From Akkermansiaceae bacterium (GTDB taxonomy: Bacteria > Verrucomicrobiota > Verrucomicrobiia > Verrucomicrobiales > Akkermansiaceae): DNA of 34,689 nucleotides. Positions within the stretch are counted from its first letter, which is position 1, and the number at the start of each line of letters is the position of its first letter. Of this stretch, positions 1-34,689 are shown one piece after another. The notes below the pieces were generated by a model. That model worked only from the letters and a program-made list of their open reading frames with translations, ran no database searches and was not told the DNA's origin. The stretch spans positions 1 through 34,689 of the forward strand of contig CANHPN010000021.1 in assembly GCA_947462535.1 (NCBI GenBank), read 5' to 3'. A program made the position numbers and the translations under genes.

Positions 1-75
1 ATCGAACATTTCAAGACCCTCGGGGAGTCCGCGGCGGAAATCGATTGCTGTTTTTGTGACGTTAAGGGTGGGCAT
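1..75 (-). CDS. Partial protein, N-terminus only, runs off left edge
   Basis: On the minus strand an ATG at 75-73 opens a frame of 25 codons without a stop up to the window edge. It begins MPTLNVTKTAIDFRRG, and an AGGGG stretch lies a few bases upstream. Too little is visible to name a family. A later in-frame ATG at position 9 is an alternative start. The 14-bp palindrome at 91-104 lies 16 bases upstream, where an operator would be expected. The opposite (plus) frame ending at a TGA at 115-117 is a weaker alternative. Confidence 0.45.
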   Translation of the reverse strand, partial: MPTLNVTKTAIDFRRGLPEGLEMFD

Positions 76-90
76 CCGGCCCCTATAAAT

Positions 91-104
91 CAAACGATCG
101 TTTG
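91..104. promoter_or_regulatory. 14-bp perfect palindrome, candidate operator
   Basis: CAAACGATCGTTTG is a perfect palindrome lying between the start of the minus-strand partial gene (75) and the plus-strand FmdB-type gene. On the minus strand, TTATAC just upstream and TTTATA just downstream are AT-rich, -10-like stretches, so the site would overlap a promoter. Palindromes of this size are typical of TetR-type or similar dimeric repressors. The regulator is not identifiable here. Confidence 0.4.
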
Positions 105-217
105 GTATAAGCCTTGATTGTCAGCGACTTTCTAATGTAGGTGCCCTGGAAATCTTCCCGTAATCCACGCCGGGGTTGCGCGGCAGGCGGAACGTGTTAC
201 AAGACGCGCCAAGGACC

Positions 218-502
218 ATGCCAAACTACGATTATGAATGTGAAAAATGCGGGAAGCGCTTCGAGATCTTTCAAAGCATGAACGACGCGAAACTGACCGA
301 CTGCCCGCAGCCCGGCTGCGGCGGCAAGGTGAAACGCCTGCTAGGCACCGGCGGCGGGATCATTTTCAAGGGCGCGGGATTTTACCAGACCGACTACCGC
401 TCGTCGTCCTACCAGGCCGGAGCCAAGGCGGACGGGGCGGCGAGCGCGCCGCCACCGGCCGCACCCACCGCGCCGACCGCTGCGCCGAAGTCCGCAGAGT
501 GA
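218..502 (+). CDS. FmdB-family zinc ribbon protein
   Basis: This small protein of 94 residues begins MPNYDYECEKCGKRFEIFQS. That is the standard N-terminus of the FmdB/CxxC_CXXC_SSSS zinc ribbon family: a CxxC pair, a second Cys pair in DCPQPGCGG, then a glycine-rich GGGIIFKGAGFY motif followed by a YRSSSY serine stretch. The tail is low-complexity Ala/Pro. The family was named from a putative regulator of formamidase and amide genes, but its role is generally unknown; metal binding is the only safe prediction. ATG 218 was chosen over an upstream TTG at 176 because the family starts at the MPxYxYxC motif, and AAGGA sits just before it. The next gene follows after 55 bases. Confidence 0.85.
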   Translation: MPNYDYECEKCGKRFEIFQSMNDAKLTDCPQPGCGGKVKRLLGTGGGIIFKGAGFYQTDYRSSSYQAGAKADGAASAPPPAAPTAPTAAPKSAE

Positions 503-557
503 CGCTTTCCGAAGGGAGGCTTTGCAAGTCGCCCGGGCCGTGCTAATCAACCAGCCC

Positions 558-1256
558 ATGGCCGAACCCAAAAAGCCCAAATCCGGCGGCGGATGTCTCT
601 CGAAGCTGCTATTTCTGATCCTGCTGGTGCCCTGCATCGGCCTTGGTGCGGCGGTTTTCTTCGCCGTCCAGCCACAGGATTTGACCGGCCTCGGCGGCTA
701 CGGGCCGGCGGCCGCCAGGCCCGGCACCGAGCGTGAAATGAAAGCGGTTTTGAAAAACGCGATCGACCGCGGCTATCCCGTCACCCTCTCGGAAACCGAG
801 ATCAACCAATGGCTGGCCCGCACGCTGGTGGCGAAGCAACGCGGTTTCCTCGAAGGAAAAGTCACCCTCGACCGCGTCTGGGTGCGTCTCGAAGACGGCC
901 GTGCGGAAGTGGTGATGGCGCGGAATTTCCTGGGCGCACCGTTCACTGTCTCGATGTATCTGCAGGCCGCGCGGATGGAAGGCCCGAAAGGAACCAACAC
1001 CGAGATTCAACTGCACGGCGGTGCCTATCACCAGGATTTCCCCAAGCCTCTGCGGGGCGGGCGCTTCGGGAAACTGGTGGTGCCGCAGGGCTTCCTGCTG
1101 CTCGTGATGCCCGCTTACGAGAAGCTCGCCGCAGCGTTTCCCGAGGAGATCGAGCTCGCTTTCCGCGAAATGGCGCGCATCACCATCGAGAACGATCGCC
1201 TCGTGCTCGACCCCCGCGAGCCGATGGGTCAGCAAGGCATGCCGAAGGTTTTCTAA
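558..1256 (+). CDS. Membrane-anchored protein of unknown function
   Basis: A 232-residue protein with a Lys/Pro-rich cytoplasmic N-terminus, one hydrophobic helix (about residues 15-38, LSKLLFLILLVPCIGLGAAV) and an extracytoplasmic domain of about 190 residues. The segment VTLSETEINQWLARTL resembles the 'sneelN' helix seen in small anchored proteins such as YpmS/DUF2140, but I cannot assign a family. The start is uncertain. TTG 522 has a strong GGGAGG eight bases upstream and would add 12 residues; ATG 558 gives a more natural N-terminus. The next gene begins within a few bases of its stop, so the two are probably co-transcribed and may act together in the envelope. Confidence 0.75.
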   Translation: MAEPKKPKSGGGCLSKLLFLILLVPCIGLGAAVFFAVQPQDLTGLGGYGPAAARPGTEREMKAVLKNAIDRGYPVTLSETEINQWLARTLVAKQRGFLEGKVTLDRVWVRLEDGRAEVVMARNFLGAPFTVSMYLQAARMEGPKGTNTEIQLHGGAYHQDFPKPLRGGRFGKLVVPQGFLLLVMPAYEKLAAAFPEEIELAFREMARITIENDRLVLDPREPMGQQGMPKVF

Positions 1257-1262
1257 TTGGAG

Positions 1263-2639
1263 ATGACCAGCTGCTATCTGATTCTGGGACTCCTTTTCAC
1301 CGCGATCACTCTCGCGGAGGAAATCCCCAAGGCCGTGCAAGTCGTCGAGCCGCCCCAGCCGCTCAAGCTCGACGGCATGGACCGGGTGGTTAGCCGCACC
1401 GAGCAATTCCGCGTTTCCGGCGGAGAGCCCCGGGATCGCACCACCGTCGCCCAGCTCGCCGAGGACGCGAAGGACGAGCTGCTCCGCCTGACCGAGGAAA
1501 AGGACAGCTGGAAAGTCCCGGTCACCATCGATCTGCACGGGAAATCCGGCGATCCCATGCCGCAGCGGACCGTGGCGATCCAAATCCTTGTTAACGACGT
1601 CGGCTACGGACTGCGGCTCGACGTCCATCTCAGCCGCGGCATCGAGCACGAGCGCTTCAAGCACGCCGTCACCGCGGCGCTGGTTTACGAGCGCGGCCTC
1701 CGCAGACTGCCGGCGAAGGAATCCGACAGCCGGTTTTTCGTGCCGCCCTGGCTGGTGGACGGCCTCCGCGAGGCCACCGCCTGGCGGCTCAACCAGAGCG
1801 ACCGGCGGCTTTACGAGGCGCTTTTCAAAACCGGCGGCCTCTTCAAAATCGACGAGATTTTCGCCCTCGACGAGCGCGGCTTCGAGGAAATGGACGCCGC
1901 GATGCGCGCCGCCTTCCGGGTCTCCGTCGGCTCGCTCGTGATGGCCCTGTTCCAGCAGCCGCAGGGCAAGGAAGGCTTCCGCGCGTTCCTCACCGAAGTC
2001 GCCGCCTTCGAGGGCGAGACGCCCGCCCTGCTCCGCAAACACTTCCCCGAGCTCAACCTGTCCGAGACCAGCCTCTCGAAATGGTGGGCGCTCCAGCTCG
2101 CCAACATCGGCGACCGCAATCTCGCCACCGACATCCTTACCATCGCCCGCACCGAGGCTGCGCTCAACGAGGCGCTGCGGCTGAATTTCCGCACCGCGGA
2201 AGGCATCCTCCAACAGAAGGAGCTCAGCGCCTGGCCCGAGCTCGCCGCGCTTCCCAAGCCTGAGCGCGTCGGCGCGGTCAGGCTCGCCCAGGACGCCCTC
2301 GTCCGCCTCAGCTACCGCTGCTTCCCGTCATACCGCCCGCTCCTCGCCGACTATCAGATCGTCCTCAGCGCCCTCGCGAAAAACAAAACCGGCGGAGTCG
2401 CCAGCCAGCTAGCCGAGCTCGACGAGCGCCGCGCGACCATGACCGCTAAGGCCAAGCGTGCCCGCGATTACCTCGATTGGTTCGAGATCACCCGCGCCCG
2501 CGAGACCAGCGGCGCCTTCGACGACTACATGCGCCTCAAGGACCGCCTCAAGACCAACCCGCACCGCCGCACCGACGACCTCTCGAAATATCTCGACCGC
2601 ATGGACGCCATTTTTAGCCGCGGGGCGGATCCGCCGTGA
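1263..2639 (+). CDS. Secreted protein of unknown function, peptidase-MA-like context
   Basis: A 458-residue protein with an N-terminal signal peptide (MTSCYLILGLLFTAITLAEE). The middle region (about residues 115-185) contains FVPPWLVDGLREATAWR, which resembles the 'P-x-WL-x-EG' segment following the HExxH helix in gluzincin peptidases (Peptidase_MA-like). However, no HExxH is present: the corresponding stretch reads HERFKHAVTAALVYE. If related, it is probably catalytically dead, and this is only a resemblance. The C-terminal third is helical and charged. TTG 1257 is an alternative start two codons upstream. It directly follows the anchored protein ending at 1256, and the peroxiredoxin gene starts about 56 bases later on the same strand. 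Confidence 0.7.
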   Translation: MTSCYLILGLLFTAITLAEEIPKAVQVVEPPQPLKLDGMDRVVSRTEQFRVSGGEPRDRTTVAQLAEDAKDELLRLTEEKDSWKVPVTIDLHGKSGDPMPQRTVAIQILVNDVGYGLRLDVHLSRGIEHERFKHAVTAALVYERGLRRLPAKESDSRFFVPPWLVDGLREATAWRLNQSDRRLYEALFKTGGLFKIDEIFALDERGFEEMDAAMRAAFRVSVGSLVMALFQQPQGKEGFRAFLTEVAAFEGETPALLRKHFPELNLSETSLSKWWALQLANIGDRNLATDILTIARTEAALNEALRLNFRTAEGILQQKELSAWPELAALPKPERVGAVRLAQDALVRLSYRCFPSYRPLLADYQIVLSALAKNKTGGVASQLAELDERRATMTAKAKRARDYLDWFEITRARETSGAFDDYMRLKDRLKTNPHRRTDDLSKYLDRMDAIFSRGADPP

Positions 2640-2695
2640 CGCCGAAATCACAACTCGCGGTTGCCATTTCCAAATCCGGTGCAAGGGTCGCTCCG

Positions 2696-3205
2696 ATGAA
2701 ACGAATCAGCCAGATCCTCACCGCCGTTTCCACCAGCCTCTTCGCCACCAACGCGCTCGCCGAGCCGCTTGCCGTGGGCTCGCCGATCCCCGTCGTGGAG
2801 CAAAAAAACCAGGACGACCAGGTGGTGAAACTTGCCGAAGCCGCCGCCAAAGGCTTCACCTTGGTCTATTTCTACCCGAAAGCCGACACCCCCGGCTGCA
2901 CCAAGCAGGCATGCAGCCTGCGCGATTCCTACGCCGCGCTGACCGACAAGGGCGTGAAGATCTTCGGCGTGAGCGCCGACAAGGTGCCCGCCCAGAAAGC
3001 CTTCAAGGACAAATACAAGCTGCCCTTCGACCTGCTCGCCGATGCCGACGCCAAAGTCATCGACGCCTTCGGAGTGCCGAAAACCCTCGGCTTCGCCAAG
3101 CGCCAGGCCTTCCTCTTCAAGGACGGCAAACTCGTCTGGAGCGACACCAGCGCCTCCACCGAGAAGCAGGCCGAGGACGTGCTGAAATTCCTCGCCACTC
3201 AATAA
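2696..3205 (+). CDS. Secreted peroxiredoxin (BCP/AhpC-TSA type)
   Basis: A thiol peroxidase that reduces H2O2 and organic hydroperoxides. The 169-residue protein starts with a signal peptide (MKRISQILTAVSTSLFATNA, then LA/EP), followed by the thioredoxin-fold peroxiredoxin core. The active-site motif YFYPKADTPGCTKQAC carries the peroxidatic Cys and, five residues later, the resolving Cys typical of the BCP/PrxQ class. Export implies a periplasmic role, consistent with the other extracytoplasmic redox proteins in the window. An in-frame ATG-like start 20 codons upstream would destroy the signal peptide, so 2696 is preferred. A hairpin repeat begins 11 bases after the stop. Confidence 0.9.
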   Translation: MKRISQILTAVSTSLFATNALAEPLAVGSPIPVVEQKNQDDQVVKLAEAAAKGFTLVYFYPKADTPGCTKQACSLRDSYAALTDKGVKIFGVSADKVPAQKAFKDKYKLPFDLLADADAKVIDAFGVPKTLGFAKRQAFLFKDGKLVWSDTSASTEKQAEDVLKFLATQ

Positions 3206-3210
3206 ACCAA

Positions 3211-3297
3211 GGTGTCCCGACTGTCTCAGTCGGGCCGGAAAGCAAAAATCCTGGCGGGACCACAAATTTTGAAAGAATCCCGGCGGTCCCGGCGTTT
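3211..3297. repeat. Hairpin-forming intergenic element (CCCGACTG/CAGTCGGG family)
   Basis: Two stem-loops follow one another: CCCGACTG (3216-3223), loop TCT, CAGTCGGG (3227-3234); and CGGGACC (3255-3261) pairing with GGTCCCG (3285-3291). Neither is followed by a U-run, so it is not a classical terminator. Its half-site is also found at 17689-17701 and 17742-17754. This suggests a dispersed palindromic repeat family of the genome. Confidence 0.55.
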
Positions 3298-3307
3298 ATC
3301 TAACTGC

Positions 3308-6300
3308 ATGAAAAATCGTTTCCGCTCTCTCGCCGCGCTTGGCCTTCTCGTGACCGGTTTCTTGGTGGGCTGCGATTCCTCGTCTTCGAAAGTTTCGAGT
3401 TCGCCGGCACCCGCTGAAGAGCTCGCGGCACCGGTGGTCAAGGAGCCGGTGAAAATCTCCCTGCCGGAGAAAGTTTCCTTCAACGAGCACATCCAGCCCG
3501 TCCTTTCCGAGTATTGCTACCACTGCCACGGCCCGGATTCCGGGACGCGTGAGCCCAAGGAGGCACCGCTGCGGCTCGACCGGGTGGAGGACGCGTTCGT
3601 CGCCCGCGAGGATGGCAAACCCGCGATCATCAAGGGAAATCCGGCGGAGTCCATGCTCGTGAAGCGCCTTCACGAAAAGGACCCCGACTCGATCATGCCG
3701 CCGCCGAAAAGTCACAAGACGATGGCTCCGCGGGAAATCGCCTTGCTCGAGCGCTGGATCGAACAAGGTGCGGAGTATGAGCCGCACTGGGCCTTCGCGC
3801 AGGTCAAGAAGCCGGAGCCACCCGCCGCCGGTGCGAGCTGGGCGGCCAATCCCATCGACCGCTTCATCGCCGAAAAACTCGATGAAGCCGGTCTGAAAGC
3901 CAATCCGCCGGAAGATCCCGCACGCTTTTACCGCCGCCTGCACCTCGACCTGACCGGCCTGCCACCCACGCCGGAAGCGATCGAGGCTTTCAAAAAATCC
4001 GCTGCCGGAAATCCACAGGCGGCCGTCGAGGCCGCCGCCGACCAATTGCTCGCGACCCCCGGCAGCGCCGAGCATTTCGCCCGCCACTGGCTCGACGCCG
4101 CCCGCTACGCGGACACCCACGGCATCCACATCGATAACTACCGCGCCATCTGGCCCTACCGCGACTGGGTGATCCGCGCCTTCCAGGCGAACATGCCGTG
4201 GGACCAGTTCACCACCGAGCAAATCGCCGGCGACCTGCTGCCTGACCGCTCGCTCGACCAGCTCGTCGCCACCGGTTTCTCCCGTTGCCTCGCCACCACC
4301 GGCGAGGGCGGTGCGATCACCGAGGAATACGATGCGATCTACGCCAAGGACCGCGTCGAGACCGTCTCCGCGATCTGGCTCGGCCTGACCACCGGCTGCG
4401 CGGCCTGCCACGACCACAAGTTCGATCCGGTCTCCACCAAGGAGTTTTACTCACTAACCGCCTTCTTCCGGAACACCCCGATGTCCGCACTCGACGGCAA
4501 CAACGCGGAACATCCGCCCAACGTCTTCGTGCCCCTGATGGAAGACCGGCAGCGCTGGGATACCCTCGCCAGCGGGATTTCCGACCTGGAGAAACAACTG
4601 GCCGCCCGTGGCGGTGCGGCGCGCCCGGAGTTCGCCACCTGGCTCGCCGCCGCCACCATCGAGCCCGCGCGCGAGATCGACTCCACGCTGGCGATCCACC
4701 TGCCACTCAATGAAGCGGACGGCCCGTTGCGCGGTCTGGTCGATGGGAAACCGCGCGAATGGCCGACCACGCTTGAGCGGATCGATGCTCCTCTCGGAAA
4801 AGCCCCGGTCGTCAGTGGCGAGCCCGTGGAGCTCGGTGACATCGGAAGTTTCTCACGAGCCGACCGCGTCACTTTCGGCGGCTTCCTCCGGGTGGAGGGC
4901 AAGCCGACCGGCACCGTCATCGCCCGCATGAATCCCGCGGAGGCGTTCCGCGGCTGGGATCTCTATCTGGAGGGCGGCAGGCCCGCCTATCATGTCATCG
5001 ATTCCTGGGACAAGTCGGCTAACAAAGTCCTCGCGGACGCGACATTGACCTCCGGCAAGTGGCAGCACGTCATGGTAACCTTCGACGGATCCATTTCCGG
5101 CCATCAGGCCAGCACCATTTACATTGATGGGAAAAAAGCCGGCTCGAAAACCTATCCGAACACCGTCGGAGGTAACATCGAGACTTCCGTGCCCTTGAGG
5201 CTGGGATCGCGCCACGGCGGCGATTCGAAACTCAACGGCAAGGTCGCCCTCCAGGATTTCCGTTTCTATCGGCGTATGCTTTCCGGTGACGAGATTGCAA
5301 AGCTGGCGAAGAACATCGAGCTCCAGCACATCGTCTCCCTATCTCCGGAAAAGCGCAGCAAGGAACAGGTCGAGTCGGTCTTTCAATACTTCCTCGCCAA
5401 TATCGATGCTCCATCCCGCGAGATGCGTGCCCGTCTGGATGGGTTGAAGACCGAGCAAGCTGCCCTGCGTGCCCGCGGGTCCGTCTCGCTCGTCATGGAG
5501 GAAAAAAAGGAGGAGCCCTTCGCCCACGTCCTGATCCGCGGCGGCTACGCCGACAAGGGGGAAAAAGTCACTCCCACCACTCCCGCTGTGCTGCCGCCGA
5601 TGGCGGCCGACGCGCCGAAGAACCGCCTCGGCCTCGCCCAGTGGCTCAATGATCCGGCCAATCCGCTGCCCGCCCGCGTGGTCATGAACCGCGCCTGGTA
5701 TCATGTCTTCGGTGCCGGAATCGTCGCCACCAACTCCGACTTCGGCATCATGGGCACCCGCCCGAGCCATCCGAAAATGCTCGATTGGCTCGCCGCCGAG
5801 TTCGTGGACTCCAAGTGGAACTACCGCCACATGATCAAGCTGATGGTCACCTCCGCCGCCTATCGCCAGTCCGGCGTGGTCACGCCCGAGAAGCTGGAGA
5901 AAGATCCTTCTAACCGGCTTCTCGCCCGCGGCCCGCGCCATCGCCTCGATGCCGAGCAGATCCGCGATCTCGCCCTTGCCTCCTCAGGCCTGCTCGTCGC
6001 GAAAACCGGCGGCCCCTCGGTGAAGCCCTATCAGCCGGAAGGCATCTGGGAGGCGGTCGCCATGCCGCAGTCGAACACCAAGACCTATCGCCAGGACAGC
6101 GGCGAGTCGCTCTACCGGCGCTCGCTCTACACGATGTGGAAACGCACCGCAGCGCCGCCGTCGATGGAGATTTTCAATGCGCCGACCCGCGAGGTCACCT
6201 GCGTCCAGCGCGATGTCACCAACACGCCGCTGCAAGCGCTCGTGCTGATGAACGACCCGCAGTTTGTCGAGACATCGCGCGAACTGGCGTCTAACGCGAT

Positions 6301-6565
6301 GAAGGCGGGAACGGATTTCGACGCCCGCCTGGACTTCATCACCGCGCGTCTCGCCGGAAGAACCTTGGATGCGGAAGAGCGCCAGATCGCCCGGAAATCG
6401 CTCGATTCGGCACTGGCGACATTCCGCGCTCAGACCGACGATGCCAAGAAACTGATTTCCACCGGGGCCACGCCGCCGCGCAAGGACGCGGATGTTCCGG
6501 AACTCGCCGCCTGGACGCTTGTCGCCAGCCAAATCCTCAATCTCGACGAAACCATCACCCGCTAG
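3308..6565 (+). CDS. PSD1-type cytochrome c lipoprotein (PSCyt1-DUF1549-LamG-DUF1553)
   Basis: A 1085-residue predicted lipoprotein: the signal sequence ends in LVTGFLVGC, a lipobox. Domains in order: a planctomycete cytochrome c domain (PSCyt1) with heme motif CYHCH at about residues 70-74; DUF1549/PSCyt2, with the typical LDLTGLPPTPEAI and a second heme-type motif CAACHDHKFDP; a concanavalin A-like/LamG region (about 500-690, ending in the LQDFRFYRRMLS signature); and DUF1553/PSD1 (about 770-1070), with PARVVMNRAWYHVFG and TPLQALVLMNDPQF. These proteins are characteristic of Planctomycetes and Verrucomicrobia and are suspected to act in redox-coupled breakdown of complex glycans, but the reaction is unproven. 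ATG 3308 was chosen because it yields the lipoprotein signal. The DUF1501 partner gene follows after 6 bases. Confidence 0.92.
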   Translation: MKNRFRSLAALGLLVTGFLVGCDSSSSKVSSSPAPAEELAAPVVKEPVKISLPEKVSFNEHIQPVLSEYCYHCHGPDSGTREPKEAPLRLDRVEDAFVAREDGKPAIIKGNPAESMLVKRLHEKDPDSIMPPPKSHKTMAPREIALLERWIEQGAEYEPHWAFAQVKKPEPPAAGASWAANPIDRFIAEKLDEAGLKANPPEDPARFYRRLHLDLTGLPPTPEAIEAFKKSAAGNPQAAVEAAADQLLATPGSAEHFARHWLDAARYADTHGIHIDNYRAIWPYRDWVIRAFQANMPWDQFTTEQIAGDLLPDRSLDQLVATGFSRCLATTGEGGAITEEYDAIYAKDRVETVSAIWLGLTTGCAACHDHKFDPVSTKEFYSLTAFFRNTPMSALDGNNAEHPPNVFVPLMEDRQRWDTLASGISDLEKQLAARGGAARPEFATWLAAATIEPAREIDSTLAIHLPLNEADGPLRGLVDGKPREWPTTLERIDAPLGKAPVVSGEPVELGDIGSFSRADRVTFGGFLRVEGKPTGTVIARMNPAEAFRGWDLYLEGGRPAYHVIDSWDKSANKVLADATLTSGKWQHVMVTFDGSISGHQASTIYIDGKKAGSKTYPNTVGGNIETSVPLRLGSRHGGDSKLNGKVALQDFRFYRRMLSGDEIAKLAKNIELQHIVSLSPEKRSKEQVESVFQYFLANIDAPSREMRARLDGLKTEQAALRARGSVSLVMEEKKEEPFAHVLIRGGYADKGEKVTPTTPAVLPPMAADAPKNRLGLAQWLNDPANPLPARVVMNRAWYHVFGAGIVATNSDFGIMGTRPSHPKMLDWLAAEFVDSKWNYRHMIKLMVTSAAYRQSGVVTPEKLEKDPSNRLLARGPRHRLDAEQIRDLALASSGLLVAKTGGPSVKPYQPEGIWEAVAMPQSNTKTYRQDSGESLYRRSLYTMWKRTAAPPSMEIFNAPTREVTCVQRDVTNTPLQALVLMNDPQFVETSRELASNAMKAGTDFDARLDFITARLAGRTLDAEERQIARKSLDSALATFRAQTDDAKKLISTGATPPRKDADVPELAAWTLVASQILNLDETITR

Positions 6566-6571
6566 ACCGCC

Positions 6572-8035
6572 ATGACACCCTTGGAATCCCACAACGCCGC
6601 CTACAGCCGCCGCCAGTTTTTCCGCAAGTCCGGCACCGGCCTCGGCATGGCCGCGCTCGCTTCGCTGCTCGGCCAGCGCGGCATCTCCGCAGCGGATAGC
6701 CTCGCCGGCATTCAGAACATGCTGCCGCAAATCGCCCCCAAGGCGAAGCGGGTGATCTATATTTCGCTCATCGGCGCGCCGTCGCAGCTCGACCTGTTCG
6801 ACTACAAGCCGGACTTGAAAAAGCGCTTCAAGGAGGATCTCAACGGCTGGCTGAAAGAACAGGGCCAGCGACTCACTGGCATGACCTCCGGCCAGGCGAG
6901 CTTCCCGCTGGCACCCTCGATTTTCAAATTCCAACAGCACGGCCAGTCCGGAGCATGGGTCACCGAACTGCTGCCGTGGACGGCGAAAATGGTGGACGAC
7001 CTCTGCATCATCAAGTCGATGCACACCGATGCGATCAACCACGAGCCCGCCAACCAGTTGATCTGTACCGGCTCGATGCAGTCGGGAAAAGCTTCGCTCG
7101 GCTCATGGCTTTCCTACGGCCTTGGTTCGATGAACGAGGAGCTGCCGTCCTTCGTCGTGCTGCACGCCACACACACCTCGCCCTTCGCGAACGTGCAGGC
7201 GATTTCCTCGCGGCTCTGGGGCTCCGGTTATCTGGCAGGCAAGCACTCCGGCGTCGCGCTCCGCTCGCTTGGCGATCCCGTGCTTTTCCTCAAGGATACG
7301 GCCGGAATCTCGCGCGAAACCCGCCGCAACATGCTCGACGGACTCAACGATCTGAACCGCCGCTCGTTCTCGGCCATTCGCGATCCGGAGATCGAGAACC
7401 GCATCCAGCAGTATGAAATGGCCTTCCGGATGCAGGCCTCCGTGCCGGAACTCACCGACCTCTCCGGCGAGACCGAGAGCGTCTATCAACTTTACGGCGA
7501 GGACAGCAAGAAGCGAGGGACCTTCGCCAACTCTGCGATCATGGCCCGCCGACTCGCCGAGCGCGGCGTCCGCTTCGTGCAGATTTTCCACCGCGGTTGG
7601 GACCAGCACGGCGATCTCCCGCGCGACCTCGCCTCACAGTGCAAGGACGTGGACCAAGGTTGCTACGGCCTGATTCAGGATCTCAAACAACGGGGCATGC
7701 TCGAAGACACGCTCGTCGTCTGGGGCGGGGAATTCGGGCGCACGATCTACTCGCAGGGCAAGCTTTCGGAGACCGACTACGGCCGCGACCACCACCCGCG
7801 CTGCTTCACCATCTGGATGGCCGGCGGCGGCATCAAGGGCGGCCAAGTCTATGGCGAAACCGACGAGATGTCCTATAACATCGTCAAGGATCCCGTCCAC
7901 ATCCGCGACCTCCACGCGACCATACTTCACGCCCTCGGAATTGAACACGAACGACTTAGCTTCAAGTTTCAAGGCCTCGACCAGCGCCTCACCGGCGTGG
8001 ATCCGGCCAAGGTCGTGAAGGACTGGTTTGTTTGA
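6572..8035 (+). CDS. DUF1501 protein with Tat signal
   Basis: A 487-residue protein of the DUF1501 family, which has an alkaline-phosphatase/sulfatase-like fold. The N-terminus holds a twin-arginine signal ([20 protein letters not shown]), so it is exported folded. Family hallmarks include [66 protein letters not shown] and [20 protein letters not shown]1501 genes almost always follow a PSD1 gene, as here, and the two products are thought to work together in the periplasm. The substrate is unknown. The gene lies 6 bases downstream of the PSD1 gene on one probable transcript. Confidence 0.92.
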
Positions 8036-8107
8036 TGCTCCCATCATCATATCTGGATATGAAGATTTGTTTCTTGAAATGAGCGGGGTTGTGGCTAATT
8101 TTCAGCC

Positions 8108-9202
8108 ATGCCGCAGCCCGACTTTACCGCCGAAATCCAACGCGCTCTCACTGAGCGAATCTTCGTTCTCGACGGAGCGATGGGCACCACGATCCGGACT
8201 TACGGACTCGACGAGGCCGCCGCCCGTGGTCCGCGATTTGCCGATAACGAAAAGGATCTGCTGAACAACGGCGACATTCTCTCGATCACCCGCCCGGAAA
8301 TCATCGGCGACATCCACAAGCGCTTTTACGAGGCGGGCTCGGACATCTGCGAAACCAACACCTTCTCCGCGACCGGCATCGCGCAGAGCGAGTTTTTCGT
8401 TGAGGACCCGCGCGAAAAGGGCGGTCGGAAAGATCCGGAGTTTTTCCAGAAAATCCTCGAAGACACCTTTCTCAACGACCTCGCGTGGGAAATGAACGTC
8501 GAGTCTGCGCGCCTCTGCCGCAAGTGGGCGGACGACATCGGCACCGACACCGGTCGCAAGCGCTACGTCGCCGGTGCGATCGGGCCGCTCACCGTTTCTT
8601 TGACGAACTCGCCCGACGCCAACGATTCGGGCTTCCGCGTGGTGACCTTCGACCAGGTGCTCGCCGCCTACAAACACCAGGTCCGCGGACTCATCGAAGG
8701 CGGCTGTGACATTCTGATGATCGAGACGATTTTTGATTCTCTCAACGCCAAAGCCGCCGCCGTGGCAGTGCAGGAAGTCTATGACGAAGATCATGTGCGC
8801 CTTCCCATCATCATCTCCGCCGCCGTCGGTCTGGGTGGAGAAACTATGATTTCCGCGCAAAAAGTCGAAGCTCTCTGGAATGCCTTCGCCCACACCAAAC
8901 CACTCGCCATCGGCTTGAACTGCTCGCTCGGCCCCGACCTGATGCGGCCCCACCTCGAAGAACTCTCCGAGTGCGCCGCCACCTGCATTTCCTGTTATCC
9001 CAACGCCGGCCTGCCCAACCCGCTCGCGCCGACCGGCTTTGATCTGGAACCGCAGCACATGCATGACTACATGGCGGAATTCGCGCAAGCGGGACTCTTG
9101 AATCTAGCAGGCGGCTGCTGTGGAAACACGCCTGAACACGTCGCTGCAATCGCCAGGGCCGTGGCGAAATACGCGCCGCGGGAAGTGCCGGTAGTTCGCT
9201 AA
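8108..9202 (+). CDS. metH: Methionine synthase, homocysteine-binding module (5' part of split metH)
   Basis: A 364-residue protein equal to the N-terminal homocysteine S-methyltransferase barrel of cobalamin-dependent MetH. It opens ERIFVLDGAMGTTIRTYGLD. The three zinc-binding cysteines are present: LNCSLGP (C272) and GGCCGN (C337, C338). It ends YAPREVPVVR, which matches the linker APRKLPE of E. coli MetH, directly before the point where the folate module should continue. A stop codon (9200-9202) and a GxxExxY cassette follow, and the rest of MetH resumes at 9661. A segment near residues 238-251 (AAVGLGGETMISAQ) differs from the usual TITDxSGRTLSGQ motif. Transfer of the methyl group would need association with the second protein. 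Confidence 0.93.
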   Translation: MPQPDFTAEIQRALTERIFVLDGAMGTTIRTYGLDEAAARGPRFADNEKDLLNNGDILSITRPEIIGDIHKRFYEAGSDICETNTFSATGIAQSEFFVEDPREKGGRKDPEFFQKILEDTFLNDLAWEMNVESARLCRKWADDIGTDTGRKRYVAGAIGPLTVSLTNSPDANDSGFRVVTFDQVLAAYKHQVRGLIEGGCDILMIETIFDSLNAKAAAVAVQEVYDEDHVRLPIIISAAVGLGGETMISAQKVEALWNAFAHTKPLAIGLNCSLGPDLMRPHLEELSECAATCISCYPNAGLPNPLAPTGFDLEPQHMHDYMAEFAQAGLLNLAGGCCGNTPEHVAAIARAVAKYAPREVPVVR

Positions 9203-9206
9203 GATT

Positions 9207-9648
9207 TACCGCAGAGGAACGCAAAGGAAGGATATGAAGGATTACTTGAACAAGCTTTCGGGCGAGGTGATAGGCGCGGCCATCGAAGTGCATAACGATT
9301 TGGGGCCGGGGCTTCTGGAGTCGCCTTACGAAGCCAGTCTTCAGCATGAACTGAAACTTCGGGGATTCGACTCGGTGAGGCAGTTGATTTTGCCGATCAA
9401 ATACAAGGATCTGGTTGTTCCCGAGGCTTATCGGATCGACCTGGTGGTCGAGAATTGCCTCGTGATCGAACTCAAAACCGTTGAAGCGTTGCTACCCATC
9501 CACTCGGCCCAGCTTCTTACTTACCTTAGAATGTCCGACAACCATCTCGGACTCCTCATTAACTTCCACACTGACGGCATCAAACGCCTCGTCCACAACT
9601 TCCCATCTTAACTCTGCGTCCCTCTGCGACCTTTGCGCCTTGCGGTTA
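9207..9648 (+). mobile_element. GxxExxY cassette with imperfect inverted ends, inserted in metH
   Basis: A roughly 440-bp unit separates the two metH frames. Its left end (9208-9227, ACCGCAGAGGAACGCAAAGG) matches the reverse complement of the right end in two overlapping alignments: 9210-9227 against 9611-9628 (15 of 18 identical), and the outer ACCGCAAGGCGCAAAGG (reverse of about 9630-9646). Such 'CGCAGAGGRACGCARAG' sequences commonly flank GxxExxY genes in this group of bacteria. How these cassettes move is not established. No transposase is encoded and I see no convincing target duplication. Confidence 0.6.
9234..9611 (+). CDS. GxxExxY protein
   Basis: A 125-residue protein beginning [20 protein letters not shown] with the family's core [17 protein letters not shown]; the GLLESPY segment is the GxxExxY motif. 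A later segment, [18 protein letters not shown], has the D-x(n)-E-x-K pattern of PD-(D/E)xK nuclease-fold proteins. The function of the family is not known, although the motif order suggests a compact nuclease fold. It lies between the two parts of metH and inside inverted CGCAGAG-type repeats, which suggests arrival as a cassette rather than a metH partner. A GGAAGG precedes the ATG. The stop at 9609-9611 touches the right-hand repeat. Confidence 0.88.
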
Positions 9649-9660
9649 ACTCTTCTCCAA

Positions 9661-12600
9661 ATGAAAACCATTCCCCACGCCCTCCGTCTATCCGGCACCG
9701 AGGCCTACAACCACACCGCCGACAAGCGCTTCCTGATGATCGGCGAGCGCGCGAACGTCGCGGGCTCTCCGCAGTTTGCGAAACTCGTTAGAGCGGGTGA
9801 CCTCGAAGCCGCCGTCGAGGTGGCCCGCCAGCAGGTGGCCAACGGCGCGAACGTCATCGACATCTGTTTCGACGACGGCCTCATCGACGGCAAGGCGATG
9901 ATGAGCCGTTTCCTGCAACTTCTCCAAGGCGAGCCGGACGTCGCGAAGGTGCCGATCATGGTGGATTCCTCGAAGTGGGAAATCCTCGAGGAAGGGCTGA
10001 AATACCTCCAAGGGAAGGGAATCGTGAACTCGATCTCGCTCAAGGAGGGCGAGGAGAACTTCAAGAAACAAGCCCGCCACATCATGCGCTACGGCGCGGC
10101 GGTGGTCGTCATGGCTTTCGATGAAAACGGCCAGGCGGCTTCGTATGACGAGAAGATCCGCATCTGCGGGCGAGCCTACCGGATTCTTGTCGATGAGGTC
10201 GGCTTCAATCCCGACGACATCATTTTCGATCCCAACATCCTGACCGTCGCCACCGGCATCGAGGAGCATAACAACTACGCGCTCGACTTCATCAACGCGA
10301 CCCGCTGGATCAAGGAGAACCTGCCCGGCGCGAAGGTTTCCGGCGGCGTTTCCAACATTTCCTTCTCCTTCCGCGGCAACAACAAGGTCCGCGAGGCGAT
10401 GCACTCCGCGTTCCTCTATCATGCCGGACTGGCGGGAATGGACATGGGAATCGTCAATGCCGGGATGCTTGAGCTTTACGACGAGATTCCTAAAGACCTG
10501 TTGGAATGCGTCGAGGATGTGCTTCTCAACCGCCGCCCCGATTCGACCGAGCGGCTGCTGGAACTTGCGGAAAGTTACAAAAACGTCGGCGGTAAGAAAA
10601 TCGAGGAGGATCTATCATGGCGCGACGAGCCGGTGGAAAAGCGGCTTGAACACGCGCTGCTGCGCGGCATCGACAAATACATCGACGAGGACACCGAGGA
10701 AGCGCGTTTGAAATACGTGCGTCCGCTCAAGGTGATCGAAGGCCCGCTGATGGATGGCATGGGCGTGGTCGGCGACCTGTTCGGGGCTGGGAAAATGTTC
10801 CTGCCGCAAGTGGTGAAATCCGCGCGGGTGATGAAGAAGGCGGTCGCCTGGCTGTTTCCATTCATGGAAGCGGACAAGGCCGAATATCTCGCAGGCGACA
10901 TCGCCGCGATCAAGTTGGAGAACCCCGCGCTCACGGACGACGAGGCGCTCAAACTCGCCGAACGCGGCCGCTCGGCCGGCCGTTTCCTGATCGCCACGGT
11001 GAAGGGTGACGTGCACGACATCGGCAAGAACATCGTGGGCGTGGTGCTTTCCTGCAACGGCTTTGAAGTTACCGACATGGGCGTGATGGTTTCATGCGAC
11101 AAGATTCTGGCAAAAGCCAAGGAACTCGAGGCGGACGTGATCGGCCTATCCGGTTTGATCACGCCGTCGCTCGATGAGATGGTGCATGTCGCCAAGGAAA
11201 TGGAGCGTCTCGGTTTCAAGGTGCCGCTGCTCATCGGCGGCGCGACGACTTCCGCCGCGCACACCGCGATCAAGATCGCGCAGCATTACTCGGGGCCGGT
11301 GGTTCACGTGCTCGACGCCTCGCGCTCCGTGCCGGTCACCACATCTCTGCTATCGAAAGATCAGCGCGACACCTTCGCGCGGGAGAACCGCGAGAAGCAA
11401 CAAAAGCTCCGCGACAATTTCCTCGGTGGGCCGAAAAAGGAAACCCTCACTCTCGCCGAGGCACGCATCGCCGGCCCTAAGTTCGACTGGTCTAACTACA
11501 CGCCGCCGGTCCCAGCGTTCACCGGCACGCGGACGATCAAGAGGCCGTCACTGCGCGAGCTCGCCAAGTTCATCGACTGGACGCCGTTCTTCCACGCCTG
11601 GGAACTCCGCGGGGTGTGGGACCGGGAGAACAAGGTTCTCAAAACCCAGAACGCTGAGGGCGCGGTGGAAGCCGGCAAGCTCTATCAGGATGCGATGGCG
11701 TGGGTTGACCGCATCATCGCCGAAGACCGTTTCCGCGCGGAGGGCATTTACGGATTTTTCCCCGCGAACGCCGAGGGCGATGACATCATCGTCTGGACCG
11801 ATGAGACGCGGACGACCGAGCGCATGCGTTTCCACAGCCTCCGCCAGCAGCTCAAGAAGGACTCGGGAAAGCCGAACGTCGCTCTAGCAGACTGGGTCGC
11901 GCCATGTAGCGGCGATCACCGGTCGCCGCGAATGGCCCCGTCATTCCTCAACCCCGAAAAAATCATCGCCCGCAGCGACAAGGGCCATCTCCCCCACTGG
12001 CACCAAGACGGCGCGACCTACGCCGTCACATTCCGGCTTGCCGACTCACTCCCGCAATCCGTCCTCGCCGAATATCAGCAGGAAAAGCAAGAAGCGCTTC
12101 TCAAACTCAAACAAGCGGAAGATGCGGGAGACGCCGCCCTTTCGGCACAACTTAAGGGTGAACTCGAAAGTCTCTATCACGAGCGGATGGAAACCGCGCT
12201 TCACGCGGGGTATGGTGAATGTTGGATGAAGCGACCTGAGATCGCGCAGGTGGTCTGCAACGCGTTGTTTTATTTCGATGGCGATCATTACGACCTTGGG
12301 CCGTGGTGTGTGATGCCGAATCATGTGCATTTCCTGATCAAGCCGAGGGACGGTCATTCGCTGTCGAAGATTTTGCAGGGGATCAAGTCGGCTTCGGCGA
12401 AGGAAATTAACATTCTGTTGAGGCGTGAGGGTTCGCTTTGGCAGAAGGAGTCCTATGATCACATCGTCCGCGATGCGGATGACTATTGGAACCAGCGGAG
12501 TTATATTTTGGGGAATCCGAAGGCGGCCGGGTTGGTGGATTGGGAGTTTTTGGGGGAGCCGGGCTCGCGGCGACCGGTGATCGCCGCTACGCCGGACTAC

Positions 12601-13101
12601 ATCGGCGGCTTCGTGGTCGGCATCCACGGCGCGCATGAATTCGCGGAAGAGTTGGACAAGCAGATCGATCCTTACGGTGCGATCATGGTCAAGGCCATCG
12701 CCGACCGCTTCGCCGAGGCCTTCGCGGAGTTCCTCCACCACAAGGCGCGGATCGAGTGGGGCTATGAAACCGAGGACGAGCTCACGCACGACCAGTTGAT
12801 TCATGAGAACTATCAGGGCATCCGTCCGGCACCGGGTTATCCCGCGCAGCCGGATCACACGGAGAAGCCGCCGTTGTTCGAGCTGCTAGACGCTCCGGCA
12901 GAGACCGGCGTGAACCTGACGGAAAGCTGCGCAATGCATCCCGGTGCGGCGGTGTGCGGATTGTATTTCTCACATCCGGACAGCCACTATTTCGCCATTT
13001 CCGAGCTTCAGAAAGACCAGATCGAAGATTACGCCCGGCGCAAGGGCATCAGTGCGCAGGAGGCCGAAAAATGGCTGGGGCCGTGGTTGGGATACGCATG
13101 A
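9661..13101 (+). CDS. metH: Methionine synthase folate/B12/AdoMet modules with in-frame RAYT insertion
   Basis: A single open frame of 1146 residues. Residues 1-about 300 are the pterin-binding (methyl-tetrahydrofolate) module ([25 protein letters not shown]). Residues about 320-620 are the cobalamin cap and binding domain, with the B12-ligand motif DVHDIGKN (His452). Residues about 625-748 and 979-1146 are the AdoMet-binding reactivation module, with FIDWTPFF (Asp639) and RPAPGYP (Arg1055). Residues 749-978 are foreign: a RAYT transposase inserted between LADWVAP and DYIGGF, which are almost adjacent in E. coli MetH. Removing 230 codons restores normal MetH spacing. ATG 9661 was chosen because [11 protein letters not shown] aligns with IPVACRLSG of E. 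coli; an earlier frame opening overlaps the GxxExxY gene. Whether the chimera is active is unknown. Confidence 0.95.
11906..11930 (+). repeat. REP palindrome, copy 1 (left flank of RAYT)
   Basis: A 25-bp REP: GTA, stem GCGGCGA (11909-11915), loop TCACCGG, stem TCGCCGC (11923-11929), G. In the metH frame it is read without a stop as CSGDHRSPR. It is the exact reverse complement of the copy at 12566-12590. Confidence 0.93.
12566..12590 (-). repeat. REP palindrome, copy 2 (right flank of RAYT)
   Basis: The exact reverse complement of 11906-11930 over all 25 bases. In the metH frame it is read as SRRPVIAAT, again with no stop. The two copies bracket the RAYT coding sequence in the inverted arrangement typical of RAYT loci. 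Confidence 0.93.
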
Positions 13102-13733
13102 ACTATCCGATGATGAGGCTGGCACTGTGGTTTCTGGGACTCGCGATTCTCGTTCTCGGGACGTGGGCGGTCTGGGGCGCAGGTTGGGATGCGCACTTCA
13201 CCCTCGCGGGGAGCGTGGCATGGCTGGAAGGCGCGGGACCGTGGGCGTGGGCTGCGGGCATCGCTTTGTTAGGAAGTGATCTGGCCTTGCCCGTTCCGAG
13301 CACGGTGGTGATTTCGGCGCTGGGCTATATTTACGGGACTTTCGTCGGTGGTTTGGTTGCGGCGGCGGGCTTGATGTTAGTCGGGATGACGGGATACGGG
13401 CTTGGCTGGCTTTTCGGCGAGCGGTTCGCGCGGCGATGGCTGGGGGAGCAGGATTATGAAAAGGGTCGGCGGCTTTTCGCTAACGGCGGTGGCTGGGTGG
13501 TGGCCTTGTCACGGGCGCTGCCGATTTTGCCCGAAGTCATTTCCTGCACGGCGGGATTGGTGCGGATGTCGTTCAGGAGATTTGCAACGGCCTTGGCCTG
13601 CGGCAGCGTGCCGATGGGATTTCTATTCGCGGCGATCGGCAGGGCGGGTCACGACGCGCCGGGATGGGCGTTTGGATTGAGCCTGCTGGTGCCCGCGCTG
13701 CTGTGGTTGCTGGCGAGTCGGATCGCGCGTTGA
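13098..13733 (+). CDS. DedA/TVP38-type VTT-domain membrane protein
   Basis: A 211-residue integral membrane protein with about five hydrophobic segments. The core matches the VTT (SNARE-associated/DedA) family: [22 protein letters not shown] as the re-entrant-loop segment, then [18 protein letters not shown], and [23 protein letters not shown] for the second half. The family includes lipid scramblase or undecaprenyl-phosphate and polyprenyl-phosphate recycling proteins and putative proton-coupled transporters; the substrate here cannot be read from sequence. The ATG overlaps the metH stop (ATGA), so translation is probably coupled to metH although the functions look unrelated. Confidence 0.82.
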
Positions 13734-13759
13734 ATATCAGCCCTTGAGTCTGTGCGGGG

Positions 13760-15013
13760 ATGTCGCAGATTCGCGCAGTGAAAATCGAGGTCATCAACAC
13801 CGGAACCGAACTCCTGCTGGGAAACACGCTCAACACCCACGGAGCTTGGTTCGGCCGGGAGCTTTTCAAGCTCGGCCTGCGGATCTCCCGCCAGACGACC
13901 GTGCCGGATGGCGATGCGATCCGCGATTCACTCCAGGAAACGCTGAGCCGGGCGGATGCGGTGATCGTGACCGGCGGGCTGGGGCCGACGAGTGATGACC
14001 TCACCCGCGAAATCACCGCGGAGGTGCTGGGGCTGGAATTGATCACGGATGAAGCGGCGCTTCGATCGTTAGGGGAATTTTTCGCCCTGCGCGGCAAGCC
14101 GATGGTTGACGCGAATCTCAAGCAGGCGCTGTGTCCGGTGGGCGCGGATATTCTACCCAATCCCAATGGCACGGCACCGGGCATCTACGTGCCGCCGCGG
14201 CTTAACGGGCGTTCCAACTGTGCGGTGTTTCTGCTTCCGGGGCCGCCGCGGGAACTCTATCCGATGTATCACGCCGAGGTCGTGCCGCGGTTGCGCGCTT
14301 TGGCCGGAGTTGAGAATCTTCATGAAGCACTGGTGTTGAAATTCACCGGGATCGGCGAGAGTGATTTCCATCAGGGCATCGACGCGCGGCTGGCGGAGGT
14401 TCCGGATTTGGAATATGGCTACTGCGCGCACATCGGCGAGGTGGACTTGCGTTTGATTGGCGATGCCGCGGCGTTGGAAGCGGGGCGGAAGATCGCGCTC
14501 GAACGGTTCGGCAACTATCTGATCAGCGATGATGAAAGCTCGATGGAAGAAACCGTGGTCCGTCTGCTCAAAGAGCGGGGGATGACGTTCGCCACCGCCG
14601 AGAGTTGCACCGGCGGGCTCATCGCTAGCCGAATCACCAACGTGCCGGGCGCGAGCGAGGTTTTCACCCACGGTTTCGTGACTTACGCGAACGAGGCGAA
14701 GACGGGGCTGCTCGGAGTTTCACCGTCGGATATCGAAATTCACGGCGCGGTGAGCGAGGTCGTCGCCCGTGCGATGGCGGAGGGAGCGCTTCAGAAGAGT
14801 GGCACGGGTATCGCGGTGTCCGTCACCGGCATCGCCGGTCCGGGTGGAGGCTCGGAAGAGAAACCGGTGGGCACGGCCTGGATCGCGGTGGCGATGCGGG
14901 GTGGCCCGACGGAGGCGTTCCGCGTGTTTCATCCGCGCAACCGGAAGGACTTCAAGCTCGCCGTGAGTCAGGCCGCGCTGGAGGCGGTGAGGAGGAGGCT
15001 TAAAGAAGTTTGA
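13760..15013 (+). CDS. cinA: CinA-family protein (MoCF-like domain plus nicotinamide-nucleotide amidase domain)
   Basis: A full-length CinA of 417 residues. The N-terminal COG1058/MoCF-biosynthesis-like domain (about 1-170) has the signature VINTGTELLLGNTLNTHGAW and TGGLGPTSDDLTRE, associated with ADP-ribose pyrophosphatase activity. The C-terminal PncC domain (about 265-415) carries ATAESCTGGLIASRITNVPG and VSVTGIAGPGGGSEEKPVGT and deamidates nicotinamide mononucleotide to recycle NAD. With nadA at the other end of the window, NAD metabolism is represented twice, but the genes are not linked. It is convergent with the DsbD-like gene, with only 6 bases between the stops. Confidence 0.93.
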   Translation: MSQIRAVKIEVINTGTELLLGNTLNTHGAWFGRELFKLGLRISRQTTVPDGDAIRDSLQETLSRADAVIVTGGLGPTSDDLTREITAEVLGLELITDEAALRSLGEFFALRGKPMVDANLKQALCPVGADILPNPNGTAPGIYVPPRLNGRSNCAVFLLPGPPRELYPMYHAEVVPRLRALAGVENLHEALVLKFTGIGESDFHQGIDARLAEVPDLEYGYCAHIGEVDLRLIGDAAALEAGRKIALERFGNYLISDDESSMEETVVRLLKERGMTFATAESCTGGLIASRITNVPGASEVFTHGFVTYANEAKTGLLGVSPSDIEIHGAVSEVVARAMAEGALQKSGTGIAVSVTGIAGPGGGSEEKPVGTAWIAVAMRGGPTEAFRVFHPRNRKDFKLAVSQAALEAVRRRLKEV

Positions 15014-15019
15014 TCCGAC

Positions 15020-17116
15020 TCACTTGTCTGGGATTTCCCTGCTGAATAGTTCAAGGAGATAATCCGCGGTGAGCAGGGCGGGTGTGATTTGCGGCTCCTT
15101 GCCGGGGACGAGCAGGACGTTGACAGGAATCGCGCTGCGGCCCATCTGCCTGAGCTTGGCATCGATGGCCGGGCTCGGGTTGGTCTTGTCCGCCCTGAGG
15201 AGGACGAGGCCCTTTTTCTCTATCAAATCAATCACCGGCTGGGTGTAGGCGCGGCTTTTGTTGAGCTGGCAGGTCAGGCACCACTTGGCGGTGTAATCGA
15301 CAAAGACCGGCCGGCCCTCGGCAAGCAGGCGGTCCTCTTCTTGCTGGGACCAGGTTCCCCATTCGGCGGAGATCCTGGCGTTTCCGGCATCGGCCCGGGG
15401 CTGCCCGGCGGGCCATGGCCATGCGAGGAGGATTCCTCCGGTGCAGAGAAGCGCCGCCAGGATCTTGGCGCGCATGCGGACTGAAGCGCTCCTAACCGGC
15501 TGGTTCCAGCGGCCGTAGATCCACGCGGCGGTGGCTACCGCGCTGAGCCCGAGCATGACCCAGAGGCCTTTTTGCCCTTCGTTGAGGTCGAACACCTGGG
15601 CGCTGTAAACCCAGAGGAAGATGGCCGCGGTGGCGAACAACAGAAACGACATTCCTTGTTTGAACGACTCCATCCACGGCCCGGGGCGTGGTAGCTTTTC
15701 GACCAGGGCGGGAAACATCGACAGCACCAGATACGGCAGGGCCAGGCCGATTGCCATGAAGGTGAACGCGGTGAAGAAGGGAATCGCGGGCAAGGTCACG
15801 GCGACCCCGATGGCGACTGCTAGAAAAGGACCGGAACAGGGAGTGGCGATCAGCGTCGCCAGCACGCCCGAGAAGAAGGTGCCCGCGATGCCTTGTTTTT
15901 GGACCAGGTTCCCGCCGATTCCCGTGACGGAGGTGCCGATTTCAAAGACGCCGAACAGGTTCATGCCCAAGAGCAGCATGATGAGGATGGTCCCCAGGGT
16001 GACGCGCGGGTCTTGAAGCTGGTTGCCCCAGCTGCTGATTCCTCCCAGAAAAAGCGCGAGGGAAAGCAACCAGAAGGAGAGCAGCACGCCTGCGGCAAAG
16101 ACCAGTCCGTGCACCACGATTTTTTTCCGGTCATGCCCGGCCTGTTGGACAAAGCCCATGATTTTGAGGCCGATGACGGGAAACACGCAGGGCATGAGAT
16201 TGAGGATCAAGCCTCCCAGAAACATGCCGCCGAAGATTTTGAGAAACGTGGAGAATGGCAAGGGCGAGGGAGGCGCGGTGATGACGGCGGGGGCGGGAAT
16301 TCCGATAGCTGTTTCTGGAATCAAGACCGGGCGGGTGCCGATGAGGATGCCGGAGAAAGAGTTTCCCTGGGGAATGTCGTTGTCGAGCGCGTCCTTGGTC
16401 GCGCGGGGCAGGCGGATTAGCCACGCGTCGCCGTCGCGCTGGATCGAACCGCCGGAGCTGGCTGATTTGACGAAGGGTTGGTCGGGAATGAAATCGGTGG
16501 GATCGCTTTCGATGGTTTCACCGGGTTCCACGCGGAGCAGGATTTCGCTGCCTTCCTGCCGGGCGGAGATATTCGCGTTTGTGGGTTTCGCGGGCTGGCT
16601 GGCGCGGGCCTTTGCGAACAGTGCGGCGTTCGCGGGATCCTTTTCTGCAGCGGCCGCCACCGGGAGGCTCAGCGTGAAGGATTTCTCCTCGTTGATGCAG
16701 CTTTCCTCGCAGATCTGCCAGGACGCGTCGGCGGTGAGGGTGACGGTTCCGCCGGTTTCAAGGGAGGCGGGTGCGGTGATTTCGACGAGGAACGCCGGGC
16801 TGCCGGAATGGATGAAGCTTTTGCCGAAGTAGCCGTCCTTGACCTCGGGGACCGGCCACTGGATCGGGCCGGCGGTGAAGCCTTGCGGCAGCGTCCACTT
16901 GATGGCGGGAGATTGCTCGATGCCGCCGCTGTTCTGATAGTAGCTGTGCCACTTTCCGGGATGGTCCAGCTTGAGGGCGAGGGTGAATGGCTTGCCGGGA
17001 GCGATGGACTTCTCCTCGGGTAACAGATTGGCGGCTGAAGAGAGGGTTTCCGCCTGACCCGATGCGGCGGACACGCTGAGGACGAGGGTGAGGAGAAAAT
17101 GGGGGATGCGGTGCAT
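15020..17116 (-). CDS. dsbD: DsbD/ScsB-like thiol:disulfide interchange protein
   Basis: A 698-residue protein that carries electrons across the inner membrane from cytoplasmic thioredoxin to periplasmic thiol proteins. Order: signal peptide (MHRIPHFLLTLVLSVSAASG), a periplasmic DsbD-alpha-like domain with the Cys pair QICEESCINEE, a multi-helix transmembrane domain with the two redox cysteines in LMPCVFPVIGLK and ATPCSGPFLAV, and a C-terminal thioredoxin-like domain with the CxxC site AKWCLTCQLN. All three cysteine pairs are intact. ATG 17116 was chosen; a TTG two codons upstream is possible. The glycine-zipper lipoprotein gene lies upstream on the same strand, but a strong terminator separates them, so dsbD probably has its own promoter in the short gap. 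Confidence 0.92.
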   Translation of the reverse strand: MHRIPHFLLTLVLSVSAASGQAETLSSAANLLPEEKSIAPGKPFTLALKLDHPGKWHSYYQNSGGIEQSPAIKWTLPQGFTAGPIQWPVPEVKDGYFGKSFIHSGSPAFLVEITAPASLETGGTVTLTADASWQICEESCINEEKSFTLSLPVAAAAEKDPANAALFAKARASQPAKPTNANISARQEGSEILLRVEPGETIESDPTDFIPDQPFVKSASSGGSIQRDGDAWLIRLPRATKDALDNDIPQGNSFSGILIGTRPVLIPETAIGIPAPAVITAPPSPLPFSTFLKIFGGMFLGGLILNLMPCVFPVIGLKIMGFVQQAGHDRKKIVVHGLVFAAGVLLSFWLLSLALFLGGISSWGNQLQDPRVTLGTILIMLLLGMNLFGVFEIGTSVTGIGGNLVQKQGIAGTFFSGVLATLIATPCSGPFLAVAIGVAVTLPAIPFFTAFTFMAIGLALPYLVLSMFPALVEKLPRPGPWMESFKQGMSFLLFATAAIFLWVYSAQVFDLNEGQKGLWVMLGLSAVATAAWIYGRWNQPVRSASVRMRAKILAALLCTGGILLAWPWPAGQPRADAGNARISAEWGTWSQQEEDRLLAEGRPVFVDYTAKWCLTCQLNKSRAYTQPVIDLIEKKGLVLLRADKTNPSPAIDAKLRQMGRSAIPVNVLLVPGKEPQITPALLTADYLLELFSREIPDK

Positions 17117-17157
17117 GGGCAAGTGAGTCTAAGAGACGCGGGGATTGATTTTCATCC

Positions 17158-17195
17158 AAAAAAAACGGGACGTTCGGAAATCGAACGTCCCGTTT
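17158..17195 (-). terminator. Rho-independent terminator of the glycine-zipper gene
   Basis: A perfect 14-bp stem (17163-17176 pairing with 17182-17195; arm CGAACGTCCCGTTT) has a 5-base loop and, on the minus strand, is followed by eight consecutive U residues (17165-17158). It lies 18 bases past the stop codon at 17213-17215. The stem is symmetrical but the T-run is only on the minus-strand 3' side. Confidence 0.9.
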
Positions 17196-17212
17196 CGAGA
17201 AAGAAGCGGATT

Positions 17213-17464
17213 TCAGTAGCGACCGTATTGTTCCTGGTCGCGGGCATTGCCGTAGGTGCCGCCGACGACCGCTCCACCGGCGGCTCCGATGGCGGCCCCT
17301 TCGAGGGCGCGGCCGGATTGGTGGCCGATGACTCCGCCGAGGAGCGCGCCGCCCAAGGCTCCGGTGGCGGCACCGCGTTGCGTGTTAGGCCCTGCGGGTG
17401 CGGCGCAGCTGGAGAGGGCGATCGCCGTGATGGCGCTGATGAGGGATAGGATGATCGACTTCAT
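17213..17464 (-). CDS. Glycine-zipper outer-membrane-type lipoprotein
   Basis: An 83-residue lipoprotein: signal sequence MKSIILSLISAITAIALSSC with the lipobox ALSSC, then two runs of the GxxxG type (GAATGALGGALLGGVIGHQSG and GAAIGAAGGAVVGGTYG) that form a glycine-zipper hairpin. Similar small lipoproteins (YMGG/SlyB/OsmB-like) associate with the outer membrane and are often stress-induced. The tail is Gln/Tyr-rich. It stands alone as a transcription unit, ending in the terminator at 17158-17195, and its promoter must lie in the gene-free stretch beyond 17464. Confidence 0.85.
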   Translation of the reverse strand: MKSIILSLISAITAIALSSCAAPAGPNTQRGAATGALGGALLGGVIGHQSGRALEGAAIGAAGGAVVGGTYGNARDQEQYGRY

Positions 17465-17837
17465 GGATGTTGAGGGTCAAGAAACTGGTAAATGAGACGC
17501 GGGGTATTTCAAGGGAATTTACCTTCCCCGTAATTTAAAAGACCCGAGGGATACCGAAAACATTCAATCGAATTTACGGCTGAGGCAGAGGGCTGTTTTC
17601 CGGGCTACTTTGGGAAGTGATGATTTTTTGAAATTATTTCTTGCCAGTCGGGCGGGGAGATGCAAGTTTCTCCCCGTCGCAAGACAAGGCGGTCCGACTG
17701 AGATGCCTCCCGGGTTAATGGGTTTTTCCTAGGAGTGATGATCAGTCGGGCCGCTTATTTTTTGCCTGTTTTTCGCCCTGTGGGGTTTCCCGAAGATTCG
17801 GTTTCCTCGATCCCGGTCCATTTGCTACATCGCGCAC
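17465..17837. other. Gene-free divergent region with two strong hairpins
   Basis: This region separates the minus-strand lipoprotein gene from the plus-strand FAH gene and I see no credible coding frame. An AT-rich part (17520-17640) could hold both promoters. Hairpin 1 is CGGGGAGA (17653-17660), an 8-base loop, TCTCCCCG (17669-17676). Hairpin 2 pairs GCGGTCCGACTGA (17689-17701) with TCAGTCGGGCCGC (17742-17754), with one G-U pair, and is followed by TTATTTTTT. The second hairpin carries the same half-site as the repeat at 3216-3234. Confidence 0.6.
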
Positions 17838-18692
17838 ATGAAATTGATTCGGTTCGGTGACGAGGGGCGTGAGGAGCCGGGAATCCTTCTGCCGGACGGG
17901 CGCTTGATCGACGCGAGCGGCGAATTCAACGATTACGACGAGGGTTTTTTCGCGATGGGCGGGATCGAGTCTCTTGCAGAGTGGGTGGCGGACGGCTGCC
18001 CGGGAGGGGGCGAGGTGGATCCTTTGGTCCGGCTGGGCCCGGCGGTGGAGCGGCCTTCGAAATTGGTCTGCATCGGGCAAAATTATCTCGAACACGCCAA
18101 GGAGCTGGGAGAGGGGATTCCGACGGAGCCGACGATTTTCATGAAAGCGACGAGCGCGTGGAGCGGGCCGACCGACGATGTGATCATCCCGCGCGGCTCG
18201 ACGAAGCTCGATTACGAGGTGGAGCTCGCGGTGGTGATCGGGCGGACGGCGTCGTATGTCGATGAGCGGGAGGCGATGGATTATGTCGCGGGTTACTCGA
18301 CGTTTTGTGATTTCTCGGAGCGGGCCTTTCAAAAGGAAATGGGCGGGCAGTGGACCAAGGGGAAAAGTGCAGACAGCTTCGCGCCGATGGGGCCGTGGCT
18401 GGTGACGGCGGATGAGATTGGCGATCCCCAGAAATTGCGCCTGTGGTGCAAGGTGAACGGGGAACTGCGGCAGAACAGCTGGACCGGGGACATGTCGTTT
18501 TCCGTCCGGCAGTTGATCAGTTACGTCAGCCGTTTCATGACCTTGCTGCCCGGCGACGTGGTCGCCACGGGGACCCCGAGCGGGGTGGCGATGGGGATGA
18601 GCCCGCCGAAATACTTGCAAGCGGGGGATTTTGTGGAATGTGGTGTGGAGGGTTTGGGCGAACTCGCCCAGCGGGTGGTGGCTCTCCGATAA
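17838..18692 (+). CDS. Fumarylacetoacetate hydrolase (FAH) family protein
   Basis: A 284-residue enzyme of the FAH superfamily, which hydrolyses, isomerises or decarboxylates beta-keto acids using Mg2+ or Mn2+. The N-terminal 70 residues are the small FAH N-terminal domain (LIRFGDEGREEPGILL). The catalytic domain starts at KLVCIGQNYLEHAKELG and carries the metal-binding pattern LDYEVELAVVIGR, then KSADSFAPMGPWLVTADEIGDP and LLPGDVVATGTPSGVAMG. The closest recognised members act as 2,4-diketo-3-deoxy-L-fuconate or rhamnonate hydrolases, or as ureidoglycolate-lyase-like enzymes; the substrate cannot be fixed from sequence. The first pqiA gene begins 1 base after the stop, so they probably share a transcript, though no shared function is evident. 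Confidence 0.88.
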   Translation: MKLIRFGDEGREEPGILLPDGRLIDASGEFNDYDEGFFAMGGIESLAEWVADGCPGGGEVDPLVRLGPAVERPSKLVCIGQNYLEHAKELGEGIPTEPTIFMKATSAWSGPTDDVIIPRGSTKLDYEVELAVVIGRTASYVDEREAMDYVAGYSTFCDFSERAFQKEMGGQWTKGKSADSFAPMGPWLVTADEIGDPQKLRLWCKVNGELRQNSWTGDMSFSVRQLISYVSRFMTLLPGDVVATGTPSGVAMGMSPPKYLQAGDFVECGVEGLGELAQRVVALR

Positions 18693-18693
18693 G

Positions 18694-19359
18694 ATGAGAA
18701 GATCGTTTTCCAGAACCAAGCGGGCCTTGCATCCCTGGCCGCGGCCGCCGGGCGGTCCGCATTATTCGGCGTGTCATTTTTGCGACACCTTGCACGAAGC
18801 CACGCCGCTGGCAGAGGGCGTGGCCGCCCGTTGTCGCTGCTGCGGGGCGGTTCTCTATCAAAACCGCCCGGCCTCGCTGGCGCGGGTGACTTCGTTTTCC
18901 ATCGCCGCGCTACTGTTGATGTTCGTGGTGAACTGGTTTCCGTTTCTCACGATGGATGCAGCGGGCATCCGGACGACTTTGAATCTCGTGTCCGGGGCGA
19001 GGGCACTGATCGCCGAGGGTAGTCCCTTGCTCGGCTTGGCGCTGGCGCTTTTCACGATCGTCACTCCCTTGTCGCTGGCGGGCGGGCTGCTTTACGTTTG
19101 CGCGCCGCTCCTGTTCGGAAGGATCGCGCCGGGGGCGATCCATGTCGCCAAGTGGCTGAACAAGACCGAGCCATGGAACATGATCGAGGTGTTCCTATTG
19201 GGGGTGTTAGTCAGCCTGCTGAAGCTCAACAAGCTGGCGGACGTCCATTTCGGCCCTGGCTTCTGGGCCTTCGGCGCGGTGATGCTATGCATGGCGGCGG
19301 CCATCGCCGGCATCGACCGGGATGAGCTTTGGGATCGCTTGGAGGTGGCGAAACGATGA
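18694..19359 (+). CDS. pqiA: PqiA-like membrane protein, first half
   Basis: A 221-residue inner-membrane protein of the paraquat-inducible protein A family. It has a cytoplasmic zinc ribbon (SACHFCDTLHEATP and ARCRCCGAVLY) followed by four hydrophobic segments, including FVVNWFPFLTMDAAG and LAGGLLYVCAPLLFG. E. coli PqiA is one polypeptide with two such units; here each unit is a separate gene, this being the first. PqiA works with the MCE protein PqiB and lipoprotein PqiC to move lipids between inner and outer membranes. The ATG directly follows the FAH stop, and the stop overlaps the next start (ATGA). Confidence 0.88.
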   Translation: MRRSFSRTKRALHPWPRPPGGPHYSACHFCDTLHEATPLAEGVAARCRCCGAVLYQNRPASLARVTSFSIAALLLMFVVNWFPFLTMDAAGIRTTLNLVSGARALIAEGSPLLGLALALFTIVTPLSLAGGLLYVCAPLLFGRIAPGAIHVAKWLNKTEPWNMIEVFLLGVLVSLLKLNKLADVHFGPGFWAFGAVMLCMAAAIAGIDRDELWDRLEVAKR

Positions 19360-20006
19360 GCGGTGCATTGCCACGAGCGGCGGCGCGGGGATTGGCGGGG
19401 TGCCACACGTGCGGGAAAGTTTCTCCGGTCAGCCTCGGGCGCTGCCCCCGCTGCGGGTCGCGACTGCACCTGCGGAAACCGGATAGCATCCGGCGGACGA
19501 TGGCGTTCATGTTGGCCGCCGCCGCGCTCTATATCCCGGCAAATTTCCTGCCGATGATGACGATGGTCGAACTGGGAGTGGTGACCAGCAACACGATCGT
19601 CGGGGGGATCATTTACTTTTGGAAAGGCGGGGCTTACCCGATCGCGCTGGTCATTTTGACGGCTTCCATCTTGATTCCTCTGCTGAAGATTATCGCCATC
19701 AGCTGGCTTTGCCTGGCCGCGTCGGGGAAGTTGCACCCGTCGCCCGCGATGCTCGGGAAAATGTATTGGTTCACCGAGCTCATGGGGCGGTGGTCAATGG
19801 TGGACATCTTCGTGGTGGGGATTTTAGTGGCGCTGGTGCAGCTCGGCAATTACATGACCGTCACGCCCGGGCCCGGCGCGCTTGCATTCGGCGGGGTGGT
19901 CGTGCTTACCATGTTCGCAGCAATGAGCTTCGACCCCCGACTTTTGTGGGACCGGCTTGAGATGCTTGGACTCGATTCTTCAACTCTTAAAAAAACAGAA
20001 ACTTGA
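19356..20006 (+). CDS. pqiA: PqiA-like membrane protein, second half
   Basis: A 216-residue protein with the same plan as its neighbour: a zinc ribbon (GCHTCGKVSPVSLGRCPRCGSR) and four transmembrane segments beginning FMLAAAALYIPANFLPMMTM. The segment IISWLCLAASGKLHPSP-type loop, then TELMGRWSMVDIFVVGILVAL, is typical of the second PqiA unit, where RWSM(V/L)D is conserved. Together with the gene at 18694 it makes up a full PqiA. The start ATG overlaps the preceding stop, and its stop overlaps the TTG start of pqiB. Confidence 0.88.
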   Translation: MSGALPRAAARGLAGCHTCGKVSPVSLGRCPRCGSRLHLRKPDSIRRTMAFMLAAAALYIPANFLPMMTMVELGVVTSNTIVGGIIYFWKGGAYPIALVILTASILIPLLKIIAISWLCLAASGKLHPSPAMLGKMYWFTELMGRWSMVDIFVVGILVALVQLGNYMTVTPGPGALAFGGVVVLTMFAAMSFDPRLLWDRLEMLGLDSSTLKKTET

Positions 20007-21661
20007 GCGAAACGGAAACGACATTACCTCCCGCCGCGACGCCGGAACTCAGGGCGGCACAACGCTGGAACATCGTCTGGGTGGTTCCCATTCTGGCGCT
20101 CTTGATCGGCGGTTGGATGATTTACCGCAGCGTCAGCGCGCAGGGCCCGGTCGCGTACGTCCGCTTCGAAACGGCGGACGGCATCGGGGCCGAGAAGACG
20201 GAAGTCCGCTGCCGTTCGGTCCGGGTCGGCTTCGTCAAGGACGTCACCTTGGCGGGGGATTTGAAATCAGTGGTCGTGCGGCTTGAGCTCAATCCGGATT
20301 CGCGGCGGTTGTTGCGAAAAGACACGAATTTCTGGGTCGTCCGCCCGCGGGTTTCCGCCACGGATATCTCGGGTCTCGGAACCCTGATCACCGGTGCCTA
20401 CATCGAGCTCGATCCCGGCCCGGCGGGTGGCGAGGAAGTCCATCATTTCAATGGCTTGGAGACCCCGCTGCCCACCAATCGCGACATCCTCGGGCGGCGG
20501 CTCGTCCTAACCGCCGAGCAAGCGGGCTCGCTCACGGCCGGCTCGCCGATTTATCATCGTGGCTTTGAAGTCGGCCGGATAGAAAGTCGCAAGCTCGATC
20601 CCGAAGGCCTTCAGGTCATCTATCAGGCCTTCGTCACGGATGAATACAGCTCGCTGGTGAAGGAAAACACCCGGTTCTGGAATACCAGCGGCATCGACAT
20701 CAGTGCCGGGGCGGATGGCTTCAAAGTGCGCACCCCGTCGTTTCAGGCGATGGTCTCCGGCGGAGCGGCCTTCGGCGTGCCGGAGGGCGTCGCACCGGGA
20801 CCTCCTGCGAGGGATGGCGCGACATTCACCCTCTTCGCCGACGAAGATGCGGCGAATAAATCCACCTTTAATCCCACCATGAAATTCGTGCTGCTCTTCG
20901 ACCAATCGGTCCGCGGGCTGGTAAAGACGGCCCCCGTGGAATTCCGTGGTATCCCCATCGGAAGGGTCGCTGATATTTCGTTCGACTATCTGACGGCTAC
21001 TGACGACTCGCGCATTCCGGTGTTAGTGGAAATCGACCCGTCCCTGCTACGTCGCGAGGCGGCTGAAAAAATCAGCAAGCCCGACGGGGAGTTCCTCAAG
21101 GACGCCGTCGCCCGTGGCCTGCGGGCCGCTTTGAAAACCGGCAGCTTGCTCACCGGTGCCCTGTATGTGGACCTCGACTACTACAAGGACCCGCAGCCCG
21201 CCGAACTCACCAAAATCGGTGATTACCCCTCGATTCCCACGATTTCCTCGGGTCTCGCCCAATTGGAAGCCAAGCTTACCGCCATCCTCGACAAGGTCCA
21301 GGCCCTGCCACTTGAGGAGACGATGAAGAAAATCGACGCCCTGGCCGAGGAGGCCACCGCTACCATTGCCTCCGCCCGCAAGACTTTGGATTCCGAAGAT
21401 TTTGCCAAGCTTCCCGCAGATGTTCGCGCCAGCCTGGCGGCGTTCGAGAAATCCGCAGGCAGCTTTGATAAATCCATTTCCAGCGTCGGCCCCGACGGCG
21501 CGATCCAAGGCGATTTGCTCCGCACTCTGGATGAACTCCGCGCCGCCCTTAGGTCCATGAAGGCCGTGACCAACACCCTCGATGAAAAGCCTAACTCGCT
21601 GATTTTCGGCAAGGACACTTCCGGCAATCCCATACCCAAAGCCCCGAAAGCCCGGCACTAA
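20003..21661 (+). CDS. pqiB: PqiB-like MCE protein (intermembrane lipid transport)
   Basis: A 552-residue protein with one N-terminal transmembrane helix (NIVWVVPILALLIGGWMIY) and three successive MCE domains, recognisable at about residues 48-90, 160-200 (GSPIYHRGFEVGRIES) and 300-345 (APVEFRGIPIGRVADI). These are followed by a long helical region (about 415-540) ending in a Pro/Lys tail. In E. coli, PqiB forms a hexameric tube spanning the periplasm with a hydrophobic channel for lipids. Translation appears to start at TTG 20003, overlapping the pqiA stop (TTGA), because no suitable ATG lies near and SETETTLPPAATPELRAAQR is the expected leader. pqiC follows after 14 bases. Confidence 0.93.
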   Translation: MSETETTLPPAATPELRAAQRWNIVWVVPILALLIGGWMIYRSVSAQGPVAYVRFETADGIGAEKTEVRCRSVRVGFVKDVTLAGDLKSVVVRLELNPDSRRLLRKDTNFWVVRPRVSATDISGLGTLITGAYIELDPGPAGGEEVHHFNGLETPLPTNRDILGRRLVLTAEQAGSLTAGSPIYHRGFEVGRIESRKLDPEGLQVIYQAFVTDEYSSLVKENTRFWNTSGIDISAGADGFKVRTPSFQAMVSGGAAFGVPEGVAPGPPARDGATFTLFADEDAANKSTFNPTMKFVLLFDQSVRGLVKTAPVEFRGIPIGRVADISFDYLTATDDSRIPVLVEIDPSLLRREAAEKISKPDGEFLKDAVARGLRAALKTGSLLTGALYVDLDYYKDPQPAELTKIGDYPSIPTISSGLAQLEAKLTAILDKVQALPLEETMKKIDALAEEATATIASARKTLDSEDFAKLPADVRASLAAFEKSAGSFDKSISSVGPDGAIQGDLLRTLDELRAALRSMKAVTNTLDEKPNSLIFGKDTSGNPIPKAPKARH

Positions 21662-21675
21662 CTCCTCATCTCACC

Positions 21676-22230
21676 ATGAATCGATTTTTCATTCTGCTCG
21701 CCGTGCTGCTGGTCGCCGGCTGCGCCCAGTCCAATAAGAGTTTCTACGTCCTCACCGCCAACGGCCCCGCGCCCTCGGGCGGCGGAACCGCCATCGGCGT
21801 CGGACCGGTCACGCTCGCGGAATACATTGACCGCCCGAATCTGGTGGTCCAGCAAGGCTCCAACCAGCTCGCCCTCTCCGAGGACAACCGCTGGGCCGGC
21901 GATCTATCCGCCTCCATCGCCCGCGTCACCGCAGCCAACCTCGGCCGCGAAATGAAAACCGGAAACGTCCGCACCTACCCGTGGCAAAGCGACGAGGAGA
22001 TCGACTATCAGGTCACTCTCGACATCCGCCAGCTCCACAGCGAGGTGGACGGCTACGCGGTCATCGAGGCGGGTTGGCGCGCGTATTCCCTGCCGGACCG
22101 CAAGCTGAAAGCCTCCCGCACCTTCGTCGACCGCGAGCCGCTTGCGGCCGACGGCTATGCCGCGATGGTCGCCGCCCAATCCCGCCTGCTCGCCCGCCTC
22201 GCGGAGAACATCGCCGCCGGCTTGCGTTAG
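21676..22230 (+). CDS. pqiC: PqiC-like outer-membrane lipoprotein
   Basis: A 184-residue lipoprotein: signal sequence with lipobox LLVAGC, then SFYVLTANGP, the beginning of the ABC-type transport auxiliary (PqiC/YmbA) domain, with IGVGPVTLAEYIDRPNLVVQ and DNRWAGDLSASIARV as family motifs. In E. coli, PqiC sits at the outer membrane and docks the PqiB tube. It completes the FAH-pqiA-pqiA-pqiB-pqiC run, which appears to end here. The converging sugar mutase gene starts its stop region 175 bases further on. Confidence 0.9.
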   Translation: MNRFFILLAVLLVAGCAQSNKSFYVLTANGPAPSGGGTAIGVGPVTLAEYIDRPNLVVQQGSNQLALSEDNRWAGDLSASIARVTAANLGREMKTGNVRTYPWQSDEEIDYQVTLDIRQLHSEVDGYAVIEAGWRAYSLPDRKLKASRTFVDREPLAADGYAAMVAAQSRLLARLAENIAAGLR

Positions 22231-22405
22231 TTCTCACCCGGGCGCGGTCGATCTGGAAGGGGGGCTGATAGTCCTATTTCTTTGGAATCGCAAAACCCCT
22301 TGGATTCCTCATGAACAAGCGTTCCGGACAGGCGCACCGGTGTGCGGATGACGTGCCACGGTGGCGGCGAGGTCCCCGCGAGGCGAGGGTGGCGCGCTGG
22401 TGGCA

Positions 22406-24328
22406 TCAACGCTTTGCGGCGTCGGCCTCGATCCAGCTCCAGAGGCTGGCGAGGCCGGATTTGACCGATTCCTTGGCGGCCGCCAGTTCGCCAACGGGAG
22501 CTTTTTTGCCGAACAGGTAGAACTTGATCTTCGGCTCGGTGCCGGACGGGCGGACGGCGAAGGAGCGGCCGTCTGCGAGATCGACGAAGAGCATTTTCTC
22601 CTTCGGCAGCAGGTCGCCTTCCTGGTCGAAGAGATCCTGCTTGGCGAAATCGCGGACGCGCAGGACGGCGGAGCCGTCGACCTCGGTCGGCGGGTTCTCG
22701 GCGTAGGAAGCGGCGAGCGCCGCAATCTTGGCCGCACCGTCCGCACCTTCCATGACCAGGGATTTGCCGATTTCCAGATAGTAACCGTATTCGGTGTAAA
22801 CGTCGTCCATCAGCTCGGGCAGCGTCTTGCCGACGGATTTCGCGTAGGCGGCGACTTCGGCGAACATCAGTGCCGCGCCGTTAGCATCCTTGTCGCGGAC
22901 GGCGTCGGAGCCGAGGTAGCCGTAGCTTTCCTCGCCGCCGAAGACGAAGAAGCGCGAGTATTCCAAGCGCAGCGCGCGGGTCTGGGCCTGGCTGAGCGAG
23001 CGGTAGTCGCCCTTCTTTTCGGCGGGGATGGCTTCCTCGTATTTGCGGAGTTTTCCGGCGATGTATTTGAATCCGGTGAGCGTGTCCACGATGCCGACGC
23101 CGAATCCGTCGGCGATGGCGTGCTGGAGCTCGGTGGTGACGTAGGTCTTGATGAGCACGGCGCGGTTGCGGTTGGCGTTGGTGAGCCAGCCGAGTTCGAA
23201 GCAGGTTTTCAGGCGATACCAGGCCATCAGCGAGCCGATCTGATTTCCCGTGAGCAGGACCATTTTCCCGGCGGCGTCGCGGACCGCCACGCCCATGCGG
23301 TCGGCGTCGGGGTCGGTGCCGATGACGATTTCCGCGCCGGATTGCTCGGCGAGGTCGATGGCCATTTTGAGCGCCGGGCCGTTTTCGGGATTGGGGGATT
23401 CCACGGTCGGGAATCGGCCGTCCTGGATGTCCTGCTCGGGGACGGTGAGGACCTCGAAGCCGAACTCGCGGAGCATCGGCACGTTGATGTGGCCGCCGGT
23501 GCCGTGGAGGTTGGTGAAGACGATCTTGGTGGAAGTGCCCTCTAGCAGCGACGGTTTGAGCAGCAGGGTTTTGAGGAGGGAAACGTAGCGGGCGTCCATT
23601 TCCGCGCCGAGGATGGTGATGCTGCCGCGCTCGGATTCGGGTAGAACTTCGTAACGCTCGCTGGTGATCGCGTTCACCTCCCGGACGATGGCGTCGGCGT
23701 GGGCATCGACGATTTGCGCGCCGTCGTTGAAGTAGGCTTTGAAGCCGTTGTCGTGGGCCGGGTTGTGGCTGGCGGTGAGCACCACGCCACCGTCGGCGCG
23801 GAGCTCGCGCACGGCGAAGGAGAGCTGCGGCGTGGAGCGCGCGCCTTCGAACAGATAGGCGTCGCAGCCGAGATCCGCGCAGGTCTTGGCGCAGAATTCC
23901 GCGAAGTCGCGCGAGAAGTGGCGGGTGTCGTGGGCGAAGACGAGCACCGGCTTGCGGTCCGGGCCGGCGAATTGTTTCGCGTAGGTGATGAGTCCCCGCA
24001 CGGCGCGGCTGAGGTTGTAGAAATTCATCGTGGCGGTGCCGACGCATGGATGCTCGGGGCGGCCGTTCGGTCCGCCGGTGCCCTGCTCCGCCTTGGTCAC
24101 GATGCGGCCGATCGTTCGTCCGCGCAGGCCGCCGGTGCCGAAAGCGAGGGTTTTGAAAAAGCGGTCGTTGAGTTCTTCCCAAGCTCCGGCGTCCACCAGT
24201 TCCCGCACCGCAAGCGGCGCGACCGCACTCGTCGTGCCGGCGAGCAGCGCCGTGATGTTGGATTTCGCGGATTCAAGCAGGCTACCATTGGCGACTGCGG
24301 CGGAGAAGGATTCGTGGATAGCGCTCAT
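22406..24328 (-). CDS. Phospho-sugar mutase (phosphoglucomutase/phosphomannomutase, alpha-D-phosphohexomutase family)
   Basis: A 640-residue enzyme that interconverts hexose 1- and 6-phosphates through a phosphoserine. Domain 1 holds FGTGGLRGRTIGR and the catalytic serine loop VVLTASHNPAHDNGFKAY. Domain 2 has the metal loop GTDPDADRMGVA. Domain 3 has the sugar-binding loop FGGEESYGYL. Domain 4 has the phosphate-binding loop AVRPSGTEPKIKFY. The length and the N-terminal region ending in NDRFFKTLAFGTGGLRG fit the long PgcA/Pgm2-like subgroup. The start is uncertain: ATG 24328 gives MSAIHESFSAAV, and an in-frame ATG at 24361 adds 11 residues. The downstream end faces pqiC. The upstream helicase is divergent. 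Confidence 0.92.
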   Translation of the reverse strand: MSAIHESFSAAVANGSLLESAKSNITALLAGTTSAVAPLAVRELVDAGAWEELNDRFFKTLAFGTGGLRGRTIGRIVTKAEQGTGGPNGRPEHPCVGTATMNFYNLSRAVRGLITYAKQFAGPDRKPVLVFAHDTRHFSRDFAEFCAKTCADLGCDAYLFEGARSTPQLSFAVRELRADGGVVLTASHNPAHDNGFKAYFNDGAQIVDAHADAIVREVNAITSERYEVLPESERGSITILGAEMDARYVSLLKTLLLKPSLLEGTSTKIVFTNLHGTGGHINVPMLREFGFEVLTVPEQDIQDGRFPTVESPNPENGPALKMAIDLAEQSGAEIVIGTDPDADRMGVAVRDAAGKMVLLTGNQIGSLMAWYRLKTCFELGWLTNANRNRAVLIKTYVTTELQHAIADGFGVGIVDTLTGFKYIAGKLRKYEEAIPAEKKGDYRSLSQAQTRALRLEYSRFFVFGGEESYGYLGSDAVRDKDANGAALMFAEVAAYAKSVGKTLPELMDDVYTEYGYYLEIGKSLVMEGADGAAKIAALAASYAENPPTEVDGSAVLRVRDFAKQDLFDQEGDLLPKEKMLFVDLADGRSFAVRPSGTEPKIKFYLFGKKAPVGELAAAKESVKSGLASLWSWIEADAAKR

Positions 24329-24463
24329 TTCGAGCCTGATCGTAGGAGGAATCCGGGTCATGGCAATCCCGTCAGTAATGGATTTCCCATCGCCCGGCAC
24401 GCGCCCCGGCTTCTGGAATTTAATTCCGTGTCAGCGGCGGTGCGGGCGGCCTATGATCCGCGC

Positions 24464-25765
24464 ATGCCGTTCAGCAACTTCGGACTTGGAAAAGAGATTC
24501 TCCGCGCCATTCAAAAAGCAGGTTACACCCGCCCGACACAGGTGCAGGCGGCGGCCATTCCCAAGGTGATGCAGGGACATGACCTGATCGCCATCGCCCA
24601 GACTGGCACCGGCAAGACTGCGGCCTTCGTGCTGCCGATGCTCCACCGCCTTTCGCTGTCCTATCGGCAGGGCCAATCGCGTGTGACCAAGGCGCTCGTC
24701 CTCGCCCCCACCCGCGAACTTGCCGTGCAGATCATGGAAAACGTCCGGGCCTATGGCAGCGGCCTGCCCATCCGCGTGGCCGCCATCTTCGGCGGCGTGG
24801 AGGAGGAGGCGCAGATCAAATCCGTGCACAAGGGCGTGGACATGATCGTCGCGACGCCGGGGCGTTTGATCGATCTGCTCAGCCGCCAGAAAGTGGATTT
24901 CAGCACGCTGGAAATTCTGGTTCTCGATGAAGCGGACCGCATGCTTCACATGGGTTTCCTGCCGGACATCGAGAAAATCGTCGGCCGTTTGCCGAGGCGG
25001 CGGCAGACCCTGATGTTCTCCGCCACCCTGTCCAAGCAGATTGAGTCGCTGGCGCACCGGTTTCTCTATCAACCAAAGATGGTGCAGATCGGCAAGCGCT
25101 CGAACCCGGCGGACACCGTGGAACAGTGCGTTTACGAGGTGCCGGCGCATTTGAAAAACGCGCTTCTGCTGGAACTTCTCCGGCAGCCCTCTTTCACCCG
25201 CGTCCTCGTCTTCGTCCGGATGAAGGATGGCGCGAACCTGCTCACGAATTTCCTCAAACTCGCCGGCGTGAAGGTGGCCCGCTTGCACTCCAGCCGCTCC
25301 CAGGAGCAACGGCTCCAGGCGCTCCAGGATTTCAAGGACGGGAAAGTCCAAGTCCTTGTCGCCACCGACATCGTCGCGCGCGGCATCGACATCGACGGTG
25401 TCTCGCAGGTCGTGAATTTTGATTTCCCGGTCAACCCCGAGGACTACGTCCACCGCATCGGCCGCACCGGCCGGGCGGAGGCGGCGGGCGAGGCGATCAG
25501 CTTCGTGCCCAAGGCGGACCTCAACCTGCTAGGCATCCTCGAGTTCACCATCGGCCAGCGCCTGGACCGGAAGCGTTTGCGAGGCTTCGACTACCACGCC
25601 ACTATTCCCGCTCCCGCGCCGGGCGGGGCTCCGGCGAAACGCGACTGGCGGAAGCGCACGCGCGAGATGGATGCCAAGAAGGCGGCGAAACCCGAGGCAA
25701 AAAAGATCACAAATCCCGAGACCCGCGCTCACAAAAAGCCTGCTGACAAGCGGGGGAGAAAATAG
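24464..25765 (+). CDS. DEAD-box ATP-dependent RNA helicase (RhlE-like)
   Basis: A 433-residue RNA helicase with every family motif: aromatic F and Q motif (GYTRPTQVQAAAIP), motif I AQTGTGKT, Ia PTRELAVQ, Ib TPGRLIDL, II DEAD, III SAT, then in the second RecA domain VLVFVRM, ATDIVARGIDIDG and HRIGRTGRAE. The C-terminal ~70 residues are basic and low-complexity, rich in Lys, Ala and Pro, as in RhlE proteins, and probably help RNA binding. Such enzymes act in ribosome assembly, RNA decay and cold adaptation. ATG 24464 was chosen because MPFSNFGLG begins the typical helicase N-terminus; the long open frame upstream is antisense to the sugar mutase. Confidence 0.93.
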   Translation: MPFSNFGLGKEILRAIQKAGYTRPTQVQAAAIPKVMQGHDLIAIAQTGTGKTAAFVLPMLHRLSLSYRQGQSRVTKALVLAPTRELAVQIMENVRAYGSGLPIRVAAIFGGVEEEAQIKSVHKGVDMIVATPGRLIDLLSRQKVDFSTLEILVLDEADRMLHMGFLPDIEKIVGRLPRRRQTLMFSATLSKQIESLAHRFLYQPKMVQIGKRSNPADTVEQCVYEVPAHLKNALLLELLRQPSFTRVLVFVRMKDGANLLTNFLKLAGVKVARLHSSRSQEQRLQALQDFKDGKVQVLVATDIVARGIDIDGVSQVVNFDFPVNPEDYVHRIGRTGRAEAAGEAISFVPKADLNLLGILEFTIGQRLDRKRLRGFDYHATIPAPAPGGAPAKRDWRKRTREMDAKKAAKPEAKKITNPETRAHKKPADKRGRK

Positions 25766-25890
25766 TTGCGGGCTGGTGATTCACCTGTCTTGTCGCGCCG
25801 CTGAACCCTCTCACCCGGGAGTTGCTGCGCCAGCGGGATCTTCATCTTTTCGCGCAAGTTCTCAATGAGTTCACCGTCAACGCGCGCTGC

Positions 25891-25921
25891 GGCCGCCGCT
25901 ACAAATCGGCGGCCATTTTTT
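25891..25921 (+). terminator. Rho-independent terminator upstream of nuoF
   Basis: A perfect 8-bp stem GGCCGCCG (25891-25898) with CGGCGGCC (25907-25914), an 8-base loop, then ATTTTTT. It lies 125 bases after the helicase stop and 60 bases before the nuoF ATG. It probably ends the helicase transcript, although an attenuator in the nuoF leader cannot be excluded. Confidence 0.75.
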
Positions 25922-25980
25922 GCCAAAATTGGGTTTTGCTTGGCGGGTTTCCCTGCCAATACTGCGGCGGACTTTCCCGC

Positions 25981-27375
25981 ATGATCACTTATACCAAGCA
26001 GCCACACGCCCGCGAATACCGGCTTATCTTCAAGAACGTGGATCGGGAAGGCTGGGATCCTTCGATGGAATGCTACCTGCGCGACGGCGGCTACGATGAT
26101 CTGAAAAAGGCCTTCGCAATGCAGCCGAAGGAGGTCACCGAGGAGGTGAAAAAATCCGGCCTGCGCGGCCGCGGCGGCGCGGGATTCCCGACCGGGATGA
26201 AATGGACGTTCATCCCGCCGAACAACACCAAGCCGGTCTATCTGATCTGCAACGGCGACGAGTCCGAGCCGGGCACTTTCAAGGACCGCTACATTCTCCA
26301 TCAGGACCCACACCAGCTCGTCGAGGGCATGGTGATCTCGGCTTACGCGGTCGGTGCGAAGACGGCTTACATCTACATCCGCGAGGAGTTCCCGGAAGCG
26401 GCGTTGATCGTGGAGCGGGCGATCGAAGAGGCCCGCGCCCACAATTTTCTTGGGAAAAACGTGCTCGGCTCCGGCTTTGACGTGGAAATCTACGTCCACC
26501 GCGGCGCGGGTGCCTACATTTGCGGCGAGGAAACCGGCTTGATCGAGTCGCTCGAGGGCAAGCGTCCGTATCCACGGATCAAGCCGCCGTATTTTCCGGC
26601 GGCGCTCGGACTCTACATGTGCCCGACCATCGTCAACAACGTGGAATCGCTCTGCCACGTGAAGCACATCATCCGCATGGGCGGCGACGAATACGCGAAA
26701 CTCGGAGTGGCTAGAAACACCGGCACGCGGATTCTCTGCGTCTCGGGCGATGTGAAGAATCCCGGTTATTTCGAGGTCGAGGTCGGCAAGGTGACGATGC
26801 GCGAGCTGCTCTACGACATGTGCGGCGGACCGAAGGACGGTCGCGAATTCAAGGCGGTGATTCCCGGCGGATCTTCTTCGAAAATTTTGAAGTGCAACGA
26901 GGTTTTCAAACTGAAGAACCCTGACGGCACGACTAAGGATCTCGATTTCTGGGACATCCAGATGGACTTCGATACTCTAGCAGCCTGCGGCTCGATGGCC
27001 GGCTCCGGCGGCGTGATCGTCCTCGATGACACCCGCAAGATGTCCTGGGTGCTCAATAATTTGAACGCCTTCTACGCCCACGAATCCTGCGGCCAGTGCA
27101 CTCCGTGCCGCGAAGGCTCGACGTGGATGAAGAAGATCTCCGACCGCCTCGTCGCCGGGGAAGCCAGCCCGTCCGATATCGAGACGCTGGAGAGCGTGGC
27201 CTATCAGATCGATGGCCGCACCATCTGCGCTTTCGGCGAAGCATCGTCCTGGCCGGTGGAGGCGATCATCGGGAAATTCCGCGACGAGCTGCTCGCCGAC
27301 ACCAAGCCGGAGAACGCGACCCATCCGCACAATCCCGAGGAGGAGGCGCAGCGGCGCTTCCTTCGGCCAGCGTAG
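25981..27375 (+). CDS. nuoF: NADH-quinone oxidoreductase subunit F
   Basis: A 464-residue NADH-binding flavoprotein of respiratory complex I. FMN and NADH sites are visible in LRGRGGAGFPTGMKW, NGDESEPGTFKDRYI and AYICGEETGLIESLEGKRP. The N3 4Fe-4S cluster ligands lie in ESCGQCTPCREGSTWM, with the fourth Cys in GRTICAFGEA. ATG 25981 gives the normal N-terminus (MITYTKQPHAREYRLIFKN). It is isolated: no nuoE or nuoG is next to it in the window, so the NADH module must be assembled from scattered genes. The stop codon TAG (27373-27375) lies inside a REP palindrome, so the last residues abut mobile sequence. A role in another NAD-linked enzyme, such as a formate dehydrogenase, is less likely but possible. 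Confidence 0.92.
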   Translation: MITYTKQPHAREYRLIFKNVDREGWDPSMECYLRDGGYDDLKKAFAMQPKEVTEEVKKSGLRGRGGAGFPTGMKWTFIPPNNTKPVYLICNGDESEPGTFKDRYILHQDPHQLVEGMVISAYAVGAKTAYIYIREEFPEAALIVERAIEEARAHNFLGKNVLGSGFDVEIYVHRGAGAYICGEETGLIESLEGKRPYPRIKPPYFPAALGLYMCPTIVNNVESLCHVKHIIRMGGDEYAKLGVARNTGTRILCVSGDVKNPGYFEVEVGKVTMRELLYDMCGGPKDGREFKAVIPGGSSSKILKCNEVFKLKNPDGTTKDLDFWDIQMDFDTLAACGSMAGSGGVIVLDDTRKMSWVLNNLNAFYAHESCGQCTPCREGSTWMKKISDRLVAGEASPSDIETLESVAYQIDGRTICAFGEASSWPVEAIIGKFRDELLADTKPENATHPHNPEEEAQRRFLRPA

Positions 27376-27396
27376 CGGCGATCACCGGTCGCCGCG
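27372..27396 (+). repeat. REP palindrome, copy 3 (contains nuoF stop codon)
   Basis: Identical over all 25 bases to the copy at 11906-11930. The GTAG at its left end provides the TAG stop of nuoF at 27373-27375. The copy lies 16 bases upstream of the ATG of the DoxX gene and could fold as a 7-bp stem in the intergenic mRNA. Confidence 0.92.
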
Positions 27397-27412
27397 AAGC
27401 TCTTCCTCTTCC

Positions 27413-27856
27413 ATGAATGCCGCCACCCTCACCGCCCGCGTCCTGCTAGGCACGTGGTTTGTCTATAGCGGCGGCATGAAAATCTTCGGCACGGGCATCG
27501 ACCGCTTCACCCGCGACGTGGCGAACTATCAGCTCGTCAAGCCGCCGCTGGACGCGGTGGCGGCCTACACCGTGCCGTGGCTGGAGGTCGTCGCCGGGCT
27601 TTGCCTGATGCTCGGAATTCTCCGCAAAGGGGCGATCCTCACCATCGCCGGACTGGTGGTGGTGTTTTCCGTTTCCGTCGGCTGGGCCTGGTCGAAAGGC
27701 CTCGATATTTCCTGCGGCTGCCACGGCGGCGACGCGCCGATCCAGTATTGGAACAAGGCCGCGGAGTTCGCGGGGTATTTCATGCTGCTGGGGTGGTTGT
27801 GGTGGAGGGAGATGCGAAACGTGGCGGCGATCACCGGTCGCCGCGAGTCTTTGTGA
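27413..27856 (+). CDS. DoxX/MauE-like membrane protein
   Basis: A 147-residue protein with four hydrophobic helices. The N-terminal part, ARVLLGTWFVYSGGMKIFG, matches the DoxX/MauE opening (R-x-x-L-G-x-x-F-x-x-S-G-x-x-K). A cysteine pair in DISCGCHGGDAP sits at a loop after helix 3, as in the MauE-type redox-associated members. Such proteins are linked to thiol/disulfide chemistry or quinone-linked respiration, but this one has no assigned reaction. The last codons ([11 protein letters not shown]) are read through a REP copy, so its native C-terminus may have been replaced. It lies 37 bases after nuoF and may be co-transcribed with it. Confidence 0.82.
   Translation: MNAATLTARVLLGTWFVYSGGMKIFGTGIDRFTRDVANYQLVKPPLDAVAAYTVPWLEVVAGLCLMLGILRKGAILTIAGLVVVFSVSVGWAWSKGLDISCGCHGGDAPIQYWNKAAEFAGYFMLLGWLWWREMRNVAAITGRRESL
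27821..27845 (+). repeat. REP palindrome, copy 4 (inside DoxX 3' end)
   Basis: Matches copy 1 at 24 of 25 positions (GTG for GTA at the left end). It is read in the DoxX frame and pairs with the inverted copy at 27862-27884. Confidence 0.9.
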
Positions 27857-27861
27857 TTTGA

Positions 27862-27884
27862 CGGCGACCGGTGATCGCCGCTAC
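27862..27884 (-). repeat. REP palindrome, copy 5 (inverted partner, REPIN-like pair)
   Basis: Its 23 bases equal the reverse complement of the REP in copies 1 and 3. With copy 4, 16 bases away, it can form one long hairpin between the DoxX and pyrF genes, the layout of a REPIN. The pyrF ATG is 8 bases downstream. Confidence 0.9.
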
Positions 27885-27892
27885 TTCGTGCC

Positions 27893-28669
27893 ATGCGCTA
27901 CGCGGAACGTCTTCAGCAACGGATTGATCAAACCGGGTCCCGGCTCTGTGTCGGGCTGGATCCAAGGCCGGGGGACGGCGGGGCTGCGGCGGCGCGGGAT
28001 TTTCTCAAACAAGTCGTCGAGGAAACGGGGCAATGGGCGGCGTGTTACAAGCCGAATATGGCTTACTTCGAGGCGATGGGCATCGAGGGAATCCGCCTGC
28101 TCGAAGAACTGCTCGGCGGGATGCCGGAAGACGTGCCGGTGATTCTGGACGCGAAACGCAGCGACATCGGCGAGACTCAGAAATACTACGCGCAGGGCTA
28201 TTTCGCCGGGTGGAATGTGGACGCGGTCACGCTCAATCCGTTTCTCGGCTATGACTCGATCGAGCCGTTTCTGGATTGGGCGGGGAAGGGGATCTATCTG
28301 CTCGCGGTGACTTCGAATCCCGGGTCGGCCGATTTCCAGCGGCAAAAACTTGCGGACGGCCGTTCCGTTTTCGAACTGGTCACTGCGCTCGGTGAGCGGG
28401 CGAAGGAAGAAGGTCGCGCCACGGATGTGGGCTACGTCGTCGGCCTGACGAACGCGGCGGATGTTTTGGAGAAAATGCCGGACGCGCCGCTGCTGGTCCC
28501 CGGACTCGGAGCGCAGGGCGGCGATCTGGCATCGCTGGCCGCCGCCGGTCGCGCCGCACCGGATGTGATCAATGTTTCCCGCGGCATTCTCTACGCGGGG
28601 GACGACCGGAGCTTCGCGGAAAGGGCGCAGGACTGGGCGGCGAAGATCGCCGCCGCTTACGGCAAATGA
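27893..28669 (+). CDS. pyrF: Orotidine 5'-phosphate decarboxylase
   Basis: A 258-residue TIM-barrel enzyme for the last step of UMP synthesis. It is of the longer subfamily 2, with CVGLDPRPG, ACYKPNMAYFEAMG, the catalytic DAKRSDIGET (Asp/Lys tetrad), NPFLGYDSIEPFL, and the phosphate-binding LVPGLGAQGGD and NVSRGILYAG. All catalytic residues are visible. ATG 27893 is 8 bases from the REPIN-like pair, leaving almost no room for a ribosome binding site outside it, so the repeat may influence translation. The stop overlaps an ATG (28666) in the frame of the next gene. Confidence 0.95.
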   Translation: MRYAERLQQRIDQTGSRLCVGLDPRPGDGGAAAARDFLKQVVEETGQWAACYKPNMAYFEAMGIEGIRLLEELLGGMPEDVPVILDAKRSDIGETQKYYAQGYFAGWNVDAVTLNPFLGYDSIEPFLDWAGKGIYLLAVTSNPGSADFQRQKLADGRSVFELVTALGERAKEEGRATDVGYVVGLTNAADVLEKMPDAPLLVPGLGAQGGDLASLAAAGRAAPDVINVSRGILYAGDDRSFAERAQDWAAKIAAAYGK

Positions 28670-28743
28670 ATTTGAGGTTTTCCATGCGCGCCCGCGTTTT
28701 GTCCGCTAATCTCAAATCAGTGAAAGAGAGAAAGCCCTCGCCA

Positions 28744-29643
28744 ATGGAGCCGATGCCCGCGCGGTATTCCGGCTTGCTGCCGCAGAAGGGCTGGCCGGCG
28801 AGGAACCTCAAATTTCTCCGCCACCGGATCGTGCCGGGGATGTTCCAACGGAGCAATGGCGACGTGCTGGAGCCGGTGCTCGCGCCGCCGGATCTGGACA
28901 AGGTGCGGATCACCTGGATCGGCCACGCGTCGTTTTTCCTGCAGTTCGCCGGGCACTCGGTGATCGTCGATCCTAACTGGGCGAAGTGGCACGGCCCGGT
29001 GAAGCGCTCGCGCCGGCCGGGGCTCAACCTCCACGGAGTGCCCGAGGTGGACCTGGTGTTAGTCACCCACGCGCACTTCGACCACCTTCACAAGCCGAGT
29101 TTGAAAATCCTCCAGGCGCGCGAGGGGATCGTCGTCCCGATGGGCAGCGGCTCGCTCGTGAAGCGGCTCGGATTTCCCGCCACCCACGAGATGCGGATTT
29201 GGGATGCGCTGAGTTTCGACGAGTTGGAAATCATCCACACGCCGTCCCATCACTGGGGCGCGCGGTTCATCCATGATGTCCATCGCGACTACGGCGGTTA
29301 CATCGTCCGCGCCGCTGGCAAGAGCGTGTTTCATTGCGGCGACAGCGCTTACTTCGAGGGTTTCAAGGAAATCGGCAAGCGCTTCGACATCGACGTCGCG
29401 CTCATGCCCATCGGTGCTTACGAGTCGCCGAGCGGGCGCGATGTGCACATGAATCCGGAGGAGGCCGTCCGCGCGTTCGCGGATCTGGGGGCGAAGGCGC
29501 TCATCCCGATGCACTACGGGACGTTTCCGCTAGGCAATGAGCCTCACGACGAGCCGGTCGAACGGCTGCTGATGGAGGCCGACCGTCTCGGCATCCGCGA
29601 GCAGGTCCTCATCCCTGCAGAAGGTGTCGGCATCGAGTGGTGA
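28744..29643 (+). CDS. MBL-fold metallo-hydrolase (NAPE-PLD-like)
   Basis: A 299-residue protein of the metallo-beta-lactamase fold. The zinc motif VTHAHFDHLHKPS (HxHxDH) is present, as is a downstream His in TPSHHWGAR, FHCGDSAYFEGF (metal-bridging Asp) and MHYGTFPLG (last His). WIGHASFFLQFAGHSVIVDP and the overall plan match the NAPE-PLD/UlaG-like group, but the substrate is unknown. ATG 28744 (MEPMPARYSGLLPQ) is preferred. ATG 28666 overlaps the pyrF stop and would add 26 residues reading through a leader-like sequence (SANLKSVKERK), so it remains an alternative. msrA follows after 44 bases. Confidence 0.85.
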   Translation: MEPMPARYSGLLPQKGWPARNLKFLRHRIVPGMFQRSNGDVLEPVLAPPDLDKVRITWIGHASFFLQFAGHSVIVDPNWAKWHGPVKRSRRPGLNLHGVPEVDLVLVTHAHFDHLHKPSLKILQAREGIVVPMGSGSLVKRLGFPATHEMRIWDALSFDELEIIHTPSHHWGARFIHDVHRDYGGYIVRAAGKSVFHCGDSAYFEGFKEIGKRFDIDVALMPIGAYESPSGRDVHMNPEEAVRAFADLGAKALIPMHYGTFPLGNEPHDEPVERLLMEADRLGIREQVLIPAEGVGIEW

Positions 29644-29687
29644 CGAATTTTTCGGGAACAAATTCCATTCTCACGTATCCTACCCGC

Positions 29688-30320
29688 ATGAACCGCCGAC
29701 TCGCCCTATCGCTGCTGCTCCTCGTTCCTACTCTCGCTTCCTGCGAACCCGAAAAAGCCATGAATCCCGCTGACAAACAAGCCGCCAAGATGCCCGAAGT
29801 CCCCGCAGGTGCGGAAACCGCCACGCTCGGAGCCGGTTGTTTCTGGTGCATCGATGCCGCCTATCGGCAGCTTGACGGGGTTTACTCCGCGACCTCCGGC
29901 TACATGGGCGGCACGGTGAAGAATCCCACTTACGAACAGATCTGCGACGGCGACTCCGGCCATGCGGAGGTCGTGCAGGTGGTCTTCGATCCCAAGAAAA
30001 TCTCTTACGAGAAGGTGCTCGCCTGGTTCTGGGATCTCCACGACCCGACGACGCTCAACCGCCAGGGCAACGACTCAGGCACCCAGTACCGCTCGGCGAT
30101 TTTCTATCATTCCGGCGAGCAGAAGAAGGTCGCGGAGGCGTCGAAGGCTGCGGCCAAGGCGAATTTCAAAGACCCGATCGTGACCGAGATCACCGAGGCC
30201 GCGGAGTTCTATCCGGCCGAGAACTATCACCAGAATTACTACAACCAGAACAAGTCGAATAACCCGTATTGCCGGTTCGTGATCGAGCCGAAGCTGAAGA
30301 AGCTCAAGCTCGATCACTGA
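29688..30320 (+). CDS. msrA: Lipoprotein peptide-methionine (S)-S-oxide reductase
   Basis: A 210-residue MsrA that reduces methionine-S-sulfoxide in damaged proteins. The active-site motif is GAGCFWCIDAAY; other conserved parts are GYMGGTVKNPTYEQIC, GHAEVVQVVFDP, FWDLHDPTTLNRQGNDSGTQYRS and ENYHQNYY. The N-terminus (MNRRLALSLLLLVPTLASC) is a lipoprotein signal, so the enzyme is anchored outside the cytoplasm, where the DsbD-like protein could supply electrons (inference). ATG 29688 was chosen for the signal. It is convergent with pgi, with 13 bases between the stops. Confidence 0.94.
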   Translation: MNRRLALSLLLLVPTLASCEPEKAMNPADKQAAKMPEVPAGAETATLGAGCFWCIDAAYRQLDGVYSATSGYMGGTVKNPTYEQICDGDSGHAEVVQVVFDPKKISYEKVLAWFWDLHDPTTLNRQGNDSGTQYRSAIFYHSGEQKKVAEASKAAAKANFKDPIVTEITEAAEFYPAENYHQNYYNQNKSNNPYCRFVIEPKLKKLKLDH

Positions 30321-30333
30321 ATTCCGGAGCGTC

Positions 30334-31887
30334 TCAGAGTTGGAAGCTGTCTTCCGCAGGCGTCGCGCCGATGGAGATCCGGACTTCCCCGTTGGCGGAA
30401 AGGTGGGTGAGGCAGTGATAGACGTCCTCGGGATCGGCGTCGATCTCGGTGGCGATCTCTCCGGCGTTCTTGGCGGAGGCAGTGAGGTGGCCGCGGACCT
30501 TGTTGAGGGTTTCGAGGAAGGCTCCGGCGGCTTTTTTTCCCGCTTCTACGCCGGGCTGGTGATAGGCGTTGATGTTGACGAGCGAGGCGTAGAACGAAAC
30601 GGTGCGCTCGAAGAGGGCGATGAGCAGGCCGAGCTGGAAGGGGGTGACCTCGGGGATGGAAATCGTGACGGACTTGCGGCCGGCGGCGTGCAGCGCCTTG
30701 CGGGTGCCGCGGAGGAAGCCTTGCAGGTAGTCCGCGGTACGGGTGCCGGGATCGACCTCGATGCTGTGGCCGGCGCGGCCTTTTCTAACTTCGATGAAGG
30801 TGGCGAAGAAGTTGTTCACTCCGTCGCGGAGTTGTTGGACGTAGGCGTGCTGGTCTGTGGAGCCCTTGTTGCCATAAACGGCCAGGCCCTGGTGGACTAC
30901 CTTTCCGTCGAGATCGAGCTCCTTGCCGAGCGACTCCATGACGAGCTGCTGGAGATATTTCGAAAAGAGCACGAGCGAATCCTTGTAGGGCAGGACGACC
31001 ATGTCCTTCTCGCCCTTGCCGTTAGTCGCGCTGTGCCAGGCGATGGCGAGCTGCATGGCGGCGTTTTTCGCCGCGTCCTGCTTGCGGGTTTCCGAGTCCA
31101 TGGCCGCGGCTCCGGCGAGCATGGCGTCGATGTCGAAGCCCTGAAGCGCGGCGGGGACGAGGCCGACGGTGGAGAGCACCGAGGTGCGGCCGCCGATCCA
31201 GTCTTCCATCGGGAAGCGGGCGATGAAGTGGTGGGCGACGGCGTATTGGTCGAGCTTGGAATCGGTGCCGGTGACGGCGGCGGTGTGGCGGCCGAAGTCG
31301 AGGCCGGCGGCTTCCCAGGCGGCTTTGGCTTCGAGCATCCCGTTGCGGGTCTCGGCGGTGCCGCCGGATTTGGAGATGACGAGGACGAGGGTCCTATCGA
31401 GTCCGGTTTTCGCGAGCTTGGCGAGGACCGCGTCCATGCCGGCAGGGTCGGTATTGTCGAAAAAGTAGAGCGGCAGCCGGGCGTTCTGGGCGATGGCCTC
31501 GGAGACGAGCTGCGGGCCGAGCGCGGAGCCGCCGATGCCGATGAGCAGGACTTGTTGGAAATTGCCGCCGGATGGCGGAGCGATGGTGCCGGTGTGGATT
31601 TTTTCCGCGAAATGCTTGAGCGCGGCGATCGGCCCGGTGATGGCCTTTTTCAGCTCCTCGGTGGGCGCGAGATCGGCGTTGCGCAGCCAGTAGTGGCCGA
31701 CCATGCGGCCCTCGTCAGGATTGGCGATTTCCCCGGACTCGACGGCGACCATGTCGGCGAAGGCTTTGACGATCCTCGGCTGGAGAGCTGCGACATGGCT
31801 TGGCTCGATGTCCATCAGGGAGAGATCTAGTGAGAAACCGTGTTGTGGATAGCGGAGAAGCGATTGGTTGTAGGACTGCCAGGACAT
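30334..31887 (-). CDS. pgi: Glucose-6-phosphate isomerase
   Basis: A 517-residue isomerase of glycolysis and gluconeogenesis. The first SIS domain has [19 protein letters not shown] and [49 protein letters not shown] (catalytic His/Gln region) and [32 protein letters not shown]-type helices follow in the C-terminal half. The last ~60 residues (from [21 protein letters not shown]) form an extra domain with helix-turn-helix-like spacing and a short beta pair, not found in E. coli Pgi. ATG 31887 was chosen because [14 protein letters not shown] begins the folded part. Four CTGAAA units (31899-31927) lie directly upstream of the start. Confidence 0.93.
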   Translation of the reverse strand: [517 protein letters not shown]

Positions 31888-31898
31888 AGGGGTAGAAG

Positions 31899-31927
31899 CT
31901 GAAATGCTGAAAACTGAAATCCTGAAA
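31899..31927. repeat. Four CTGAAA units in the pgi leader
   Basis: CTGAAA occurs at 31899, 31907, 31914 and 31922 (spacing 8, 7 and 8 bases), read as TTTCAG on the pgi strand, ending 11 bases before the ATG. The phased spacing suggests a tandem array rather than chance. A related AT-rich leader lies at 33707-33737. Confidence 0.55.
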
Positions 31928-32152
31928 GGAAGACTTGAGAGAGTCAGGATGGAGGTGCAGGGAGATTTGAGGTTCCCCGGTCGGTTGTCCATGCTTTAGG
32001 CGTGATTTGCCCCAGGTTTGGACGGTTGAAATGGAGGTGGCGCTTTGGCGGAGCCCTACATCGATTGGATTTCAAAAATCAGCGGCATCCGGAATCCTCC
32101 GGTGTCGTGACGCCAATGCTTTCCGCAGTGCTGCTGTTGCGGCGCGAAAAAG

Positions 32153-32674
32153 CTAACAGGTGAGGATGGCGTGGACCGGGCGGGGGGCGAGCTTGGCGCG
32201 GCCCTGGAGGAAACCGAGCTCGATGAGCACGGAGATGCCGATGATGTTGGCGCCGAGTTCGTCGAGGAGTTTGACTGCGGCGGCGGCGGTGCCGCCAGTG
32301 GCTAGCAGGTCATCGACCAGCAGGATGGATTCGCCGGGGAGGATCGCGTCTTCGTGGAGCTCGACGATGGAGTCGCCGTATTCGAGGGAGTAGGCGGTCT
32401 GGCGGGTTTTCCATGGAAGCTTGCCTTTTTTGCGGACGGGGACGAAGCCCGCGCCGAGGCGGTCGGCAACGGCGGCGGCGAAGATGAAGCCGCGGGCGTC
32501 GATGCCGACGACCTTGTCGATTTTCACGCCGCCCGCTGTTTTGCAGAGCAGGGAAATGGACTCGCGGAAGAGTTTGCCATCGGCGAGGATGGGGGTGATG
32601 TCCTTGAAGATGATGCCCGGTTTCGGGAAATCGACGACGTCACGGATGGCGGCGCGGAGGGAGTCGGCTTTCAT
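32153..32674 (-). CDS. apt: Adenine phosphoribosyltransferase
   Basis: A 173-residue enzyme that makes AMP from adenine and PRPP in purine salvage. Conserved parts: the N-terminal RDVVDFPKPGIIFKDITPIL, GIDARGFIFAAAVADRLG, RKKGKLPW in the flexible hood, and the PRPP loop ILLVDDLLATGGTAAAA. Full length for the family. The start ATG at 32674 gives MKADSLRAAIRDV, as in other Apt proteins. It is flanked by short gene-free gaps on both sides (265 bases to pgi, 92 to nadA), so it is probably its own transcription unit. Confidence 0.95.
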   Translation of the reverse strand: MKADSLRAAIRDVVDFPKPGIIFKDITPILADGKLFRESISLLCKTAGGVKIDKVVGIDARGFIFAAAVADRLGAGFVPVRKKGKLPWKTRQTAYSLEYGDSIVELHEDAILPGESILLVDDLLATGGTAAAAVKLLDELGANIIGISVLIELGFLQGRAKLAPRPVHAILTC

Positions 32675-32766
32675 GTCGGCCGCAGGCTAGGCGACGCGGG
32701 CGGTATGGGAAACGCTAAAAGCGGACCGAGCAATCGGGGGAGGCGGGACCGGTCAGTAGTGAAAAA

Positions 32767-33702
32767 TCACTTCGACTGCTCGAGCATCCGCAGCAGCGGG
32801 GCTTCGGCGCGATGGCGGAGGGATTCTTCCATCTCGACGCGCGGCTGGAGGGTGTCCAGGCAGTCGCGGAGTTTCTGGAGGGTGTTCATTTTCATGTAGC
32901 GGCAGTCCGCGCAGGCGCAGCGGTCGGTGGGGCCGGCGATGAGGTTCTTGTCCGGGCACTCCTTGCGGAGGCGGTGGAGCATACCGCTTTCGGTGACGAC
33001 GATGATGTCTTTGACCGGGGCGTTCTTGCAGTAGCTCACCATTTTCTCGGTCGAGCAAACCTCGTCGGCTAACAGGCGAACGGCCTGGGTGCATTCCGGG
33101 TGGGCGACGACGAGGGCGTCGGGGTATTCGGCCTTGATCTTGTGGATCGAGTCGCGGGTGAACTCGACGTGGACGTAGCAGTTGCCTTTCCACAGGTCCA
33201 TCTTGCGGCCGGTTTGCTCCATGACCCAGGCACCGAGGTTTTCGTCGGGGACGAAAAGGATGGGCCGGTCCTTGGGGGCGAGGTTGACGATTTTTACCGC
33301 GTTGCCGGAGGTGACGATCACGTCGCAGAGGGCTTTGACGCCGCCGGAGCAGTTGATGTAGGCGATGACATAGTAGTTCTTTTCCGCGTTGGTCTTGAGG
33401 AAGGCTTCGAGCTGGTCGGCGGGGCAGGATTGTTCTAACGAGCAACCGGCGTCGGCGTCCGGGAGGACGACGATTTTTCCGGGGTTCACGATCTTGGCGG
33501 TCTCCGCCATGAAGTGGACGCCGCAGAAGACGATGACGTCGGCGTCGGTTTCCTTGGCGTGATAGGCGAGGCCTAACGAGTCACCCACGTAGTCGGCGAC
33601 GTCCTGGATGTCGCCGGTCTGATAGTTGTGAGCGAGGATGACGGCGTTCCGGGCCTTTTTGAGGGCGAGGATTTCCTCCTTGAGATCGAGGGCGGCGGGC
33701 AT
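32767..33702 (-). CDS. nadA: Quinolinate synthase
   Basis: A 311-residue 4Fe-4S enzyme that condenses iminoaspartate with dihydroxyacetone phosphate to quinolinate in NAD synthesis. The three repeats and cluster cysteines are visible: YINCSGGVKALCD, AHPECTQAVR and DRCACADCRYMKMN. Substrate-binding stretches AVILAHNYQTGDIQDVADYVGDS and CGVHFMAETAKIV are also present. ATG 33702 was chosen (MPAALDLKEEILALKK); the long open frame upstream is antisense to or runs into the bactofilin gene. The 35-base gap to the bactofilin stop is almost wholly an AT-rich leader repeat. No nadB or nadC is seen nearby. Confidence 0.95.
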   Translation of the reverse strand: MPAALDLKEEILALKKARNAVILAHNYQTGDIQDVADYVGDSLGLAYHAKETDADVIVFCGVHFMAETAKIVNPGKIVVLPDADAGCSLEQSCPADQLEAFLKTNAEKNYYVIAYINCSGGVKALCDVIVTSGNAVKIVNLAPKDRPILFVPDENLGAWVMEQTGRKMDLWKGNCYVHVEFTRDSIHKIKAEYPDALVVAHPECTQAVRLLADEVCSTEKMVSYCKNAPVKDIIVVTESGMLHRLRKECPDKNLIAGPTDRCACADCRYMKMNTLQKLRDCLDTLQPRVEMEESLRHRAEAPLLRMLEQSK

Positions 33703-33706
33703 GGGG

Positions 33707-33737
33707 GAATTTGAAATTCGGGATTTCAGATTTGAGA
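33707..33737. repeat. AT-rich leader element before nadA
   Basis: On the nadA strand this reads ATCTCAAATCTGAAATCCCG followed by AATTTCAAATTCC. It fills the gap between the bactofilin stop and the nadA start. It shares CTGAAA/TCAAAT words with the pgi leader and with AATCTCAAATCAG before the MBL gene (28710-28722). Confidence 0.4.
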
Positions 33738-34577
33738 TCAGGGTGTCGCGACGGGCTTGGGGATCATCTCGATGGTGCCGGTGTGTTTGGCTCCGGGCTT
33801 GACGATGAGCGAGGTGGTGCGGACGAGGCCTTGGAGGTGGGCGCGTTTTTCGAGGGTGACGGGGCCGGAGCAGGAGAACTGGCCGCGGACGTTGCCGTCG
33901 ATGAAGGCGGTGGCGGCGGTCACGGGATTGAGGAACTCGACGCGGGCGGCTTTTTCCACGCGGAGGTTCCGGCATCGGACGTCGCCGGTGATTTTGCCGT
34001 GGCTGCGGATGATCAGGTCGCCGGTGCATTCGACCGAGCCGGAGAGCTCGCCGAGGACGGTTAGGTTGTGGCACTTGAGGATGACGCCGGAGACAGATCC
34101 GGATTTCTGGATGACCACGTCGCCACAAGTCTGGATGCGGCGGTTCCAGTGCTCGGTGATGTCGTAATTGAGCAGGCTAATGTAGCCGCTGCATTTCGGG
34201 CACTGGCTGGACTGGGCCTCGCCGACGGTGGCGTAGGAGTGGCCGCAGCCGAAGCAGGTGATCTCGCGAGGCGGCTTGGCGGGGTTGAACAAGCGCATCA
34301 GGAAGGATTGCGGGGCCGGCACGAGGGGGCCGCGACGAAGGAACGTCTCGAGGGCGGGCGCTTGCGGCGGCGGCTCGGGTTCCGGGTCGGAATCCTTGCG
34401 CGGGACGGCGAGCCGGGTGACCGGGTGTTTCCTAACGACGCCTTTGCCTTCGCGGACCTGGAAATTGGCGCGGCAGGCCCGGCATTGCGTGGAAACCACG
34501 AGCGCGGGCTCGAACTGCACTTTTCCGCATTCCGGGCAAGCTACCTCGATGCGATGGCGCTGGGGCTCATCGGCCAT
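33738..34577 (-). CDS. Zinc-ribbon bactofilin (polymer-forming cytoskeletal protein)
   Basis: A 279-residue protein with two N-terminal zinc ribbons joined by a Pro-rich linker and a C-terminal bactofilin-type beta-helix. Ribbon 1 is EVACPECGKVQFEP with TQCRACRANF (residues about 11-36). Ribbon 2 is ITCFGCGHSYA with SQCPKCSGYI (about 105-130). The repeat region (about 145-270) has the short beta turns of DUF583, e.g. GDVVIQKSGSVSGVILKCHN, LGELSGSVECTGDLII and SHGKITGDVRCRNLRV. Bactofilins polymerise without nucleotides and organise the envelope or cell shape. The double zinc ribbon is an unusual addition and might bind partners or nucleic acid (inference). It precedes nadA on the same strand. 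Confidence 0.85.
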   Translation of the reverse strand: MADEPQRHRIEVACPECGKVQFEPALVVSTQCRACRANFQVREGKGVVRKHPVTRLAVPRKDSDPEPEPPPQAPALETFLRRGPLVPAPQSFLMRLFNPAKPPREITCFGCGHSYATVGEAQSSQCPKCSGYISLLNYDITEHWNRRIQTCGDVVIQKSGSVSGVILKCHNLTVLGELSGSVECTGDLIIRSHGKITGDVRCRNLRVEKAARVEFLNPVTAATAFIDGNVRGQFSCSGPVTLEKRAHLQGLVRTTSLIVKPGAKHTGTIEMIPKPVATP

Positions 34578-34618
34578 GGCGGTGCGAAGGGGTTTTCGAA
34601 GGAAGCGCCTCCGACAAG

Positions 34619-34689
34619 TTAGAGGGAAGTGCCGGCAAGGGTGCCTTGTTTGGGGGCTTCAGGTGCCGGTGCGGGTTTGTTCGCGGCGG
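34619..34689 (-). CDS. Partial protein, C-terminal tail only
   Basis: The minus strand reads AANKPAPAPEAPKQGTLAGT, then SL and a TAA stop at 34621-34619, entering from the right edge. The Ala/Pro-rich composition looks like a natural protein tail. The bactofilin start lies 41 bases downstream, so the two could share a transcript. Nothing more can be said about function. Confidence 0.45.
   Translation of the reverse strand, partial: AANKPAPAPEAPKQGTLAGTSL

Follow-up and report, generated by a model that had tools for sequence, protein, structure and literature searches.

The inverted REP pair between doxX and pyrF is most probably an old, inherited REPIN from the family of a RAYT transposase that is embedded in metH, where the REP-RAYT-REP element has turned over. 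The pair itself is apparently an ordinary REPIN in an unusual place; the novelty apparently lies in an in-frame, site-specific and mobile RAYT in core genes. Both loci lie within the stretch of 34,689 nucleotides analyzed (contig CANHPN010000021.1, here called the window). The features discussed are listed in Table 1.

Table 1. Features of the window that bear on the REPIN and on the metH-embedded RAYT.
Feature	Position	Strand	Remarks
Homocysteine-binding part of methionine synthase, separate ORF	8108..9202	+	PF02574
metH ORF	9481..13101	+	Pterin, B12 and activation domains; in-frame RAYT splits the activation domain
REP at 5' end of RAYT insert	11906..11931	+	Translated SGDHRSPR
RAYT coding part	11932..12567	+	HVH at query residues 131-133 and Y175; both invariant in 12 aligned RAYTs
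REP at 3' end of RAYT insert	12565..12590	-	100% complementary to the 5' REP over 26 nt; translated SRRPVIAAT
nuoF ORF	25822..27375	+	Complex1_51K, NADH_4Fe-4S; start is the ORF start, putative
Single same-family REP between nuoF and doxX	27372..27397	+	Its GTAG holds the nuoF stop TAG (27373-27375)
doxX/mauE-like gene	27413..27856	+	PF07291, PF07681; 27413 is the likely ATG within ORF 27212-27856
REP arm 1	27821..27846	+	GTGG tag at outer end; codes for DoxX C-terminal VAAITGRRE
Inner 22-nt block	27845..27866	.	21-22/22 kept in five relatives, even with REP arms degraded or absent
REPIN spacer, 12 nt	27847..27858	.	Encodes the end of ESL and the doxX stop TGA (27854-27856)
REP arm 2	27859..27884	-	GTAG tag at outer end; stops 8 nt 5' of the pyrF ATG
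pyrF, orotidine 5'-phosphate decarboxylase	27893..28669	+	PF00215

A 20-nt REP core occurs exactly at five positions of the window: 27824-27843(+), 27862-27881(-), 27375-27394(+), 11909-11928(+) and 12568-12587(-). With up to 3 mismatches allowed, the chance expectation is 0.02 sites, and none of 100 shuffles reached five. A chance palindrome at doxX-pyrF is ruled out by these shuffles and by reversed-pattern controls, which had no match in the genome-wide REP scan. The anatomy is that of the original prediction. The first REP codes for the C-terminal end of the DoxX/MauE protein (the ORF ends in the 11 residues proposed), and the second ends 8 bases before the pyrF ATG. The predicted gap of 16 bases applies to REPs of 24 nt and shrinks to 12 nt for the full 26-nt REPs. 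The long hairpin that had been suggested is borne out by arms that are 96% complementary over 23 nt, and RNA from 27806-27905 is predicted to fold at -66.1 kcal/mol, as compared to a shuffle mean of -38.3 (z -8.5).

The pair belongs to a population. The source genome (G000; 2.82 Mb, 104 contigs) has 42 listed REP places, of which at most 41 are distinct (C11 and C53 are one place on two overlapping contig ends). Counting inverted pairs and their spacers, as originally proposed, resulted in eight head-outward pairs with spacers of 12-26 nt; the listed places contain no other close pairs, and random placement would give about 0.07 close neighbors. Absence of further paired copies, which had been named as an argument against a REPIN population, is not what the genome shows. 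The designation as a REPIN could thus be made firm: the doxX-pyrF pair is inverted and head-outward, has a short spacer, a GTRG-type tag and an imperfect palindrome, is one of a population of pairs, and has a cognate, REP-flanked RAYT in the same genome. GTRG tags, imperfect palindromes, head-outward pairs and short variable spacers are likewise described for the REPINs and BIMEs of Pseudomonas, E. coli and Stenotrophomonas (PMC8049555, PMC8266576, PMC3116915).

The position at a gene end is not exceptional. According to rough codon-model gene calls, 33 of the 42 places could be classed: 14 are outside genes, eight are inside genes, six hold the stop codon of a gene, three are in the last 15 codons (including doxX) and two are at a gene start. 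At the six stop-codon places, the stop codon falls on the GTAG/GTAA tag. A gene-ending REP is usual in this genome, and such REPs are also known from elsewhere (PMC3733652). At doxX-pyrF, we envisage a non-autonomous element of two head-outward REPs, from a family that the metH RAYT presumably recognizes. It would straddle the end of doxX, with one arm tolerated as C-terminal codons and the spacer supplying the stop codon. An open reading frame through one REP and the position at the gene end would allow it to persist as a passenger.

For each of the eight REPINs, an orthologue exists in G001 or in G011 (one is cut by a contig end), and since all are orthologous in sister species, the REPIN pairs of this genome are regarded as old and mostly inherited. 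The doxX REPIN is identical in G001 (64/64) and well conserved in G034 (57/64), with 328/360 and 286/360 identities in the adjoining doxX DNA. Because of these orthologues, the pair is considered an inherited REPIN rather than a fresh insertion; it appears to be mostly old and vertically inherited, and to go back at least to the ancestor shared by G000, G001 and G034. A clean empty site for a REPIN was not found among the relatives compared. REPIN C15a is present in G000 and (cut) in G011, and is absent from G001, G034 and G009, whose upstream side does not align. REPs showed no marked excess of conservation over their flanks between G000 and G001 (451/474 = 95.1% versus 18210/19769 = 92.1%, counting only pairs at least 85% identical over at least 400 columns), and the small difference may result from the loci having been found by their exact core.

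The hairpin could alternatively be an RNA element that is kept by the host, either as a 3' stabilizer or attenuator of doxX mRNA or as a switch that couples pyrF to doxX translation, with the ribosome opening arm 1. Its very stable fold ends right before the pyrF AUG, REPIN C15a likewise ends a few nucleotides 5' of an ATG, and the arms are intact in G000 and G001 and nearly so in G034. A single-arm hairpin with a T-rich tail was flagged as terminator-like (five such sites in 701 nt, as compared to 0.5 in shuffles, two of them being this arm); the long hairpin, however, is not followed by a U-run. Three relatives (G048, G042 and G039) keep doxX-pyrF at the same spacing along with the inner block, but their arms do not make up the repeat: arm 1 resembles that of G000 at 11-13/26 positions, which is near chance level, and arm 2 at 19-21/26. 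The doxX-pyrF repeat is lacking altogether in G043, G027 and G003, and hairpin REPs occur at the 42 listed places in unrelated contexts. We consider a host-kept RNA element quite unlikely. The Rfam search had no match in the window, which removes an ordinary structured RNA family from the candidates. We infer that the hairpin is chiefly a tolerated passenger; as a candidate role, it may well influence the ends of doxX mRNA or the initiation of pyrF.

The inner block (GAGTCTTTGTGATTTGACGGCG) deserves separate attention. It is retained where the arms are degraded or never were REPs, which suggests that it has a function of its own, and in four of the five relatives that keep it, doxX and pyrF are only 73-79% identical. 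In addition, TTTGACGGC recurs in G027. The block might be a promoter or a binding site for pyrF, with the surrounding REP arms being incidental. A scan for sigma-70-like promoters was negative here, though, the block partly consists of doxX coding sequence and the stop codon, and it has no Rfam match. This assignment is thus judged unlikely.

It is extremely improbable that the REP at 27372, doxX and the REP at 27859 form one composite mobile unit that carries doxX. The outer layout, with inverted REPs around one gene, is that of REP-RAYT-REP in metH, but the gene order nuoF-doxX-pyrF exists without these REPs in G043, G003, G042 and G039, so that doxX is a resident gene and was rejected as cargo of such a unit.

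The putative parent element of the inherited REPIN is found in metH. The metH ORF codes for 1206 aa including the RAYT, and the Pfam and PDB MetH profiles align to it as two stretches on either side of the RAYT. The methionine synthase is split, its homocysteine-binding part being encoded by a separate ORF upstream of metH (Table 1). TnpA-REP (4er8) was detected as a relative of the metH RAYT by profile (E 2.8e-9) and by Foldseek on a structure model (1.3e-5). This model is weak (mean pLDDT 61.7, pTM 0.40); values are mostly 60-90 in the RAYT blocks and below 50 in the REP-encoded linker (87-142). The score against NF047646 (for L235, the metH RAYT tested) is 67.8, below the cut-off of 80. The invariant residues H131, H133 and Y175 are, from what is known of the family, presumably catalytic. 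With its HUH and catalytic Tyr motifs, the metH RAYT is classed as a TnpA-REP-type HUH Y1 transposase. Five Pfam families match the metH ORF at E<=1e-5, none of which is a splicing domain, and the insert probably stays in the protein. Within the MetH activation domain, REP-RAYT-REP would remain open and be translated. We infer that MetH and the RAYT are made as one fusion protein and that the RAYT acts on these REPs by cleaving and moving them. MetH would then also suffer from any frameshift or stop codon within the RAYT.

The source genome has eight Y1-transposase matches. When REPs (up to 6 mismatches) were searched for on both sides over about 1.5 kb, as far as the contig extended, only the match in the window had a doxX-type REP in the stretch inspected. 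The claim that the only visible RAYT is the one inside metH is true of the window and of this REP family; it understates the in-frame fusion, and the genome has two more RAYTs. These came up in the search for a second intact RAYT that had been proposed, and are located in frame in alaS and ispG (C3:12325-12636(-), C3:16506-17102(+); L036, L037, L179). They have other terminal repeats, so that the metH copy is the only one flanked by this REP.

The metH site was compared across 73 genomes of the genus. Each of the 66 genomes with a match has one copy of the MetH C-terminal part, and the site was read in 64 (G019 and G059 have partial matches only and were left out). An intact REP-RAYT-REP is present in 23, and 37 sites are empty (linkers of at most 18 nt). 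The other four, with 30, 39, 45 and 207 nt, are short remnants or longer linkers; the one of 207 nt is a RAYT with an internal deletion, and the one of 45 nt resembles what is left of a REP. All insert and linker lengths are multiples of 3, and inserts are always located between the same two MetH motifs. Most genomes compared are MAGs, but the in-frame insert is also present in the one-contig genome G004 and is therefore not merely a feature of draft assemblies. Among the MAGs represented by L235, L241, L251, L283 and L297, several with Luteolibacter-like metH/RAYT are labelled Akkermansia muciniphila, and these labels look doubtful.

According to their flanking REPs, from which the type labels are derived, seven of the 23 inserts are of type A, six of type B, five of type C and five of type D. 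The source genome also has nine copies of the type B REP (GGCGGTTTCCAACCGCC), while its metH carries type A. A tree of MetH flanks with 62 rows (two sites with short flanks were dropped) requires 17 changes between empty and occupied, and well-supported branches force 12 of these; occupied sites do not clearly cluster on this tree (57/500 shuffles were equally low). The REP-RAYT-REP element is probably gained, lost or replaced between species at this one site.

Pairs of genomes illustrate this. In G014 (Luteolibacter sp. CoA8N_E16; L252) and G016 (a MAG labelled Prosthecobacter debontii MoH-02may19-336; L253), the metH inserts are identical over 672/672 nt, as opposed to 78.3% and 85.6% identity in the metH flanks of 450 nt. 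In G008/G060, the insert is 97.7% identical as compared to 87.6% and 88.0% for the flanks, and RAYT dS is 0.069 versus flank dS of 0.717 and 0.367. Conversely, similar hosts have different inserts (76.8% insert identity in G000/G001, 71.2% in G008/G044), and the site is empty in G021 and occupied in G032, with both flanks being 97% alike.

These observations bear on whether the in-frame metH RAYTs are vertically inherited, domesticated domains, with the scatter being caused by loss and by recombination of metH segments rather than by movement. On a RAYT tree with 63 rows, the RAYTs group by host gene (12 label changes as compared to 34.0 in shuffles; 0/200 as low), as domestication would have it. 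The same clustering indicates that RAYT lineages keep to one host site in the fashion of homing elements. The identical run in G014/G016 extends 23 nt and 38 nt past the insert, and the identity of this pair could be due to gene conversion or recombination just as well as to insertion. However, identity already drops to 64/75 and 66/75 in the first windows of the flanks, and neither the dS values of G008/G060 nor the near-identical hosts with different types or with an empty site agree with plain vertical descent. A stable locus without horizontal movement, by which a domesticated, vertically inherited RAYT would be recognized, was not found at metH. Domestication is thus possible but doubtful.

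RAYT dN/dS is 0.05-0.21 in seven of eight pairs (undefined in the eighth), which argues for purifying selection, with the protein itself and not merely an open frame being maintained. In all seven defined pairs, dS is lower in the REP ends than in the RAYT, a comparison that is partly circular since pairs were chosen within one REP type. REP copies (the two flanking copies being subtracted) reach higher numbers where metH carries the matching RAYT type, with p values, which ignore kinship, of 2.4e-6 (A), 0.0051 (B), 1.4e-4 (C) and 6.6e-5 (D); the medians are 12, 3.5, 15 and 13 for types A to D versus 0 in other genomes. Type A REPs are also found where metH carries a different RAYT type (37 copies in G001, 16 in G024) or is empty (10 in G040, 7 in G029). 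REP populations thus outlive the matching RAYT at metH, and presence of a type A RAYT is not needed for their persistence.

In-frame RAYTs are not restricted to metH. When named genomes were scanned using an alignment of metH RAYTs, a query that favors metH hosts, 72 loci were detected, 67 of which were examined (five weak or partial loci were left out). In 49 of the 67, at least one flank in the same ORF matches a named host: metH (27), ispG (6), a TPR protein (5), valS (5), leuS (4) and carB (2). Of the remaining loci, ten are flanked by other or unnamed sequences and eight stand alone. The RAYTs in leuS, valS, carB and the TPR protein (L263, L274, L295, L260 and relatives) are from Verrucomicrobiota and Planctomycetota and have translated repeats, e.g., GQDARAT and GTGVPPV. 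Three open frames have two RAYT matches each: L178 (G057:C107; 1452 aa), L184 (G055:C35; 1425 aa) and L127 (G054:C509; 1125 aa). We lean, with some reserve, towards the view that RAYTs and their REPs make up a class of mobile elements that occupy specific sites in frame within core genes, are intein-like, do not splice and move between species, with REPINs such as the doxX-pyrF pair as their scattered offspring. Taken jointly with this, metH, alaS, ispG, leuS, valS and carB of Verrucomicrobiota and Planctomycetota would be hosts, a reading that we favor to the same slight degree.

From sequence comparison, the metH RAYT looks like an intein-style mobile element. As with inteins and homing elements, it is inserted in frame into a core gene, with one fixed site per host gene and a scattered presence, and close relatives have empty alleles, with short remnants at metH. 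Unlike inteins, the insert consists of an HUH Y1 transposase and REPs, without a Pfam splicing domain (E<=1e-5). Rickettsia palindromic elements (RPE) carry, to our knowledge, no transposase. They are similar in that palindromic repeats are in frame within functional genes (cited in PMC3733652). Intragenic GTAG REPs, including those of the verrucomicrobium O. terrae, were reported by Di Nocera in 2013 (PMC3733652); the available text lists REPs within ORFs, with no reference to a RAYT embedded in one. As in REPIN-RAYT (TnpA-REP) systems, a cognate RAYT is flanked by the same REPs, and persistence is long (PMC8049555, PMC8266576, PMC3116915). Unlike in those systems, the RAYT is not a separate gene but part of the reading frame of a core gene, and it is apparently moved or replaced between species. 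RAYTs are described as single-copy, vertically inherited and not self-copying (PMC8049555), and the behavior of the metH RAYT looks to run against this description. No report of RAYTs in frame within core genes was found in the literature searched, the coverage of which mostly excluded subscription journals and preprints. A few TnpA-Y1 proteins of unexpected length were set aside by Quentin et al., who took them for fusions or annotation errors (PMC6006769). In-frame RAYT fusions would fall under a length filter of the kind described there, which is a warning for annotation.

Occupied and empty pairs such as G021/G032, together with an insert that is identical in two species, make movement directly testable. 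If the proposed reading is true, the element can occupy the middle of an essential protein because its REP ends are translated, and the selection acting on the host gene guards the frame of the transposase. How REPINs and RAYTs persist over millions of years is an open question. An in-frame RAYT in the essential MetH offers a concrete answer: the RAYT would persist because a host that disrupts the transposase frame could hardly avoid disrupting MetH as well.
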